From: Megasphaera micronuciformis F0359
GTDB taxonomy: Bacteria > Bacillota > Negativicutes > Veillonellales > Megasphaeraceae
Direction of reading: 5' to 3'
DNA: 64,000 nucleotides
NCBI RefSeq assembly: GCF_000165735.1
Contig: NZ_GL538208.1
Location: forward strand, 13,879 to 77,878
A program made the position numbers and the translations under genes. Below, in pieces: positions 1 through 64,000 of the stretch (its first letter is position 1; every line of letters starts with the position of its first letter). Below the pieces are notes generated by a model. The model did no database searches. It saw only the letters and a program-made list of their open reading frames with translations, and was not told the origin of the DNA.

Positions 1-2
1 CC

Positions 3-350
3 GCCGTTGCGGAACTCATGGGCGGGACGAATGATGAGGTATTACAAGCCTTTGCCTTGGCTATGAAAAATATATTGGGCCTTGCGTGTGATCCCGTTGC
101 CGGATTGGTGGAAGTTCCTTGTGTTAAAAGAAACGGCGTTTTTGCAGTCATTGCTCTGACGGCGGCGGAAATGGCTTTGGCCGGTGTGCGTAGTGTTATT
201 CCGCCGGATGAAGTTATTGCGGCTATGGATGAAATAGGGCGCTTACTGCCTGTATCCTTGAAAGAAACGGCGGACGGCGGCTTGGCTAAGACCGAAACCG
301 GTAAGGCTATTGCCGAACGATTGTCGGCAGAAGTGGAAAAAAGTAAGTAA
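3..350 (+). CDS. sdaAA: L-serine dehydratase, iron-sulfur-dependent, alpha subunit (3' end only)
   Basis: The reading frame is open from the left edge of the window, so only the last ~115 residues are seen. The enzyme deaminates L-serine to pyruvate and ammonia with an oxygen-sensitive [4Fe-4S] cluster. The segment GLACDPVAGLVEVPCVKRN is typical of the alpha-subunit C-terminal region and carries cluster-type cysteines. The C-terminal helix ending in lysine-rich residues is normal for the family. A strong hairpin terminator follows directly. The beta subunit, if separate, would lie upstream outside the window. Family assignment is secure; whether the missing part is intact cannot be seen. Confidence 0.9.
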   Translation, partial: AVAELMGGTNDEVLQAFALAMKNILGLACDPVAGLVEVPCVKRNGVFAVIALTAAEMALAGVRSVIPPDEVIAAMDEIGRLLPVSLKETADGGLAKTETGKAIAERLSAEVEKSK

Positions 351-370
351 GTATAGTCTGTAAACAATAC

Positions 371-412
371 AAAAGTCCCCGCATTGACTATGTCGATACG
401 GGGACTTTCGGA
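371..412 (+). terminator. Rho-independent terminator after sdaAA
   Basis: Inverted repeat AAGTCCCCG / CGGGGACTT (373-381 with 399-407), 18 bases after the sdaAA stop. The A and T tracts at its edges mean it could also serve the convergent minus-strand gene at 421-639. Confidence 0.8.
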
Positions 413-420
413 TAATGGGG

Positions 421-639
421 TTATTCGTTAACCGCTTTGGTGACTCGAACATGATGAGACGATATGACTGTATGTGCATGGCCGGAAATATCGTTAGATT
501 CAAAGACGGGAAGGCCTTCCAAGCGACGATAAATAGAACGACATAAAGTTGCCGGTAAAGGACGCTCTGCAGCAACGGGAATATATTCGCGGAGTATTTC
601 GCTTTCAAATCGGCTTAATTCAATGCAACGTGTTTTCAT
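421..639 (-). CDS. hypothetical protein, 72 residues
   Basis: I do not recognise this protein. It starts at ATG 637-639 behind a good ribosome-binding site (GGGAGAT, about 5 bases away) and has its own promoter (TTGTCA, 17 bases, TAGAAT at 698-726), so it is probably a real gene rather than a chance frame. The product is soluble and mixed charge, with an arginine/glutamate-rich first half, one or two cysteines and a histidine pair near the end. No membrane segment or known motif is visible. It is convergent with sdaAA and shares the hairpin at 371-412 as a likely terminator. Confidence 0.5.
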   Translation of the reverse strand: MKTRCIELSRFESEILREYIPVAAERPLPATLCRSIYRRLEGLPVFESNDISGHAHTVISSHHVRVTKAVNE

Positions 640-697
640 AAGGCCATCTCCCTGCTTCTTACGTCAAAATACAACATATCGTTTAATTCCTGGAAAT

Positions 698-726
698 ATT
701 CTACAATAAATCCTTTATTTTGACAA
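698..726 (-). promoter_or_regulatory. sigma-70-type promoter for the 72-residue gene
   Basis: On the minus strand: -35 TTGTCA (721-726), 17-base spacer, -10 TAGAAT (698-703). It points into the small gene ending at 421. Confidence 0.55.
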
Positions 727-777
727 GTAAAGAAGGAAACCTACTGTGTATAGTAGCATCCGGATTTATATATGAAA

Positions 778-812
778 AAACGACTCGAATTCAAATGATT
801 CGAGTCGTTTTA
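778..812 (-). terminator. Rho-independent terminator after tenI
   Basis: Inverted repeat ACGACTCGAAT / ATTCGAGTCGT with a T-run on the minus strand, about 35 bases past the tenI stop. Confidence 0.8.
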
Positions 813-846
813 TATTACAGAGTTGTTTGACAGTGCTGAAATCATA

Positions 847-1437
847 TTAGACTTGAAGACTGGCGACATAAGAAGGAATATCATTACTTTCCATAAGGCC
901 CGACATTAAAGCGATTCCTTTGACGGGGGTGGCCTTCAACTCACCTACTGTAGTCGGATTCACTCCGCCTAAGGCATAGACGGGAACGGATACGGCGTTA
1001 CAGATGTCTTTAACCGTAGAAACTCCGATAGGTGAATAAGCTTCCTTTGACGGCGTACGGAAGACATGCCCCGCAATGACATACGTGGCTCCGAGCTTTT
1101 CGGCTTCATGGGCTTCTTCAGCTGTATGAACGGATACGCCTAAGGTGGACATATAATAGCTGATGGATGTATGCGTTTTTAAATAGTCTAGAGAACACTG
1201 AAAGCGCGGGATATGCAGGCGTACGGCAACCCGGCCGAAGTTATGCAAAATGCATTGCTTACCGTGTATGTTACATAAACTTAATGCTTTCTTTGCGTAA
1301 TCGATATACTCATCTTCGCTAAGATCTTTTTCACGGAGTACCAGAGATTCGACGGGAGACGCTACGATTTGTTCCAGTTGATCCCAATAATCCCTGTGTA
1401 CAAGGTGCCTATTGGTAATTGCAATGACTTTTCGCAT
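847..1437 (-). CDS. tenI: TenI/ThiE-family protein (thiazole tautomerase or thiamine-phosphate synthase)
   Basis: TIM-barrel protein of the thiamine phosphate synthase superfamily, 196 residues. The early strand SLVLREKDL is the ThiE/TenI hallmark. The later GHVFRTPSKE segment is nearer to TenI (GHVF, a lysine-containing loop) than to the GPxxxTxTK loop of ThiE, so a thiazole tautomerase role, or loss of synthase activity, is more likely. It lies 209 bases downstream of thiF and has its own promoter at 1521-1549. A GGAG-type ribosome site (GAGGAGCG) precedes the ATG at 1437. A terminator follows. The assignment to TenI over ThiE is inference from one loop. Confidence 0.75.
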   Translation of the reverse strand: MRKVIAITNRHLVHRDYWDQLEQIVASPVESLVLREKDLSEDEYIDYAKKALSLCNIHGKQCILHNFGRVAVRLHIPRFQCSLDYLKTHTSISYYMSTLGVSVHTAEEAHEAEKLGATYVIAGHVFRTPSKEAYSPIGVSTVKDICNAVSVPVYALGGVNPTTVGELKATPVKGIALMSGLMESNDIPSYVASLQV

Positions 1438-1520
1438 GATTCGCTCCTCAAAACATATAGAATAAAATAGCTATATAAAATAATAATTAAGAATACCGAA
1501 CATTCACCATTTCAATTATT

Positions 1521-1549
1521 ACTATACTGTAATATGCGTATATAGTCAA
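1521..1549 (-). promoter_or_regulatory. promoter for tenI
   Basis: Minus strand: -35 TTGACT (1544-1549), 17-base spacer, -10 TATAGT (1521-1526). It sits in the 209-base gap between thiF and tenI, so tenI need not depend on read-through from thiS. Confidence 0.6.
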
Positions 1550-1646
1550 TTAAACCATGCGTTAAACGTATATTAAATAGTAAAGATACACTTTACATGA
1601 AGAGATATAAGTCAAGTATGCTTTGGCTTTAAATTTTTGAAGCGAA

Positions 1647-2450
1647 TTACGGCTTTTTTTCAATGCAGAGCTGAATTGCTAAATTGGCTTCGTGAGCGGC
1701 ACAGATGGCCACGCGAGCCGACATGAGTCCGCCACCGCTTGCCGGACGGGGTGTCTCGTCGCCGCAGATGTATAAACGTGAAGAAATTCGTCGTGTGCGA
1801 ATATCATTGCTTCTACCGTATCCCGACATTCCCGAAGCGCTGATTACTGTCGTCTCTTCCAATTCGCTTAAGACCGTATTAACCAATAAGGCCTTGGCTT
1901 TCGGGTCATCAAAGGCTTCAATGACAATGGAGGAAGAAGAACACAAGGAAGGAATGTTGTCTCGTGTAAGGCGAACCGTTTTCGTGTAGACTCTAAGATA
2001 GGGATTAATGAGGCGTAATTGGTTGGACAAGGCTTCGGTTTTATAAGAGCCTATGTCGGATAAGAAATATGATTGACGATTTAAGTTACATAAGTCTACC
2101 TTGTCAAAATCATACAGTCGTAAAGTCCCGATACCGCTACGACACAAGTGGACGGCAATATGCGAACCAAGGCCGCCTAAGCCGGCAATGGTGATGTCCG
2201 CCTTGTTCAACTTTTCCTGAATGGCTTGGGTGTGACGCCGGCAAAGTCCAGCTACTATATCTTCTTGTGAAGGAACGGACGTCGCGGTGATGAATGTAAT
2301 ATCGTCTCCGTCTTTTAGTGTTATATTGCCGGAGCAAGGACGACCGTTTATGAGAACCGTCATTCCGGCCATGCAGCGTTCACGGTAGAAATCATATAGG
2401 GTGGGAGAAGGTGTTTTTATCATGCACCCGTTTACCATAATTGTAGGCAT
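1647..2450 (-). CDS. thiF: ThiS adenylyltransferase ThiF with N-terminal ThiS-like domain
   Basis: E1-like enzyme that adenylates the C-terminal glycine of the sulfur carrier ThiS before sulfur loading for thiazole synthesis. Residues about 1-57 form a ubiquitin-like ThiS-type domain (MPTIMVNG start, KDGDDITFI near the end) that lacks the terminal Gly-Gly. Residues from about 84 carry the ATP-binding motif GLGGLGS (90-96) and the RLYDFDKVDLCNLNRQ segment typical of ThiF/MoeB. The usual CxxC zinc site is not obvious. The gene starts 17 bases after the thiH frame begins downstream in the same minus-strand operon. The fusion is a known variant of the thiF2 type in anaerobic Firmicutes (from memory). 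Confidence 0.88.
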   Translation of the reverse strand: MPTIMVNGCMIKTPSPTLYDFYRERCMAGMTVLINGRPCSGNITLKDGDDITFITATSVPSQEDIVAGLCRRHTQAIQEKLNKADITIAGLGGLGSHIAVHLCRSGIGTLRLYDFDKVDLCNLNRQSYFLSDIGSYKTEALSNQLRLINPYLRVYTKTVRLTRDNIPSLCSSSSIVIEAFDDPKAKALLVNTVLSELEETTVISASGMSGYGRSNDIRTRRISSRLYICGDETPRPASGGGLMSARVAICAAHEANLAIQLCIEKKP

Positions 2451-2467
2451 GAGTGTCCTCGCAGAGT

Positions 2468-3622
2468 TTAAAGATAGATATAATCACTGGTAACGGGTTG
2501 CATACCCGCGGTTTTTACAGCCTTGTACATTTCTTCGAATGAACGATTATCGGAGATTTCGAATTGTTCATCTCCCTTAGCTTGAGGCTCTGCTTCTATA
2601 TGGCCTCCAATGCCGACACAAACGCCGGCCGAAACTTTTGTCGCCGCAATTTTTATGATGTTATTACGGAAGGCTGCATTTTCTCGACTGGAGACGGTAA
2701 TAGATGCAAATGGCAAAAAAAGACGATAGGCACAGATGATTTGCACCAATCTTCGTTCATCTACATCTTTCGGGTTGATTTTATCGTTGTTGATAATGGG
2801 ACGCAGACGCGGACAGGAAAGGGAAATTTCGGCATGCGGATACTTCTTTTGTAAAAGACTTGCATGAACGGCTGTGGAAAGGGCATCTTTTTGCCAATCA
2901 TCCAGACCGAGAAGTGCAGCCAGCCCGACACCGCGCATACCTCCCATAAGCGCTCGTTCCTGAGCGTAAAAGCGATACGGGAAAATTCGTTTATGGCCGG
3001 CTAAATGGAGCTTTTCGTATTTATCGGAGTTATAAGTTTCCTGAAACACCGTTACGTAATCGGCACCGCATTGATGCAAATAAGCATATTCATCACTATT
3101 GACAGGATATATTTCAATACCTATGACGCGAAAGTATTGACGAGCTTTCTTTATGGCATTACCGATATATTTTACATCGGACATGGACCGGCTTTCTCCT
3201 GTAAGAATTAGAATTTCTTCTTGCCCTGTAGCGGCAACGGCCTCGTATTCCCGGCATAGTTCTGAATCCGATAACTTGGCACGTCGGATGGCGTTATGCG
3301 AATTGAAGCCGCAATAAATACAATAATTTTCGCAGTAGTTGGCCAGGTACATAGGAGTAAAGATACAGACGGAATTACCGAAATGGCGTCGCGTAGTGTC
3401 TTTAGCTCGTTGTGCGATTTTTTCTAAAAAGGGAGTAGCCGCTGTAGACAGCAAGGCCATGAGATCGGATATTTCCAAAATCGATTTAGACAAAGCCGCT
3501 TCAACCTCTTTTGCCGTGTAGTCAGAGTCGTTAAAGGCATTGCGGTAGTGAAGTACCGTGTCCAGCATACGGGATTCAATAACTTCCATTCCCGGCTGAT
3601 AAACCATATGGTCGTTTTTCAT
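2468..3622 (-). CDS. thiH: 2-iminoacetate synthase (tyrosine lyase)
   Basis: Radical-SAM enzyme that cleaves tyrosine to dehydroglycine (2-iminoacetate) and p-cresol, supplying the glycine imine for thiazole formation by ThiG. The cluster motif CX3CX2C is at residues 97-104 (CENYCIYCGF), and length (384) matches the family. The use of ThiH rather than the oxygen-dependent ThiO fits an anaerobe. It lies between thiG and thiF in the minus-strand operon; the gap to thiG is 14 bases with the ribosome site AGGAGGTAA just before the ATG at 3622. Confidence 0.95.
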   Translation of the reverse strand: MKNDHMVYQPGMEVIESRMLDTVLHYRNAFNDSDYTAKEVEAALSKSILEISDLMALLSTAATPFLEKIAQRAKDTTRRHFGNSVCIFTPMYLANYCENYCIYCGFNSHNAIRRAKLSDSELCREYEAVAATGQEEILILTGESRSMSDVKYIGNAIKKARQYFRVIGIEIYPVNSDEYAYLHQCGADYVTVFQETYNSDKYEKLHLAGHKRIFPYRFYAQERALMGGMRGVGLAALLGLDDWQKDALSTAVHASLLQKKYPHAEISLSCPRLRPIINNDKINPKDVDERRLVQIICAYRLFLPFASITVSSRENAAFRNNIIKIAATKVSAGVCVGIGGHIEAEPQAKGDEQFEISDNRSFEEMYKAVKTAGMQPVTSDYIYL

Positions 3623-3636
3623 GGAAAATTACCTCC

Positions 3637-4404
3637 TTAAGAATCCAAAAAGCCCGTTAGCGGATCGGAGGCTACGGCATGGTCACTGACGGGACCGAGA
3701 CCTGACAAATAAGCGTTTCGCCCGGCTCTGATCGCCTCTTTAAAGGCTTTAGCCATAAGGGGAATGTCGTGGGCCGTAGCAATGCCCGTGTTGGCCATGA
3801 CAGCTGCAGCACCTAATTCCATGGCTTCACAAGCTTGGGAAGGTTTGCCGATACCGGCATCGACAATGACAGGAAGAGGAATTTCACGAATAAGTATTTT
3901 AATAAATTCTTTGGTACATAGACCTTTATTGGTTCCGATAGGAGCCCCTAAAGGCATGACAGCTGATGCCCCGGCAGCTTGAAGTTCACGGGCGGCATAC
4001 AAATCGGGGTACATATAAGGGAGTACGATAAAACCCTCATCTACCAATTGTTTCGTAGCTTTTATCGTTTCGTTGTTGTCGGGCAATAAATATTTACTGT
4101 CATTCATAATTTCGATTTTAATGAAGTCACCGCAGCCGACTTCACGGGAAAGGCGAGCAATGCGTACCGCTTCTTCAGCCGTTCTGGCACCGGAGGTATT
4201 CGGCAATAAGGTAATACCTTGCGGAATATGATGCAAAATATTATCTTTCGGCCCTGCTTCTGCCCGTCGTAGGGCAAGGGTAATAATTTCCGCTTCTCCT
4301 TCCGTGACGGCAGCGTGAATCAAGTTAACCGAATATTTCCCGGAACCTAAAATAAATCTTGATGTAAACTTATGTCCGCCTAGACATAAAGTATCTGCGT
4401 TCAT
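3637..4404 (-). CDS. thiG: thiazole synthase
   Basis: TIM-barrel enzyme that condenses deoxyxylulose 5-phosphate, dehydroglycine and ThiS-thiocarboxylate into the thiazole phosphate. Family segments are clear: FILGSGKY near residue 20, the Schiff-base lysine in DFIKIEIM near residue 98, and APIGTNKGL later. Start chosen at ATG 4402-4404, which has AAAGGAGTG upstream; a longer in-frame start at 4446 would overlap thiS and lacks a good ribosome site. Length 255 residues is normal. Confidence 0.95.
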
Positions 4405-4429
4405 ATACAACACTCCTTTTATGTGGAGA

Positions 4430-4624
4430 TTAGCCTCCACCGACAAATTGAACTATCTCTACCGTATCCCCGTCTTGTAAGACTGTTTTGTCATAATCGC
4501 TTCGCTTCACAATAGAACCGTTTCGCTCGACGGCAATGAGGTCGCGATCGTAGTCGTTTAAAAGCAACCAATGGGACAGGCACAGGGACTTTTTATCAAT
4601 CCCTCGGCCGTTAACAATAATCAT
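4430..4624 (-). CDS. thiS: sulfur carrier protein ThiS
   Basis: Small ubiquitin-like carrier of 64 residues, ending in the functional VGGG tail that ThiF adenylates and that is converted to thiocarboxylate. The beta-grasp pattern is visible (MIIVNGRG at the start, [15 protein letters not shown] at the end). ATG at 4622-4624 is preceded by the strong site AGGGAGGT. First gene of the minus-strand thi operon; upstream is a promoter and an intrinsic terminator (4643-4694), so expression is probably attenuated. Confidence 0.95.
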
Positions 4625-4642
4625 ACGGACCTCCCTTTTTCG

Positions 4643-4694
4643 CAAAAAACCGCACGAAAAAATACACCCGTGGTGGTGTACCCCTTCGTGCGGT
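4643..4694 (-). promoter_or_regulatory. leader terminator/attenuator of the thi operon
   Basis: Between the promoter and thiS lies a two-level hairpin on the minus strand: outer ACCGCACGAA / TTCGTGCGGT (4649-4658 with 4685-4694) and inner TACACC / GGTGTA (4663-4668 with 4675-4680), followed by six T (4644-4649). It is a good intrinsic terminator only ~20 bases before the thiS start codon. Upstream bases TTCGT and ACGAA of the leader could pair with each other and release it. No TPP-aptamer sequence is present in the ~90-base leader. Confidence 0.7.
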
Positions 4695-4721
4695 CGCTGA
4701 TACGAACTCACTCTATGTACC

Positions 4722-4750
4722 ATTATAATAAAGCATATGCATAATATCAA
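4722..4750 (-). promoter_or_regulatory. thi operon promoter
   Basis: Minus strand: -35 TTGATA (4745-4750), 17-base spacer, perfect -10 TATAAT (4722-4727). Predicted transcript start near 4715, about 90 bases before thiS. Confidence 0.75.
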
Positions 4751-4836
4751 TTTATAATCTTGCACACTATTTGCCGGTTCGGTGACTTTTGGGAATACCG
4801 TTTTATGGTAAAATATACATACAGAGGAGGAGCGCC

Positions 4837-6114
4837 ATGGAAAAGAACAATGAATGGTATGCCATAGGTAAAGATTTTTGCTTATCTGACGAAGCACTCT
4901 ATCAATTTACGGCAGCCTTTCGAGAAGATATGGAAGCGGCGTTAGCCGGAAAAGAGTCGTCCTTATCTGCCGATCGGACCTTTATCGGATTACCCACCGG
5001 CCGTGAAGGCGGGCGATATATAGCCGTCGATTTTGGCGGGTCTACTTTACGCGCCGCCCGTATTCTCCTGACCGGTAAGGGATATTACGTTATTGAACGG
5101 AAGGCACAAATGCCATTGGTTGTACCGGGGAAACATGACTTTACAAGTCAGTCGGCAACGGCGGAAGAACTATTCGACGCGTTGGCCGACTTGGTGAGCC
5201 AAGTGGCTGATAAGAATAAACATTATGTATTGGGGCATACTTTTTCCTTTGCTGTAGAGCAACATGAATTGGGAGACGGTAAACTATTGTCGTGGGTAAA
5301 GGAAATCGGAACGTCAGGAGTCGAGGGGAAGTATGTGAATCAGTTGCTGACCGAAGCCTTGAAGCGCCGAGGGTACACGCTTATCCGACCGGTAGCCTTA
5401 CTGAATGATACGACGGCTACCTTGCTGACGGCCGCTTATGCCAATGAAATTTGCAATGTAGCCGTTATTTGCGGTACGGGATTTAATATGTGTTTTTATG
5501 ACAATAGAAAAAAAGAGATTGTCAACTTGGAAGCCGGTGAATTTTCTCGTCTTACCCGCTCTGCTTGGGACTTGGCGGTAGATAAAGAAACCCAACATCC
5601 CGGGCGACATCTCTTGGAAAAAATGCTTAGCGGAGCTTATTTAGGACGGATTTTTCGCCGCCTTGTCATGGCTTATTTTAAAACGGATCAAATTCCTCAC
5701 ATCTCTACTGAAACCTTGGCGAACCTGATTCGCAGTGAATCGCCACAGGAGACACGGCGTCTCATGTCGGCGGCATGGGGACGTATTCTTACCTTTGAAG
5801 ATACGAAGGCGTTGAGCAATCTGGGGGCTTCCGTTTTTGTTCGCTCGGCCCAACTCATGGGAGCCGCCGTAGCCGCCGTGCTTCTTCATATGTACGGACA
5901 TGAAGAAGTTCCCAACCAAACCATTGCTGTTGACGGCAGTGTGTGCACGCGTGTACGCGGTTGTCTGCCTGTTATGACGGAAGCGGCATTCAACTGCTTT
6001 CACAATGCGGCAGGAAATATGAAAGAAATGAAGGCTCTGCCAGAATTTTTGGAGAATTCGTCCCTTGTCGGGGCGGCTATTGCGGCGGCTATCGTTATGA
6101 GAGACAGGGAATAG
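4837..6114 (+). CDS. hexokinase (eukaryote-type family)
   Basis: ATP-dependent hexose kinase of the hexokinase_1/2 family, not the ROK or Glk type usual in bacteria. Visible signatures: phosphate-1 strand YIAVDFGGSTLRAARI (near 65-80), the sugar-binding segment HTFSFAVEQ followed by LLSWVKEI and SGVEGKYV, the LLNDTTATLL loop with catalytic Asp (near 205), and CGTGFNMCFY (phosphate 2). Start at ATG 4837 behind AGAGGAGGAG; 425 residues, close to a single hexokinase unit. Its 3' end overlaps the convergent bioB by 20 bases. Substrate (glucose, fructose or other hexose) cannot be read from sequence. Confidence 0.88.
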   Translation: MEKNNEWYAIGKDFCLSDEALYQFTAAFREDMEAALAGKESSLSADRTFIGLPTGREGGRYIAVDFGGSTLRAARILLTGKGYYVIERKAQMPLVVPGKHDFTSQSATAEELFDALADLVSQVADKNKHYVLGHTFSFAVEQHELGDGKLLSWVKEIGTSGVEGKYVNQLLTEALKRRGYTLIRPVALLNDTTATLLTAAYANEICNVAVICGTGFNMCFYDNRKKEIVNLEAGEFSRLTRSAWDLAVDKETQHPGRHLLEKMLSGAYLGRIFRRLVMAYFKTDQIPHISTETLANLIRSESPQETRRLMSAAWGRILTFEDTKALSNLGASVFVRSAQLMGAAVAAVLLHMYGHEEVPNQTIAVDGSVCTRVRGCLPVMTEAAFNCFHNAAGNMKEMKALPEFLENSSLVGAAIAAAIVMRDRE

Positions 6115-7090
6115 CGGGGCGACGATTTAAATCTTGCAACATTTGACGGTCCACGTGAGTTTCATTTCCTTTTGTCGTCAAATAGCCGCCGATCATAAGG
6201 CCGTCGGCACCGGCCGTTAATGCATAGGCCTGCATGGAGCGGAGATTTATTTCCCGTCCGCCGGCCGTGCGTATTTGGGCTTTCGGCAAAATAAAGCGAA
6301 GGACTGAAAAAATACGAAGAATTTCCCACGGTGAAGGGGGCTGTACATTTTCCAGTGCAGTCCCTTTTATAGGATTTAAAATATTGACCGGGACGGAGTC
6401 GATGCCCAAGCGCTTTAAGGTATAGGCCATTTCAATACGCTGGTGTTGCGATTCTCCTAAACCGAAAATACCTCCGCAACAGGGCCGTAATCCTGCGGCT
6501 ATCACTTCTTTTACCATCTTTTCCTTATCGGCAAAGGTGTGAGTTGTACAGATTGAGGGAAAATAGGACGGTGCTGTTTCAATATTACTGTGGTATCGGG
6601 TAATGCCGGCAGCCTTTAAGGCCTTTAACTGAGTTTTGTTAATCAGGCCCAAGGAGCAACATATCTCAATACCGATAGTATCCCTAATGACCGGTATGGC
6701 TCTTATAATATTTTCAAAGTCGGGGCCCGGTTCGACAGAACGACCTCCCGTGACGATTGAAAAGCGAGTGGCCCCGGCAGCCTTGGCCTTGCGGGCGCAA
6801 GTGATAATTTCTTCTGTAGAAATAAGAGGAAAAACGGGGATATTTGCGTGATGGAATGCCGATTGGGCACAGAAACTGCAGTTTTCTGAGCATTTACCGG
6901 ACCTGGCTGCGGCAATAGCGCAGCAATCGACATCGTTACCGCAAAAATGTTGTCGTATTTTATCGGCAAAAGCAGCTAATAACGGGGTGTCTTCATCATT
7001 TACGGTCAAAAGTTCAAGTGCTTCTTCAGGCGTTATCTCTCCACCGCCTAAGATGCGCTGAGTGTAGGCTGATAATTTTGAAATCTCCAT
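6095..7090 (-). CDS. bioB: biotin synthase
   Basis: Radical-SAM enzyme inserting sulfur into dethiobiotin. CX3CX2C cluster motif at residues 67-74 (CSENCSFC) and the ETAPSYF, NILNPIKGT and TAGGRE segments of BioB are present. Start at ATG 7088-7090 with GGGAGGA upstream gives 331 residues; an alternative upstream start at 7120 lacks a ribosome site and falls at the -10 region. No other bio gene is in the window. The promoter carries a BirA-like operator (7150-7182), pointing to biotin-dependent repression. Confidence 0.95.
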   Translation of the reverse strand: MEISKLSAYTQRILGGGEITPEEALELLTVNDEDTPLLAAFADKIRQHFCGNDVDCCAIAAARSGKCSENCSFCAQSAFHHANIPVFPLISTEEIITCARKAKAAGATRFSIVTGGRSVEPGPDFENIIRAIPVIRDTIGIEICCSLGLINKTQLKALKAAGITRYHSNIETAPSYFPSICTTHTFADKEKMVKEVIAAGLRPCCGGIFGLGESQHQRIEMAYTLKRLGIDSVPVNILNPIKGTALENVQPPSPWEILRIFSVLRFILPKAQIRTAGGREINLRSMQAYALTAGADGLMIGGYLTTKGNETHVDRQMLQDLNRRPAIPCLS

Positions 7091-7126
7091 GCTGGTCCTC
7101 CCGGGTGCAGTTTTATTCATAAAATC

Positions 7127-7155
7127 AGTATAGAATAAAGAAAGTATAAGGTCAA
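7127..7155 (-). promoter_or_regulatory. bioB promoter
   Basis: Minus strand: -35 TTGACC (7150-7155), 17-base spacer, -10 TATACT (7127-7132). The -35 box overlaps one arm of the putative biotin operator. Confidence 0.7.
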
Positions 7156-7182
7156 CTTAAAAAACCTTTAAAAAGTTTACAA
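7150..7182 (-). promoter_or_regulatory. putative BirA (biotin) operator
   Basis: Minus strand reads TTGTAAACTT, 14 bases, AAGTTGACC. The arms GTAAACTT and AAGTTGAC are complementary with one mismatch. The form (TTGTAAAC or TTGTTAAC half-sites 14-16 bases apart) matches the known Firmicute BirA operator, and the position over the -35 box of bioB fits repression. Confidence 0.6.
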
Positions 7183-7271
7183 AGGAAGCAGATATCGGAA
7201 AAATATAGCCTTTTCAGGCTCTTTTTTTTTCGTTACAATAGGTATATCTTTTATGAAGGTGAAGAAAAATA

Positions 7272-8672
7272 ATGCTCCAAATCGACAAAGTATCGAAAAA
7301 ACCGTATTATGTACAAGTTTATGAATACTTTAAGGCTGAAATCGAAAGCGGACGTATGCGGGCCGGAACAAAGTTACCGTCTATACGTGCCCTGGCTATG
7401 AGAGTCGGAATCAGCAAACTTACGGTTGAAAGAGCGTACTTTCAATTATCAAATGAAGGCTATATACAAGGGCGAAGTAAGGCTCGTTTTGAGGCCGCCT
7501 TTTTAGGTGATAAGGAGACAGCGGTTAGGGGACTTCAGGTGTGCCCGGTGGAGGAGAAACGTCGTATTTTATACGATTTTACGAGTGGTGATGCCGGGGC
7601 GGAAGGGTTTCCCTTAGTATTATGGCGGCGTTATATGCATCGTGTGCTTTCCGAGCCGGTCATGCTGAACGAAGCACAGGATGAACAAGGGGTCCCGGTT
7701 CTGAGGGAAGCGTTGAGTCGATATGTGTATGAAACCCGTGGCGTTTATACGGATAAGGAGCATATTGTTATCGGTAGCGGTGTTACGGCGCTTTTGCGTA
7801 TTTTGGGGTATTTGTTGAAACAAAAAGGGGCATCGAATATAGCCGTAGAAGAGCCGGGCTTCCGTTTGGCCAGAGAAATTTTTCGATCCGGCGGCTATAC
7901 TGTTTATCCCGTACCTGTAGGCGATGACGGAATCGATGAGTCAAAATTGGTTGCAAGTGCGGCGAATATGGTTTACGTTACGCCGTCTCACCAGTTTCCG
8001 ACGGGCTCAGTCATGCCCGTCGCACGTCGTCGCGGATTGTTACGTTGGGCAGCGGCCCGGGACGGACTTATTATTGAAGACGATTACGATAGCGAACTTC
8101 GTTACGAGGGACGTCCCGTGCCGGCATTAAAGAGTACGGATGAGACGAATCGTGTCGTTTACCTCGGCTCCTTATCAAAAGTATTGCCTTTTTTCGTCCG
8201 CATAAGTTACATGATTTTGCCTGATGAACTCATTTATGCTTACCGTCATGAGCAGGAGCTGTTTCGTCAAAGTGTATCCGTGCCTGAACAATGTGTAGTA
8301 GCCGAGTATATTCGTAGCGGTGAAATGGCGAAACAAACTCGGCGGTTGCGTCGTCTTTACCAGGAAAAAGGGCGTCAGACGGAAACGTTATTGAAAAAAT
8401 ACTTCGGACCCCGTGCCGAAGTGAATCGCACCGGGTCGGGTGTACGTCTGCGGTTGGCTTTTGAGTCATCTTTGAGTGAAGAGGAACTGACAGAAACGGC
8501 TATTTTAAAGGGGTGCCTGGTGAAGCCCATGAAAAGTTTTTATGAAATATACAGCGAAGGTACAAAAAAAGTGTTTTTTTTATCCTTTGCACGTATTCGA
8601 GAGGCCGATTTGGAAGATGCCGTAAGAACATTGCATGAGGCATGGACGGCAGAAGGAGTTATTCATGGCTAA
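7272..8672 (+). CDS. MocR/PdxR-family regulator (GntR HTH fused to aminotransferase-like domain)
   Basis: 466-residue fusion. Residues 1-75 are a GntR winged helix (KPYYVQVYEYF, GTKLPSIRALA, ISKLTVERAYFQL). Residues ~100-460 form a fold-type-I aminotransferase-like domain: VTPSHQFPTGSVMP, DDYDSELRY, and the PLP Schiff-base lysine in GSLSKVLP near residue 303. Members sense PLP or an amine and usually control PLP, amine or amino-acid genes. The stop overlaps the start of the next gene by 8 bases, so it is translationally coupled to the YhaO/YhaN-like pair, an unusual neighbour. Its ligand and targets are unknown. Confidence 0.88.
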   Translation: MLQIDKVSKKPYYVQVYEYFKAEIESGRMRAGTKLPSIRALAMRVGISKLTVERAYFQLSNEGYIQGRSKARFEAAFLGDKETAVRGLQVCPVEEKRRILYDFTSGDAGAEGFPLVLWRRYMHRVLSEPVMLNEAQDEQGVPVLREALSRYVYETRGVYTDKEHIVIGSGVTALLRILGYLLKQKGASNIAVEEPGFRLAREIFRSGGYTVYPVPVGDDGIDESKLVASAANMVYVTPSHQFPTGSVMPVARRRGLLRWAAARDGLIIEDDYDSELRYEGRPVPALKSTDETNRVVYLGSLSKVLPFFVRISYMILPDELIYAYRHEQELFRQSVSVPEQCVVAEYIRSGEMAKQTRRLRRLYQEKGRQTETLLKKYFGPRAEVNRTGSGVRLRLAFESSLSEEELTETAILKGCLVKPMKSFYEIYSEGTKKVFFLSFARIREADLEDAVRTLHEAWTAEGVIHG

Positions 8673-9930
8673 AACATTTCGATTTATTCATTGTGCCGAT
8701 TTACATTTAGGTTCGCCCTTTCGCAGTCTGGCCCCGTTAGAAGATCGCTGGAAGCGTATTGTCGGGGATGCAACCTTGAAAGCCTTTCATAAAATCGTAC
8801 AGTTGGCCATAGATAAACGGGTACATGCCTTAATTATTTCGGGGGACATATATAACAGTGCCAGTCACAATTTGACGGCTCAACTTGATTTCGTACGCCG
8901 CCTGCACACCTTGGCAGCACATGGAATTCCCGTATTTATCGCTTACGGTAATCATGACCCGGCTATATCCTGGCAAGCGGAAATTCCTTTTCCGCCGAAT
9001 GTGCACGTTTTTTCGACGGATAAAGCGGAACGAATTCCTCTCGTTGTCGAAGGGGAAGAATTGGCTGCCATATACGGTCGCAGTTACGAACGTCGCGAGT
9101 TACGTGAAAATGCGTCGCGCGACATGAGGCGTCAAACGGGTGATCGTTATGCCGTCGGTGTTTTGCATACACAAGTGGACGGTACCGATTCATCGTATGC
9201 ACCGTGTTCCCTTGCTGATTTAAAAGAAAGCGGTATGGACTACTGGGCCTTGGGACACGTACATAAGCACGGTATTCTTTGCGAATCGCCGTACGTCGTT
9301 TACGCCGGCAATCCTCAGGGATTGGATTGTACGGAAACCGGTCCGCGCGGATGCTATTATGTAGAAGCCGGCCCCTACGGTACGACGAACGTGCAATTTG
9401 TTGATACGTCCGTCGCTCGGTGGGAAACCGTGAGTATCCCCATTGATACCTTGGAGTCGGTTTCAGCTTTGCGGGAAGCGGTTAGATTGGAAAAAGAAAA
9501 AATTCGTCGTCAGGCGGGAAAACCCGTATTTTTGACTGTAGAATTTACCGGTGCCGGGAGTATGTATCGCGTTATTAATAACTCTGAATCGGTACAATAC
9601 TGGATAAACAGCTGGCAAGAAGATGAAGAAGGTAAATATGCTTTTATTATGGTAACGTCTGTCAAGAATAAGGCCAGACCGAAGCTTAACTTAACGGAGC
9701 GAAGTCAGTTACCGGATACCGTCGGAGATTTTTTGAATATTGCCGAGCAGATAGAAGGCTTGCCGACCGCTGAAAAGGCGGAACTTTTGCGGCGTATATT
9801 AACAGATCGCCCTGAGTTCGAACGGCTCGGAGCCTATGGCAGAAACCTTACGGATGAGCGGCTGATAGCCGCTTTTGAACGGGCTAAATGGTTCGGAGTA
9901 CAGCAGTTGACGGAGACAAGTAGAGGGTAA
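8665..9930 (+). CDS. YhaO/SbcD-like metallophosphoesterase (DNA repair exonuclease)
   Basis: Calcineurin-like phosphoesterase with the ordered metal motifs HCADLHLG (about 9-16), SGDIYN, YGNHD and GHVHKHG, as in SbcD/Mre11 and YhaO. C-terminal ~150 residues form the capping/accessory region. Start at ATG 8665 follows AGAAGGAG and overlaps the regulator stop by 8 bases. It is followed after 4 bases by a large SMC-like ATPase, the normal partner. Acts in the cytoplasm in DNA end processing by analogy; substrate not shown by the sequence. Confidence 0.87.
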   Translation: MAKTFRFIHCADLHLGSPFRSLAPLEDRWKRIVGDATLKAFHKIVQLAIDKRVHALIISGDIYNSASHNLTAQLDFVRRLHTLAAHGIPVFIAYGNHDPAISWQAEIPFPPNVHVFSTDKAERIPLVVEGEELAAIYGRSYERRELRENASRDMRRQTGDRYAVGVLHTQVDGTDSSYAPCSLADLKESGMDYWALGHVHKHGILCESPYVVYAGNPQGLDCTETGPRGCYYVEAGPYGTTNVQFVDTSVARWETVSIPIDTLESVSALREAVRLEKEKIRRQAGKPVFLTVEFTGAGSMYRVINNSESVQYWINSWQEDEEGKYAFIMVTSVKNKARPKLNLTERSQLPDTVGDFLNIAEQIEGLPTAEKAELLRRILTDRPEFERLGAYGRNLTDERLIAAFERAKWFGVQQLTETSRG

Positions 9931-9934
9931 GCGA

Positions 9935-12919
9935 ATGAAAATAATTCAAATGAATTTAGATGACTTCGGCATTTATCATAATGTCATGTGGAACCCTCCC
10001 GAAAAAGGGCTTATCGTTATGCACGGTCGTAATGAAAGCGGTAAGACGACGTTAATGAAATACGTTCGCTCCATGTTTTTCGGTTACCTGAGAGGTGAGT
10101 GGAAAGGCTATTTCGGACACATGGATATTCGCCGGGAGAACGGACGGGAATATAGGATTTATCGTAATGAAAAGGAATCTTATATAGCCGATGGAGACAT
10201 GCTTATTCATGAAGAGCCGGCCCGTCTATGGTGGCATGACTTGGAACGTGTAACGTATGACAATATCTTTGCCATGGGGTTGGAAGATCTTCAAGGATTT
10301 AAGGTCCTGTCCAATGAAGCTGTGCGCAGTCGATTTTTCAGCATTGAAAGCGGCATGAACCTGGGGGCAACAAGTCGTGATTTACAGCGGCGTATGAGTG
10401 ATTTACTGGTTGCTTCCGTTCAAGGAAAAAAGCCGATTAATCAGCTTTTATCGCAACAGCGAGATTACGATTTACGTATTGATCGTCTGGCTTATGATGA
10501 AGAAGAATTTGCCGCCTTGCAAAAGGAAGAGGAAAAAACACACGAAGAAGAACGTCGTATTCGCTTGGAAGCGGAAGAGATCAAGTTGCAGTTAGAGCGA
10601 ATTTCTATGCCTATTTCCGCATGGCAGGTATATCGTCGCGGTCGTGAAGCGTGGAATCATATGCAGGAATTGGCCGATGTATCCCAATTTCCGCCCGAAG
10701 GAGCTAAGGAATTTACTCAAACGGAAGAGAAAATAGCCTCTTTTACGGAACAAATAGAGTCTATCCGCCGTTCGTACGGAAAAACGGATGAAGTTCCCGA
10801 AGACGCACAGTGCTGGAAGGCGGCGGCCCCTCAAATCGAAAGTCTACATGCAGAAATCGCTCAATGGAAACAGATGGCGACTAAGTTGGCTGAAAACAAT
10901 GATGCCCATACGGACCGCAGTTTTGATTGCAATCGCATAGAACGCACTTTGCGGGAATGGACGGACGGGGAGGTTTCACGCCGGGTAGATTGGGAAGAGG
11001 GCTTGAAGGCCGTTATGATAGCCGAAAGGCTGGAACGAGAGACGGAAAAATGGCAGGCTGCCAAACCGAAGGCGGTTGACGGAACGGAAGAACGGAAAAT
11101 CACCGGCCCTGTCCGCACAAAAATTCAGTGGCAGGACTTGGGAAAAAATCTGGGGGCTGCACGCGATGCCTTAGCGGAGAAACGCCGACTTGCGGAAATG
11201 CTCGAATGGATTAAGGCGACTCCGGCTCCGTCCGTTAGCGCATTGACCGGCTCCGTGATTGTCACTCTGGCGGTTACCGTTGCAGCGGTGAGCGGTGCCG
11301 TCGCGGAAGACTTGTCCTATTTATATGTAGTGGCTCTTGTTTTTTTCTGTATCAGTGCGGTGCTTTGGCATAAACGTCATAAAGCCGTATCCTATCGGCC
11401 TCAAAGAATTGGCGAGTTGGAAGCTCACTTGGAAGCGGCACAGAGTCGACTGCAATCCTTTGCAGAAGAATATGCTCCCCATCTCGATTCAACAGCAAGT
11501 GTTGAAGAGTGGACCGGCGTTTTGGACGGTTTACGCCGTGAATATACGGATTGGCAGACGCGCTCGACCCGTGAGTCATGGGAACGGGAACAACAGGACA
11601 TGTATTTGGCTCTGTATGATAAATGGCAAAAAGAAGGAAAAACTCGTCGGGAACAGTTGGAGGAAGCTTTATCGACATGGCGCACATGGCAGAGTCATTC
11701 GGGATTTACACGCTTGCCGTTAAACCGATTTAATGAAGCTCATAATCTATGGGAAACATGGCATCGTTTATATGAAGCGAATCTTAAATGGGAGAGCGAA
11801 CGGAGCGAGCTGGAACAGCGTGTAAGTCGTATGATTGATAGGGGCGAGCAGATCTTCAGGGAACTGTCCGTAAAAAAAGAGGTTACGCCCGATGCAGTGG
11901 AAGCAGTATATAAACAGTGGCAAGCAGTGCAAGTTCACCTTGAAGTAGCTAAAGAACAAGAGCGACTACGCCGCGAAGGGGACGCCCGTATTGCTGAATT
12001 GGAAGCGGAAAAACGACTGCGGGAAGCTCGATTACAAGAATTGTTGAAGCAGACGGAATGCCGTAGTGTGGGTGAGTTTCGTACTAAGGCCTTACAATTT
12101 GAACGGTTTTGTCAGTATAAAGAGGTTTATGAACAATCTGAATCTCATATAAGATTAATTGCTAAAGATGCGAAGACTTATGCAGAATTGCAGCGAGAAT
12201 TGAGCATTCACGACTTGAAGGTCTGGGAAGACGAGAAGGCTCATTATGAAAGTCGCTTGGCCGAATGTGAAAAAAAACTGGCGGCTATAGCAGAAAAAAG
12301 AGGAACCGTCGTAGAGCGTTTGAGTGCCATGGCTAAGAACGAGGTATACTCAGAATTGTTACAGGAAAAGCAGTCTACCTGTGCCGAGCTCGATAAACTG
12401 ATGGATGAATGGCTTACAGAGTTATACGCTCAGCATATGTTGCGTGAAGCTCAGTCATACTATGAACGTGTACGACAACCGGCAGTTATCAAAAAAGCCG
12501 GTGAGTATTTGTATTTTATGACAGGCGGTCGGTATACTTTGCAGTCTGCATCGGACGGACGGCGTCTCTTTGCCGTCGACGGTATGCAAAGACGTACGTC
12601 CGAAAAAGAGTGGAGTAGCGGATTGGGGGATCAGATTTATCTGGCCGTTCGTGTGGCCCTGGCCATGGCTTTCGCCGGACAGATAGAATCTATGCCGCTT
12701 ATCTTGGATGATATCCTTGTTCGATTTGATGAAGTTCGGCAAAAAGAAGCCTTGAGATTTCTGGCCGACCTGGGAAAAACGGAGCAAGTGTTTTTGTTTA
12801 CTTGTTCTGAAGAAACTCGGCGTCTGGCCGTTGAAGTTCAAAAAGAGTTGGCAGGAGAAACGGACAGCGTTCACTTATTTGAAATATCTAAGGGAACCAT
12901 AGAAGCTAAGGGAGTATAA
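9935..12919 (+). CDS. YhaN-like AAA/SMC-type ATPase (SbcC-related)
   Basis: 994-residue ATPase with N-terminal Walker A GRNESGKTT (31-39), long charged coiled coils, and C-terminal ABC signature-like WSSGLGDQIYLAVRVAL and Walker B LILDDILVRFDE (near 922). Two hydrophobic helices at about residues 436-475 interrupt the coiled coil, a feature of the YhaN group and not of SbcC; they may anchor the complex to the membrane. Partner of the phosphoesterase upstream (4-base gap). Transcription ends at the strong terminator at 12919-12960. Confidence 0.87.
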   Translation: MKIIQMNLDDFGIYHNVMWNPPEKGLIVMHGRNESGKTTLMKYVRSMFFGYLRGEWKGYFGHMDIRRENGREYRIYRNEKESYIADGDMLIHEEPARLWWHDLERVTYDNIFAMGLEDLQGFKVLSNEAVRSRFFSIESGMNLGATSRDLQRRMSDLLVASVQGKKPINQLLSQQRDYDLRIDRLAYDEEEFAALQKEEEKTHEEERRIRLEAEEIKLQLERISMPISAWQVYRRGREAWNHMQELADVSQFPPEGAKEFTQTEEKIASFTEQIESIRRSYGKTDEVPEDAQCWKAAAPQIESLHAEIAQWKQMATKLAENNDAHTDRSFDCNRIERTLREWTDGEVSRRVDWEEGLKAVMIAERLERETEKWQAAKPKAVDGTEERKITGPVRTKIQWQDLGKNLGAARDALAEKRRLAEMLEWIKATPAPSVSALTGSVIVTLAVTVAAVSGAVAEDLSYLYVVALVFFCISAVLWHKRHKAVSYRPQRIGELEAHLEAAQSRLQSFAEEYAPHLDSTASVEEWTGVLDGLRREYTDWQTRSTRESWEREQQDMYLALYDKWQKEGKTRREQLEEALSTWRTWQSHSGFTRLPLNRFNEAHNLWETWHRLYEANLKWESERSELEQRVSRMIDRGEQIFRELSVKKEVTPDAVEAVYKQWQAVQVHLEVAKEQERLRREGDARIAELEAEKRLREARLQELLKQTECRSVGEFRTKALQFERFCQYKEVYEQSESHIRLIAKDAKTYAELQRELSIHDLKVWEDEKAHYESRLAECEKKLAAIAEKRGTVVERLSAMAKNEVYSELLQEKQSTCAELDKLMDEWLTELYAQHMLREAQSYYERVRQPAVIKKAGEYLYFMTGGRYTLQSASDGRRLFAVDGMQRRTSEKEWSSGLGDQIYLAVRVALAMAFAGQIESMPLILDDILVRFDEVRQKEALRFLADLGKTEQVFLFTCSEETRRLAVEVQKELAGETDSVHLFEISKGTIEAKGV

Positions 12920-12960
12920 AAAAGCCTTGCTTTACAGGAATGTAAAGCAAGGCTTTTTTT
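12919..12960. terminator. bidirectional terminator between yhaN-like gene and HxlR-like gene
   Basis: Perfect inverted repeat AAGCCTTGCTTTACA / TGTAAAGCAAGGCTT flanked by A and T tracts on both sides; it serves both convergent genes and touches both reading frames. Confidence 0.9.
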
Positions 12961-13247
12961 CAGTCTCCGTATTTCTGATAGACTCTTTGTATGTGGTTTA
13001 ACGTATATAAAATACTTTTGCCCAAGGGGAGTAATTCATAAAGACCTTTTTCATTTTTTTGAATTAAATGGCGGGTAAGAAGTGCTTTAATCTTTCTATT
13101 CAATTCTGTTTCACTAATATAAGGAATGTTTATCAAAATAATGGAAAATGAGTTTTTGCCGGAATCAATAGATGCCAGTATTTCGGGAATCCATTTTAGC
13201 CTGAGAATATCTTGTATATCTTGGAATTTTCTATTAAATTCGACCAT
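12960..13247 (-). CDS. HxlR-like winged-helix regulator
   Basis: 95-residue protein with the winged-helix layout of HxlR regulators: LRLKWIPEILASI (helix 1), NIPYISETELNRKIKALL (recognition helix region), LIQKNEKGLYELLPLGKSIL (wing and last helix). The cysteine that many redox-sensing HxlR proteins carry near the N-terminus is absent. Start ATG 13247 has AAAGGA upstream at a slightly long distance. It is divergent from dps, with 136 bases between, and may control dps or itself; that is inference from position only. Confidence 0.65.
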   Translation of the reverse strand: MVEFNRKFQDIQDILRLKWIPEILASIDSGKNSFSIILINIPYISETELNRKIKALLTRHLIQKNEKGLYELLPLGKSILYTLNHIQRVYQKYGD

Positions 13248-13383
13248 AAGAGATTCACCGTCCTTTCATAAAACCTTATAGTTCTTTATAGTATATCATG
13301 GGTCTAACCTTTTTGTTAGTTGAAAATAAAAATCAATAAAGTTAAAATAAAGAAAATCAAATAATAGATAGGGGGAGTTTTAC

Positions 13384-13821
13384 ATGAAAAACTTAAAGAC
13401 TGTAAATCAATATATTGCGAATCTTGCCGTTCTCAACATTAAGACACATAACCTTCATTTTAATGTAGTAGGATCGAGCTTTAAAAATGTTCATGAATAC
13501 TTGGAAAGTATCTATAATACCTATTTCGAGTATTATGATGCCGTAGCGGAACTGGTTAAGATGCAAGGGCAAATGCCTTCCGTATCTACGGAAGAGTATA
13601 TGAAGGCGGCTACAATTAAGGAAGTCCCGGCTAAGGAATATCCCGTGGCGGAAGCCTTGGACATTGTGTTGAAAGACCTGGAAGTAATGACAAAGGCGGC
13701 TTTAAAAATTCGAGAAGGCGCTGAAAAGGAAGATAACTTCCTTCTTGCCAATATGATGGAAGACCATGTGGCATATTATATGAAACAACGCTGGTTTATT
13801 TCGGCAACACTATATAAGTAA
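13384..13821 (+). CDS. dps: Dps/ferritin-like DNA-protection protein
   Basis: 145-residue four-helix ferritin-like protein. The Dps ferroxidase signature is seen as THNLHFNVVG..FKNVHEYL.SIYNTYFEYYDAVAE (residues ~21-57), though the usual Trp after His is Phe here. It forms iron-storing dodecamers that detoxify peroxide. ATG 13384 follows AGGGGGAG. Own terminator downstream. The divergent HxlR-like gene is a candidate regulator. Confidence 0.9.
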   Translation: MKNLKTVNQYIANLAVLNIKTHNLHFNVVGSSFKNVHEYLESIYNTYFEYYDAVAELVKMQGQMPSVSTEEYMKAATIKEVPAKEYPVAEALDIVLKDLEVMTKAALKIREGAEKEDNFLLANMMEDHVAYYMKQRWFISATLYK

Positions 13822-13841
13822 TATCCTTCTGATTTTATGCA

Positions 13842-13882
13842 ACATGCAAAAAAGGGCTCTTACGAGTCCCTTTTTGCATGTG
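13842..13882 (+). terminator. terminator after dps
   Basis: Inverted repeat ACATGCAAAAAGGG / CCCTTTTTGCATGT with an AT-rich end. Confidence 0.75.
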
Positions 13883-13934
13883 TAAAATAAATTGCGGTTT
13901 TTGAGGGAAAATAAAATTATTGTTAAATAAAATC

Positions 13935-13962
13935 TTGATAATATATATGACTATAGTATACT
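13935..13962 (+). promoter_or_regulatory. promoter upstream of glucose dehydrogenase
   Basis: -35 TTGATA (13935-13940), 16-base spacer, -10 TATACT (13957-13962). It would give a ~260-base leader before the gene at 14230. Confidence 0.55.
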
Positions 13963-15015
<1,053 letters not shown>

Positions 15016-15082
15016 AACTTTGTAAAAGAGTATACGGATCGGCGATATGCTTTTGCCGTAGCCGATTTAGAAAGGCACATAT

Positions 15083-15649
15083 ATGAAAAACGTATTGGTT
15101 ATTTCGGGACACACGGATTTACAGCACGATTCGTTTAACAATAAGATTATTATGGCAGATTTGGAAAAGGCTCTGCCTGAAGCTCATTTCGAGTATTTAG
15201 ATGCCATGTACCCCAATTTTAAAATTGATGTAAAAAAGGAACAGGAACAATTGGTATGGGCCGATGTTATTGTCCTTCAGTTCCCCATTTTTTGGTACAG
15301 CATGCCGTCACTTTTGGCACGTTGGATGGAACAGACCTTTGAACACGGGCTTTCACACGGCTCCAAAGGAAAGGCCTTAGTGGGAAAGAAACTGCTACTC
15401 TCCTTTACTGTCGGTGCACCGGAAGATATGTATCGTGAAGGAGGTTTTCAACTCTACCCTGTGGAAATGATGACGACTCGTTTTATTCAGACGGCTCATT
15501 TGTGCAGTTTGGACTATGAAGGTGCCGTGTATACGTGCGGTCTCGGCTATGCGAACCGTGATGATGTGGAAGCTTGCAAGGCTATGGAGTCGGCAGCTCA
15601 CGAACATGCACAACGCGTAATTAACCGCATTGAAGAATTGGCGAAATAG
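15083..15649 (+). CDS. NAD(P)H:quinone oxidoreductase (flavodoxin fold, KefF/MdaB-like)
   Basis: 188-residue flavoprotein of the NAD(P)H dehydrogenase (quinone) family. The flavin-binding start KNVLVISGHTD, the QFPIFWYSMPSLLARWMEQ segment (active-site region) and TVGAPEDMY match KefF/YwrO/MdaB relatives. Probably a two-electron FMN quinone or nitro reductase in the cytoplasm. It lies 67 bases after gdh with a GAAAGG ribosome site and is likely co-transcribed, followed by a terminator. Confidence 0.85.
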   Translation: MKNVLVISGHTDLQHDSFNNKIIMADLEKALPEAHFEYLDAMYPNFKIDVKKEQEQLVWADVIVLQFPIFWYSMPSLLARWMEQTFEHGLSHGSKGKALVGKKLLLSFTVGAPEDMYREGGFQLYPVEMMTTRFIQTAHLCSLDYEGAVYTCGLGYANRDDVEACKAMESAAHEHAQRVINRIEELAK

Positions 15650-15662
15650 GATATCTACATGG

Positions 15663-15702
15663 CTAAACCCGCTTGTCCTTATGGGGACAAGCGGGTTTTA
15701 TA
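15663..15702. terminator. terminator between quinone reductase and NYN gene
   Basis: Inverted repeat AAACCCGCTTGTCC / GGACAAGCGGGTTT with T/A tracts; serves both convergent genes. Confidence 0.85.
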
Positions 15703-15709
15703 ATGCGTA

Positions 15710-16555
15710 CTATTTTAACTTTTTAGAGAAGCTGCGGTGGCGGTGTTCTTTCTTATCGGCTTTTACGCGGAAATAGTTGTGCTTAATGGCCGTATTTTTG
15801 TCGTCCGTCGTCGTGTATACATCAAAGAGATCGAGAGATTCGATAAAGGGAACAAATTTTTTAAAGCCGAAGTTTCTTACATCAAAGTCGGAGAATTGTT
15901 TATTCAATAAATTTCCTAAAGTGCCTGAGAAAATCCAGCCGTCTTCATCGGAGTTTTCTTCCGTCAGTTTGATAAGAGCCAATTTAATAGTCGATAAATC
16001 TTTGCCTAACGTATTATCGAATGCGTCTTGCCCGTTATGACGGTATTCGGAAGAATGGGAGGTCTTTTCACGGTCATGAGGTATCGAAGTTTCGTGTTCG
16101 ACCGGTTCTTCGCAAGCTTCTTCAAAGAGGACATCCAAGTATAGAAACTTGTTGCAAGCCGAAATAAATGAGCGAGGTGTTTTGCTTTCACCCATGCCTA
16201 AAACATACTTTTGTGATTCTCTTAAACGAGAAGCCAAACGAGTGAAGTCGCTATCCGATGAAACGATACAATAGGCATCCAAATCGCTTTGGTAAAGAAG
16301 ATCCATTGTATCGATAATGAGTGCCGAGTCGGATGAATTTTTACGAATAGTGTTGCTGTATTGTTGAATCGGCTGGATGGCATTATCGAGAATAATATTT
16401 TTCCAAGAAGCCATTTGAGGTGTTGTCCAGTTACCGTAAATGCGTTTATAAACAATATTGCCCAAGTTGTTGGCTTCAGACAAGATGACATCGATATACT
16501 TGTTGGAAATGTTTTCGGCGTCAATAAGGACAGCCAATTTCATTTCTTGGTTCAT
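15710..16555 (-). CDS. NYN-domain (PIN-like) protein with C-terminal OST-HTH/LOTUS domain
   Basis: 281 residues. N-terminal NYN nuclease-type domain: KLAVLIDAENIS with the metal-binding Asp/Glu, SSDSALIIDTMDLLY, and YCIVSSDSDFTRLA (the three conserved acidic sites). After a polar linker (~155-185) the C-terminal 80 residues (ALIKLTEENSDEDGWIFSGTLGNLL) resemble the LOTUS/OST-HTH RNA-binding fold. A family with presumed RNA or DNA processing roles. It starts 28 bases after the M48 protease with GGGAG before the ATG, so the two are probably one transcript. Confidence 0.85.
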   Translation of the reverse strand: MNQEMKLAVLIDAENISNKYIDVILSEANNLGNIVYKRIYGNWTTPQMASWKNIILDNAIQPIQQYSNTIRKNSSDSALIIDTMDLLYQSDLDAYCIVSSDSDFTRLASRLRESQKYVLGMGESKTPRSFISACNKFLYLDVLFEEACEEPVEHETSIPHDREKTSHSSEYRHNGQDAFDNTLGKDLSTIKLALIKLTEENSDEDGWIFSGTLGNLLNKQFSDFDVRNFGFKKFVPFIESLDLFDVYTTTDDKNTAIKHNYFRVKADKKEHRHRSFSKKLK

Positions 16556-16583
16556 CGTCTCCCTACTCCCCTTTGTATAGTCA

Positions 16584-17660
16584 TTAAATGAGTTGTTGTA
16601 AGCGGTTCGTCAAGTCTGTCGGATTTTGCGCAGCCGAAAGATCCATAATCGGTTGTGCCCCCACGTACAAGAGATTGTCGCTGCCGCGGTGAACGTCGGT
16701 GGCAGTCGGTTTTTTACCGTCGTGATAGACGGCCGACAAATTGCCGGCAATGAGGTAGGCTCGTTCTTTACCGCTCATAGAGGAGATGGTTTCCGGCTGG
16801 TACCAGTCTTTTCCGTGGAGAGAAATCATTCCTGTATCGGCATTGACCTTAACGACACCGCCACTCCACTTTGTAATATCTTCATTATACACGTTACGGC
16901 GGGAAATAGTGGACGGATGGTCATTAAAGAGTTCGTTAATACCGCCCGAAGACTGGCCGGGGTTCTTGTCCAGAATTCGCTGCCATACGGCAGCACCGGC
17001 TCCGATGTTGTATCCTGCATTAACGGCGTATGTGAATGCCAAGGCATCGGCTTCTTTTTCCATCGGTTTCGTAATTAATTTAGCCGTGCCGACTTGAGAT
17101 AAGATACCTGTAATGAGCTGAGTAGATGTATCACCGCCGATAGCCGCACCGGCAAGGACTAAAGGCATTTGTTTACGAATGCCTTGGATCGGGTGTCCTT
17201 TTTGGCCGTGTCCCATTTCATGAGCCAAAACAAAGGCCAGTTCGTTTTCATTGTAATTTAAAGGTTCAAAGGCCCCTATATTAACGCTTAGGTTATGGCC
17301 GATAGTACAAAAGGCGTTAAAGCTTTTGTCGTCATTAACAAAGTAATTGTACGGCTTTTTCGTAATAGACGGATCCGTTTTTGCAATGGAAGCGGATAAA
17401 CGCGTCATAATACGGTCCAACATGGCGTTGGCACGAGGATCGTTGTTGACACCGTATTTCTTCTTCATTTGTTCAAAAAATTCGTTGCGGCCACCGTTAT
17501 CGAGATGCTTTAACTCTTTTTCGAGGGCGAAGTATTGTATGCCCGCACCGGCGAAACTTGTCCAGTCTATAGCTTCGGCTGTTTGTAAGGTTGAAGAGGC
17601 GGGACTGAGAGACACTGCCAGAATACCGGCAAGAATATATGATTTTATAGATTTTTTCAT
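16584..17660 (-). CDS. exported M48-family metalloprotease
   Basis: 358 residues with a clear signal peptide (KKSIKSYILAGILAVSLSPASS, cleavage near residue 30). Zinc motif HEMGH at 147-151 and a downstream glutamate in EKEADALAFTYAVNAGY (third ligand). Looks like a periplasmic BepA/LoiP-type peptidase involved in envelope protein quality control in diderms; C-terminal ~90 residues are unassigned. Start ATG 17660 has AAGGGGAT upstream; a longer frame to 17870 has no signal. Upstream on the minus strand is TATAAT preceded by TGTGG (extended -10) near 17715. Likely co-transcribed with the NYN gene. Confidence 0.88.
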   Translation of the reverse strand: MKKSIKSYILAGILAVSLSPASSTLQTAEAIDWTSFAGAGIQYFALEKELKHLDNGGRNEFFEQMKKKYGVNNDPRANAMLDRIMTRLSASIAKTDPSITKKPYNYFVNDDKSFNAFCTIGHNLSVNIGAFEPLNYNENELAFVLAHEMGHGQKGHPIQGIRKQMPLVLAGAAIGGDTSTQLITGILSQVGTAKLITKPMEKEADALAFTYAVNAGYNIGAGAAVWQRILDKNPGQSSGGINELFNDHPSTISRRNVYNEDITKWSGGVVKVNADTGMISLHGKDWYQPETISSMSGKERAYLIAGNLSAVYHDGKKPTATDVHRGSDNLLYVGAQPIMDLSAAQNPTDLTNRLQQLI

Positions 17661-17863
17661 GAATAAATCCCCTTTCGAGCGGGTAGAAAAATATTTTGCA
17701 CTTACGAGTTTTATTATACCACATAACAGCCCGTAAACAGCAAAAGGAAGAGGAGGGTTATGTATTTTTAACACATTGAATACTTTCTTGCAGTAAAAAT
17801 GAGACAAAGGAAAAATATAAGGTTTGTGAACAGACCTTTTTAGATTGATGAGAAAATTGGGTA

Positions 17864-17892
17864 TTGACATAAAGATATAAGGACGATATGAT
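17864..17892 (+). promoter_or_regulatory. trp operon promoter
   Basis: -35 TTGACA (17864-17869), 17-base spacer, -10 TATGAT (17887-17892); start predicted near 17899. Confidence 0.8.
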
Positions 17893-17898
17893 GAATGA

Positions 17899-18183
17899 CA
17901 TAATTATATACCGTCCATAAAACCGAAGAAGCGGGAGTAACGACGTTATCGTGCACTTACAGCGAGCCGGAACGGTGAAAGCCGGCAGAACGCAGACCGT
18001 CAAATGGGCCGCAGAGGGCGCAAGGAAAGGCAGTAGCCGAGTATTTTGCGACGTAAGGCATACGTCAGTTGCCGGGAATATGTTAGTATTCCGTCGAGAG
18101 CAGGGAGTTTCTCCTGAACCAAGGTGGCACCGCGGAACCGTATCCGTCCTTGACATGTATTCTTGTCATGGACGGATTTTTTT
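17899..18183 (+). promoter_or_regulatory. tryptophan T-box leader of trpE
   Basis: About 285-base leader with T-box features: AGCGAGCCGG..GGTGAAAGCCGG distal Stem I, candidate specifier UGG at 18005-18007, T-box sequence AGGTGGCACCGCGG (18122-18135), and a terminator hairpin CCGTCC.TGACA / TGTCA.GGACGG with T-run (18143-18183). Uncharged tRNA-Trp is expected to stabilise the antiterminator and switch on the biosynthetic operon. The specifier is placed by eye and needs folding to confirm. Confidence 0.9.
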
Positions 18184-18199
18184 GCGAGAGGAAGAGAAA

Positions 18200-19657
18200 A
18201 TGACACCTAATGAGTTGAAGCAATATGCCAAAGATTATAAGATTGTGCCCCTCAGTCGTCGTTTGTATAGTGATGTTTGTACGCCGGTAGAAGCCTTACG
18301 TATCGTCAAAAATGTGAGTAAACACTGTTATATTCTAGAAAGCATGGAAGATGCCAAACGGTGGGGACGATATACTTTCATCGGCTATGACCCTAAGGGG
18401 GAGATTACGTGTAAAGACGGTATTGTTCATGTTATAGAAAACGGCAACGTCACGATCAAAGGAGAGGAGCCGACAGTAGTTATTCGTAGAATTTTAGAAG
18501 CGAATAAATCTCCTCGCATTGAAAATCTGCCACCCTTTACAGGCGGCTTGGTCGGCTATTTTTCTTATGACTACTTACAGTATGTTGAATCGTCGATACA
18601 CTTTACGGCGGAAGATGACGAGTCAATTCCTGACCTTGATTTGATGATCTTTGATAAAGTCATTGTCTTTGACAATTTGAAGCAAGAAATCATTCTTATC
18701 GTCAACATAGACTTGAAAAATCCGGAAGAGAATTATGAAAAAGCTCAACATGAGTTGCAAGTTATGCATGATTTATTGCTGTTCGGGAAAAAAGCGGCAC
18801 CGGATCCGTTGGTATTAAGCAAAGGATTTACCCCGCTTTGCGATAAGAAAGAGTATTGTCGTATGGTGGAGAAGGGGAAGGATTACATACGGGAGGGACA
18901 TATATTCCAGGTTGTGCTCTCCAATCGTCTGGAAGCCAGAGGAGAGGGGAGTCTGGTTGATACGTATCGGATTTTGCGGACTGTAAATCCTTCGCCTTAT
19001 ATGTTTTACATGTCTATAGGAGATATTGAAATCGCCGGGGCGTCACCCGAAACCTTGGTCAGATTGGAAGAAGGAAAATTGTTTACATATCCCTTGGCAG
19101 GGACTTGTAAACGCGGGGATACAGAAAGAGAAGACGAACGGTTGGAAGCTGAATTACTCGGAAATGAGAAGGAGTTGGCGGAACATAATATGCTTGTCGA
19201 CCTGGGCAGAAATGATTTAGGTCGAATTTCCGAATTCGGGAGTGTACAAGTCGATTCGTATCTGAAAATTTTGAGATTTTCTCATGTCATGCATATCGGC
19301 TCTACCGTATGTAGTAACATTCGACAAGACAAAACGGCCTTAGATGCTATCGGAGCGGTACTTCCGGCAGGAACTCTGTCGGGAGCACCGAAAATCAGGG
19401 CTTGTGAGATTATTGACGAGTTGGAAAAGTGTAAACGAGGTATTTACGGAGGTGCCGTCGGGTATATAGATTTTACGGGAAATGCCGATACGTGTATTTC
19501 TATTCGGTTGGCCTATAAAAAGGATGAACGCATTTTCGTGTGCAGCGGTGCGGGGATCGTAGCTGACAGCATAGCCGAAGGAGAATACGAAGAGTGTAAA
19601 AATAAAGCGGCCGCCGTCATTCAAGCCGTAGAACGCTCTAACGGAGGGATTGACTGA
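18200..19657 (+). CDS. trpE: anthranilate synthase component I
   Basis: 485-residue chorismate-using subunit that makes anthranilate with ammonia from TrpG. Tryptophan feedback motif YILESMEDAKRWGRYTFIG (near 40-60), and chorismate-site segments GASPETLVR, YPLAGTCKRG, VDLGRNDLG, GTLSGAPKIRACEIID and YGGAVGYID. ATG 18200 follows GAGAGGAAG just after the T-box terminator; the frame extends upstream without a valid start. Stop overlaps trpG (TGATG). Confidence 0.97.
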   Translation: MTPNELKQYAKDYKIVPLSRRLYSDVCTPVEALRIVKNVSKHCYILESMEDAKRWGRYTFIGYDPKGEITCKDGIVHVIENGNVTIKGEEPTVVIRRILEANKSPRIENLPPFTGGLVGYFSYDYLQYVESSIHFTAEDDESIPDLDLMIFDKVIVFDNLKQEIILIVNIDLKNPEENYEKAQHELQVMHDLLLFGKKAAPDPLVLSKGFTPLCDKKEYCRMVEKGKDYIREGHIFQVVLSNRLEARGEGSLVDTYRILRTVNPSPYMFYMSIGDIEIAGASPETLVRLEEGKLFTYPLAGTCKRGDTEREDERLEAELLGNEKELAEHNMLVDLGRNDLGRISEFGSVQVDSYLKILRFSHVMHIGSTVCSNIRQDKTALDAIGAVLPAGTLSGAPKIRACEIIDELEKCKRGIYGGAVGYIDFTGNADTCISIRLAYKKDERIFVCSGAGIVADSIAEGEYEECKNKAAAVIQAVERSNGGID

Positions 19658-20226
19658 TGATTTTACTTATAGATAATTACGACAGTTTCTCCTATAACCT
19701 GTATCAGTTAGTGGGAACATTTAATCCCCTTATTCAAGTGATGCGAAACGATGCATGCAGTGTACAGGAAATATTGGAGATGAACCCTGAAAAAATTATA
19801 ATTTCTCCCGGCCCCGGCAGACCGGCTGAGGCCGGGATTTGTGAAGCAGTGATTCGTCAGACGGCCGGAATAATTCCCATACTGGGTGTATGCCTTGGTC
19901 ATCAGGCAATTTGTGAGGTTTACGGAGGTACCGTAACTTATGCAAAGGAGATAATGCACGGGAAGCAGGCTAAGGTAGTTGTTGAAAACCAATCGCCCTT
20001 ATTTAAAGGCATTACGCAGCCTTTTAAGGTAGGACGATATCATTCTTTGGCAGCTGATGAGGCATCTTTGCCCGATGAGTTGATGGTTACGGCAAGGGCG
20101 GAAGATGGAGAAATAATGGCTGTAGAACATAGAAAAAAGGCCGTATACGGGGTTCAATTTCATCCTGAATCGATACTGACTCCTACGGGCCCGAAAATAA
20201 TTAAAAACTTTTTGGATTTAACATAA
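19657..20226 (+). CDS. trpG: anthranilate synthase component II (glutamine amidotransferase)
   Basis: 189-residue class-I glutaminase with the nucleophile in GVCLGHQ, the oxyanion region SPGPGRP, and the catalytic His/Glu in VQFHPES. It feeds ammonia to TrpE; in many bacteria it also serves PabB. Translationally coupled to trpE by a 1-base overlap. Not fused to trpD. Confidence 0.97.
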   Translation: MILLIDNYDSFSYNLYQLVGTFNPLIQVMRNDACSVQEILEMNPEKIIISPGPGRPAEAGICEAVIRQTAGIIPILGVCLGHQAICEVYGGTVTYAKEIMHGKQAKVVVENQSPLFKGITQPFKVGRYHSLAADEASLPDELMVTARAEDGEIMAVEHRKKAVYGVQFHPESILTPTGPKIIKNFLDLT

Positions 20227-20239
20227 AGGAGACTGGACG

Positions 20240-21253
20240 ATGATTCGAGAAGGAACGATAAAATTAGTGGATGGAAATGACCTTACGGCACAGGAAACGA
20301 CGGAAATTATGAATGAAGTCATGAGTGGTCGAGCGACGAATATAGAAACGGCCTCCTTTTTGACAGCCCTACAAGCTAAAGGGGCAACGATTGAAGAAAT
20401 TACGGCTTGTGCTGAAGTGATGCGTAAACATGCAGATGCGTTTAAGGGAGACGGAGATTTATTAGAAATTGTCGGTACGGGCGGTGATAAGTCCTTTACT
20501 TTTAATATTTCCACAACGGCCGCCTTTGTTGCCGCTGCGGGAGGTTGCCGCGTAGCCAAGCACGGTAATCGGGCAGCTACATCGAAAAGCGGTGCCGCCG
20601 ATGTGTTGGAAGCGGCCGGGGCGGTTATTGACTTGGACGGAAAGCAATGCAGAAAGGTTTTGGATGAAACGGGATTTTGTTTTCTTTTTGCCAGGTCCTT
20701 TCATAAAGCTATGAAGTATGTAGCCCCGGTTCGACAGGGACTTTCTATTCCGACGGTATTTAACCTGTTGGGGCCTTTGACCAATCCGGCGGGAGCAACC
20801 GTACAGGTGTTGGGAGTATATAAAGAAGAGCTGCTCGAACCGATGGCTCGCATTTTGTATAATCTGGGAGTTAAAAAGGGGATTGTCGCCTACGGGATGG
20901 ACGGCATGGACGAGATTTCCGCGTCGGCGCCTACAAAAATTTGCGAATTCTCGAACGGGCGCTTTACAACTTCTTTAATACGGCCTGAAGACTTCGGGTT
21001 GATAAGAGGGGAAAAAGCGGACTTAATCGGCAGTACGCCGCAGGAAAATGCGACTATAATGAGACGCATCCTGAGCGGAGAAGAAAAGGGAGCGAAACGA
21101 ACAGCCATCGTCTTAAATGCAGGCGCCGCCTTATATGCGGACCGTAAGGCCGCTTGTTTGGCCGGCGGCATAGAATTTGCCGGAAAAATTTTAGATGAGA
21201 AGAAGGGGCTGCACGTATTGAATGAATATATTGCAGCTACGCACAGAGTATAG
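20240..21253 (+). CDS. trpD: anthranilate phosphoribosyltransferase
   Basis: 337 residues; transfers the phosphoribosyl group from PRPP to anthranilate. PRPP-site motifs VGTGGDKSFTFNIST and KHGNRAATSKSGAADVLEA are complete, as is GPLTNPA. Ribosome site AAAGGAG upstream; 13 bases after trpG. Confidence 0.97.
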   Translation: MIREGTIKLVDGNDLTAQETTEIMNEVMSGRATNIETASFLTALQAKGATIEEITACAEVMRKHADAFKGDGDLLEIVGTGGDKSFTFNISTTAAFVAAAGGCRVAKHGNRAATSKSGAADVLEAAGAVIDLDGKQCRKVLDETGFCFLFARSFHKAMKYVAPVRQGLSIPTVFNLLGPLTNPAGATVQVLGVYKEELLEPMARILYNLGVKKGIVAYGMDGMDEISASAPTKICEFSNGRFTTSLIRPEDFGLIRGEKADLIGSTPQENATIMRRILSGEEKGAKRTAIVLNAGAALYADRKAACLAGGIEFAGKILDEKKGLHVLNEYIAATHRV

Positions 21254-21263
21254 AGGTGATTAT

Positions 21264-22055
21264 ATGATACTGGATGATATTACGGCCGCCGTTTATAAAC
21301 GGTTAGCAGATGATATGGAAAAGACTTCTTTGAGTGAAATGAAAAAGGCGGCTGAAAATATGTCACCTCTAAAGAAAAAAACTTTTAAAGAAGCATTGAG
21401 AAAAAGCGGCATGTCCTTTATTTGTGAAGTGAAGAAAGCCTCCCCTTCCAAGGGTACTATTGTTGATGATTTTCCTTATATAGAAATTGCCCAAGAGTAT
21501 GAGGCAGCCGGAGCCGATGCCGTCTCCGTTTTAACGGAACGCGATTACTTTAAAGGATCTATAGAGTGTTTAAGAGACATTGCAAAAAGTATTGGCCTAC
21601 CCGTCTTGCGTAAGGACTTCATTGTTGAACCTTATCAGATTTATGAAGCGAAGGCGGCGGGAGCGTCGGCAGTTTTGCTCATTTGCGCACTCTTACCGCA
21701 AGAGGAATTAACTGAACTTGTAGACCTGACTCGTTCGTTGGATATGGATGCATTGGTAGAAGCCCATAATAAGGAAGAAATTAGCCAGGCTCTTTGGGCG
21801 GGATCCGATATTATAGGTGTTAACAATCGCAATTTAAAAGATTTCACTGTTTCCTTGGATACAAGTGTGAACTTGAGACGGGCTGTACCGAAAGAGATTA
21901 TTTTCGTCGCTGAAAGCGGTATTTGTTCGGCAGAAGATATCTCACTTTTACGAAAAAAACGGGTTGATGCGGTTCTTATCGGCGAGAGTCTAATGCGTAG
22001 TGATGATAAAAAGGGAACTTTAGCAGCTTTAAAGGGTGGCAGCGGTGAAGATTAA
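21264..22055 (+). CDS. trpC: indole-3-glycerol phosphate synthase
   Basis: 263-residue TIM barrel closing the indole ring. Motifs EVKKASPSKG, VLTERDYFKGS, LRKDFIV (catalytic Lys), GVNNRNL and VAESGI are all present. Start ATG 21264 behind AGAGGTGAT, 10 bases after trpD; an upstream in-frame ATG at 21222 lies inside trpD. Ends overlapping trpF by 11 bases. Confidence 0.97.
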   Translation: MILDDITAAVYKRLADDMEKTSLSEMKKAAENMSPLKKKTFKEALRKSGMSFICEVKKASPSKGTIVDDFPYIEIAQEYEAAGADAVSVLTERDYFKGSIECLRDIAKSIGLPVLRKDFIVEPYQIYEAKAAGASAVLLICALLPQEELTELVDLTRSLDMDALVEAHNKEEISQALWAGSDIIGVNNRNLKDFTVSLDTSVNLRRAVPKEIIFVAESGICSAEDISLLRKKRVDAVLIGESLMRSDDKKGTLAALKGGSGED

Positions 22056-22638
22056 GATTTGCGGGCTTACGAGAGAAGAAGACATACGGATTGTCAATAA
22101 CGTGCGACCCGATTATGTCGGCTTTGTCTTTGCAGGTAATAAACGCAAGGTGGATGAGGCCCAAGCGGCTCGTTTAAGACAGTTATTAGATGAAAATATA
22201 CCGGCTGTAGGGGTCTTCGTTAATGCCCCTATAGAACAGATATACCGCTTGGTCAAAGCAAAAACCGTACAACTTGTACAGCTGCACGGCAATGAGGATG
22301 AAGAATATATAAAGGCATTGAATGAATGCTGCCATGTTCCTGTTATCAAAGCTTTTTCCGTACAATCGAAAATCGATATAGAGAAGGCTAGGAAAAGTTC
22401 GGTGCCCTGGGTTCTTTTGGATAACGGTAATGGCGGTACGGGTGAGCGGTTTTCGTGGGATCTTATAGCGTCTCTGCAACGCCCCTTCTTTTTAGCCGGA
22501 GGCCTTTCTCCGGAAAATGTGCGGGAAGCGGCTATTTATCGGCCTTATGCTCTTGATGTAAGTAGCGGTGTAGAAACAAACGGAAAAAAAGACAAAGAGA
22601 AAATAAAGCGATTTGTAACATATGTGCGTAACTTGTAG
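22045..22638 (+). CDS. trpF: phosphoribosylanthranilate isomerase
   Basis: 197-residue TIM barrel with [13 protein letters not shown] at the start (catalytic Cys in ICG), VQLHGNEDE, the phosphate loop [12 protein letters not shown] and [13 protein letters not shown] at 22045 is the best start, with AAAGGGTGG 8 bases upstream; another GTG at 22036 lies in that site. Overlaps trpC, so translation is coupled. Confidence 0.95.
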
Positions 22639-22646
22639 GAGGATAT

Positions 22647-23831
22647 ATGGAAAAGGGAAGATTCGGGATTTTCGGAGGACAATATGTACCCGAGACGTTA
22701 ATGAATGAAATTCATGATCTGACTGAAGCGTATGAAAGGTATAAGGAAGATTCCGAGTTTCAAAAGGAATTGGAAACGTTACTTAATACCTATGCAGGCA
22801 GACCGTCAAGTTTATACTATGCCAAACGGATGACTGAAGATTTGGGCGGAGCTCGTATATATTTAAAGCGGGAAGATTTGAATCATACGGGGGCTCATAA
22901 AATTAATAATGCTCTAGGTCAGTGCCTGCTGGCTAAAAAACGAGGCAAGACCCGTGTCATTGCGGAAACGGGAGCGGGGCAGCACGGAGTGGCTACCGCT
23001 ACAGCCGCTGCATTCATGGGGCTTGAGTGTGAAATTTTTATGGGAGAAGAAGATACGCAGCGTCAGGCGTTGAACGTGTATCGTATGGAGCTGTTGGGAG
23101 CAAAGGTTCATGCCGTTACGTCGGGAACACGTGTTTTGAAAGATGCGGTTAATGAAGCAATGCGAGAATGGGTATCGCGCGTTGACGACACACATTATGT
23201 TATCGGGTCGACTATGGGGCCGCATCCTTTTCCTGTCATGGTACGTGATTTTCAAGCCGTCATAAGCAAGGAAGCACGTAGTCAGATATTAGAAGCTGAA
23301 GGTAAGTTACCGAAGGTTGTCATGGCCTGCGTCGGTGGCGGCAGCAATGCTATCGGCATGTTTTATCATTTCATTGAAGACAAAGAAGTGCGACTTATCG
23401 GTTGTGAAGCTGCCGGTAAAGGGGTTGATACGCCTTTACATGCAGCGACGATGACCAAGGGCAGTGTGGGGATTTTTCACGGCATGAAATCCCTCTTTTG
23501 CCAAGATGAAGACGGGCAAATTGCTCAGGTATATTCTATTTCCGCAGGACTTGACTATCCCGGAATCGGCCCTGAACATGCGTTTTTGAAAGAATCCGGT
23601 CGTGCCGAATACATTCCTGTTACGGATGATGCAGCTGTGGAGGCCTTTGAATACATTGCTCGTACGGAAGGGATTATTTGTGCCATTGAAAGTGCTCATG
23701 CCGTATACGAAGCCATGAAGATTGCACCTATATTAGATAAAGATGACTGCATGATTGTCTGCCTTTCCGGCCGAGGTGATAAGGATGTGGCAGCCATTGC
23801 CCGTTATAGAGGGAGGGATATCCATGAATAG
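22647..23831 (+). CDS. trpB: tryptophan synthase beta chain
   Basis: 394-residue PLP enzyme joining indole and serine. [14 protein letters not shown] start is diagnostic of TrpB1, the PLP lysine lies in [13 protein letters not shown] (near 85), ETGAGQHG and GGGSNAIG are present, and SGRGDKD ends the PLP phosphate loop. Its stop overlaps trpA by 8 bases. Confidence 0.98.
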
Positions 23832-24609
23832 AATACATAAGGCTTTTGACCACGGACCGGCCTTTATTACCTTTCTGACAGCCGGTGATCCGACACCTGA
23901 AAAGACGGTAGAATATATTTTAGAAATGGAAAGAGGCGGTGCGGACTTAGTGGAAATCGGTATTCCTTTTTCAGATCCTATTGCCGAGGGGGTTGTCATA
24001 CAGGAGGCTAATATACGGGCTCTTAGCGGGCATACGAAGATAAAAACGGTATTTGATATTGTAAGAAAAGTGCGTCAACGCTCTCAAATCCCCTTGGTAT
24101 TCATGACTTATGTGAATCCTGTGTTTAATTACGGTAAAGAACGATTTTTTTCTGCTTGTGAGGAAACGGGCGTGGACGGGATTATTATTCCCGATCTGCC
24201 CTTTGAAGAACGGTCCGAATGCGCAGATGTTGCAAAAAAACACGGTGTATCTCTTATTTCTATGGTAGCACCTACCTCTCAGGACAGAATTAAGGAAATT
24301 GCCGCTGTAGGAGACGGATTTTTGTATGTCGTCTCATCTCTCGGCGTTACGGGAACAAGAACGAAAATTACGACAGATTTAAAAGAAATGACGGACCTCA
24401 TTCGTTCTGTAACATCTATTCCTGCTGCCGTAGGTTTCGGCATCAATACGCCTGAACAGGCTTCTGCAGTTGCCGCTGTTGCCGACGGTGTAATCGTCGG
24501 CAGCGCTATTGTAAAAATCATAGGCCGATATAAGGATGAAGCCGGTCCCCGCATTTATGACTATGTAAAAATGATGAAAGCAGCCGTTAGGAAGGCTGCG
24601 GAAAAGTAA
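23824..24609 (+). CDS. trpA: tryptophan synthase alpha chain
   Basis: 261-residue TIM barrel releasing indole from indole-3-glycerol phosphate. Catalytic Glu/Asp in [15 protein letters not shown] and IPDLPFEE; phosphate loops VGFGIN and GSAIV. Start ATG 23824 overlaps trpB; ribosome site AGAGGGAGG lies inside trpB. Last gene of trpEGDCFBA, followed by a strong terminator. Confidence 0.97.
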
Positions 24610-24616
24610 GCAAAAG

Positions 24617-24658
24617 GAACACCCCGTCTGCAGGAGACATCTGCAAACGGGGTGTTTT
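24617..24658 (+). terminator. trp operon terminator
   Basis: AACACCCCGT.TGCA hairpin (arms ~24618-24632 and 24643-24655) followed by TTTTT, 10 bases after trpA. Confidence 0.9.
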
Positions 24659-24929
24659 TCAACCATATTCAATTGTCGTAAAGTCTTATCTTAGTGTGTC
24701 TATAAAATATACAAGCAGATTACTTCCATTTAAACGTTCTTACACGACCTACATAAAATATCCTTTGGCATAGCACGCACAACAGGTAATCGAAGAGATA
24801 CTTTTGAAATACGTATTTATTTCTTAAGAGTGTTGTGTGTAAAACGGTAAATTGTCGTCATGCTATACGTCCATCCGTAATCCTCTCTTACAGAGAAATC
24901 TTTTCTTGCAACGTAATGAGCGACTCTGT
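24659..24929. other. gene-free spacer
   Basis: About 270 AT-rich bases with no credible frame, RNA consensus or repeat. On the minus strand it is the downstream side of the structured RNA at 24930-25093; no obvious intrinsic terminator for that RNA was found, so its 3' end may be processed or lie in this spacer. Confidence 0.4.
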
Positions 24930-25093
24930 TTCCAAGTGGAGGTGCAGTCAAGAAGTACCGCCCGAAGGAGTCGTCGATTACAGGTTCTTACTGATGGTGC
25001 GAGTCCGCCGACCGTGAGAGGAACAGCCGCTATATTGCGAAGGCTCACTGTGTTGTTCTGCGTCCAACGGAATCACCTCATCTCCTTGATTTT
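24930..25093 (-). ncRNA. candidate structured non-coding RNA, class unassigned
   Basis: About 165 bases on the minus strand, starting ~7 bases after a strong promoter (25100-25127). Basal stem GAGGTG/CACCTC plus CAAG/CTTG (24933-24944 with 25074-25088); hairpin one GTGAG/CTCAC enclosing AGC..CGC-AATATA-GCG..GCT (25014-25048); hairpin two CAGT.AAGAA..CC / GG..TTCTT.ACTG (24945-24959 with 24983-24993) topped by CC-TTCG-GG. Size and closed-rod outline recall 6S RNA, but no diagnostic sequence was matched. No open frame with a ribosome site overlaps it and no gene follows on that strand. Confidence 0.55.
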
Positions 25094-25099
25094 GCCTAC

Positions 25100-25127
25100 A
25101 GTATAACATGGGAAAGGGGCGTGTCAA
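25100..25127 (-). promoter_or_regulatory. strong promoter driving the structured RNA
   Basis: Minus strand: perfect -35 TTGACA (25122-25127), 16-base spacer, -10 TATACT (25100-25105) preceded by TGT (extended -10). One of the best promoter matches in the window although no protein gene lies downstream. Confidence 0.75.
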
Positions 25128-25318
25128 GAGCGAATTCATACGGTTAATGCAAGATATGAAGACCTGCATGCGTAAAAGTAAACGGGATTTAGACAATAAA
25201 ATTTAAAATCACAAAGTAAATAGGATAATTATTTAAATAGTTTAAAAATCTGATTATAAGTGTCGGCGTTGATGGATTAGCATTTCTCGGTGCTCCCGGG
25301 TATATAGTAGTGCAGAAA
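25128..25318. other. gene-free spacer
   Basis: About 190 AT-rich bases between the promoter of the structured RNA and the cupin terminator. Nothing recognisable seen. Confidence 0.4.
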
Positions 25319-25364
25319 GAAACAGCCTTCAGCTCATACCGATTAGTGAGTTGAAGGCTGTTTC
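25319..25364 (-). terminator. terminator after cupin gene
   Basis: Inverted repeat GAAACAGCCTTCA..CTCA / TGAG.TGAAGGCTGTTTC, 11 bases past the cupin stop. Confidence 0.7.
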
Positions 25365-25375
25365 GTCGTACCTGA

Positions 25376-25729
25376 TCAGTCGTTAATAATAAGGGCCATG
25401 AAGACGAAGTCTTCCGTTCCCTTTGTGTTGTCTACGCCGTGTTTAAAACCGTTAGGCGTGAAGGTGACTTCGCCCGGACCGATTTCCCGGATCGAACCGT
25501 TGTCGTTGTAAAGTGCATGCCCCTTGAGAACATAGTAGGTTTCGCTGTTGCCGACGTGTTCGTGGTAGCCCAAGGCGGAACCGGCAGGGATGGTTACTTC
25601 CGCATAAAGTCCGCATTTGTCGTTCAGTTCTTCCTTACCCAATAAATGCTTAATATACATAGGACCTTGCCCGCCGGCGTGATTCATCTTTTCATCCGTC
25701 CGCAAATCGGATGTTACGAAATTTTTCAT
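25376..25729 (-). CDS. cupin-domain protein
   Basis: 117-residue single cupin. Metal-binding motif 1 is YHEHVGNSETYYVLKG and motif 2 is TFTPNGFKHGVDN, giving the His/Glu/His set. Such small cupins bind a metal and may act as isomerases, dioxygenases or sensors; the substrate is unknown. GGAGG stands 9 bases before ATG 25729 and only 3 bases before ATG 25735, so the second ATG is preferred. Monocistronic. Confidence 0.8.
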   Translation of the reverse strand: MKNFVTSDLRTDEKMNHAGGQGPMYIKHLLGKEELNDKCGLYAEVTIPAGSALGYHEHVGNSETYYVLKGHALYNDNGSIREIGPGEVTFTPNGFKHGVDNTKGTEDFVFMALIIND

Positions 25730-25832
25730 ATTCATAATCCTCCTTCTGAATTGAAGCTCTGTTTATTATACGGCAAAGCGGGTGGAAATAAAACAGACCT
25801 GCACGTTAAAGAGCAGGTCTGTCCTATGGAAT

Positions 25833-27671
25833 CTAGTATTCAGTATCTTCCGTTAAAGGTGTTTTTCCGAAGCGGGTTACCAAATCCTTCTTTTCCCAAT
25901 GCCATTTGGGTGAAGCCAAACTGATGGAGTCGTCATAAGCAGGTGATTGCATATTGAGGATACCGCAAACCAGTTCGTATACGAGGTCATTAGTGAAGTA
26001 TGACTGTGCATGAGATTTTAAGGTTGCCGTAATCTCCGGATTACGTTGCATGTAGTCGTCGGAAAGCCATGTAAACATGGGAATCCGCAAAACCTTAAAG
26101 CTGGCTCCGTCAGGTTGACGGGCAATGCTCGGGTCCGAACCGTGGTCGGAGAAATAGAGCATGGCATCTAAGTGCAGGTTATCTCTTGCGTAGTCGAAGA
26201 CTTGGGACAAGAACCAATCGGTATATAAAATGGTATTGTCGTAGTCCGCCTCTTGATTTATCTTGCCGTCATCAAATTTTTGGAATTCTGCCGGATAGCG
26301 GTTTCTATATTCTATGTGGCTGCCCATAATGTGGAGAACGACAAAGTTCTTTTCATTCGGGTTCACCTTCGTTAAGAACTGTAACAGGGCTCCGTCCAAG
26401 GTCGATTCTTTTAAGTCCTGGTCGACCCATTCCGAGACATCTGCTGTCTTGGCAATGAGTGAAATCGGTGTATCGGCTACGCCTACGGAGCCTTGATTAC
26501 TAAACCAATACGTCTTATAACCGGCTTTTTTTGCCATGTCGATGATAGAAATGGATTCATTAAACTGTTTTGTATTGTAGAAATTAGACTCCGTCAAGGC
26601 ATGCTCTAATACGGGAACCGTATACCATACACAGCTGTAGACATTAGTAAAGAGGGTGAAGTGCGGGTCTTCTTTTACGGCACTCAACCAAGGCGTATTG
26701 TCCGGTGCTGACGGGTTATAGGCATTCATGAGTGTTCGTGTTTCTGATTCGCCGATAACGACGATAACCGTATTGGGTCCCAGTCGAGGATTGAGCTGCA
26801 CTGCCTGTAAAGCGGCATATTTATCATCATGATTTTCCGCATATAATTTAGCCCGTTCCAAATAATCGTGAGTGTCTAAAAAAGTTCGTACAGGAAAAGA
26901 ATTAGGCAAGAGTTCGTCGTACAATATCCAGACGGACGGAACGATGACGAGGAGGGACAATAAGGGTAAAATCTTTTTGTATACCGTCGTTTTCGGCAAA
27001 GATGGTGCCGTATAGTGGGTGCCGAAGAAGAATGCGATAATAAGGAATAGTAGAAACATAGTACCGATGATCATTCCCGCACCTAACGAATGCAGGTATT
27101 CCAGTGTTTCAGCCGGACCGGTTTGGAAGATAATCAAAGAACCGGATGTGGTAATACAAGACTGATACAGACTGTAGTAAGCCCATTGCATGACGTTGAC
27201 GGCTACGACAAGAAGTAGCAGTCCGGTCATAACTAAAGCGCTTATTACGCGCGGTAAGAATTGCTTGGCCGTCATGGATAAAAGAAAAAGTACGGCAAAA
27301 AGAAAGAGACCGTTATATATGTCGTAAATATTATTTAAGTAGACCGTGTTGCCGTTAATTAGAGTTATATAAGCCAGATACGGCCCCGTGATTATCCATG
27401 ACAATCCCACGAGAGCCGGTGCGGCAAGGGTGCGAAACGACAAATTTTGCACGTATAAGGCCAAAGCAACTACGACAGCGCCGACAGCGGGAATAAGGCC
27501 TCGCAGCATAGCGTCTATATTATCCTGACCCAAACCGAGGGACACGATAAATTGCCACTGAATACATAAGGCATATAAAATAATGAAGACCCCAATGAGG
27601 GATAAGATTCGTTTCTTTGTGTATATCTTATGGGGTTCTTGAATATATTCTGAGTCTGATGATTGATGCAT
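25833..27671 (-). CDS. phosphoethanolamine transferase-like sulfatase-family membrane enzyme
   Basis: 612 residues. Residues ~20-290 hold about seven to eight membrane helices; residues ~310-590 form a periplasmic alkaline-phosphatase/sulfatase domain. The nucleophile motif is IGESETRTLMNAYNP, matching the GES(A)xR form of CptA/EptB-like enzymes (Ser in place of Thr); YFSDHGSD provides metal ligands; HIMGSH is also typical. Expected to decorate lipid A or LPS core with phosphoethanolamine in the outer leaflet of the inner membrane. Start ATG 27671 follows GGAGGAGGA; an upstream extension to 27857 has no initiation signal. Donor and target are inferred. Confidence 0.8.
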   Translation of the reverse strand: MHQSSDSEYIQEPHKIYTKKRILSLIGVFIILYALCIQWQFIVSLGLGQDNIDAMLRGLIPAVGAVVVALALYVQNLSFRTLAAPALVGLSWIITGPYLAYITLINGNTVYLNNIYDIYNGLFLFAVLFLLSMTAKQFLPRVISALVMTGLLLLVVAVNVMQWAYYSLYQSCITTSGSLIIFQTGPAETLEYLHSLGAGMIIGTMFLLFLIIAFFFGTHYTAPSLPKTTVYKKILPLLSLLVIVPSVWILYDELLPNSFPVRTFLDTHDYLERAKLYAENHDDKYAALQAVQLNPRLGPNTVIVVIGESETRTLMNAYNPSAPDNTPWLSAVKEDPHFTLFTNVYSCVWYTVPVLEHALTESNFYNTKQFNESISIIDMAKKAGYKTYWFSNQGSVGVADTPISLIAKTADVSEWVDQDLKESTLDGALLQFLTKVNPNEKNFVVLHIMGSHIEYRNRYPAEFQKFDDGKINQEADYDNTILYTDWFLSQVFDYARDNLHLDAMLYFSDHGSDPSIARQPDGASFKVLRIPMFTWLSDDYMQRNPEITATLKSHAQSYFTNDLVYELVCGILNMQSPAYDDSISLASPKWHWEKKDLVTRFGKTPLTEDTEY

Positions 27672-27905
27672 GTAAATAAATCCTCCTCCGGTAACACCGC
27701 ATTTACGCCACTTATTATACTCTAATGTATATGAATTACATAGTGTTTTTGTTTTTTTGGTGTAACGGCTCGGAAAAATGAAAAAAATGCTCAAAAGAAT
27801 CGGAAGTTTGTTTGAATATATAAAAGAGTATGATACACTGGGTAATAAATAATACACAGATGGATATAAGTTTTATGCGGACGTCGTAACATAGAGGAGA
27901 GTGTA

Positions 27906-28823
27906 GTGGAAATGAGTACTGGTGGTAAAAAAATAGCCGTTATCGGTGCCGGACCGGCAGGATATACGGCGGCTCAGGAATTGTCAAAGAACGGCTATAC
28001 CGTCGATATTTATGATAAAGAGAAGCGACTTGGCGGTGCTATTTACACGGGTATTCCCGAGTACCGTATGTCCAAGGTCTTTTTGGACAAAGTTTTTGCG
28101 TCTATGAAAGAAGATAAAAATATTACTTTTCACTTTAATACGAAAATCGATTGTGAAAAATTTGAGGGTCTAAGGAAAAATTATGATAAAGTTCTTGTCG
28201 CCACAGGAGCTCAGATTGAAAACACGTACGGGTTTGAACCCGGGAACGGTTTGTATGCCGGGCTGACCCTTTTATATGATCTGAATATTCACGGTAACCA
28301 TGAATATTATAAGAAGTATAAGAAGGCTATGGTTTGGGGCGGCGGTAATGTTGCTATGGACTGCGCTCGATCTCTTGTTCGTATTATTGATGACGTGTCG
28401 GTTGTTTACCGGCGCTCGGAAGAAGAAATTACGGCTAATAAGAGCGAAATCCGTGATGCGCGTAATGAAAATGTTAAATTCAACTTCCTTTGTAATGTAA
28501 AACGCGTTCTGCGTGATGATTCAGGTGCCGTCACGGGTGCCCAATTGATTCGCCAGGAACTGGGTGAGCCTGATGCGTCGGGACGACGGTCGCCGCAGTC
28601 CGTGCCCGGATCGGAATTTAATATTGATGCGGATATTATTGTTATGGCTATCGGGCAGAAGGTAGATTTATCAGAACTAGCCGAAGACTTAAAAATAACG
28701 GAGAATTACCGGACTACCTTGGAAAATGTCTTTATTGCCGGTGATGCCCATGTCGGACCCGCCACTATCGGCAAGGCCTTGATGGAAGGACGTGCCGTTG
28801 CGGCAGAGATGCAAAAGGATTGA
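27906..28823 (+). CDS. GltD-like FAD/NAD(P)-dependent oxidoreductase
   Basis: 305 residues with an FAD-binding GAGPAGYTAAQ (near 14-24), a second nucleotide-binding GGGNVAMDCARS (NADPH), and the FAD-ribose motif NVFIAGDAHVGPATIGKALMEGRAVA. It resembles the flavin half of glutamate synthase small subunit and related NfnB/AegA-type proteins but lacks the N-terminal double [4Fe-4S] ferredoxin-like domain (~140 residues), so it needs another electron partner. GAGGAG is 6 bases before GTG 27906 and 12 before ATG 27912; either may start. Monocistronic with a strong terminator. Confidence 0.85.
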   Translation: MEMSTGGKKIAVIGAGPAGYTAAQELSKNGYTVDIYDKEKRLGGAIYTGIPEYRMSKVFLDKVFASMKEDKNITFHFNTKIDCEKFEGLRKNYDKVLVATGAQIENTYGFEPGNGLYAGLTLLYDLNIHGNHEYYKKYKKAMVWGGGNVAMDCARSLVRIIDDVSVVYRRSEEEITANKSEIRDARNENVKFNFLCNVKRVLRDDSGAVTGAQLIRQELGEPDASGRRSPQSVPGSEFNIDADIIVMAIGQKVDLSELAEDLKITENYRTTLENVFIAGDAHVGPATIGKALMEGRAVAAEMQKD

Positions 28824-28837
28824 GTGCTTAGAATACG

Positions 28838-28880
28838 AACATATGCGAAATATTATTTTTTCGCATATGTTTGTTTTTTT
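28838..28880 (+). terminator. terminator after GltD-like gene
   Basis: AACATATGCGAAA / TTTCGCATATGTT hairpin followed by seven T. Confidence 0.9.
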
Positions 28881-28891
28881 ATGTAAATCTA

Positions 28892-28921
28892 TTGCCAAGG
28901 ATCAAGAAGATATGATATAAT
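28892..28921 (+). promoter_or_regulatory. tRNA operon promoter
   Basis: -35 TTGCCA (28892-28897), 18-base spacer, -10 TATAAT (28916-28921) with TGA just upstream (extended -10). Confidence 0.7.
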
Positions 28922-28964
28922 CTCACTTGTTCGAGGCGATTCAGTCGCCCGGAGAGTGTAAAAC

Positions 28965-29040
28965 GGCCTCGTGGTGTAGCGGTTAACATGTCGCCCTGTC
29001 ACGGCGAAGATCGTCGGTTCAAATCCGATCGAGGTCGCCA
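28965..29040 (+). tRNA. tRNA-Asp (GTC)
   Basis: Cloverleaf with acceptor GGCCTCG / CGAGGTC, discriminator G, encoded CCA, T-arm GGTTCAAATCC and anticodon GTC in loop CTGTCAC. Confidence 0.95.
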
Positions 29041-29045
29041 TTTTT

Positions 29046-29121
29046 GCTCAGGTAGCTCAGTCGGTAGAGCAGGGGACTGAAAATCCCCGTGTCGGCGGTT
29101 CAATTCCGTCCCTGAGCACCA
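29046..29121 (+). tRNA. tRNA-Phe (GAA)
   Basis: Acceptor GCTCAGG / CCTGAGC, encoded ACCA, anticodon GAA in loop CTGAAAA, D-arm GCTCAGTCGGTAGAGC. Five bases after tRNA-Asp. Confidence 0.95.
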
Positions 29122-29133
29122 TTAATTTCATAT

Positions 29134-29219
29134 GCGGTCGTGGCGGAACGGCAGACGCGCTACTTTGAGGGGGTAGTGAACGTAAGTTCGTATGGGTTCA
29201 AGTCCCATCGACCGCACCA
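29134..29219 (+). tRNA. tRNA-Leu (GAG)
   Basis: 86-base class-II tRNA with a long variable arm (TGAACGTAAGTTCGT), acceptor GCGGTCG / CGACCGC, encoded ACCA, and anticodon GAG in loop TTGAGGG. Last of the three-tRNA operon. Confidence 0.95.
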
Positions 29220-29228
29220 TAAGTAAAC

Positions 29229-29266
29229 AAGCGCTTCTCGAGAGATTCGGGAAGCGCTCTTTTTGT
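29229..29266 (+). terminator. tRNA operon terminator
   Basis: AGCGCTTC / GAAGCGCT hairpin followed by TTTTT. Confidence 0.85.
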
Positions 29267-29483
29267 ATGCTGTAATAAAACGGGAGTTACGGGATATTTC
29301 ATGTCGGTTTTAACAGTGATGCATGCGGAAGAATAAAAATGAGTAGAAAATATACTACTTAATGTATAAGGAAATAGAATAAACATTGATTACTAAATAA
29401 TAATAAAATATAATTACAACTGAATTAACATATAAATACAACATATTTGTAACTATACTAACGATGGAGGTTGTGAGAAAAAG

Positions 29484-30791
29484 ATGATAAGAAAGAATAC
29501 TTTATTAGCTATAAGTATATTGTGTGCAGTAAACGGATGGAGTATGGCGGCTAATAGCCTGAATATAGGTGAAAATAGTGTAGTAACCGGGGATAATTCC
29601 GTAGTCGGAGGAAAAAACTCCAGTGTTAACGGGAATAATTCTATTGCTTTCGGAGAAGGAGCTAAAGTTACGGAATCCAGTGTCTTTGCAATCGGAAAGA
29701 GAGCGGAAGTTTTAAAAGAAAACAGTCTTGCTATAGGTAATAATACAAAGGCGACTGAAATTATGACTACGGCTGTAGGGTATGGTTCCAAGGCTAAAGA
29801 TAAGTATGCTACGGCTGTGGGGTATCAGAATACGGCTACCGGTAACCAGTCATCTGTCTTCGGGTCCGACTCCGAAGCTTCGGGGACCAACTCTCTGGCA
29901 GTAGGCAGTCATGTGGAGAGCAAAGGTGACTATAGCGTCGGCATGGGTTTTAAGGCGAAAACAGACAGTGAGGGAGCTGTCGCTATCGGTAATCAGGCAA
30001 CGAGTTCCGGGGAAAACGGATTAGCATTGGGAACCATTGCCAATGCAACTCAAAAGGACTCGGTGGCACTGGGCCATTCAGCACAAGCAACGGAGATCAA
30101 CAGCGTTGCGTTAGGCTCCAGTTCCACGACGGATCAGGCCGTATCCACCGCCGTCATGACGATTAACGGTACGAATTATAATCTGGCCGGCAGTACGGCC
30201 GACAGTACTGTATCTATCGGTACAGTGAGACAGAATGCACAAGGCGATATTTTTGAAATTAAGCGAACTATTACTAATGTAGCCGCAGGTCGAGTGTCCG
30301 ATACGTCGACAGATGCGGTTAACGGTAGCCAATTACATGCTGTGACGCAGGCTATTGAAACCAATGCCGGCAATATACGTCTTTTAGACAACAGAATTAA
30401 TAATATATCCAATATAGCAGCTACACAAGCTAATAACTATACAGACTCGCAAGTAGGGAAAGTAGGAGCCAGGTCAGCCGCTTTGGCAGGACTGCATCCG
30501 CTTGAATTTAATAAGGATGACAAGGCCAGCTATGCTGTTTCGATGGGCAATTATAAAGGAAAAAGTGCCGTGGCTTTGGGGGCTTTTTACCGGCCCAATG
30601 AACGAACTATGGTCGGGTTCGGGACGACAGTGGGAGACGATACGCAATATACTTTGAATGTATCCTTTAAAACCGGTAAAGGGAATGACTATGTTGCGGA
30701 AGGCAAGTCGAAGGATGCCAGAATTACCCGTTTAGAACTGTTGGTACAGCAATTGTTACAAGAGGTTCAGGAATTAAAAGCAAGTCGATAA
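29484..30791 (+). CDS. YadA-like trimeric autotransporter adhesin
   Basis: 435-residue outer-membrane adhesin. Signal peptide 1-22; residues ~25-225 are a head of ~14-residue YadA/Hep_Hag repeats (NSIAFGEGAKV, NSLAIGNNTKA, ATAVGYQNTA and so on) that form a trimeric beta roll; neck motif DAVNGSQLHAVTQAI near 277; a short stalk; and a YadA anchor from GARSAALAGLHPLEF (~328) to YTLNVSFKTGKG (~398). A further ~35 residues follow the barrel and end in a leucine-rich heptad stretch (LELLVQQLLQEVQEL), unlike classical YadA, which ends with the last strand. Own terminator. Its presence shows a true outer membrane. Confidence 0.93.
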   Translation: MIRKNTLLAISILCAVNGWSMAANSLNIGENSVVTGDNSVVGGKNSSVNGNNSIAFGEGAKVTESSVFAIGKRAEVLKENSLAIGNNTKATEIMTTAVGYGSKAKDKYATAVGYQNTATGNQSSVFGSDSEASGTNSLAVGSHVESKGDYSVGMGFKAKTDSEGAVAIGNQATSSGENGLALGTIANATQKDSVALGHSAQATEINSVALGSSSTTDQAVSTAVMTINGTNYNLAGSTADSTVSIGTVRQNAQGDIFEIKRTITNVAAGRVSDTSTDAVNGSQLHAVTQAIETNAGNIRLLDNRINNISNIAATQANNYTDSQVGKVGARSAALAGLHPLEFNKDDKASYAVSMGNYKGKSAVALGAFYRPNERTMVGFGTTVGDDTQYTLNVSFKTGKGNDYVAEGKSKDARITRLELLVQQLLQEVQELKASR

Positions 30792-30798
30792 TAAATGA

Positions 30799-30846
30799 TA
30801 AAGGACACGCTTCAGAATGAGGGAATTCTGAAGCGTGTCCTTTTGT
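30799..30846. terminator. terminator between adhesin and sirtuin genes
   Basis: AAAGGACACGCTTCAGAAT / ATTCTGAAGCGTGTCCTTT, a 19-bp perfect stem usable from both sides. Confidence 0.9.
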
Positions 30847-30848
30847 GC

Positions 30849-31571
30849 TTATATTTTTACTTGGCTGAAAACCTTGCCGATAGGTTCGCGAATGACCAGA
30901 TCGGCTTGAGTGTCCAGTCCCGTCTCACCTTTATTGATTAGGACCAGCTTATGGCCTTTGTAATAGTGAACAAGTCCGGCTGCCGGATAGACAACGAGAG
31001 ACGTGCCGCCGATGATGAGCATGTCCGCTTTTTGGATATACCGTATCGTTTCCGTAATAACCTCGTCGTCTAATGATTCTTCATATAGGACGACATCAGG
31101 TTTTATGGGGCCGCCACAGGAGTTGCAACGAGGGATGCCGTCGGCTTTTTTCATATACTCTGCATCGAAGAAGGCCCCGCAACGTTCGCACCGGTTACGG
31201 TGCACGCTGCCGTGGAGTTCCAACACATTGTGACTGCCCGCTTTTTGGTGTAGACCGTCGATATTTTGCGTAATGACGGCTTTGACTTTTCCGGCCCGTT
31301 CCCATTCAGCTAATTTCAAGTGGGCTGCATTGGGCTTTGCATTAAGACAGAGCATTTTGTCGTGATAAAAACGATAAAACTCTTCCTTGTTATTTTCATA
31401 GAAAGTGTGGCTCAAAATTGTTTCGGGAGGGAAGTCATAGGTCTGATTATACAGGCCGTCTACACTGCGAAAATCGGGTATGCCGCTTTCTGTCGAAACA
31501 CCGGCTCCGCCGAAAAAAACGATATTGTCGGAATTCTTTACCATTTGAACGAATTGATCGATTTCAGACAT
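30849..31571 (-). CDS. cobB: NAD-dependent protein deacylase (sirtuin)
   Basis: 240-residue Sir2-family enzyme that removes acyl groups from lysine using NAD. GGAGVSTESGIPDFRS (NAD binding, ~20-35), TQNIDGLHQKAG, catalytic His in ELHGS, zinc Cys pairs CERCGAFF and CNSCGG, and GGTSLVVYPAAG are all present. The pair that marks desuccinylases (Tyr/Arg after the SGIPDFR loop) is not evident, so deacetylase is the default. AGGAGG precedes the ATG; 10 bases after the HD-domain gene in the same minus-strand operon. Confidence 0.95.
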   Translation of the reverse strand: MSEIDQFVQMVKNSDNIVFFGGAGVSTESGIPDFRSVDGLYNQTYDFPPETILSHTFYENNKEEFYRFYHDKMLCLNAKPNAAHLKLAEWERAGKVKAVITQNIDGLHQKAGSHNVLELHGSVHRNRCERCGAFFDAEYMKKADGIPRCNSCGGPIKPDVVLYEESLDDEVITETIRYIQKADMLIIGGTSLVVYPAAGLVHYYKGHKLVLINKGETGLDTQADLVIREPIGKVFSQVKI

Positions 31572-31581
31572 ACGAACCTCC

Positions 31582-32070
31582 TTATAAGGCGAAGATTTTG
31601 TTTAATAACGAAAGGCCGCTTTTTGTTTTGAATATGCTGTCGCGAAAATGTCGAATGGCATCCGCTCTTAATGCGTCTTCATAGGCATTGACAATGAAGT
31701 CGGCTTCCAAGAGGATTTGCCAGTCGGAACCGTCTATACCGCTATAAGTGTGGTGGTGAGCAATGAGAAAACATACTCTGTCTATGAGTTCTTTATCTGT
31801 CGTTAAACGGCTTAAAATTTCTCGTACCGGTGCAGGACCTTCTATTTCCTGATATTTTCCCGAGCAGTTTCCGTACTTTTCTTCGGCGGCATGAATTCCT
31901 ATATCATGCAAGACTGCCGCTGTGCAAAGAATTTCCAGCGTGCGAGGGTCAAGCCCCTCCATACGGCCGATGAGCTCGGCAAAGGAATGAACTTTAATAA
32001 AGTGTTGAATGCGTTTAGCATCGCCTTTGTCGTAAGTAATGGCGGCTACCGTAAGTTTACTTATATCCAT
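31582..32070 (-). CDS. HD-domain phosphohydrolase-like protein
   Basis: 162 residues with a metal-dependent HD fold: H28-type first ligand in IKVHSFAELI, the HD pair in AAVLHDIGIH, a histidine pair in LIAHHHTY, and a final Asp in LEADFIVNAYED. Similar small HD proteins act on nucleotides or phosphodiesters; substrate unknown. Start ATG 32070 after GAGGTACC. Upstream gene of a two-gene operon with the sirtuin. Confidence 0.85.
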   Translation of the reverse strand: MDISKLTVAAITYDKGDAKRIQHFIKVHSFAELIGRMEGLDPRTLEILCTAAVLHDIGIHAAEEKYGNCSGKYQEIEGPAPVREILSRLTTDKELIDRVCFLIAHHHTYSGIDGSDWQILLEADFIVNAYEDALRADAIRHFRDSIFKTKSGLSLLNKIFAL

Positions 32071-32443
32071 GTCAGGTACCTCAAAATCATACTTATTAAT
32101 ATATTTTCATTATACTAGGTCGTACAGACTTTTGCTATAAACAGAATATCTTTATAAATACGAATGACACGAGGCGATGCGCGCGATTCGGAAACAGCGA
32201 TTCGCAATATGAAAAGAAAGGAAATGACCATAAAACAGAAATAAATAAGGAAAAGTAAGGGCAAAATAAAGAAAATATGAAAAATAACAAAGCTATAAAC
32301 AAAAGCGATAGTTTCGATTTGTAACATATTAAAAAAGAAAGGGAAAAATCGCTTAATAAGGTGAATATTTATTGACAAAAACAACGGCACATCTTATGAT
32401 TTCTATATGTGAAAATGAATTTTAACAAAAGGGGAGAGCTTTT
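32071..32443. other. AT-rich divergent intergenic region
   Basis: 373 bases between the HD gene (minus) and the alanine symporter (plus). It holds a TATAAT-like box for the minus operon near 32115 and the symporter promoter at 32372-32400. A 91-codon minus-strand frame here is phenylalanine/isoleucine-rich and looks like an AT-rich artefact. No hairpin terminator or riboswitch recognised. Confidence 0.5.
32372..32400 (+). promoter_or_regulatory. promoter of alanine/glycine symporter
   Basis: Perfect -35 TTGACA (32372-32377), 17-base spacer, -10 TATGAT (32395-32400). Confidence 0.75.
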
Positions 32444-33859
32444 ATGGCTGCACTTATTTTAAATGAGTTGGATTATTTGGACAGTGTCCTCTATTATCCC
32501 GTCTTGGTCGTCGTACTGGTTGTAGCGGGACTTTATTTTTCTTGGCGAACCAGACTGGTACAGTTGCGGATGTGTGCCGAAAGTATTCGTGTCGTTTTGG
32601 AAAAACCGCAAGGAGCTGAATCTGTATCGTCTTTTCAGGCTCTTATGGTATCTACGGCGTCGCGTGTCGGTACGGGGAATATTATCGGTATTTCTACGGC
32701 TATTTGTCTCGGCGGTCCGGGAAGCGTTTTTTGGATGTGGCTGGTGGCTATTATCGGCGGGGCCAGTGCCTTTATTGAAAGTACATTGGCTCAGATTTAT
32801 AAACGGCGTGATTCCCGAGGCGGTAGTTACGGCGGTCCGGCTTACTATATTGAAACAGCCTTGCACAGTCGTTTTGTCGGTGCTGTTTTTGCCCTCTTTT
32901 TGATTTTGACCTATGCCGGCGGCTTTAATCTCCTGGCGTCTTATAACTTACAATCAACCTTTGCCGTATACAGTTTTTATGATAAAGCGACGACGCCTTG
33001 GATTTTAGGAGCCATCTTTGCTGTTTTGGTAGGGTATTGTATTCTCGGGGGCGGCAAGCGTATTGTTCGCACGACTTCTTGGATTGTTCCTATCATGGGC
33101 GGCATTTATGTAGTAGCGGCTTTATATATTATTTTGACCCATATTACATATATCCCCGATGTGTTTGCGCTTATCTTTGCTAATGCATTTGACTTTCAGG
33201 CGATTTTCGGCGGTATTGCCGGATCTTGCCTCATGTACGGCGTAAAGCGCGGCCTCTACTCGAACGAAGCCGGTATCGGTTCGGCCCCGAATGCGGCCGC
33301 TACAGCCGATGTCAGCCATCCCGTAAAACAAGGGCTTGTACAGATGCTTTCCGTATACTTGGATACCTTGGTAGTCTGCACGGCTACGGCAATGATGTGC
33401 CTTTGTTCGGGTGTGCCCATTACCAAAGAGGCTGCCGGGGCTACCTATGTACAGCAGGCCTTGACGGCGGATCTCGGGTCTTTCGGTCCGATTCTGATTA
33501 CCGTTTGCATGGTCCTTTTCGCCTTCTCCACACTGATCGGTAACCTCTTTTATGTAGATAATTGCTTGACCTTTCTTCACGGTAAGGTGCCCAGCAAATC
33601 TTTTATGGTTGCGTATCGCATCATTGCGGCTCTGATTATCTTTGTCGGTGCCGGTATGTCCATGGCTGCGGCTTGGGACATAGCGGATATCTTTATGGCC
33701 TTCATGTGCCTTATCAACATCCCGGCATGTGCTATTTTGGGCACTACGGCCGTTAAAGCTATGAAAGACTATGAACGCCAGAAAAAAGAAGGAAAGAATC
33801 CTGTATTCTTGGCGAAAAATATCGGCTTGGATGAAACGAATCTCGATTTTTGGAAATAA
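32444..33859 (+). CDS. alanine/glycine:cation symporter (AGCS family)
   Basis: 471 residues with about ten to eleven membrane helices. Family signatures include ASRVGTGNIIGIS, GGPGSVFWMW, GGSYGGPAYYIE, and GVKRGLYSNEAGIGSAPNAAA. Imports alanine or glycine with Na+ (or H+). Ribosome site AAGGGGAG precedes ATG 32444. Monocistronic between its own promoter and a terminator. Supplies amino acids for an amino-acid-using anaerobe; exact substrate unknown. Confidence 0.93.
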   Translation: MAALILNELDYLDSVLYYPVLVVVLVVAGLYFSWRTRLVQLRMCAESIRVVLEKPQGAESVSSFQALMVSTASRVGTGNIIGISTAICLGGPGSVFWMWLVAIIGGASAFIESTLAQIYKRRDSRGGSYGGPAYYIETALHSRFVGAVFALFLILTYAGGFNLLASYNLQSTFAVYSFYDKATTPWILGAIFAVLVGYCILGGGKRIVRTTSWIVPIMGGIYVVAALYIILTHITYIPDVFALIFANAFDFQAIFGGIAGSCLMYGVKRGLYSNEAGIGSAPNAAATADVSHPVKQGLVQMLSVYLDTLVVCTATAMMCLCSGVPITKEAAGATYVQQALTADLGSFGPILITVCMVLFAFSTLIGNLFYVDNCLTFLHGKVPSKSFMVAYRIIAALIIFVGAGMSMAAAWDIADIFMAFMCLINIPACAILGTTAVKAMKDYERQKKEGKNPVFLAKNIGLDETNLDFWK

Positions 33860-33868
33860 GCCGAGTTG

Positions 33869-33906
33869 TAAACGGGGGCCTCTTTTGAGAGGCTCCCGTT
33901 TTTGTG
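33869..33906 (+). terminator. terminator after symporter
   Basis: AACGGG.GCCTC / GAGGC.CCCGTT hairpin followed by TTTTT. Confidence 0.8.
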
Positions 33907-33947
33907 TGTAAAAAATAAAACAGTAGCGTGATTAAAAGAGTCTTTTC

Positions 33948-33975
33948 TTGACAAAAAAAAGAATATCAGTACAAT
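33948..33975 (+). promoter_or_regulatory. ileS promoter
   Basis: -35 TTGACA (33948-33953), 16-base spacer, -10 TACAAT (33970-33975). Confidence 0.75.
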
Positions 33976-33981
33976 AGGTCT

Positions 33982-34220
33982 ATATACATAATGTATAAGA
34001 AAAAACTATGAAGAAGACGGTCGGGGAATATTCAGTCTTAAGCGAGTCGGTGACGGTGGGAGACCGACAGAAGGAACCCTTGGCGAATCACTTCGGAGTT
34101 GCAGCCGCGAACCGGTTGCCGGCTTACCGCCGTTAACGGGTCAAAAGTGGCTGTACGCAGTTATTAGGGTGGTACCGCGGTGATTAAACATCTTCGTCCC
34201 TTAGGGATGAAGATGTTATT
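33982..34220 (+). promoter_or_regulatory. isoleucine T-box leader of ileS
   Basis: About 240-base leader. Distal Stem I AGCGAGTCGG..GGTGGGAGACCGAC, candidate specifier AUC at 34087-34089, consensus T-box AGGGTGGTACCGCGG (34166-34180), and terminator ACATCTTCGTCCC / GGGATGAAGATGT with T-run (34188-34220). Uncharged tRNA-Ile is expected to allow read-through. Confidence 0.93.
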
Positions 34221-34241
34221 TTTTTTAAGGAGGAAATCATA

Positions 34242-37037
34242 ATGGATTATGGTAAAACCTTGCATCTTCCGGAAACGGAATTTCCGATGCGCGGCAATTT
34301 GCCGAAAAGAGAACCTGAATTATTGGCTTTTTGGAAAGATAACGATATCTATCACAAACGCCTCAAAAAAAGAGAAGGAGCGAAAAAATTTATTCTCCAT
34401 GACGGACCTCCTTATGCGAACGGAAAATTACATATCGGTCACGCCTTAAACAAGGTATTGAAAGATATTATTTTAAAATACAAGACTCAGCAGGGCTTTT
34501 ATACTAAGTACGTACCCGGGTGGGATACGCACGGGTTACCGATTGAACATGCCGTTATTAAAGAAACGGGGCTCAATCGTCATGAAATGAGTCCCCTCGA
34601 CTTGCGCAAACGTTGTCATGATTATGCGTTGGCACGCGTCGATGAACAGCGGGCGGACTTTATTCGATTCGGGGTTCTCGGGGAATGGGACTATCCGTAT
34701 CTGACTTTGGCTAAGCACGTAGAAGTAGCCCAAATCGGTGTCTTCGGTACAATGGCTAAAAAAGGTTATATTTACAAGGGCTTGAAGGCCGTATACTGGT
34801 GCCCCCATTGTGAAACCGCCTTGGCTGAAGCGGAAATTGAATATAAAGAAATTAAGTCCAACTCTATCTTCGTACGCTTTAAGGCTGAAGATTTAGGTAG
34901 CCATGCTCCGCAGGGATTCGATAAGGGCCATACATATGCGCTTATTTGGACGACGACGCCTTGGACCATTCCGGCCAATAAGGCCATCGCTGCTAACAGT
35001 GACATTGAATATGTATGGGTAAAGGTCGGCGATGATGCTCTCTTGTTGGCCAAGGAACTCGTTGAATCTTCCATGGAAGCCGCCAAGGTTACGGAATATG
35101 AAGTATTGCCCGGCGTCATGAAGGGAACGGATATTGAAGGGTTGCGTTTTGTACATCCCATGTACGAAGATCGTAAAGTCCCCGTTATCCTCGGCGACCA
35201 TGTAACCTTGGAAGCCGGCACGGGCTTAGTTCATACGGCTCCTGACCATGGGGTAGAAGACTTTGAAGTTTGCAAAAAATATCCCGACTGGCATTTGGAA
35301 CCCATCGGTACCGTAGGCCCTGACGGAAAGTATACATCGGCCGTTCCCGGCTATGAAGGAAAGTTCGCCCTTGATATGAATGTAGAGATGATTAAAGCAT
35401 TGGCTGCTTCCGGGGCCCTCTTTGCTAAGGGATCATTGCGTCACCAGTATGCACATTGCTGGCGGTGTAAGAATCCCATCATTTATCGTGCTACGGAACA
35501 ATGGTTTTCATCTGTTGACGGGTATCGTAAAAAGGCTTTAGAAGCCATTGATCAGGTACAGTGGATTCCTTCATGGGGACATGACCGTATTTATAATATG
35601 ATTCGTGACCGCGGCGACTGGTGCATTTCTCGTCAACGTGTTTGGGGGGTACCTATTCCTATTTTCTACTGCCGCGAACATAACCATGCCATTATTACGG
35701 ATGAAACCATCGCTCACTTGCAGGAAATCTTTGCTAAAGAAGGGTCCGATGCATGGTGGGCTCATACGGAAAAGGAATTGCTTCCCGAAGGCTTTAAATG
35801 CCCTGAATGCGGTTGTACGGAATTCCGAAAAGAATCGGATATTATGGACGTCTGGTTTGACAGCGGTTGCACGCACCAAGGCGTATTGTGCCATGATCCC
35901 GAATTGGCATATCCTGCCGACATGTACTTGGAAGGATCCGACCAACATCGCGGTTGGTTCAACTCATCCCTGCTCACATCGGTAGCAGCTAACGGCATCG
36001 CTCCGTATAAGGCCGTTTTGACGCACGGCTTTACCGTTGACGGTGAAGGTCGTAAGATGAGTAAATCCGTGGGCAATACCGTAGCGCCTCAGGAAGTTAT
36101 TGACCAGTACGGTGCTGATGTTATGCGCCTTTGGGTATCGTCTGCCGACTATCAGGGCGATGTAAGACTCTCGCCGAAAATTTTGAAACAGCTTAGTGAT
36201 GTATATCGTAAAATTCGTAATACATTCCGCTTCCTTCTCGGTAATATTAATGATTTTAATCCTGAAACGGATGCCGTTTCTTATAAGGATATGTCGGAAA
36301 TTGACAAATGGGCTCTTCTTAGATTGGAACAGGTTCTGGAAACTGTTACGGAAGCTTATGAAAACTACCAGTTCCATGTTATGTATCATACCATTCACAA
36401 CTTCTGCACCGTCGATCTCAGCTCTATCTACTTAGATGTAACGAAGGATCGTATGTATACGGAAAAAACGGATGCTCGTGAACGTCGTAGCGCCCAAACG
36501 GCTATGTATATCATCCTCGATACGTTGGTTAAAATCGTATCACCCGTACTTTCTTTTACAGCTGAAGAAGTATGGAAATATATGCCTGCCGTTTCAGGTA
36601 AGGAAGAAAGCGTGCTCCTTACGGACTGGCCCGAATATCATAAGGAATATCTTGATACGGACTTGGCGGCTCGTTGGACCAAGCTTTTGAGCTATCGCTC
36701 AGATTTGACCCGTATTTTGGAAGGGGCTCGTCAGGATCGTACTATCGGCCACTCTTTAGATGCGGCCGTTACGATTTATGCGACCGGCGATTCATATACT
36801 TTCTTGAAAGAATGGGAAGATAAATTGGCAACCTTGCTGATTGTCAGTGAAGCCACACTGGTTGAAGGTGCAGGCCCTGTCGATGCCGTTGCCGGTGAAG
36901 AACACGGTGATATGAAAGCTGTAGTTGCAGCCTCGGCATATGAAAAGTGCGAACGTTGTTGGAAACATGATAAGACGGTCGGTACGGACGCAGATCATAA
37001 GACCTTGTGCCACCGTTGCGTTTCATCTTTGGAATAA
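34242..37037 (+). CDS. ileS: isoleucyl-tRNA synthetase
   Basis: 931-residue class-I synthetase. HIGH at 64-67 (GKLHIGHALN), KMSKS near 605 (GRKMSKSVGN), an editing domain between them (WTTTPWTIPANKA and HTAPDHGVEDFE), and a C-terminal zinc finger CERCWKHD..CHRC. Full bacterial length. AAGGAGG precedes ATG 34242 directly after the T-box. Confidence 0.98.
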   Translation: MDYGKTLHLPETEFPMRGNLPKREPELLAFWKDNDIYHKRLKKREGAKKFILHDGPPYANGKLHIGHALNKVLKDIILKYKTQQGFYTKYVPGWDTHGLPIEHAVIKETGLNRHEMSPLDLRKRCHDYALARVDEQRADFIRFGVLGEWDYPYLTLAKHVEVAQIGVFGTMAKKGYIYKGLKAVYWCPHCETALAEAEIEYKEIKSNSIFVRFKAEDLGSHAPQGFDKGHTYALIWTTTPWTIPANKAIAANSDIEYVWVKVGDDALLLAKELVESSMEAAKVTEYEVLPGVMKGTDIEGLRFVHPMYEDRKVPVILGDHVTLEAGTGLVHTAPDHGVEDFEVCKKYPDWHLEPIGTVGPDGKYTSAVPGYEGKFALDMNVEMIKALAASGALFAKGSLRHQYAHCWRCKNPIIYRATEQWFSSVDGYRKKALEAIDQVQWIPSWGHDRIYNMIRDRGDWCISRQRVWGVPIPIFYCREHNHAIITDETIAHLQEIFAKEGSDAWWAHTEKELLPEGFKCPECGCTEFRKESDIMDVWFDSGCTHQGVLCHDPELAYPADMYLEGSDQHRGWFNSSLLTSVAANGIAPYKAVLTHGFTVDGEGRKMSKSVGNTVAPQEVIDQYGADVMRLWVSSADYQGDVRLSPKILKQLSDVYRKIRNTFRFLLGNINDFNPETDAVSYKDMSEIDKWALLRLEQVLETVTEAYENYQFHVMYHTIHNFCTVDLSSIYLDVTKDRMYTEKTDARERRSAQTAMYIILDTLVKIVSPVLSFTAEEVWKYMPAVSGKEESVLLTDWPEYHKEYLDTDLAARWTKLLSYRSDLTRILEGARQDRTIGHSLDAAVTIYATGDSYTFLKEWEDKLATLLIVSEATLVEGAGPVDAVAGEEHGDMKAVVAASAYEKCERCWKHDKTVGTDADHKTLCHRCVSSLE

Positions 37038-37053
37038 AAACCGGACTTACATG

Positions 37054-37090
37054 AAAAATCAGGCCTTGAATTTCAAGGCCTGATTTTTGT
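37054..37090. terminator. terminator between ileS and the osmoprotectant operon
   Basis: AAAAATCAGGCCTTGAA / TTCAAGGCCTGATTTTT, 17-bp perfect stem usable in both directions. Confidence 0.92.
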
Positions 37091-37103
37091 ATTGGCAGAG
37101 ACT

Positions 37104-38609
37104 TTAAATTAAACCACGGCTTTGTAAATAGTGTTTGGCTACATCCTGAGCGCTCTTGCCGTTGACACGTACATCGTAGTTCATGGTACGCATTTCGTCT
37201 TCCGTTATTTTGCCGCCTAAGGCATTTAAAATCTCCTTTAATTCCGGGTGGTCTATTAAGACCGACTCGCGAATAAGGGGGGCTCCCCGATAGGACGGGA
37301 AGAGGTGTTTGTCGTCTTGCAAGACGACGAGATCATATTGCACGAGTTCACTGTCAGTAGAATATGCATCCGTAATCGTAATGGCACCGTTCTTAAGGGC
37401 TTCGTAACGAAGGGCCGGCTCCATTGTCTTTACGTGTAAGTTCAGGCCGTAGAGGGACTGAAGACCGCGGTAACCGTCTTCCCGATCGGTAAATTCCAGG
37501 GTGAAGCCCGCCACGGCATAGTCGGAAACTCGAACCAAGTCGGAAATCGTTTTTAAGGAATGAGTTTCGGCAAAAGCGGAGGGAACGGCAACGGCGTATG
37601 TATTTTCATAGGCCATAGGTTCTAAATAGACAAGATGATCTTGTTTATAAATAAGGTCTCGTCCTTGTTTATATACTGTTTCGGCGTTTGTAGACGGAGT
37701 CGGTTTTTCCTTCAACAAGGTAGTCGTTACAGTTCCCGTAAATTCGGGATATATATCGATATCGCCGCTTTTTATGGCTTCGTAGAGAAAGGCCGTTTTG
37801 CCGAAATTCGGTTTTAATTCCACCTTTAGATCGCTATGAGCCTCAATAAGCTCCTTATACATGTTAATCAGTATATCCGGTTCAGTGCCGAGCTTTCCGG
37901 CAATAATCACTTTATTATGAGGCATATTCGGCTGAACGAAGGCAGCCGTTGTACCGATGGCTATGATCAGGAAAGAGACGGTTATAAAGCGGAGTGAACG
38001 CCTTTCTGCCAAGCGTAAGAAACTGCTGAAAGCAATGGCTAACAGTGCTGATGCGAAAGCGCCGATTATAATGAGGGAACTATCATGGCGATCAATGCCG
38101 AGAAGAATGAAGGAGCCGAGTCCGCCGGCACCGATAAGGGCGGCTAAGGTAGCCGTACCGATAATCATAACGGCGGCTGTACGCACACCGGACATAATGA
38201 CGGGCATGGCTAAGGGGATTTCATAAGTTTTTAACTTTACGAAACGGTTCATGCCCAAGGCTTCACCGGCTTCTTGAAGGGACGGATCGATTTCGTTGAT
38301 ACCCGTAACAGTATTTTGTAAGATAGGGAAAAGAGCATAAATGACGAGGGCTACCAAGGCCGGAATGGGGCCGATGCCGAAGAGGGGAATCATAAGGCCT
38401 AAAATAGCCAATGAAGGCAAGGTCTGCATAATTCCTGTCAGTTGCGTTATTACAGCGGCCATTCGGGGCTTACGACTGATGAACAGTCCCAAAGGAAAGG
38501 CAATAAGTATGGCCAGGCACAAGGAACTGACAGACAGTTCCAAATGCTGGATGAGCGCTGTAAAGAGGTCATGTTGCCGGTCTATAAAGACGGCTATAAG
38601 ATTATTCAT
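37104..38609 (-). CDS. osmoprotectant ABC transporter permease fused to substrate-binding protein
   Basis: 501 residues. Residues ~1-215 are a five-to-six helix permease ([29 protein letters not shown]-loop, [15 protein letters not shown]); residues ~225-500 form a type-II binding protein of the OpuAC/OpuCC family ([36 protein letters not shown]). Fusions of this kind import glycine betaine, carnitine or choline, with the binding domain tethered outside the cytoplasmic membrane. ATG 38609 overlaps the ATPase stop (GATGAATAA); a GTG at 38618 is possible but lacks spacing from a ribosome site. Confidence 0.9.
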
Positions 38610-39336
38610 CAATATCACCGCCCATCTCGAATAAGCGTCTTACAAACTCGTTTTTCGGATGACGGCGAATCTTTTCCGCTGTATCAATCTGGATTATCTG
38701 CCCCTTATCCATAATACAAAGACGAGTACCCAAGTAGGAGGCTTCAACCATATCATGAGTCACGAAGACGACGGTTAGGTTAAATTCTTGATGAATTTTT
38801 TTGATAAGACCCTGTAATTGCTTACGAGTTAGGGGGTCTAAGGCACTGAAAGGCTCATCCATGAGTAAAACCTTCGGACGACCGATGAGGGAACGGATGA
38901 TGCCGACACGTTGTTGTTGTCCTCCTGACAATTCGTGGGGATAGCGGTGCATGAATTCGTGAGGATCCAGGCCCGTCTTTTCAAGCCATAGATAGCTACG
39001 CCGCCGAATTTCATTTTTATCGATATGCTTCATTGACGGGACGAGGGCTATATTCTCACCGACTGTTAGGTTCGGAAAGAGCGCAATTTGTTGCAGTACA
39101 TAGCCGGTATCAAGTCGCAGCGACCGTAAATTCAGATCGTGAAGGGGATTGCCGTTGCGGAGAATCGTTCCGCTTGTCGGCTCTATAAGACGGTTTAATA
39201 ACTTCAGTAACGTCGTTTTACCGCTTCCGCTGGCACCGACGAGAACAAAAAACTCCCCGTCATTTACCGTTAAGGTTGTTTCGTGAAGAACCGTGGTTTG
39301 ACCGTATTGTTTAGTTATCTTTTTCAGTTCGAACAT
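38602..39336 (-). CDS. osmoprotectant ABC transporter ATP-binding protein
   Basis: 244-residue ATPase with Walker [10 protein letters not shown] (~35), Q-loop [13 protein letters not shown], signature LSGGQQQR, Walker [13 protein letters not shown] and H-loop VFVTHDM. Close to OpuCA/ProV but without the C-terminal CBS pair that senses ionic strength in the long versions. Start ATG 39336 after AAAGGATT. First gene of a two-gene operon; a longer frame to 39510 is not supported. Confidence 0.92.
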
Positions 39337-39436
39337 GGCTAAATCCTTTTTTTCAGTCAAGGGCAGTAGATAGCATTCCGGTGCAAGTCTTACTTTCAGA
39401 GCGAATAAATCAGTCTGTGTTTGTTGCTTTTGAGGT

Positions 39437-39465
39437 ACTATAACAGCTGTGAGTATAACTGTCAA
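39437..39465 (-). promoter_or_regulatory. osmoprotectant operon promoter
   Basis: Minus strand: -35 TTGACA (39460-39465), 17-base spacer, -10 TATAGT (39437-39442), giving a leader of ~95 bases. Confidence 0.75.
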
Positions 39466-39472
39466 AGTATTA

Positions 39473-39520
39473 GATATAAAAAATGCAGGTGTACGCATGT
39501 ACACCTGCATTTTTTATATC
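39473..39520 (-). terminator. terminator after DUF1858 gene (22-bp perfect palindrome)
   Basis: GATATAAAAAATGCAGGTGTAC, 4-base loop, exact complement. It closes the DUF1858 gene and ends only 8 bases upstream of the -35 box of the osmoprotectant operon. Confidence 0.85.
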
Positions 39521-39531
39521 TTTGGTACTAT

Positions 39532-39732
39532 CTATCCTTCCGAAATACAATCATTCAAGTCGGCAATTAAAGCGTCTACGTCGATTCCGTGAGCTCCGGC
39601 CCCTTCACCGATTGTTTCAAAATGAGATGCCATACAACCGACGCAACCCAGACCGTAGTCTTGGAAAATTTCAATGATTTGCGGATATTTCTGAACTGCT
39701 TCAATAATGTTCGTATCTCTGGTAATGGCCAT
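39532..39732 (-). CDS. DUF1858 redox-disulfide domain protein
   Basis: 66-residue protein of the DUF1858 / hybrid-cluster-associated redox disulfide family: start VIEAVQKYPQ-like helix, then GLGCVGCMAS with a CxxC pair (~30-33), and GIDVDALIADLN. Function unknown; thought to be a small redox or metal-handling protein in anaerobes. AGGAGG precedes the ATG at 39732. Monocistronic. Confidence 0.85.
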   Translation of the reverse strand: MAITRDTNIIEAVQKYPQIIEIFQDYGLGCVGCMASHFETIGEGAGAHGIDVDALIADLNDCISEG

Positions 39733-39933
39733 GTGAAAAGCCTCCTTATATTTATACTGGATAAGTAGTTTTTACGATTTTTATTATAGCATACTTTGGC
39801 GATTTGGCTATAAAAATCTAAAAAAAGAGGTAAAACTTGCGGCTTCGCGGGACACGTGATAAAATGCCATAAAGTCATCAAACTGTCGATACCGATGTTT
39901 TTGTGTAATTAGAAGGTGGAGGCGGGCACAAAT

Positions 39934-40398
39934 ATGAAAAGACTATTCATAAGCATGGGCTTATTTTTGTGGCTGGTTATAGGCGGAGTCATGATAGCCG
40001 GAGCGGAATCATATCCTGTATATTTGAATGAGGACAGGAACTATATTCTCTGCGATGCCTATAAGGAAACAGCCTGGTATTTGGATCGCAGTTCATTAAA
40101 CGTACAAAAATATGATCCTCCGCAATATATTATTGCCGTTAATGTTGTCACCGTGCCTGATGCGGATCGAGGAGGGACGGATATTAACGGAGTCAGGACT
40201 TTTCGCTTCTTTTATAATTATGAATTAAAGCGGATGTATGTGGATCTCAGTTTGACAGATGCTTGGCGGTATCTCGATCCTAACGGCGATTGGGCGGCGA
40301 CGGATATATCTTTGCCTGTAGGAGAATTATCTTTTGCATTAGCTTACAATATGAAATTTTACGATTCTTATGATGACGCTTTTTACGGCCGAATATAA
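39934..40398 (+). CDS. exported hypothetical protein
   Basis: 154 residues. An N-terminal signal peptide (MKRLFISMGLFLWLVIGGVMIAGAES, by region 1-26, no lipobox Cys) is followed by a tyrosine/aspartate-rich, probably beta-rich domain (ETAWYLDRSSL, IIAVNVVTVPDAD, FRFFYNYELKRMYVDL). Exported to periplasm or surface. I do not recognise a named family, though similar domains in Negativicutes occur as small secreted proteins. ATG 39934 chosen for spacing from AAGGTGGAGG; strong terminator follows. Confidence 0.65.
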   Translation: MKRLFISMGLFLWLVIGGVMIAGAESYPVYLNEDRNYILCDAYKETAWYLDRSSLNVQKYDPPQYIIAVNVVTVPDADRGGTDINGVRTFRFFYNYELKRMYVDLSLTDAWRYLDPNGDWAATDISLPVGELSFALAYNMKFYDSYDDAFYGRI

Positions 40399-40438
40399 AG
40401 AGACGCTTCCAGTGAAGCGTCTCTTTATATTTTTTGAC
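40394..40438 (+). terminator. terminator after exported protein
   Basis: TATAAAGAGACGCTTC / GAAGCGTCTCTTTATA hairpin followed by TTTTTT. Confidence 0.9.
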
Positions 40439-40487
40439 AAGAATGATAAGAAGTATCAGCATTGTGTGAAATGATAAGAAAATGAGA

Positions 40488-40516
40488 TTGCCTAATTTAT
40501 ATATATATGATAATAT
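40488..40516 (+). promoter_or_regulatory. promoter of organophosphate carrier
   Basis: -35 TTGCCT (40488-40493), 17-base spacer, -10 TAATAT (40511-40516); leader of ~105 bases. Confidence 0.5.
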
Positions 40517-40625
40517 CCAAGCGTAATATATAAGCTTGTTTGATAGGTTTTTGTCATTTTATCATTTATCTGCCGATTCATGTTCAGCAGCAAAAACTTA
40601 TGAAACGGAAAATGGAGGGACAATT

Positions 40626-41945
40626 ATGTCAGCGCAAGTAAATGCGGAACTGGTCAAACAGTTCAACCGATTCAAATTTCAGTCCTTGTGCGGGATTTTT
40701 ATCGGTTATGCAGCGTACTATATTGTACGTAACAATTTTATTTTTTCTACGCCTTATCTGATGGGTGAACTCGGATTAAGTAAGAGTGAAATCGGTTTAC
40801 TTACCAGTTGTATGCTCATTACGTACGGTCTCAGCAAGGGTTTTATGAGCATGCTTGCCGATAAGTCGAATCCGAAATATTTTATGGCACTGGGTCTTAT
40901 TCTTTGTATTCTTGTTAATATCGCCATGGGATTCACGACCAGCTTCTATCTTTTCGTACTTCTCGTCGTCAGCCTCGGTCTTTTCCAAGGTATGGGGGTC
41001 GGGCCTTCTATTATTACGGTTGGACATTGGTTCCCCCGATCCGAACGGGGACGTGCCAGCACGACGTGGAATGTATCGCATAACCTGGGAGGCGGTCTTG
41101 TTTCACCCTTAGTCGGTGCGGCTCTCAGCTATATCGGTACGGAACATTGGCGAATCGCCGCTTATCTCGTGCCGGCAATGGCTGCTTTGGTGTGCGTCCT
41201 TTTAGTTCTTTATTTGGTTAAGAAACGCCCTGTAGAAGAAGGGTTCCCGCCTGTTGAAGAAGTCTTTCATGAAGAATCGGTCAATACGAAGGTCATGAAG
41301 AATTCGGACGAAAAGCCGAAAGATATGTCGGCCTTTAAAATCTTCTATGAATATGTCTTTAAAAATGCCAATTCCTGGTATTTGGTACTTATCGATATTT
41401 TCACGTATATGGTTCGTTTCGGAATGATTACGTGGATTCCGTTGTACTTATTGACCGAAAAAGGATTGACTCGCGGAGAAATGGGCTTTGCTTTCATGCT
41501 CTTTGAATGGGCAGCCATTCCGTCTACTTTGTTAGCCGGCTGGCTCGTCGATAAGTATTTTAAAGGCCGTGTCATGATGCTGCCTATTTATTGTCTTGTT
41601 GTTATTTTTGCTTGCGTGTTCGGCTATATGTCGTCTACATCTATTGCGGCTATTACGGTCTTTGCTACTATTACGGGGTGCCTTATTTATGTGCCTCAAT
41701 CTATGGTTGCCGTTCAGGCCATGGAAGTTATTCCCAGCTTTGCACTCGGTTCGGCTGTCGGCTTACGCGGTTTTATGAGTTATATTGTCGGCAGCTCCAT
41801 GGGCACGACTCTTTTCGGTTTTGTCGTCGACCATTGGGGTTGGAACAGCGGGTTCTACCTGATTATGGTAGGCGTTGTTGTTTGCCTCTTTTCCTGCTAC
41901 CTTTCTAATCGAGGCGTGCAGAAAATTTATCGAAAAGACGCTTAA
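40626..41945 (+). CDS. OPA-family MFS transporter (glycerol-3-phosphate/hexose-phosphate type)
   Basis: 439 residues, 12 membrane helices. The start FQSLCGIFIGYAAYYIVRNNF, GLSKSEIGLLTS, YGLSKGFMSMLAD, and GMGVGPSIITVGHWFPRSERG are the GlpT/UhpT/PgtP signature with conserved arginines. Exchanges an organic phosphate for inorganic phosphate across the inner membrane. Start ATG 40626 behind ATGGAGGG. No phosphate-ester pathway genes or UhpABC regulators lie nearby, so substrate is open (G3P, hexose-P or phosphoglycerate). Confidence 0.9.
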   Translation: MSAQVNAELVKQFNRFKFQSLCGIFIGYAAYYIVRNNFIFSTPYLMGELGLSKSEIGLLTSCMLITYGLSKGFMSMLADKSNPKYFMALGLILCILVNIAMGFTTSFYLFVLLVVSLGLFQGMGVGPSIITVGHWFPRSERGRASTTWNVSHNLGGGLVSPLVGAALSYIGTEHWRIAAYLVPAMAALVCVLLVLYLVKKRPVEEGFPPVEEVFHEESVNTKVMKNSDEKPKDMSAFKIFYEYVFKNANSWYLVLIDIFTYMVRFGMITWIPLYLLTEKGLTRGEMGFAFMLFEWAAIPSTLLAGWLVDKYFKGRVMMLPIYCLVVIFACVFGYMSSTSIAAITVFATITGCLIYVPQSMVAVQAMEVIPSFALGSAVGLRGFMSYIVGSSMGTTLFGFVVDHWGWNSGFYLIMVGVVVCLFSCYLSNRGVQKIYRKDA

Positions 41946-41956
41946 GAGAGTAACCG

Positions 41957-41994
41957 TAAAAGCTCTGTTTCCTTATGGAAACAGAGCTTTTTTG
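41957..41994 (+). terminator. terminator after OPA carrier
   Basis: AAAAGCTCTGTTTCC / GGAAACAGAGCTTTT plus T-run. Confidence 0.9.
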
Positions 41995-42088
41995 TAAAAT
42001 TCGGGCCATTGTGTTTCAGAAAAAAATAAGTTTATGTATAATAAAAGGGAAGTTTATAGATAAATCTTTTCAGTAAGGATGCTGCTCT

Positions 42089-42718
42089 ATGTTACTTGCT
42101 TATAAAAAACGTCGTGAACGATATGCCGTAGCTGTTACCGTAACTGCTTGGGTAGGGTGTGTTTCCTATGTTGTATTTTTGTTGTTAGCCTCTCTTTTAT
42201 ATGAGCTGCACGGGGAAGAGTTGCCTATGCCGTATCTGCCCTTTGTGACCGCCGGCACCCTGGTATTGGCGATTTTTTGCTTCTTTTTGTATTTTCGTTG
42301 TAATCGGATTAAAGCACGGGGTGAACGGCGCTTCCATGAAGGCGAGGCACGGCTCTTGCGAAAGTGGTCGGCATGTACGCCTTACATGGCAACCTTACCT
42401 AAAATCATACAGGTGCAGGTGTTGCACGAAGTGGTTGGGCAGGTTCGCCTCGTCGGAATTCTTGCCATTTTAACGCCCGGAGTGTACTTTCTATTCGGCA
42501 ATATAACAACCAACCGTTTTATTTTCAAAACGTACTTACCCTTCGTTACGCAACTTTTGCATACGCCTGAAGGGAAGGGAACTTGGTTGGAGCCGATGGT
42601 CGCCGTCATGCCTTTCGTAGTTCTTGCTTACGTGCTTTTGCATCTTGTTGAGGTGTGTTTTGTGCCGTTATTTATTAAGCACTCGACACGATATCATTTA
42701 AAGCGTCACGGAGAATAA
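42089..42718 (+). CDS. hypothetical membrane protein
   Basis: 209 residues, four predicted membrane helices: ~15-40 (AVTVTAWVGCVSYVVFLLLA), ~50-72 (FVTAGTLVLAIFCFFLYF), ~125-145 (LVGILAILTPGVYFLFG) and ~175-198 (PMVAVMPFVVLAYVLLHLVE). A basic cytoplasmic loop separates helices 2 and 3. I do not recognise a family. A weak AAGGATG ribosome site lies before ATG 42089. Monocistronic with a clear terminator. Confidence 0.6.
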   Translation: MLLAYKKRRERYAVAVTVTAWVGCVSYVVFLLLASLLYELHGEELPMPYLPFVTAGTLVLAIFCFFLYFRCNRIKARGERRFHEGEARLLRKWSACTPYMATLPKIIQVQVLHEVVGQVRLVGILAILTPGVYFLFGNITTNRFIFKTYLPFVTQLLHTPEGKGTWLEPMVAVMPFVVLAYVLLHLVEVCFVPLFIKHSTRYHLKRHGE

Positions 42719-42728
42719 GGGCTGTGTG

Positions 42729-42763
42729 AAAAACTCACGAGAAATTTTTTCTCGTGAGTTTTT
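42729..42763. terminator. terminator between membrane protein and mupG
   Basis: AAAACTCACGAGAAA / TTTCTCGTGAGTTTT, usable from both sides. Confidence 0.9.
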
Positions 42764-42787
42764 GTGTATACGCTGAAATGTAAGAAC

Positions 42788-43867
42788 TTATGACCCCATA
42801 TCCTTGCAGACGAGCATAAAGGACTGGTTTTCCGTAATACCGTCCAGAAGCCATGTGTCCTCTTCTTTTATACGGGCAACGAGGCGTGTTTTCGAATCTG
42901 CCGGCAAATCTGTCGTAATGACTTGTATTTCACCGTTATAACGACCGTAAGCGCCGGTGTCGACAGTAATATCACCGCGACGCCGTACCGTTGTGTCGGA
43001 ATTTATAGGGACGGATATGTCTTTAAATACATTCGTACGAATACGGTTGACACGAATGACGTTGCAGGCCCGGTCAGGGCGGGACAGGAAGGGAATGTTG
43101 ACGATTTTTTCCACTAAGGACTTGTCTCCTTGTGGAACAATGGGGAGCCTAATGCAGTCCGTCGATTCATAGGCGCCGCTCTTAAGGGCCTGAATGTCTT
43201 TTTGTGTAGCACGAGAGTCGCCGATGAATACCTCATCAGTGCCTAAGAGACGTAAGAGTCGAGTAGCTTTATAAATATCCGTATTACGCGTAGTCTCTAA
43301 TGTAGGTAGGCCGCAATGCAAGGGACCTCGTCCGTGATTTGCGGCAGCGACAAAAGCTCCTGTTGCTATACGATAGTGGTGAAATAATTCATTTTTATGA
43401 TATAAGTCACGAGGACCGAGGCCTGTATAAGGTCTCGGGTAAAAGTTGTGTAGACCTGTAATGCGCGAAAAATCACAGCCGGCACTGCAAAGAGCGTCCA
43501 AATCGTTGTATGACAAGGTAGAAGCGTTTAAGGCCAGGTCGGAGTCATAAGACAGGTCGGCAATTTCATGGGGTAAAAAGCCGTCGTCGAGGCGAAGGAT
43601 GCTAATACCCGCTTTATGAAAACAACTTACTTTCTTTCCGAATAATTTTTTCGTTTCAGGAGTCATATCGGCGATAACGTTTATGTGATTTTTTCGACTT
43701 AGAGATAAGACGTACTCCAGATCTTCGGAAAAGGTTGTTTGATCTGCCTCGGGGATATGGAGTGATAAAAAAAGGTACTTTAAATTCTCTTTTATAGCAA
43801 GGGCCACTGATTCTTCTAACGATTTGCGACTATCCAAGCCTGGATATACGGAAATTCCGATGGTCAT
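42788..43867 (-). CDS. mupG: 6-phospho-N-acetylmuramidase MupG (DUF871 family)
   Basis: 359 residues; N-terminal TIM barrel (GISVYPGLDS, FLSLHIPE, RLDDGF, LNASTL, LHNFYPRPYTGL) plus a C-terminal cyclophilin-like domain from ~245. In Staphylococcus aureus MupG splits MurNAc-6-phosphate-GlcNAc delivered by MurP into MurNAc-6P and GlcNAc. ATG 43867 after GAGGAGGT, one base past the murP stop. Third gene of murQ-murP-mupG. Its presence means the transporter probably imports a disaccharide, not only MurNAc. Confidence 0.9.
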   Translation of the reverse strand: MTIGISVYPGLDSRKSLEESVALAIKENLKYLFLSLHIPEADQTTFSEDLEYVLSLSRKNHINVIADMTPETKKLFGKKVSCFHKAGISILRLDDGFLPHEIADLSYDSDLALNASTLSYNDLDALCSAGCDFSRITGLHNFYPRPYTGLGPRDLYHKNELFHHYRIATGAFVAAANHGRGPLHCGLPTLETTRNTDIYKATRLLRLLGTDEVFIGDSRATQKDIQALKSGAYESTDCIRLPIVPQGDKSLVEKIVNIPFLSRPDRACNVIRVNRIRTNVFKDISVPINSDTTVRRRGDITVDTGAYGRYNGEIQVITTDLPADSKTRLVARIKEEDTWLLDGITENQSFMLVCKDMGS

Positions 43868-43868
43868 A

Positions 43869-45236
43869 CTATACCTCCTCGCAAGATTCTTGCGGATCTG
43901 CAAACCCTATTATATACGTTAAAAAAAATCCGACGGTATAGGCTGTAATCAGTCCCAACAAATAGTACAACGGCCGCGTCGTAGCTGCGGCTAAAGGTAG
44001 ACCGGATATACCGAAGGCCGCAGCTCCGATTCCGAAGAAGGCGATAACGGCACCGCCACAGGCTCCACCCAGACAAGCACAGATGAACGGTTTTCCCAAA
44101 GGTAGGGTTACTCCGTAAATCAGCGGTTCGCCGATACCGAGGACACCTACGGGCAAGGCGGAAGCAATCGTCTTTTTTAAATGATTATTCTTCGTTTTTG
44201 TGTAAACGGCAATGGATGCACCTACTTGTCCGGCACCGGCCATGGCGAGAATGGGTAAGAGAACCGTAACGCCATAGCGAGACAATAATTCGGCGTGGAT
44301 GGGAGTCAGGCCTTGATGAACGCCCAAGAGGACGAGGGGTAAAAAAGTACCTGCTAAGACGAAGCCGGTCAAAGCGCCACCTTTATCTATAGCCGTTGTC
44401 GCCAAAATTCCTATGGTTTCGGAAATAAATCCGCCTACAGGTTGACAAATAAGAATGGCCAGGGCGGAAGCTATAAGAAAGGTCATCAGAGGGGTTAAAA
44501 ACAGATCAAACATATCAGGAATCAAATGGTGTAACTTCTTTTCCGTCTTGGCGGCTATAAAGCAGATTAAGATGACGGCAATAATACCGCCGCGGCCGGG
44601 CGTCAGGGGTGCATCGAAAAGCATGATCTTAGACAGCGCCGGATGCATCATAAAGGCTGCCAGGATACCGCCGATTATCGGGGTGCCTTCAAACTCCTTG
44701 GAGGCCGACAGGCCTACGAAGATGTTTAATCCCCAAAAGGCTGTATTACCGGCGACGGAGGCCAGTTGGAACCAGGCCGTAACGGCCAGATTCGGGTCAA
44801 CCTTGGCTATGCCGTTCAAAATACCTGTCAATAAACCGCAAGCAATAAAGGCGGGAATGAGGGGGGTGAAAATGCGGGAAATTTTTCGCAAACCTTCTTT
44901 AAAAGGAGTCGCATTTTTTTTGCGAATTCGCGTATGTAAATCGTCTCCGCCCGTAATTGGAGAAGGCGACGAAGCGATCGTCATTTCTTCATTTTTTATA
45001 ATTTCTTCAAGGGCTTCCGTTACCTTAGAAGCTTTGCCGGGCCCCAGGATAACTTGCCATTCCGCACCGGAAATGTGTACACCTTTTACGTCTTCCAAGG
45101 CCTCTAAAGCCTCTTTTGTAAAGTCCTCTTTAGCTACCGTGAAGCGAAGGCGTGTCATACAGTGGTAAGGGTTAATAATATTGTTTGCCGGACCTATAAT
45201 ATCGTATATTTGCCGTGCCGTTTCCTTATAAGTCAT
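43869..45236 (-). CDS. murP: PTS N-acetylmuramic acid transporter EIIBC (MurP)
   Basis: 455 residues. EIIB domain 1-~90 with phospho-Cys26 in NPYHCMTRLRF; EIIC from ~115 with about ten helices and GVHQGLTPIHAELL and LGIGEPLIYGVTLPLGKPF as in the MurP/sucrose EIIC class. Phosphorylates the incoming sugar to the 6-phosphate. There is no EIIA domain, so it needs one in trans; a stand-alone EIIA-Glc is at 52088-52576. ATG 45236 after GGAGG overlaps murQ by 11 bases. Confidence 0.92.
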   Translation of the reverse strand: MTYKETARQIYDIIGPANNIINPYHCMTRLRFTVAKEDFTKEALEALEDVKGVHISGAEWQVILGPGKASKVTEALEEIIKNEEMTIASSPSPITGGDDLHTRIRKKNATPFKEGLRKISRIFTPLIPAFIACGLLTGILNGIAKVDPNLAVTAWFQLASVAGNTAFWGLNIFVGLSASKEFEGTPIIGGILAAFMMHPALSKIMLFDAPLTPGRGGIIAVILICFIAAKTEKKLHHLIPDMFDLFLTPLMTFLIASALAILICQPVGGFISETIGILATTAIDKGGALTGFVLAGTFLPLVLLGVHQGLTPIHAELLSRYGVTVLLPILAMAGAGQVGASIAVYTKTKNNHLKKTIASALPVGVLGIGEPLIYGVTLPLGKPFICACLGGACGGAVIAFFGIGAAAFGISGLPLAAATTRPLYYLLGLITAYTVGFFLTYIIGFADPQESCEEV

Positions 45237-46137
45237 GGTTGCCTCCATCCAAGGTGTGACGTATATAGCCGTCTGCTTGTTCAAGTCGTGCGTTTGCCTG
45301 TTCTGCCGTTACATGTAATAAAAGCATGACGATGGCTGTTTTGGCCTTGCCTGCCGCCGCATTCAATGCTGTTTCGGCTTCTTTAATTGTACAACCGGTC
45401 GCATCGACGACAATGTGCTTGGCCCGTTCCCGCAATTTTTCATTAGTGGCTTTGACATCGACCATTAAGTTGCCGTATACCTTGCCTAATCGAATCATGA
45501 CCCCTGTCGACAAAATATTTAGGATCATCTTTTGTGCCGAACCGGCTTTCATGCGGGTAGATCCCGTAATGACTTCAGGTCCGGTTACGGCACAAAGTTC
45601 AAGGTTCGCGACGGCAGCCAACGGTGATGCGGGAGAAGAGGTGATGCAGATGGTATAGGCACCGCAAGAAGCGGCATAGCGTAAGGCTCCGAGGGCATAG
45701 GGGGTGCGGCCCGATGCACTGAGGCCGACAACGGTATCAACGGGTGAAAGTTCTTTAGAAGACAAGTCGCGGGCGCCTGCAGATTCCGAATCTTCGGCAC
45801 CTTCTTTAGCCGTAAAAACGGCAGACTCTCCGCCGGCGATGAGGGCTTGTACGGTTTGCGGGTCTGTATTGTATGTGGGGGGACATTCGGCGGCATCCAA
45901 AATCCCGAGTCGTCCTGAAGTACCGGCGCCGACGTAAAAAAGTCGTCCGCCTTGGCGTATACGACTTGCCGTTTCATCGACGGCCGTTGCCAAAGCGGGT
46001 AGAATTTTTTCGACGGCCAGCGGAACCTCTTTGTCAGCATGATTAATCAAAGCGACCAAGTCTTGTGTAGATAGGGTATCAATGGCTGTTGTCGCCGTAT
46101 TACGCTGTTCTGTTGCAATAGTATGTAAATCAATCAT
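45226..46137 (-). CDS. murQ: N-acetylmuramic acid 6-phosphate etherase
   Basis: 303-residue SIS-fold enzyme that removes the lactyl ether of MurNAc-6P to give GlcNAc-6P and D-lactate. FYVGAGTSGRLGILDAAECPPT, ALIAGGESAVF, GLSASGRTPY, and PEVITGSTRMKAGSAQK are the family signatures, with active-site Glu in AAECPPT. First gene of the murQPG operon; ATG 46137 after GGGGAGAGA. The released D-lactate could feed the FAD D-2-hydroxyacid dehydrogenase elsewhere in the window. Confidence 0.97.
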   Translation of the reverse strand: MIDLHTIATEQRNTATTAIDTLSTQDLVALINHADKEVPLAVEKILPALATAVDETASRIRQGGRLFYVGAGTSGRLGILDAAECPPTYNTDPQTVQALIAGGESAVFTAKEGAEDSESAGARDLSSKELSPVDTVVGLSASGRTPYALGALRYAASCGAYTICITSSPASPLAAVANLELCAVTGPEVITGSTRMKAGSAQKMILNILSTGVMIRLGKVYGNLMVDVKATNEKLRERAKHIVVDATGCTIKEAETALNAAAGKAKTAIVMLLLHVTAEQANARLEQADGYIRHTLDGGNHDL

Positions 46138-46252
46138 GAACGAATCTCTCCCCTCGTATATTCGGATTTATTATATCATACGGAGACGGTCTCTTCGGAA
46201 TTGCTTACGCCGATAGAACATGGTATCATAAGAAAGCATCATAAGTGTATAT

Positions 46253-46329
46253 GCGCCCATAGCTCAGGTGGATAGAGCAGCGGTTTCCTAAACCGCGTGC
46301 CGGAGGTTCGAATCCTCTTGGGCGCACCA
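46253..46329 (+). tRNA. tRNA-Arg (CCT)
   Basis: Acceptor GCGCCCA / TGGGCGC, encoded ACCA, anticodon CCT in loop TTCCTAA, T-arm GGTTCGAATCC. Single tRNA. Confidence 0.95.
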
Positions 46330-46463
46330 GTATATCGGCCGCATCTGCCACTGTGTGCAGATGCGGTTTCCTTATATACGGGTTTTCTAGCTGTAGGCTT
46401 GTAAGCCGGTGTGCCTTGCACGATATTGCCGGTGAAAGTTATAATGAAAAAGGAAGATGTATA

Positions 46464-47030
46464 ATGACAAATGAGACCTTAAAGCCCATTATAAAAGAAT
46501 TAAAGGCTGCCAATGAAGCCTTTCTACAAAAATCCGCCAAAGAAGGCTTGGCAGTAGTCGATAAGTACCCTAAACGGAATCTGGTTATATTGACCTGCAT
46601 GGATACGCGCCTCGTCAATTTTTTAGAACCGGCCTTGGGCCTTGAACGAGGGGATGCCAAAATTATTAAGGTGGCGGGGAATACTGTAAGTGACGGATTT
46701 GACAGTGTTCTGGGCAGTCTGCTCGTAGCCGTTTATGAATTGAAGGCTCATACGGTTCTGGTTGTCGGTCACGAAGGTTGCGGGATGCTGGCGACGACAG
46801 GCGAATCGCTGTGCGCTAAAATGGCCGAGGCGGGTATTGATGAAACGGCCATAAAAGAGTTGCGTCCGTATATAGAAACTTGGGCCGATTCGATTGAGTG
46901 CGTCGAAGACTCGACGGCTCAAAGTGTCCGAAAGCTGAAAGAATGTCCTTATCTTCCCGCTTATGTAAATGTTTGCGGTTGTGTCATTAATCCCCATACG
47001 GGGGCCGTTTCCTTTCTTGAAGACTTATAA
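46464..47030 (+). CDS. beta-class carbonic anhydrase
   Basis: 188 residues. Zinc ligands Cys45 in CMDTR, His103 and Cys106 in GHEGCG, with the Asp47-Arg49 dyad, all as in the beta class. Interconverts CO2 and bicarbonate in the cytoplasm, useful for carboxylation in decarboxylating anaerobes. ATG 46464 after AAAGGAAG. Followed after 19 bases by gmhA and probably co-transcribed. Confidence 0.93.
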   Translation: MTNETLKPIIKELKAANEAFLQKSAKEGLAVVDKYPKRNLVILTCMDTRLVNFLEPALGLERGDAKIIKVAGNTVSDGFDSVLGSLLVAVYELKAHTVLVVGHEGCGMLATTGESLCAKMAEAGIDETAIKELRPYIETWADSIECVEDSTAQSVRKLKECPYLPAYVNVCGCVINPHTGAVSFLEDL

Positions 47031-47049
47031 GACCTAAGGAGGTACGCTT

Positions 47050-47631
47050 ATGGCTACTCAAATACAGGCTGCCGAATTGTTGGCAGGACAGCGTCTTGAA
47101 AATCATTTTAAAGTCGTACAGGATATGAAAAAAATCATGCCTGAAGTAGCGTCGGCGGGACTTAGGGTGCGCACGGCTTTGGAAAAGGGACGTAAGATCC
47201 TCATTTGCGGTAACGGCGGTAGTGCTGCCGATTCACAACACATGGCGGCGGAGTTTGTCGGTCGTTTCGTAAAAGAGCGACAATCTCTACCGGCGTTGGC
47301 ACTTACAGTAGATACGTCCCTCTTGACAGCCGTCGGTAATGATTACGGTTTTGATTGCGTTTTTTCACGTCAAGTAGAAGGCCTGGGACAAGAAGGAGAT
47401 GTTCTCATTGCCATTTCCACGTCGGGCAATAGCGCCAATGTAGTAAAGGCGGTAAAAACAGCTAAAGAAAAGGGGATTTACGTCATCGCCCTGACCGGTG
47501 AAAATGGCGGCATATTGGCAAAGGAGTCGGATCTTTGCCTGGCCGTGCCTTCGCAAGTTACGGCACGTATTCAGGAAATGCACATTATGATAATTCACAT
47601 GATTTGTGAAATTGCGGAAGCGGATATATAG
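47050..47631 (+). CDS. gmhA: sedoheptulose 7-phosphate isomerase
   Basis: 193-residue SIS protein that makes D-glycero-D-manno-heptose 7-phosphate, the first step of ADP-heptose for LPS inner core. [23 protein letters not shown] (in parts) and the serine loop [10 protein letters not shown] are diagnostic, as is the C-terminal [14 protein letters not shown] helix with zinc His and Gln/Glu ligands. AAGGAGGT precedes the ATG. Other heptose genes are not in the window. Confidence 0.95.
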
Positions 47632-47632
47632 G

Positions 47633-47682
47633 AACACAAAGACACAGGTATCGTTCATGAACGATACCTGTGTCTTTGTGTT
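47633..47682 (+). terminator. terminator after gmhA
   Basis: ACACAAAGACACAGGTATCG stem with exact complement, loop TTCATGAA; long stem but only a short T-run. Confidence 0.75.
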
Positions 47683-47776
47683 GGGGGGTACAGACCTCGT
47701 GTTGGAGGAGGCTTGACGTCATGTTTTGAACGTGCTTGTAAGCGGATGGGAATAAAAGATACAGGCTGTCATGCAG

Positions 47777-48286
47777 TTATAAAGTTTCCCGCTTCAGGAT
47801 AGAATAAACGGCTTTATAGACGAGGAGAATTAAAAAAATCTCCAAGGGAAAGCAAATGAGATTTTTAACAATTCGTCCTGTTAAGATGGCACTTGCCGCT
47901 TTACCGTAGAACAATGTCAGCCAAAGCGTGTTGAGACCTAAGTGAACGAAGACCGTAATGAGGGCTTCCGGCAAAAGAAGTCGTTGCCACGTAACATCCT
48001 TTTTATATAAAAAGTAACCGTATATATAGCCTACGAGAAACTCGGAGACCATAAAGCCCGGAAAGAAGACGCCTTGCCCGAAGAGCAGCATGCCGATAAA
48101 ACAAGCAATAGCTGCCATGATTCCGGCGGCGACAGGACCGTAGAGAATAGCGAAAATTGCCGTGGGAATAAAGCCGAAGGTGAGATGAATAAAGGTTGTG
48201 TGAATGGCCAGTATGTAGGACATAATGACCGTTAAAGATATACAGAGACCCATACGGGCCGGATTTTGAAAATGCGAGTAGTTCAT
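47777..48286 (-). CDS. folT: ECF transporter S component, folate-type (FolT-like)
   Basis: 169-residue membrane protein with six helices. The layout (RMGLCISLTVIM, FIHLTFGFIPTAIFAILYGP, GMLLFGQGVFFPGFMVSEFLVGYIYGYFLY) follows the FolT branch of ECF substrate-binding subunits. It would pair with an EcfA/A'/T module encoded elsewhere. No THF riboswitch was recognised upstream. AAGGAGTG precedes the ATG. Vitamin specificity is inferred from family resemblance. Confidence 0.78.
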   Translation of the reverse strand: MNYSHFQNPARMGLCISLTVIMSYILAIHTTFIHLTFGFIPTAIFAILYGPVAAGIMAAIACFIGMLLFGQGVFFPGFMVSEFLVGYIYGYFLYKKDVTWQRLLLPEALITVFVHLGLNTLWLTLFYGKAASAILTGRIVKNLICFPLEIFLILLVYKAVYSILKRETL

Positions 48287-48380
48287 GAAGCACTCCTTGA
48301 AACAGAGATTATTAAACTTTGTGAATCAACCTTAAATGTATAGCTGTTAGTGTATAGGTGAGGCCGGATTTATACAATAC

Positions 48381-48410
48381 AAAAACCGATACCGTAAGGT
48401 ACCGGTTTTG
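48381..48410 (-). terminator. terminator after LUD gene
   Basis: AAAACCG.TACC / GGTA.CGGTTTT hairpin with T-run on the minus strand. Confidence 0.8.
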
Positions 48411-48430
48411 TCTTACTTACGGTAGAAAAC

Positions 48431-49078
48431 CTAGTAACCTAAGTCTTCACCTACAAGAATGACTTTGATGCGTCCGGCAGGTCGACAGACCCGCGTGCGT
48501 ACAAGGTGACAACAAATTGTTTGTTCCGATACGCAGTGCCGACACATGCCCGTAGTGTAGCAGGGAGTTTTCGTGCCGGGAAAGCGGCGTACGTTAACAG
48601 GTGCCGCTGTGGAACGGGAGCGGTGGAAAGCTGCTTCCACGTCGGGCATTACCTTGTTCATACCGACGATGACAATGACCTGTTTCGGACCGAAGGTCAG
48701 AGCGGCTACGCGATTGCCGTTTCCATCTATATTAACGAGTTGGCCGTCTTCCGTAGCCGCGTTTGTTCCCATAATATAAGTATCACAAAGAAGTGCCTTG
48801 CGCATCAGTTCAACTCTTTCTTGCGGAGATTTGGCCGTATCCCGGTCGATGACCGGATTGTGCTCCAATACGTAGGGTCTCAAGCCGATTTCATTGATCG
48901 ATACGGAACCGCCCCAGGAGACGACGTGGTCCGAAGGAATATAAGAGAGTGCTTTGGCTAAGGCCTCTTCTTTGGTAGGACAGTAGGTAGCTTCGAAATT
49001 ACGTTTTGTAAACTGTTTGGCCACAAGAGGTCCTTTAATGTCATAAGCTGTGTGTTTTCCGTCTGTGCGTTCATTCAT
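48431..49078 (-). CDS. LUD-domain protein (DUF162, LutC/YkgG-like)
   Basis: 215 residues of the lactate-utilisation (LUD) family: VVSWGGSVSINEIGL, GTNAATEDGQLVNIDGNGNRVAALTFGPK, VGMNKVMPDVEAA. The C-terminal cysteine set (TPCYTTGMCRHC, TICC, RVC) is usual in this subgroup and suggests an Fe-S or metal site. LutABC homologues join in lactate oxidation, but LutA and LutB are not seen here, so the role is open. Starts 6 bases after a TPR lipoprotein gene in the same operon; AAGGAGTG before ATG. Confidence 0.85.
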   Translation of the reverse strand: MNERTDGKHTAYDIKGPLVAKQFTKRNFEATYCPTKEEALAKALSYIPSDHVVSWGGSVSINEIGLRPYVLEHNPVIDRDTAKSPQERVELMRKALLCDTYIMGTNAATEDGQLVNIDGNGNRVAALTFGPKQVIVIVGMNKVMPDVEAAFHRSRSTAAPVNVRRFPGTKTPCYTTGMCRHCVSEQTICCHLVRTRVCRPAGRIKVILVGEDLGY

Positions 49079-49084
49079 ATGAAA

Positions 49085-49726
49085 TCACTCCTTATAAATT
49101 AGCTTGCGAAACCGAGAATCGTTGCGAACAGCATCAAAGTGGCTTTGTGATGCGGCGGCATTGCGAACGTTCTCCTCGTCCGTATTCATGGCTTTTTGCA
49201 AGTATTCAACCGCTTTTTCGGCATTGCCGCGGTCACCGTAAATAGAGGCAATGCCGTAATAACTCCATGTATTTTGCGGGTCCTTGTCTATGACCTTTTG
49301 AAACCAGGTAACGGCTTCATCCGTGCGGCCTGCAATTTTGTAAGCCAGTGCCAGATTGTAAAAAGAAGCCGTATCGTCGGGGTTTACGGTCAAGGCTTTT
49401 TCTATCTTTCGGATGCCTTCTTGAATATCACTTTGTGAGCCTGTCGCATTGCCGCGCATGGCCAGGGCGATGCCGGCGCCGGATAGTGCGGTATAGTCGT
49501 TTTCGTCTATGGCGAGCGCTTGTGAATACAGGTCGACGGCTCGGTCATAGTTGAAGCGACCGTAGGCCTCGCCGCCCTCTTGAATCAGTCGTGCCGCTTC
49601 AGGACTGCGTTCGTGTATTTTTGTTTGAGCCGGTTCTTTTTCGGCAACTTTTGTTTCCGTGCCGCAACCGGAAAAAATCGAAATTACGAATAAACCTATG
49701 AGTGCCGATGCATACAATCGTTTCAA
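49085..49726 (-). CDS. TPR-repeat lipoprotein
   Basis: 213 residues. Lipoprotein signal with lipobox ISIFSGC (Cys21), then about four tetratricopeptide repeats (AYGRFNYDRAVDLYSQAL, ALAYKIAGRTDEAVTWFQKV, IASIYGDRGNAEKAVEYLQK). A periplasmic scaffold anchored to a membrane. The start is TTG 49726, 7 bases from the excellent AAGGAGGT; in-frame ATG codons upstream lie within or before that site. Partner unknown. Confidence 0.82.
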   Translation of the reverse strand: MKRLYASALIGLFVISIFSGCGTETKVAEKEPAQTKIHERSPEAARLIQEGGEAYGRFNYDRAVDLYSQALAIDENDYTALSGAGIALAMRGNATGSQSDIQEGIRKIEKALTVNPDDTASFYNLALAYKIAGRTDEAVTWFQKVIDKDPQNTWSYYGIASIYGDRGNAEKAVEYLQKAMNTDEENVRNAAASQSHFDAVRNDSRFRKLIYKE

Positions 49727-49836
49727 AAAAACACCTCCTTTTATCATTCTCATTATACCACAGGAACAATACGGCACAGAGAGACGGTGGCTGTGTTATA
49801 ATAAGTAACGTATATAAAAATGAAAGAAGGAGAGTT

Positions 49837-50817
49837 ATGGGGGAAGGCGAACTGTTTCGCATTGCGTACATTTTTTTCGATATTATTATGCCCATCGGTG
49901 TCGGTTATTGTTTGAAAAAACGCAGTGTTGTATCATCCGGTTTTTGTAACGGCCTCATTCGTTTTAATATTATCGTCGTCATGACGGCCTTGGCTCTTTT
50001 GAGCTTTTGGACGTTACCACTACGTAAAGAATTGATGGCCCTGCCTTTTTTTGCGTATTTTAATGTCATTGTACCGTGGCTTATTGTAAAAGTAGGCAGG
50101 TTTGATCAGCGTTTTACGAATGTACAGGAAAGAGGCAGCTATTTAATTACGGCCATTCCGTCCAACGTAGGATCCTTAGGAGGCCTTTGCGGCTATATTT
50201 TATACGGTGAAACTTCTTTTGCATACATTCAACTCATGGCCGTATTTCAGAATCTGGTCATGTTTTTTGTGCTTTTTCCCATGGGAAGTTATTATAAATA
50301 TGGAGTAGAAGGTGGAGCCGGCTCGTCTATACGAGATATTCCTTGGAAGAATGTATTCATTAATAAAAATCAGTTAGCCGTTGTCGGTATGGTTGTAGGG
50401 GCAATTCTTTATTCAAACGGAATTCAACGGCCGGCACTTATGGGCGACGCCTTTCATTTTCTCATTCACTTCAGTGCCTGGGCCAGTCTGGTTCCTATCG
50501 GGTATATGATTGATTTTGCCGCCTTACCGGCATATTTTAAAAAGACGGCCGAACTCATTCCCGTAAAAGTAGTGGTAACACCGCTCATTCTTTACGGAGT
50601 CAGTCTCTTCTTCTTTGAAGACCCTGTCTTGACGGGAACGATGATTATCGCTATGGCCGCACCGTGTGCTATCAACGCTCTAATAGCCGTGCGACTATAT
50701 AATTTGAATGTCAATCTGTCCATGGCGGCCTTTATCGGAACGAACCTTTTTTATATATTTGTTTTTTATCCCCTGTATTATGCAGCCGTTGTCTGCAATA
50801 TCTTGCCGTTTAAATAA
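49837..50817 (+). CDS. AEC-family (auxin efflux carrier-like) transporter
   Basis: 326 residues with about ten helices arranged as two repeats: FDIIMPIGVGYCLKKR at the start and MIIAMAAPCAINALIAV near the end. Bacterial members export or exchange malate, malonate or other organic acids. ATG 49837 after AGAAGGAG. It is divergent from the TPR lipoprotein and followed after 20 bases by the glutaredoxin-like gene. Substrate unknown. Confidence 0.85.
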   Translation: MGEGELFRIAYIFFDIIMPIGVGYCLKKRSVVSSGFCNGLIRFNIIVVMTALALLSFWTLPLRKELMALPFFAYFNVIVPWLIVKVGRFDQRFTNVQERGSYLITAIPSNVGSLGGLCGYILYGETSFAYIQLMAVFQNLVMFFVLFPMGSYYKYGVEGGAGSSIRDIPWKNVFINKNQLAVVGMVVGAILYSNGIQRPALMGDAFHFLIHFSAWASLVPIGYMIDFAALPAYFKKTAELIPVKVVVTPLILYGVSLFFFEDPVLTGTMIIAMAAPCAINALIAVRLYNLNVNLSMAAFIGTNLFYIFVFYPLYYAAVVCNILPFK

Positions 50818-50837
50818 TCTCGTCAGGAGGAATTAAC

Positions 50838-51095
50838 ATGAAACTGTATGTCAGCCATTTATGCCCTGAATGCCCGCCTGTGTTGGAACTTATTAAAGAG
50901 AAAGGTTTGAATATTCCTGTCGTCAATATTACAGGGTCTATGCCGGAGCTTAAGGAGTTTTTACATCTGCGCGATACGCGGCCTGAATTTGATTCGCGAA
51001 GAGCCGGAGGGTATGTAGGCGTGCCCGGACTGGTGACGGATGAAGATACAATCTTATTTGATGAAGACTTGAAAAAATACTTGGAAGCGAAATAG
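50838..51095 (+). CDS. glutaredoxin-like thiol protein
   Basis: 85-residue thioredoxin-fold protein with an N-terminal CPEC active site (residues 9-12), cis-Pro segment GVPGLVTDED and an acidic C-terminus. Similar small glutaredoxin-related proteins are found in anaerobes; partner unknown. CAGGAGG before ATG 50838. Probably co-transcribed with the AEC carrier. Confidence 0.82.
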   Translation: MKLYVSHLCPECPPVLELIKEKGLNIPVVNITGSMPELKEFLHLRDTRPEFDSRRAGGYVGVPGLVTDEDTILFDEDLKKYLEAK

Positions 51096-51107
51096 AAGGG
51101 GAGAACA

Positions 51108-51146
51108 AAAAAGGATAGATGCCCTGACGGGTATCTATCCTTTTTT
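51108..51146. terminator. terminator between glutaredoxin-like and Gx genes
   Basis: AAAAAGGATAGAT / ATCTATCCTTTTT, usable from both sides. Confidence 0.9.
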
Positions 51147-51165
51147 ATATTCAGATAAGGAGTAT

Positions 51166-51693
51166 TTAGGCTCCCGCATTTTTCATGCGCGCGTATACAG
51201 GCAACCGTTTCAGTCGGTTCAAGGTAAAGTGAGCCGTAATACCGATAAGAATACCCGTGCCGGCACCGGCTACGGACAGGAGCGGTAAATACAGGAGTAC
51301 CTTGGCATTTTCTACAATGAGGCAGGCAATGGCCATCTGCCCCCAATTGTGTAAAATGCCGCCGGCCGCGCTGACGCCTATGAGGGTAAATCTGTTCGTC
51401 TTTTTTAAGAAGGTCATAGCGGCAAAGCTGAAAACTGCACCGGCAATGCTGTATAAAAAAGCATTTATGCCGCCGGCAAAAGCCGTTGAGAGAATGATAC
51501 GGCCTAAAAGGATATAGGCCGTATCTCTTTTTCTCGGAAATGTATATAGGGCGATGACCGTAATCAGGTTAGAGAGCCCCAGTTTGGCTCCGGGAGCGAT
51601 AAAGGGTACGGGCAGTAGGCCTTCAATTAAATACAGCACTAAGGATTGAGCTATAAAGATTCCGATAATAACGGATTTAAATGTTCTGTTCAT
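51166..51693 (-). CDS. Gx transporter family protein (HepT/ECF-like, formerly heptaprenyl diphosphate synthase component I)
   Basis: 175-residue protein with five to six membrane helices; the FIAPGAKLGLSNLITVIALY and GGILHNWGQMAIACLIV segments are family marks. The older heptaprenyl synthase annotation is doubtful; it looks like an ECF-type substrate subunit. In many anaerobes it sits beside a NusG-domain-II protein, as here (8-base gap). ATG 51693 after AGAGGTG preferred; GTG 51699 overlaps the ribosome site. Last gene of the EIIA operon. Confidence 0.82.
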   Translation of the reverse strand: MNRTFKSVIIGIFIAQSLVLYLIEGLLPVPFIAPGAKLGLSNLITVIALYTFPRKRDTAYILLGRIILSTAFAGGINAFLYSIAGAVFSFAAMTFLKKTNRFTLIGVSAAGGILHNWGQMAIACLIVENAKVLLYLPLLSVAGAGTGILIGITAHFTLNRLKRLPVYARMKNAGA

Positions 51694-51701
51694 AAGCACC
51701 T

Positions 51702-52088
51702 CTAACGAGCACGGATGATATCCGGCTCATCGCCGTCATCGGAACGGACTTCGATGAGCACCTTGTGGGGCAAGCAAACTACCGTTTGTCCGGGTCGTGA
51801 AATAAAGCCCTCGTCTATACAAATGTGGTCGGCACAGTCGGCTTCGACGACACCGATTGATTCATCTTGCACGGCTATGGTATTGTACCCCGCCGAGGTT
51901 TTAACGGTAATCAAGGTTGTACCGCGGTGAGTATCCAACGGTACGGTTTTATATTCCTTTCCGTCTACGTGTATAACGGCATATGTGCGACCGGCCCGTG
52001 ATAGTGTGCCGTCGGCGAAAAAGTAAAGCGTAGGTAAAAGTGATAAAAGAAGTAGGATACCGATGAGAAGCAGGTCCTTTTTCTTCAT
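51702..52088 (-). CDS. NusG domain II-containing exported protein
   Basis: 128 residues: one N-terminal membrane anchor (KKKDLLLIGILLLLSLLPTLYFF) and a ~90-residue NusG-II beta domain (HVDGKEYKTVPL, VEADCADHICIDEGFI, VCLPHKVLIEV) with conserved Cys pair. Lies outside the cytoplasmic membrane; linked in other genomes to Rnf/FMN-handling or Gx transporters. ATG overlaps the EIIA stop by one base (TAATG), so translation is coupled. Confidence 0.87.
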   Translation of the reverse strand: MKKKDLLLIGILLLLSLLPTLYFFADGTLSRAGRTYAVIHVDGKEYKTVPLDTHRGTTLITVKTSAGYNTIAVQDESIGVVEADCADHICIDEGFISRPGQTVVCLPHKVLIEVRSDDGDEPDIIRAR

Positions 52089-52576
52089 TATTCGCAGTCC
52101 TTCCTGTATACGATTTGAACGGCCGGGTCTGTAGCGTTTACGTCACGCACTGTAACAGGGGCAACTTCTACTGTATCATCAAGGTCCGTGAAGGCACAGA
52201 CACAGACGTCGGAATATCCTTCGCAATGAAGCAATTCGCGGTCAAAGGTAAGAAGTGTGTCGCCGCGAGTTACCGTATCTCCCTCTGCAACATGAATCGT
52301 AAATCCGCGGCCGCCTAAGCGAATTGTGTCGATACCTATGTGCAGTAAGTATTCTACTCCGTTAGTATCGTGTAGTACCAGTGCGTGGTTTGTATCGAAA
52401 ACATAGGTAATCGTACCGCTTGTAGGCGCTGTTACCTCTCCTTTTGAGGGAAAAACGCAAAACCCGTCGCCTGTAACTTTAGAAGAGAAGACTTCGTCGG
52501 GGGTGTCATCGATAGGATGCAGTTCACCTGTAAAAGGAGAATAAATTGTTAGTGATGAAAAGTCTATAGATATCAT
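52088..52576 (-). CDS. PTS glucose-family EIIA domain protein
   Basis: 162-residue free-standing EIIA-Glc. The active His79 in LLHIGIDT and helper His64 in NHALVLHD are 15 apart as in E. coli Crr; SPFTGELHPIDDTPDEVFSSKVTGDG is the typical start. Receives phosphate from HPr and passes it to an EIIB. No EIIB/EIIC lies next to it; MurP (EIIBC, no EIIA) at 43869-45236 is a possible partner. First gene of an operon with NusG-II and Gx genes; function beyond PTS (regulation) is possible. Confidence 0.92.
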   Translation of the reverse strand: MISIDFSSLTIYSPFTGELHPIDDTPDEVFSSKVTGDGFCVFPSKGEVTAPTSGTITYVFDTNHALVLHDTNGVEYLLHIGIDTIRLGGRGFTIHVAEGDTVTRGDTLLTFDRELLHCEGYSDVCVCAFTDLDDTVEVAPVTVRDVNATDPAVQIVYRKDCE

Positions 52577-52659
52577 GAGTACCTCGCTTAAAAATAATAC
52601 CCTTATTATAGTTATTTTAACATAGGGGTTATTGTTTTACACGACCCAAAAGGGATTTA

Positions 52660-52688
52660 TTGTTTAAAATAACAGGTCTTGGTATAAT
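52660..52688 (+). promoter_or_regulatory. promoter of LysR gene at 52.7 kb
   Basis: -35 TTGTTT (52660-52665), 17-base spacer, -10 TATAAT (52683-52688) preceded by TGG (extended -10). Divergent from the EIIA operon. Confidence 0.65.
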
Positions 52689-52736
52689 CGGCATATATTA
52701 TTTATAAGAGTATATGTTGGAGTGGGTATATATACT

Positions 52737-53615
52737 ATGGAATTACCGAATATTCAGACTTTAAGGAGTTTTGTCATTTACGGGCGCTTGGGGAATTTCA
52801 CCTTGGCAGCCAAAGAAGCTAACGTAACACAGTCGGCGTTCAGTGCACAAATTAAAAAGCTGGAGATCATTGTCGGCGTGCCTCTTATTCGTCGGGACAA
52901 TAAGGGGAGTTCCCTTACGGCAGAGGGAGAAATCTTTTACAAAGAGGCGACAAGGATTTTGAGTGCCTTGGAACAAGCCGTTGTAAGTACGCAAACCATG
53001 TATGACAGTCGTCGCCCCGAGCTTCATGTGGCCGTTATGCGCAGTATGGGTGATGTAGTCATGAATACCCATATTGCATACTTTAAGAAACATCATCCCG
53101 ACTTTGTTGTGAACGTGTACGACATGGAAGAAGAAGAAATCATATCGGATTTATATGCTGAACGAGTAGATGTAGCCTTTGTCTATATTACGGATATGAC
53201 GAAGTGGGAAGCGTACGGAGTCGTTCCCGTCGGTGCCGATCGATATGTATATTTCGGACCGAAATTGAATTCATCCGATCCGGTGGATAGAGAAGAAATT
53301 TTGGACTTGCCTTTATTAAGGTATCCTCCGAAATATTTTATGGAGACTGCTTTTCACGAGTACTTTGCAGGTCGACACGCCAGGGAAGAAATTCAATTGT
53401 CCAATCCCTATGCCATGATTGATTATTGCAGGCGGAATCGAGCCGGATTTCTCTTATCTGAACGGTTGGCTGAATCAACGGGAATTCGCAGAAAGTGTAA
53501 AGATTTACGACAGGGTCTGAAGTTGCCTCTTTATTTAGTACACAAAAAGGATCATGTTAAACAGCCCTATATCGATGTATTTTCCGATTACTTACAAAAG
53601 AAAAGTTTTCAGTAA
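52737..53615 (+). CDS. LysR-family transcriptional regulator
   Basis: 292 residues. N-terminal winged HTH (NIQTLRSFVIYGRLGNF, NVTQSAFSAQIKKLE, VPLIRRDNKG) and a C-terminal two-lobed effector domain from ~90. ATG 52737 is favoured because the protein then begins MELPNIQTL, normal for the family, with GGAGTGGGT upstream; a GTG at 52722 is also in frame. It precedes the MFS carrier at 53739 on the same strand (terminator between) and is divergent from the EIIA operon; either could be a target. Confidence 0.9.
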   Translation: MELPNIQTLRSFVIYGRLGNFTLAAKEANVTQSAFSAQIKKLEIIVGVPLIRRDNKGSSLTAEGEIFYKEATRILSALEQAVVSTQTMYDSRRPELHVAVMRSMGDVVMNTHIAYFKKHHPDFVVNVYDMEEEEIISDLYAERVDVAFVYITDMTKWEAYGVVPVGADRYVYFGPKLNSSDPVDREEILDLPLLRYPPKYFMETAFHEYFAGRHAREEIQLSNPYAMIDYCRRNRAGFLLSERLAESTGIRRKCKDLRQGLKLPLYLVHKKDHVKQPYIDVFSDYLQKKSFQ

Positions 53616-53660
53616 AACGAATGGCGTCATTAATTATTTTGATGGCGCCATTCGTTTTAT
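53614..53660 (+). terminator. terminator after LysR gene
   Basis: AAAACGAATGGCG / CGCCATTCGTTTT hairpin at the stop codon, followed by TATTG. Confidence 0.85.
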
Positions 53661-53738
53661 TGTCTATACATGATATGGTGACGGAATTATAATCGTCTTT
53701 ATTAATTCTTTAAGCTAATATCGAAAAGGGAGTATAAG

Positions 53739-55010
53739 ATGATGGGCGAGAAAAAGGAAACCTTATGGACTGTTCCGTTTGTACTGGATACGGTTATTAA
53801 TTTGCTGGTATTTTTGATTTACTACTTATTGATGGTTATCATTGCTGTCGTAGCTAAAGATGAATTACATGCTTCAGCCAGTGAGGCCGGATTGGCGGTA
53901 GGTATTTATATTATCGGTACTGTCGTAGCTCGTATCTTTGCCGGCCGTTTTGTCGGTACCTTAGGATGCCGACGAGTCTTGTACGGCGGTCTGTTCATTT
54001 ATCTTATTTCTACGATTCTGTATTTTTATATACCGAATTTGCTCGTCTTGGATACTATCCGCTTTGTAAACGGTTTTGCCTACGGTGTTACATCGACGGC
54101 AACCAGTACGATTGTGGCTACGGTTATTCCGAAGACTCGTCGAGGTGAAGGCATTAACTACTACGGTTTGAGCCTCAGCTTGGCAGCAGCTATCGGTCCT
54201 TTCTTGGGAATTTTAATGCTGTCGATTACAAACTTTACCTTTATCGTCGCTTTCTGTGTAGCTCTTGTTATTTTGTGTATTATCGGAGCGTTCTTGTTGA
54301 AGTTTGAAGAACCTACATTCAGTGCCGAAGTCGTAGAAGAAGAAAAGGGCACGCGTATTTCCGATTTTCTGGAACCGCGAGTTAACTCTATTTCTCTTGT
54401 GTCTATTCTCGTGGGCCTGTCCTACTCCGGCATTTTGGGCTTCATGGCCTCTTATACCCGTGAAGTAAATCTCGTTGAAGCAGGTACCTTGTTCTTCGTA
54501 GTTTATGCTATCGTCATTACGCTGACTAGGCCCGTCCTCGGTATCGTATTCGATCGTCACGGCGAAAATTGTGTTATGTATCCCAGCTATGTATGTTTAG
54601 CTATCGGTATCGTACTTCTCAGTCAGGCTACGGCTTCATGGATGGTCCTTTTATCGGCCGTATTTGTCGGATTGGGTTACGGTACATACATGTCTAACGG
54701 TCAGGCCGTTGTCATTAAAATGGTTCCCGTTCATCGCATCGGCGTGGCTACATCGACTTATTTTATCGCTCTTGACCTGGGCCTTGGTGTCGGGCCTTAT
54801 ATCTTGGGAGCTTGGAAGGAAACCGTCGGCTTTACAGGAATGTTTTCGACGACGGCTGTTATTGCTCTTGTAGCGCTTGTGTGCTACTTTCTCTTTTACG
54901 GACGCCTTGTGGGTACGGACAAGGATCCGTCTTTAAAAGCTCAACAGGAAGATGAAGCCATGCAACTGCGTATGCGTATGGCATCGGAATCTCAAATGAT
55001 TGAAGAATAA
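53739..55010 (+). CDS. MFS transporter
   Basis: 423 residues with 12 membrane helices; FAGRFVGTLGCRRVLYGG is the loop 2-3 motif of the superfamily and FVGLGYGTYMSNGQAVVIK lies in the second half. Resembles the YfcJ/YhhS and staphyloferrin-export-like multidrug group. A charged ~35-residue C-terminal tail is cytoplasmic. AAGGGAG precedes the double ATG at 53739/53742. Substrate unknown; the LysR gene upstream is a possible regulator. Confidence 0.88.
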   Translation: MMGEKKETLWTVPFVLDTVINLLVFLIYYLLMVIIAVVAKDELHASASEAGLAVGIYIIGTVVARIFAGRFVGTLGCRRVLYGGLFIYLISTILYFYIPNLLVLDTIRFVNGFAYGVTSTATSTIVATVIPKTRRGEGINYYGLSLSLAAAIGPFLGILMLSITNFTFIVAFCVALVILCIIGAFLLKFEEPTFSAEVVEEEKGTRISDFLEPRVNSISLVSILVGLSYSGILGFMASYTREVNLVEAGTLFFVVYAIVITLTRPVLGIVFDRHGENCVMYPSYVCLAIGIVLLSQATASWMVLLSAVFVGLGYGTYMSNGQAVVIKMVPVHRIGVATSTYFIALDLGLGVGPYILGAWKETVGFTGMFSTTAVIALVALVCYFLFYGRLVGTDKDPSLKAQQEDEAMQLRMRMASESQMIEE

Positions 55011-55021
55011 AGAAATATATA

Positions 55022-55062
55022 TACCGCTTCTGTAAGATGAGACTTGCAGAGGCGGTTTTATT
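55022..55062 (+). terminator. terminator after MFS gene
   Basis: ACCGC.TCTG.AAG / CTT.CAGA.GCGGT imperfect hairpin followed by TTTTATT. Confidence 0.75.
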
Positions 55063-55096
55063 ATGCTGTCTGATGATACGAAGAGGTTACATAAAT

Positions 55097-55130
55097 AAAG
55101 AAGGGCGCTTTGCGGAAGCGCCCTTCTTAA
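55097..55130 (-). terminator. terminator after flavodoxin gene
   Basis: AAGAAGGGCGCTT / AAGCGCCCTTCTT hairpin, 36 bases past the flavodoxin stop. Confidence 0.85.
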
Positions 55131-55165
55131 TGGAGTTTCATGAAATATGAATCGGATTTTAAATC

Positions 55166-55579
55166 TTATGCTTTGGCAGCAGCTTCGCCGAGAGCCTTGC
55201 ATTCTTCGGAATCATTCGGCGTTTCGTTAACAATAGCTGTACCGATTAAGTTTGCACCGGCATCAATTACGCGCTGTTTCCAAGTTTCCATCCAGTCACC
55301 GGTACCCCAGCCGTAAGAGCCGAAGAGACCGACTTTTTTGCCGCTTAATTTGCCGGCTAATTCTGCAAAGAACGGTTCAACTACCGTTTCTTCCAATTCT
55401 TCGCCGCCCATTGCGGGGCAACCGAGGAGAATAACGTCTTTACCTGCGACGGCGTCGACGGTTGTATCGTCAAATAACATTTTTTCAACTTCAGCACCGG
55501 CACCCTTTGCTGCTGCTTCGATTTCGTTAGCCATTGCTTCCGTGTTGCCTGTGCCGCTCCAATAAACGATTGTTACCAT
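55166..55579 (-). CDS. short-chain flavodoxin
   Basis: 137-residue FMN electron carrier. YWSGTGNTEAMANEIEAA binds the FMN phosphate; ILLGCPAMGGEELEE and LFGSYGWGTGDWMETW are the 60s and 90s loops. It follows the Megasphaera elsdenii flavodoxin nearly throughout (from memory), including the NETPND and GEAAAKA end. Low-potential carrier that can replace ferredoxin under iron limitation. AGGAGG before ATG 55579. Followed in the same direction upstream by DUF3793 (13-base gap). Confidence 0.97.
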   Translation of the reverse strand: MVTIVYWSGTGNTEAMANEIEAAAKGAGAEVEKMLFDDTTVDAVAGKDVILLGCPAMGGEELEETVVEPFFAELAGKLSGKKVGLFGSYGWGTGDWMETWKQRVIDAGANLIGTAIVNETPNDSEECKALGEAAAKA

Positions 55580-55592
55580 AATGAACTCCTCC

Positions 55593-56150
55593 TTAAGCTA
55601 CTATAAGCTCTTCTAATTTTATGCCAACAGAGAATCTGTTGATATAGTCTTGACGACAGCGTGTATACGTTTCGAAGATTTCGGCCGCTTTTTGAGCATC
55701 GCCGTATACCTTCCATTCACCGCACAGTTTGGCATGGTTGCCGCTATTGCGAATAAATCCGTAAACATCTTCAACAGGATAACCGAGGAAAATCCCTGAC
55801 TCGTGGGGAAAACAACCCGTCTCGGAAAAACGTTCTTTCAATTTGTTCAACATATCGGTCAATGTCATACTGTCACTATATCCGAATTGTCGTAAGAAAC
55901 AAAGGTTGCATTTGCGACGCACGTATTCACAGATCATTTTCGGACGATATACGTATAACAGCGTTCGAGTCGGGCAGGTGAATAAAATGCGAAAATATAA
56001 TCCTTTTTTGTTGAATTTATGATTATATTTATCAACCGTATTTTTAAATTCATCTACGGTTCCCTGGCGGTGGAAACAGAGAAGAGCACCGGGTTTAAGA
56101 CCCGCCAATGTCGGTGCACAGTGATGAATTAAGAGTGTATCGATATTCAT
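55593..56150 (-). CDS. DUF3793 family protein
   Basis: 185 residues. Typical features of DUF3793: early IHHCAPTLAGLKPGALLCF, an internal RILFTCPTRTLLYVYRP, GCFPHESGIFLGYPVEDVYGFI, and GEWKVYGD. Three to four cysteines (CNLCFLRQFG) could bind metal or haem. Often found beside flavodoxin in iron-responsive anaerobe loci; molecular function unknown. Transcribed before and with the flavodoxin (13-base gap). Confidence 0.88.
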   Translation of the reverse strand: MNIDTLLIHHCAPTLAGLKPGALLCFHRQGTVDEFKNTVDKYNHKFNKKGLYFRILFTCPTRTLLYVYRPKMICEYVRRKCNLCFLRQFGYSDSMTLTDMLNKLKERFSETGCFPHESGIFLGYPVEDVYGFIRNSGNHAKLCGEWKVYGDAQKAAEIFETYTRCRQDYINRFSVGIKLEELIVA

Positions 56151-56303
56151 GCCCTACCTCCGCAAACCATATCATCTGTCGATATCAATATATCAATTAT
56201 GAAAAAAGTTGTCAATAAAAAGTAGCGGTAATTTAAATTGTATTCTTCATTTGTATGAGTAAACCTATGGTATAATGAAGAACAAACTCGAGGAGGTGCG
56301 GAA

Positions 56304-56699
56304 TTGGAAAAGAAAGAATACACACGGTGTTTCGGCTGCGGTAAGGATAATCCCATAGGATTAAAATTGGATATGTATGTAAATGAAAGTGATTCGTATG
56401 CCGACTTTGTTCCGAAGCCGGAGCATCAAAGTTATGATGATCGAATGCATGGGGGGTTGGTATCCACGCTCATCGATGAAGTTATGGGAAATCACGTTTT
56501 CGTTTTGACGGGAAAACCGGCGTATACGGCGGACCTGCACCTCCGCTTCAAGGATTCCGTGAAAATCGGAGAGAAAGTTCGTATTGAATCTCACATCGTT
56601 TCTCGGCGAGGACGGTTGTTTGTAACAAAAGGATGCGTTATAAAGGAAAACGGAACCGTGGCTGTTACGGCTGAAGCCAAGCTGATGACAGCCTCTTAA
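56304..56699 (+). CDS. PaaI-family hotdog thioesterase
   Basis: 131 residues. Begins with a small Cys motif CFGCGKDNPIGLKL, then the hotdog helix HGGLVSTLIDEVMG (active-site region) and strands LHLRFKDSVKIGEKVRIES. Hydrolyses an acyl-CoA or related thioester. The start is TTG 56304, 6-8 bases after the strong AGGAGGTG; no ATG is available in that position. Upstream -10 TATAAT (56271-56276) is preceded by TGG. Confidence 0.85.
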   Translation: MEKKEYTRCFGCGKDNPIGLKLDMYVNESDSYADFVPKPEHQSYDDRMHGGLVSTLIDEVMGNHVFVLTGKPAYTADLHLRFKDSVKIGEKVRIESHIVSRRGRLFVTKGCVIKENGTVAVTAEAKLMTAS

Positions 56700-56733
56700 A
56701 GACGTAAGCAAAGTTTGTAAAATCTTTGAAATG

Positions 56734-56768
56734 AAAAAACCGGCAGATTATATCTGCCGGTTTTTCGC
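56734..56768. terminator. terminator between thioesterase and LysR gene
   Basis: AAACCGGCAGATA / TATCTGCCGGTTT with A and T tracts on either side. Confidence 0.9.
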
Positions 56769-56801
56769 TTGTAGAAAATAGAATTTTAGAGTTTTAAAAG
56801 T

Positions 56802-57770
56802 TTATTGTACATAGGTATTGTATGCGGAAGCTGTCGTAGGAAGGTGGGTGTCGGCAACCGCCTTGTTGAGAGCTACCTGTATATAATGGAGATATTTTGC
56901 CAGTTCAGGGGTTAAGGGCAGGTTTTTTTGTTTAATCCAGCCGACTCGCATAGTTGCGGAAATATCCGCAATGGGAACGGATACGACTTCAGAGCCGACA
57001 ACAGACGGCAAGAGACAGCCTGTGCCGATGTTATAGGCTTCTGTATTGGCAATGATGCTGAGCATGGATGAACGATCGGATACATAAACTGTTTGCTTCG
57101 ATATACTGTTCGGAATGACGAACTCTTCCGACAGTTGCTTCGGTTCACTGCCCTGATCATAGCATACATGAGGGTAGTCCGTAAGTTGTATCGTAGTCAC
57201 TTCGGAAAAACCTGCAAGAGGATGATCGCTACTGACATAAACATGGGGCGTAAATTCGTGCAGGGGGATAAATTCGAGGTTATTTTTCGTAAGGAGACGG
57301 GACATAAATTGTTCCGTTCTTTTGGTAATGTAGATAATGCCGATTTGGCTGCGTGAAACAAGGACATCACGAATGATTTCAGACGTGCGACCTTCACGGA
57401 GACGAATGGTATAGGGGATTTCTTCAGGAATATTTGTAAGTAAGTTAATCAGGCCGTCGACGGCAAAAAGATAATGGTGAGAAGATACGGATAGTCGCAA
57501 CTCTTCGTCAAGTCTCTCTTTGCGGAAATAGTCTTCCATGGCATCCGATGCCTCTAAAATATGGTGAGCAAACTGAAGAAACTCAAGCCCTTCGGTGGTA
57601 AAAGAAATGCCATGGCGACTGCGTTTTAAAATGGTAATGTGAAACTCTTCTTCCAAATCTTTAACAACCTTGCTCAGGCTGGGTTGAGCGATAAAGAGTT
57701 TTTTGGCTGCGGCGGTAATGGAACCGCTTTTTGAAATTTCAACTATATACCGCAATTGTTGTAAGGTCAT
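56802..57770 (-). CDS. LysR-family regulator (CysB-like), divergent from methionine gamma-lyase
   Basis: 322 residues. HTH MTLQQLRYIVEISKSGSITAAA... with FIAQPSLSKVVKDLE; effector domain from ~90. Length and the LQQLRYIVEI start are close to the CysB/Cbl-like and CysL group that control sulfur metabolism. ATG 57770 is chosen because GGAGGGCGG lies directly upstream; ATG 57785 would remove that site. Divergent from the methionine gamma-lyase gene (160-base gap), which is its most likely target. Confidence 0.88.
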   Translation of the reverse strand: MTLQQLRYIVEISKSGSITAAAKKLFIAQPSLSKVVKDLEEEFHITILKRSRHGISFTTEGLEFLQFAHHILEASDAMEDYFRKERLDEELRLSVSSHHYLFAVDGLINLLTNIPEEIPYTIRLREGRTSEIIRDVLVSRSQIGIIYITKRTEQFMSRLLTKNNLEFIPLHEFTPHVYVSSDHPLAGFSEVTTIQLTDYPHVCYDQGSEPKQLSEEFVIPNSISKQTVYVSDRSSMLSIIANTEAYNIGTGCLLPSVVGSEVVSVPIADISATMRVGWIKQKNLPLTPELAKYLHYIQVALNKAVADTHLPTTASAYNTYVQ

Positions 57771-57930
57771 GCCGCCCTCCGTCATAGTTTTTTTCTATGC
57801 AATCGTTTTACGCAACAATATTATTCGTTTAAATTATATGTTGATATACTGAGAATAGCAAAAAATATAAGAAAAAATCATAAAAAGCCTATTATAATAT
57901 ATTATTTTTCTATAAATAAGGAGGAAGATT

Positions 57931-59130
57931 ATGGACAGAACAGAGTTACAAAAAATGGGGTTTGCTACACAATCTATTCATGGAGGTTCTTCGAAAAATA
58001 CGTTTGGAGCATTAACGGCACCTATTTATCAAACATCAACGTTTATTTTCGACTCGGCGGAACAGGGCGGAAAGCGATTTGCTCTTGAAGAAGAAGGGTA
58101 TATTTACAGTCGTCTCGGAAATCCGACGAACACGGTTGTAGAAGAAAAAGTCGCACTTCTCGAAGAAGCGGAAGCCTGCATGTCCACGGCATCGGGAATG
58201 GGGGCTATTTCAGCTACCTTCTGGACTATTTTGCAACATGGCGATCATGTAGTAGCCAGCGATACTTTATACGGGTGTACCTTTGCACTCTTAAATCACG
58301 GTATGCCCCGGGCGGACGTGGACGTAACTTTTGTAGATATGAACGATTTAGAGGCTGTTAAAAAGGCAATGAAACCGAACACAAAAATGGTTTATATTGA
58401 GACTCCTGCCAATCCGACCTTAAAAATCGTAGATATTAAGGCCGTATCCGACATTGCACATGAAGTGGACGGTTGCCTGGTCGTTGTAGATAATACCTTC
58501 TGCACACCTTACATTACGAAACCGCTTACATTGGGAGCGGATGTAGTTGTTCACTCGGCGACAAAGTATCTGAACGGTCACGGTGACGTTATTGCCGGCT
58601 TTGTTTGCGGTTCTGCCGAATTCATAGCCCAGGTTCGTCTCTTTGGTATTAAGGATATGACAGGAGCCGTTTTGAGTCCTTTTGATGCTTTTTTGATTGC
58701 TCGCGGCATGAAGACCCTGGCATTGCGTATGGAAAAACATTGCTCAAATGCCATGGAGGTAGCGGCATTCCTGGAAACTCATCCGGCTGTAGAGTCCGTT
58801 GCTTATCCGGGGCTTAAGAGTTTCCCTCAATTTGATTTGGCAAAGAAACAAATGAGTCTGCCCGGCGGTATGATTTCTTTCGAACTTAAAGGCGGTAAAA
58901 AAGCGGGCGGTACGGTTATGGACAGTGTCAGACTTTGCAAATTGGCCGTATCTTTAGGCGATGCGGAAACGTTAATTGAACACGCGGCTACGATGACTCA
59001 TTCTCCGTATACGGCGGAAGAGTTGAAAGCTGCCGGTATCAGTGAAGGCTTGGTTCGACTGTCCGTAGGCTTGGAAGATGCTCAAGATATTATTAACGAT
59101 TTAAAACAGGCATTGGATAAAGTGAAATAA
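57931..59130 (+). CDS. megL: methionine gamma-lyase
   Basis: 399-residue PLP enzyme of the Cys/Met metabolism family that splits methionine to methanethiol, ammonia and 2-oxobutyrate. PLP lysine is K212 in HSATKYLNGHGD. Tyr114 and Cys116 (DTLYGCT) fall exactly on the Tyr114/Cys116 positions of characterised methionine gamma-lyases; the Cys is the group marker against cystathionine gamma-synthase. FDSAEQGGKRFALEE and MTHSPYTAEE also fit. AAGGAGGA precedes the ATG. Divergent LysR and downstream NhaC-family carrier point to a methionine-use module. Confidence 0.9.
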   Translation: MDRTELQKMGFATQSIHGGSSKNTFGALTAPIYQTSTFIFDSAEQGGKRFALEEEGYIYSRLGNPTNTVVEEKVALLEEAEACMSTASGMGAISATFWTILQHGDHVVASDTLYGCTFALLNHGMPRADVDVTFVDMNDLEAVKKAMKPNTKMVYIETPANPTLKIVDIKAVSDIAHEVDGCLVVVDNTFCTPYITKPLTLGADVVVHSATKYLNGHGDVIAGFVCGSAEFIAQVRLFGIKDMTGAVLSPFDAFLIARGMKTLALRMEKHCSNAMEVAAFLETHPAVESVAYPGLKSFPQFDLAKKQMSLPGGMISFELKGGKKAGGTVMDSVRLCKLAVSLGDAETLIEHAATMTHSPYTAEELKAAGISEGLVRLSVGLEDAQDIINDLKQALDKVK

Positions 59131-59146
59131 GAAGGTAGTAAAATAT

Positions 59147-59182
59147 AAAAGGCGATGACCGGGAGGTTATCGCCTTTTATAA
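59147..59182 (+). terminator. terminator after megL
   Basis: AAAAGGCGATGACC / GG.TATCGCCTTTT hairpin; the next gene therefore probably has its own promoter. Confidence 0.8.
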
Positions 59183-59328
59183 AAACGTGCGGAAACTATA
59201 TATATTAAATATCTATGAATATACCAAACTTTTTAATATTACACTCAAATATATGTATGTGATAGGATGTACAAAGATTAAAGTGTGTTGTATATTACCT
59301 TACTTATTGCAAAGGAGAGTGTTGGTCG

Positions 59329-60756
59329 GTGGACGGAAATCAGGATGAAGTAAGAAAAGAAGCGGCTGTTCAGACCGAACAAAAAGATGCCGAGATAAAG
59401 CCGAACGGGACAGCGTTATTCCCTTTTATTGTATTTGTAGGCGTGTACTTGGGGGCCGGGATCATTTTACAAATGCAAGGTGTGGAAATGCCCTTTTATC
59501 AATTTCCTGCACCGTTGGCCTCTATCATCGGTATTATCGTAGCATTTGCCTTATTGAAAGGAAAATTTAGTGATAAGTTTAATACTTTCATAGAAGGTTG
59601 CGGAAATCCCGATATTTTAATTATGTGTATGATTTTCCTGTTAGCCGGAGGTTTTGCCGTAGTATGCAAGGCTATGGGCGGTATAGATTCTACGGTTAAC
59701 TTGGGGCTGACGTATATTCCTCCTCAGTATTTGGCGGCCGGTGTATTTCTTATTTCGGCTTTCATTTCTACGGCAACCGGTACATCTGTAGGCTGTTGTG
59801 CGGCTGTAGGTCCTATTGCCGTAGCTATTGCCGAAAAGTCCGGCACCCCTTTGGGACTGGTTCTCGGTTGTCTTATCGGCGGGGCTATGCTCGGAGATAA
59901 CTTGTCTATCATTTCGGATACGACCATTGCGTCTACGCGTACGCAAGGCTGTGAAATGAAGGATAAATTTAAGTTAAATCTTTGGTTGACCATTGTGCCG
60001 GCCGTGATTACCTTTGTACTTCTTGTTATCTTCGGCGGATCTGACGGGGCTGTAAGCTCGGGAGAACATCCGTACAGCCTGATCAAAATTTTGCCGTACA
60101 TAGTCGTGCTTGTTACGGCCGTTGCAGGCGTAGACGTATTTCTTGTCTTAGTCGGCGGTACGGTTTTGGCAGGCATCATCGGTATGTCTTACGGTGATTT
60201 AACCTTCCTGTCCTTTATGCAGGCTATTTATAAGGGTTTTTCGGGAATGTTCGATATCTTCCTCTTGTCGCTTCTGACCGGCGGCTTGGCCGCTATGGTG
60301 AGTAGGGCGGGAGGCATTGCTTTCCTGCTTCATTCAGTGGAAAAATTTATTACGGGCAGTAAGTCAGCGCAAATCGGTATTTCCGGGCTTGTTTCCGTTA
60401 CGGACATTGCCTTGGCTAATAATACGGTTTCGATTATTATTAACGGGGAAATGGCAAAGAAACTTTGCTATCGCTTTAAAGTAGATCCGCGTCGTTCGGC
60501 GGCCTTGCTCAGTACGTTTTCGTCTATTTTTCAGGGACTCATTCCGTACGGGGCACAGATGCTCATTGTTACGGGCTTTACAGCCGGTGCCGTATCGCCT
60601 CTTGAAGTCTTGCCGTACACTTGGTTTCTCTATCTTTTGGCTATTTCCGCTATTGTGTCCATTTTTGTTCCTTTTTCGGACGGATTTATCAGAAAAGATC
60701 CGTGGAATTACGAGCATGAAACGGCACAGAGTAAAGTTGATGCTTTGGTAAAATAA
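59329..60756 (+). CDS. NhaC-family Na+-coupled transporter (possible methionine/sulfur-compound carrier)
   Basis: 475 residues with about 11-12 helices. SAFISTATGTSVGCCAAVGPIAVAIAEKSG (in part), GAMLGDNLSIISDTTIASTRTQG and FSSIFQGLIPYGAQ are NhaC superfamily marks. Usually annotated Na+/H+ antiporter, but the superfamily includes malate/lactate antiporters and the predicted methionine transporter MetT; its position 198 bases after megL supports the latter idea. Start is GTG 59329 with AAAGGAGAG ~10 bases upstream. Confidence 0.87.
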   Translation: MDGNQDEVRKEAAVQTEQKDAEIKPNGTALFPFIVFVGVYLGAGIILQMQGVEMPFYQFPAPLASIIGIIVAFALLKGKFSDKFNTFIEGCGNPDILIMCMIFLLAGGFAVVCKAMGGIDSTVNLGLTYIPPQYLAAGVFLISAFISTATGTSVGCCAAVGPIAVAIAEKSGTPLGLVLGCLIGGAMLGDNLSIISDTTIASTRTQGCEMKDKFKLNLWLTIVPAVITFVLLVIFGGSDGAVSSGEHPYSLIKILPYIVVLVTAVAGVDVFLVLVGGTVLAGIIGMSYGDLTFLSFMQAIYKGFSGMFDIFLLSLLTGGLAAMVSRAGGIAFLLHSVEKFITGSKSAQIGISGLVSVTDIALANNTVSIIINGEMAKKLCYRFKVDPRRSAALLSTFSSIFQGLIPYGAQMLIVTGFTAGAVSPLEVLPYTWFLYLLAISAIVSIFVPFSDGFIRKDPWNYEHETAQSKVDALVK

Positions 60757-60771
60757 AGGCCCTTTTACAGA

Positions 60772-60808
60772 CAAAAAAATCCCTGCCTTTAGGCAGGGAT
60801 TTTTTTGT
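60772..60808. terminator. terminator between NhaC-like and metQ genes
   Basis: AAAAATCCCTGCCT / AGGCAGGGATTTTT, usable from both sides. Confidence 0.92.
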
Positions 60809-60814
60809 CGATAT

Positions 60815-61633
60815 TTAAAATGCCGGTAGGATGGAGCCTTGGAAGTGCTCTTCAATAAACTTGCGAATCGGTTCGGATTGATAAATTTCTACCAACTTTT
60901 TATATGTTTCATTATTTACGTCGTCGGCACGAACGGCAATGACATTAGCGTAAGGCGAACTCTTATCTTCAACAACAAGAGCATCCTTTTGCGGATTCAA
61001 GCCGGCCGGAATAGCGTAGTTCGTGTTTACGCAAGCTAAGTCCATATCATCGAGAGAACGAGCGATTTGAGCCGCATCGAGTTCCGTAATCTTCAGATTT
61101 TTCGGATTGCTGACAATGTCTGCAACTGTTGCATCGACGGTCTTGCCGTCTTTTAACGTAATTAACTTAGCTTGTTGCAACAGTAACAGGGCTCTGGCTC
61201 CGTTCGTAGGGTCATTAGGGATGGCTACCGTAGAACCGTCGGCTACCTGATCAAGTGATTTATACTTGTGCGAGAAAACACCCATGGGAAGAATAATCGT
61301 TTTGCCGATGGACTTTAAATCGAGACCTTGTTTTTTGACGACATTGTCCAAGTAGGGCTGATGTTGGAAGGAGTTCATATCCAAATCTTTTTGAGCCAAT
61401 GCCGTATTGGGTTGTACATAGTCGTTAAATTCGACGACTTTAACCGTAATGCCCTGCTTAGCCGCTTCTTTAGCGACTTCATCCATAACTTCCGCATGCG
61501 GACCGGCAGTTACGCCAATTTTAATTTCTTTGTTATCGCCGCCGGCAGAATTATTGCCGCCGCAACCGGTAATAAACGCGGCAGTTGCTACGATGAGGGC
61601 CAAAGTGAGGCCTTTTTTCAGGGAAATTTTCAT
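60815..61633 (-). CDS. metQ: methionine ABC transporter substrate-binding lipoprotein
   Basis: 272 residues of the NlpA/MetQ family. Lipobox ITGC (Cys24) after a hydrophobic signal; KIGVTAGPHAEVMDEVAKEA, FNDYVQPNTALAQKDLDMNSFQHQPYL and IPNDPTNGARALLLLQ are diagnostic. Binds methionine outside the cytoplasmic membrane. metN and metI are not adjacent, so they are elsewhere or this copy is an orphan. Controlled by a SAM-I riboswitch (61680-61820). ATG 61633 after AAAGGATG. Confidence 0.95.
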   Translation of the reverse strand: MKISLKKGLTLALIVATAAFITGCGGNNSAGGDNKEIKIGVTAGPHAEVMDEVAKEAAKQGITVKVVEFNDYVQPNTALAQKDLDMNSFQHQPYLDNVVKKQGLDLKSIGKTIILPMGVFSHKYKSLDQVADGSTVAIPNDPTNGARALLLLQQAKLITLKDGKTVDATVADIVSNPKNLKITELDAAQIARSLDDMDLACVNTNYAIPAGLNPQKDALVVEDKSSPYANVIAVRADDVNNETYKKLVEIYQSEPIRKFIEEHFQGSILPAF

Positions 61634-61679
61634 AATATAACATCCTTTCATTAAAAGCTTATGATGTGGAAGTTCATAC

Positions 61680-61820
61680 AAAAAAGCCGTCATTCAGATG
61701 ACGGCTTTTCTTATCTTTTTCCGTTCATCTGCCGGCATAAGCCGTCGGACTTGGCACCTTCCCTAACGGGGGTTGCCGCAATGTCATCGGGCCGTATCCC
61801 TCAATTGCTCTTGATGAAAT
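61680..61820 (-). promoter_or_regulatory. SAM-I (S-box) riboswitch with terminator upstream of metQ
   Basis: Minus strand: P1 5' arm TTCATC (61814-61819) with GATGAA at 61723-61728, AAGAGCAATTGAGGGA, GATGACATTGCGGCAACC, TTAGGGAAGGTGCCAAGTCC and GACGGC, the S-box core. It is followed by the terminator AAAGCCGTCAT / ATGACGGCTTT with T-run (61680-61709). SAM binding should end transcription before metQ. Confidence 0.95.
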
Positions 61821-61843
61821 CACATATATAATTGATGTTCCGT

Positions 61844-61873
61844 ATTATAACATCGTGGAAATAAATCTGTCAA
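61844..61873 (-). promoter_or_regulatory. metQ promoter
   Basis: Minus strand: -35 TTGACA (61868-61873), 18-base spacer, -10 TATAAT (61844-61849). Confidence 0.8.
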
Positions 61874-61887
61874 CGATTTATTTCCAC
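61855..61887. repeat. perfect 13-bp inverted repeat centred on the metQ -35 box
   Basis: GTGGAAATAAATC (61855-61867), 7-base spacer TGTCAAC holding the -35 box, then GATTTATTTCCAC (61875-61887). No T-run follows in either direction, so it is more like a protein operator than a terminator. It lies between the dehydrogenase stop and metQ. Confidence 0.75.
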
Positions 61888-61923
61888 TAAAAAAGTACAG
61901 TATAAAAATGGGGATTAAATCTC

Positions 61924-63330
61924 TTATTCATGAAAGTTTAAAATCTTTCCCGGGTTAAGAATATTATTAGGATCCAGTGCGTTTTTTATCGTTCGCATCA
62001 GGTGTTTTTCTCCTTCAGGCGTAAACTTTTCCATATAGCGTAATTTTTTGGCACCGATGCCGTGTTCACCGGCCAGGCGGCCTCCGACGGAATATGCATA
62101 GGCATAGACTTCGTTGTGGAAGGCTTCGACCGATTTTTCCCACACTTCATCAGACATGTCCGTCTTGCATAAGACTATATGAAGATTCCCGTCACCGATA
62201 TGAGCATTGATCTTTACTTCAAAAGGATATGCATTCCCGATGTCCATGATTTTTTCAATTGTATCGGCAATGCGGTGAACAGGGACAACTACGTCATCCG
62301 TCAAAAAGACTTTGCTGATCAACTCGACAGAAGTCTGGCAATTACGTCGCATGTTCCAAATGCGATCGTCCGCTTCAAGAACATCAACGGCACCCGATTG
62401 TTCGCAAATGTCGGCTACTTGTTCCATCTTTTTATCCGCATCGTCTGCGTCATACGTTTCAACCGTTATGATGACATATACGCCTTTTTCATAACCGGGC
62501 ATATTTTCATATCCGCAATAATCGGCACAGCCGCGAACATATGAGTTATCCATATATTCAATACTCGTAGGCTCAATGCCGGCTTTAATCAACTGCGGTA
62601 CCATGTGCAGAGCCGGAGTAGGCGAGTCATAGACGGCCAAGACGTCAAAACGATACGGCGGCAAAGGCGTGAGCTTCACTGTAACTTTCGTAATAACACC
62701 GAGAGTTCCTTCGCTGCCGATAATTAATTGTTCCAGACAGTAGCCTGTAGAGCATTTTTTCAAGATGCCGCCTACTTCGACGATTTCGCCTGTCGGTGTA
62801 ACGACTTCAAGGGCGTAGACTTGATGGCGTGTAACGCCGTAACGAACGGCTTTTAGACCGCCGGCATTCGTTGCCAGATTGCCGCCGATAAGACTGCTTT
62901 CCGAACTGGACGGATCGCCGGCATACAGAAAACCGGCTGATTTGGCACGATTTTGTAAATCAATGGTACGCACACCCGCCTCGACAGTCATGTACATGCC
63001 TTCTTCATTAAGTTCCAAAATTTTATTCAGCCGTTCCATTAAAAGGACGAGGCCGCCGCAGACAGGAATAGCACCGTCTGCAAGACTGGTACCTCCCGAA
63101 CGGACCGTGACGGGAACTTTGTAGCGGTTGGCCAATTTGAGAATTTGTGAAATTTCTTCAGCCGATGCGGGAGCAACGGCTGCTTCGGGCATATGAAACA
63201 GCTTAGGATCCGATTCATAGTCCGTTTGATAGGCGATGAGTAAGTCGGCGTCAGTCTTAACATATGACGGGCCGGTTATTTGTTTCAGCTCTTCAATAAA
63301 TTCGGCTGTTACAGGTGAATAGGTTTGCAA
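61924..63330 (-). CDS. FAD-linked D-2-hydroxyacid dehydrogenase (GlcD / D-lactate dehydrogenase type)
   Basis: 468 residues, VAO/PCMH flavoprotein. FAD-binding PVTVRSGGTSLADGAIP (~75-90), GDPSSSESSLIGGNLATNAGG and GSEGTLGVITK; C-terminal metal/substrate segments VKINAHIGDGNLHIVL and GGRLAGEHGIGAKK, with conserved histidines. Oxidises D-lactate or glycolate; in related anaerobes the acceptor is an electron-transfer flavoprotein, not seen here. AGGAGGGT before ATG 63330. No iron-sulfur GlcF neighbour. Substrate is inferred. Confidence 0.9.
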   Translation of the reverse strand: MQTYSPVTAEFIEELKQITGPSYVKTDADLLIAYQTDYESDPKLFHMPEAAVAPASAEEISQILKLANRYKVPVTVRSGGTSLADGAIPVCGGLVLLMERLNKILELNEEGMYMTVEAGVRTIDLQNRAKSAGFLYAGDPSSSESSLIGGNLATNAGGLKAVRYGVTRHQVYALEVVTPTGEIVEVGGILKKCSTGYCLEQLIIGSEGTLGVITKVTVKLTPLPPYRFDVLAVYDSPTPALHMVPQLIKAGIEPTSIEYMDNSYVRGCADYCGYENMPGYEKGVYVIITVETYDADDADKKMEQVADICEQSGAVDVLEADDRIWNMRRNCQTSVELISKVFLTDDVVVPVHRIADTIEKIMDIGNAYPFEVKINAHIGDGNLHIVLCKTDMSDEVWEKSVEAFHNEVYAYAYSVGGRLAGEHGIGAKKLRYMEKFTPEGEKHLMRTIKNALDPNNILNPGKILNFHE

Positions 63331-63508
63331 AATATAACCCTCCTTTAAATCAGGTATATACTATTTTAACATCCTTTCTACCCCTTTCAATAAGAACGAA
63401 ATATAAATTTTTTTTTATGCCGAAAAGACACAAGCGGTTTAAAGAGGAAAATACTGAGAATTGTTGACAAATAGTTTTAAAAAGAACACAAAAAGGGTGG
63501 AAAATTTT

Positions 63509-63559
63509 ATGAACAGCATAAAAACTTATTTTTTGGACAACTATGAACGCATGAAATAA
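63509..63559 (+). CDS. possible 16-residue small ORF (leader peptide or remnant)
   Basis: ATG 63509 follows AAAGGGTGG at ~6 bases and codes MNSIKTYFLDNYERMK before TAA. A TTGACA box stands 40 bases upstream. The peptide is not hydrophobic and has no run of one amino acid, so an attenuation role is not evident. It could be a short leader, the decayed start of a lost gene, or chance. Confidence 0.25.
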   Translation: MNSIKTYFLDNYERMK

Positions 63560-63659
63560 AAAAAAACAGACGAGAAATATACTCTTTTTTTATGGTTACT
63601 GACATAGATTATCAAGAATAAAACGGGTTAACCATGCGGTATTTTGGCTATTTTGATAA

Positions 63660-63688
63660 TTGACAAGGAGGGAGAAACGTGTAATAAT
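63660..63688 (+). promoter_or_regulatory. ferredoxin promoter
   Basis: -35 TTGACA (63660-63665), 16-17 base spacer, -10 region TAATAAT (63682-63688). Confidence 0.6.
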
Positions 63689-63747
63689 TATGTCAGCGAA
63701 AGGGACATGAGAACCCTCGAGTGATATTTTTTGCGGAGGTGAATACC

Positions 63748-63912
63748 ATGCATGTAGTTTCCGATGAATGCGTAAAATGCGGTGCTTGTGAAGCAACTTG
63801 CCCGACCGGCGCTATTACTGAAGGCGAAACGAAGTATGTTGTAGGCGATGCTTGCATCGATTGCGGTGCTTGCGAATCCGTTTGTCCTACAGGCGCTATC
63901 GCTGCTGAATAA
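63748..63912 (+). CDS. 2[4Fe-4S] ferredoxin
   Basis: 54-residue clostridial-type ferredoxin. Cys 8, 11, 14, 18 (CVKCGACEATCP) and 36, 39, 42, 46 (CIDCGACESVCP) give two CX2CX2CX3CP cluster sites. Very close to the Megasphaera elsdenii ferredoxin (from memory). Low-potential electron carrier for pyruvate oxidation and hydrogen or ETF reactions. ATG 63748 has the excellent GGAGGTG 7 bases upstream; an upstream in-frame ATG at 63721 is before that site. Confidence 0.98.
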   Translation: MHVVSDECVKCGACEATCPTGAITEGETKYVVGDACIDCGACESVCPTGAIAAE

Positions 63913-63928
63913 TAGGCTATATACATAT

Positions 63929-63962
63929 AAACCGCTATGTGTCATGCATAGCGGTTTTTTGT
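63929..63962 (+). terminator. terminator after ferredoxin
   Basis: AACCGCTATG / CATAGCGGTT hairpin followed by TTTTTTG. Confidence 0.92.
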
Positions 63963-64000
63963 GTGTCTTCGTTGTTTTTTAACGGTGTCTGTGATAGGAT

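Follow-up and report, generated by a model that had tools for sequence, protein, structure and literature searches.

A minus-strand unit in Megasphaera micronuciformis that probably represents the surviving front end of a cupin gene

Locus Organization and Predicted Transcript

The window analyzed here is a 64,000-nt stretch of the Megasphaera micronuciformis F0359 genome (contig NZ_GL538208.1, positions 13,879 to 77,878). It includes a minus-strand cupin gene (cupin A; Cupin_2, PF07883, 4.5e-10; 25376–25735) which, in the tree of these proteins, is a paralog of a second cupin, cupin B, that is missing here. Cupin A is the upstream neighbor of the unit described below. Between this gene and the trp side, the only open reading frames on the minus strand are one of 72 aa that starts ahead of the promoter, one of 61 aa and one of 97 aa (in part antisense to trpA). 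As none of these is supported as a gene, the sequence of the interval supports a free-standing minus-strand unit, as originally predicted.

The unit starts with a near-consensus promoter with an extended -10 element on the minus strand (25127–25100), in which TTGACA and TATACT are separated by 16 nt, TG precedes the -10 hexamer and 11 of the 12 consensus positions are matched; this part of the original prediction holds. Sites that score at least 11/12 number 10 in the 64 kb window, this one included, and six of them have the TG, compared with means of 1.5 and 0.25, respectively, in 12 first-order Markov surrogates. At a looser cut of 9/12, promoter-like sites are not enriched in the region (4 vs. 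3.8 expected from shuffles). The promoter block is conserved in related genomes. The corresponding block of Anaeroglobus geminatus F0357 (G014) also has six 24-nt matches around the -10 element, at 96–100% identity, from five genomes that belong to a different genus of this order (L161–L165 and L168). These are promoters of leaders that by motif look TPP-riboswitch-like, and the likeness probably reflects convergence of strong promoters, a point that counts against homology of the block in the window.

On the minus strand, RNA polymerase would start near 25093 and run for about 480 nt to a terminator-like hairpin of 16 pairs (9 GC) with a T-rich tail (24656–24618), which on the other strand also lies behind trpA. 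This hairpin is the strong minus-strand site in the scanned region (24000–26000) and none is found near 24930, so that the predicted transcript (24612–25093, with both ends predicted) comes to about 480 nt and not to the 165 nt originally proposed.

The claim that this transcript has no reading frame is not confirmed either. A Shine-Dalgarno-like element (GAGGTGATTCC, 25069–25079, minus strand), which has an aligned counterpart in each of the 13 starts of the front-end comparison described below, precedes a TTG at 25067 that opens a predicted frame of 29 codons (MDAEQHSEPSQYSGCSSHGRRTRTISKNL, 24978–25067), where ribosomes could load and translate. The frame is no longer than expected by chance (P = 0.19 in shuffles), and a Pfam search with the 29-codon peptide gave no match.

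Predicted Folding and Known RNA Families

The locus had been thought to encode a compact, consistently folded RNA reminiscent of 6S RNA. The predicted fold of the segment concerned (24930–25127) is no more stable than that of shuffled sequences (z = +1.67; 195 of 200 shuffles equally stable), and the same applies to its transcribed part, 24930–25093 (z = +0.53; 144/200). The complete predicted transcript (24612–25093) is more stable than shuffles (z = −2.56; 1/100), a stretch that includes the terminator hairpin. Among the three sequences that could be aligned, no stem is conserved with significance: the covariation term is +0.81, and 23 of the 106 predicted pairs are changed on both sides with pairing kept. 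One helix of this alignment raised the idea that the body sequesters the Shine-Dalgarno element. This was rejected, given that the accessibility of this element and the start codon lies within the range of shuffled bodies at all four loci considered below (shuffles at or below the observed value: G014, 30/60; Colibacter massiliensis, G004, 52/60; G002, 34/60; M. micronuciformis, G000, 11/60).

The absence of an assigned class, in contrast, is borne out. A scan of the window with Rfam 15 yields five matches, none of them at 24930–25127 at gathering score; with E-values up to 10, there are no minus-strand matches within this segment and a single chance-level snoRNA match (17 bits) on the plus strand, and for the relatives L078 and L033 all matches with E-values up to 5 are far below gathering. 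RF00013 has no match here, and the 6S RNA of this genome is encoded elsewhere (G000:C33:328909-329085, 78.2 bits); together with the negative scans, this led us to reject 6S and the other Rfam classes (SRP, tmRNA, RNase P, riboswitches). What is conserved at the locus is a promoter and a translation start that are common to a cupin gene, rather than a structured RNA of about 165 nt.

Elsewhere in the window, a SAM riboswitch (Rfam, 77 bits; 61722–61820, minus strand) follows a 12/12 promoter at 61873 on the same strand, and a repetitive protein of 435 aa (29484–30791, plus strand) is encoded, which by motif resembles a YadA-type adhesin.

Homology of the Front End to a Cupin Gene

We compared 15 genomes of the genus, in a grouping that includes Anaeroglobus and Colibacter, with two outgroups from the family (G015 and G016), and read the 3′ stretch behind 19 of the 21 cupin matches (those of G025 and G028 were left out). 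In nine of the 15 genomes (G003, G005–G009 and G011–G013), the promoter, Shine-Dalgarno element and start open a gene for a 108-aa cupin, here denoted cupin B, with the front-end pattern TGACA .. TG(C/G)TATAAT .. SD .. GAGTCCA(A/G)TG. In four others (G000, G002, G004 and G014), the same block comes after cupin A but is not followed by a cupin; G014 and G004 were assigned to A. geminatus F0357 and C. massiliensis on the basis of identical sequence. Of the remaining genomes, G001 has a cupin but not the block, and G010 yielded neither a cupin nor a trpA match; both outgroups encode tandem cupins, again without the block. In the tree of 19 cupins, cupin B and the outgroup copies G015a and G016a are separated from the rest with support of 84/87, and the nine cupin B proteins from those copies with 93/93. 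The gene order in G011 is cupin A, cupin B and then trpA on the other strand. The adjacency to trpA is not universal, this gene being located about 8 kb from the cupin in G014 and about 6 kb in G004. In Colibacter, a region about 6.4 kb from the cupin (G004:C2:59126-59488) matched only residues 138–258 of trpA, which may be split, broken or diverged in this organism.

The homology of the block in the window (25055–25118, minus strand) to the promoter, 5′ UTR, Shine-Dalgarno element and start of cupin B is supported by several searches. A DNA search of 40 genomes, including that of M. micronuciformis itself, gave a single other match below an E-value of 0.01, in G004, with 82% identity over 55 nt from the -10 element into the first codons (E = 1.2e-7). 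The first DNA searches gave only G004; the G014 and G002 loci came to light when the sequence following cupin A was inspected. Of the weak DNA matches, the four that were inspected (L004, L025, L026 and L167) all fall within unrelated reading frames. Front-end models were searched against both strands of the window, L078 and L079 (88.7 kb). For the model of the nine cupin B starts, the top three matches were the two sister loci L079 (E = 0.0023) and L078 (0.003) and then the window at 25128–25056 (0.026), followed by one at 0.99. The value obtained for the window with the nine starts alone falls below the inclusion threshold of the program, and significance arises via intermediate relatives: 2.8e-5 after the addition of G002 and 3.9e-8 with 12 relatives.

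When the whole cupin B transcript was modeled, G002, G004 and G014 gave matches to its 5′ end (9.7e-10, 2.3e-7 and 4.3e-7, respectively) and to its 3′ end with the terminator (5.3e-5, 6.1e-5 and 1e-4), with nothing significant between the ends; no match was reported in G000. Hidden cupin codons can be dismissed because a cupin B protein profile, run against all six frames of the four cupin-less bodies, gave a best E-value of 2. The 5′ UTR of cupin B itself contains a predicted hairpin of varying length (L033, L036, L040 and L042; AATGC-GAAA-GCATT in G007 and G008), an insert that, in the front-end alignment, is missing in G011 and the four cupin-less loci.

Conservation and Divergence of the Body

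G014 and G004 share 80% identity over 409 nt of the unit (E = 2.4e-92), albeit unevenly, with some 30-column blocks reaching 28/30 and others dropping to 9/30. For comparison, the fourfold degenerate sites of the neighboring sulfatase gene are identical at 90/223 (G014–G004), 91/213 and 88/205 positions in the pairs of G014, G004 and G000, i.e., 0.40–0.43, which we take to be near saturation. In the cupin A gene beside the G014 and G004 units, 19 of 38 fourfold sites are identical and the overall nucleotide identity is 0.67. The excess of the unit over the fourfold level of about 0.40 implies a constraint on its nucleotide sequence, so that, judging from this comparison, the body clearly appears to be under selection in Anaeroglobus and Colibacter.

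The body in the window, with its first 20 nt excluded, has no significant similarity to those of G004 and G014 by local alignment. The best match to G004 (24895–24860) is equaled or exceeded by 18 of 500 shuffles, and the best match to G014, located elsewhere, by 72 of 500; likewise, a model built from the G014 and G004 bodies found nothing in G000 or G002. The block matched in G004 (CTCTGTAAGAGAGGATT...TATAGCAT, 24860–24895, minus strand) might form a hairpin, and its weak similarity is only suggestive.

The start position is kept in all four cupin-less loci, including the window, and the frames opened there comprise 29 (window), 32, 37 and 32 codons, none of them longer than expected from shuffles (P = 0.09–0.25 each). 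By eye, the peptides can be aligned only between G014 and G004, which in this frame show 10 differences in 27 codons, distributed 3/2/5 over the codon positions, with the residue altered in five of the eight changed codons. Given these numbers, coding is not the evident reason for the constraint. A second frame in the conserved middle block of G014 and G004 was considered and found to be unsupported: by eye, an indel makes the frame differ, and a corresponding start is absent from the window.

The 3′ UTR of Cupin B

The cupin B mRNA has a 3′ UTR of about 210 nt (L033:1816-2078), found in the same place in L034, L036, L037, L038, L040, L041, L042 and L047. Its conserved motifs include GAGGTTAAAGATACCAGAACCAAAAA, ATGAATATGAATCCTATAACGTA and repeats of TTCGAA, and its terminator has a ACATATGT loop and a stem with paired changes. 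In L033, nothing in Rfam reaches the gathering score. This 3′ UTR is a candidate source of a 3′ UTR-derived RNA. In six of the nine cupin B genomes (G003, G009 and G013 were left out as near copies), the 15 pairwise identities are 0.56–0.88 with gaps counted and 0.63–0.95 over the last 60 columns, vs. 0.38–0.79 at fourfold sites. The excess is clear in the distant pairs without G012; in the closer pair G006–G012, the values of 0.79 for the whole 3′ UTR and 0.68 for the last 60 columns are not above the fourfold value of 0.79.

Among the cupin-less genomes, G002 retains a recognizable piece of this 3′ UTR (2/500 shuffles as good), which is not recognizable in G000 (112/500), G004 (135/500) or G014 (379/500). 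The conserved 3′ UTR and the terminator with the ACATATGTC loop were not found in the window, where the terminator is unlike that of cupin B; the latter is present in G004 and G014.

Origin of the Unit and Alternative Explanations

On the strength of these sequence comparisons, we propose that the feature probably is what remains of a cupin B unit, namely its front end, in which the promoter, short 5′ UTR, Shine-Dalgarno element and start were kept while the cupin disappeared from the genome of M. micronuciformis and three others; descent of the unit from cupin B appears to be the most likely origin. The gene order in G011 and the tandem cupins of the outgroups suggest that the cupin was lost in these genomes rather than gained in the others, and this may have happened once rather than several times. 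However, a single loss has no firm backing in the trpA tree, which joins G000, G014 and G002 with support of only 71/64 and does not contain G004.

The front end might be a plain relic whose promoter and start have not yet decayed, which is a tentative reading and would agree with a body in the window that has no significant similarity to those of its relatives and no detectable cupin codons. Yet, with fourfold sites apparently near saturation in the sulfatase gene of G000, G004 and G014, a promoter without function would be expected to be barely recognizable by now, and the block is nevertheless kept in all cupin-less loci. This argument would carry less weight if the lineages had lost the cupin late and independently. 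We consider it a serious possibility, if short of an even chance, that a functional regulatory RNA was exapted from the cupin B mRNA, with selection maintaining the body of the RNA, possibly in its 3′ portion as in small RNAs derived from mRNAs, and the cupin becoming dispensable. This would account for the constraint on the G014–G004 body well beyond fourfold sites, including the third positions of the short frame, for the conservation of the cupin B 3′ UTR and its persistence in G002 without the cupin, and for the stability of the whole predicted transcript in the window. It fits less well with the window body, which has neither significant G014/G004 blocks nor the 3′ UTR motif, with a covariation term derived from three sequences and with the G006–G012 pair.

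Retention of the unit for the translation of a peptide of 29–37 residues is unlikely: the strong Shine-Dalgarno element, the in-register start at all four loci and the open frames there would be expected of such a gene, whereas the alignability of the peptides in one pair only, the pattern of codon changes, the chance-level frame lengths and the lack of a Pfam match for the window peptide are not. A 6S-like RNA or a structured RNA of another known class, which had only the originally guessed length in its favor, is extremely improbable in view of the Rfam and folding results. For the window itself, a decaying unit and a retained, fast-diverging RNA or short ORF appear about equally likely. More speculatively, and rather doubtfully, a former protein gene might now be an RNA gene in the lineage that comprises M. 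micronuciformis, Anaeroglobus and Colibacter, the cupin-less transcript, which would still originate at the old promoter, being selected as RNA and diverging rapidly in the species of the window. Should the body prove functional in Anaeroglobus and Colibacter, which its conservation suggests, one could trace here how a bacterial mRNA lost its protein but survived as RNA, and sister species that still have the protein-coding form would allow a comparison. If it is not functional, the locus cautions that a strong orphan promoter need not imply a structured RNA gene.

Comparison with Known Systems

The closest counterpart is the cupin B gene (Cupin_2, PF07883, 108 aa), with which the unit shares the promoter, the short leader, the Shine-Dalgarno element, the start and the place 3′ of cupin A seen in G011, as well as, in relatives, the terminator (G004 and G014) or a 3′ UTR piece with the terminator (G002). 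It differs from cupin B in the absence of cupin codons in the window, G002, G004 and G014, and the terminator in the window is a different one. With 6S RNA (RF00013), the unit has in common the guessed length alone, the locus having no match to this family and the 6S gene of the genome lying elsewhere. Among the matches listed in the literature search (at most 10 per search, of up to 3,084), as far as their indexed text goes, nothing refers to this locus. Bacterial small RNAs derived from mRNAs or 3′ UTRs are reported, for example, for MalH (PMC8081044) and for the glutamine synthetase 3′ UTR (PMC9731577). Unlike these, the unit in the window is predicted from sequence and its protein part is missing, but, as in those cases, the RNA product would be tied to the transcript of a protein gene.
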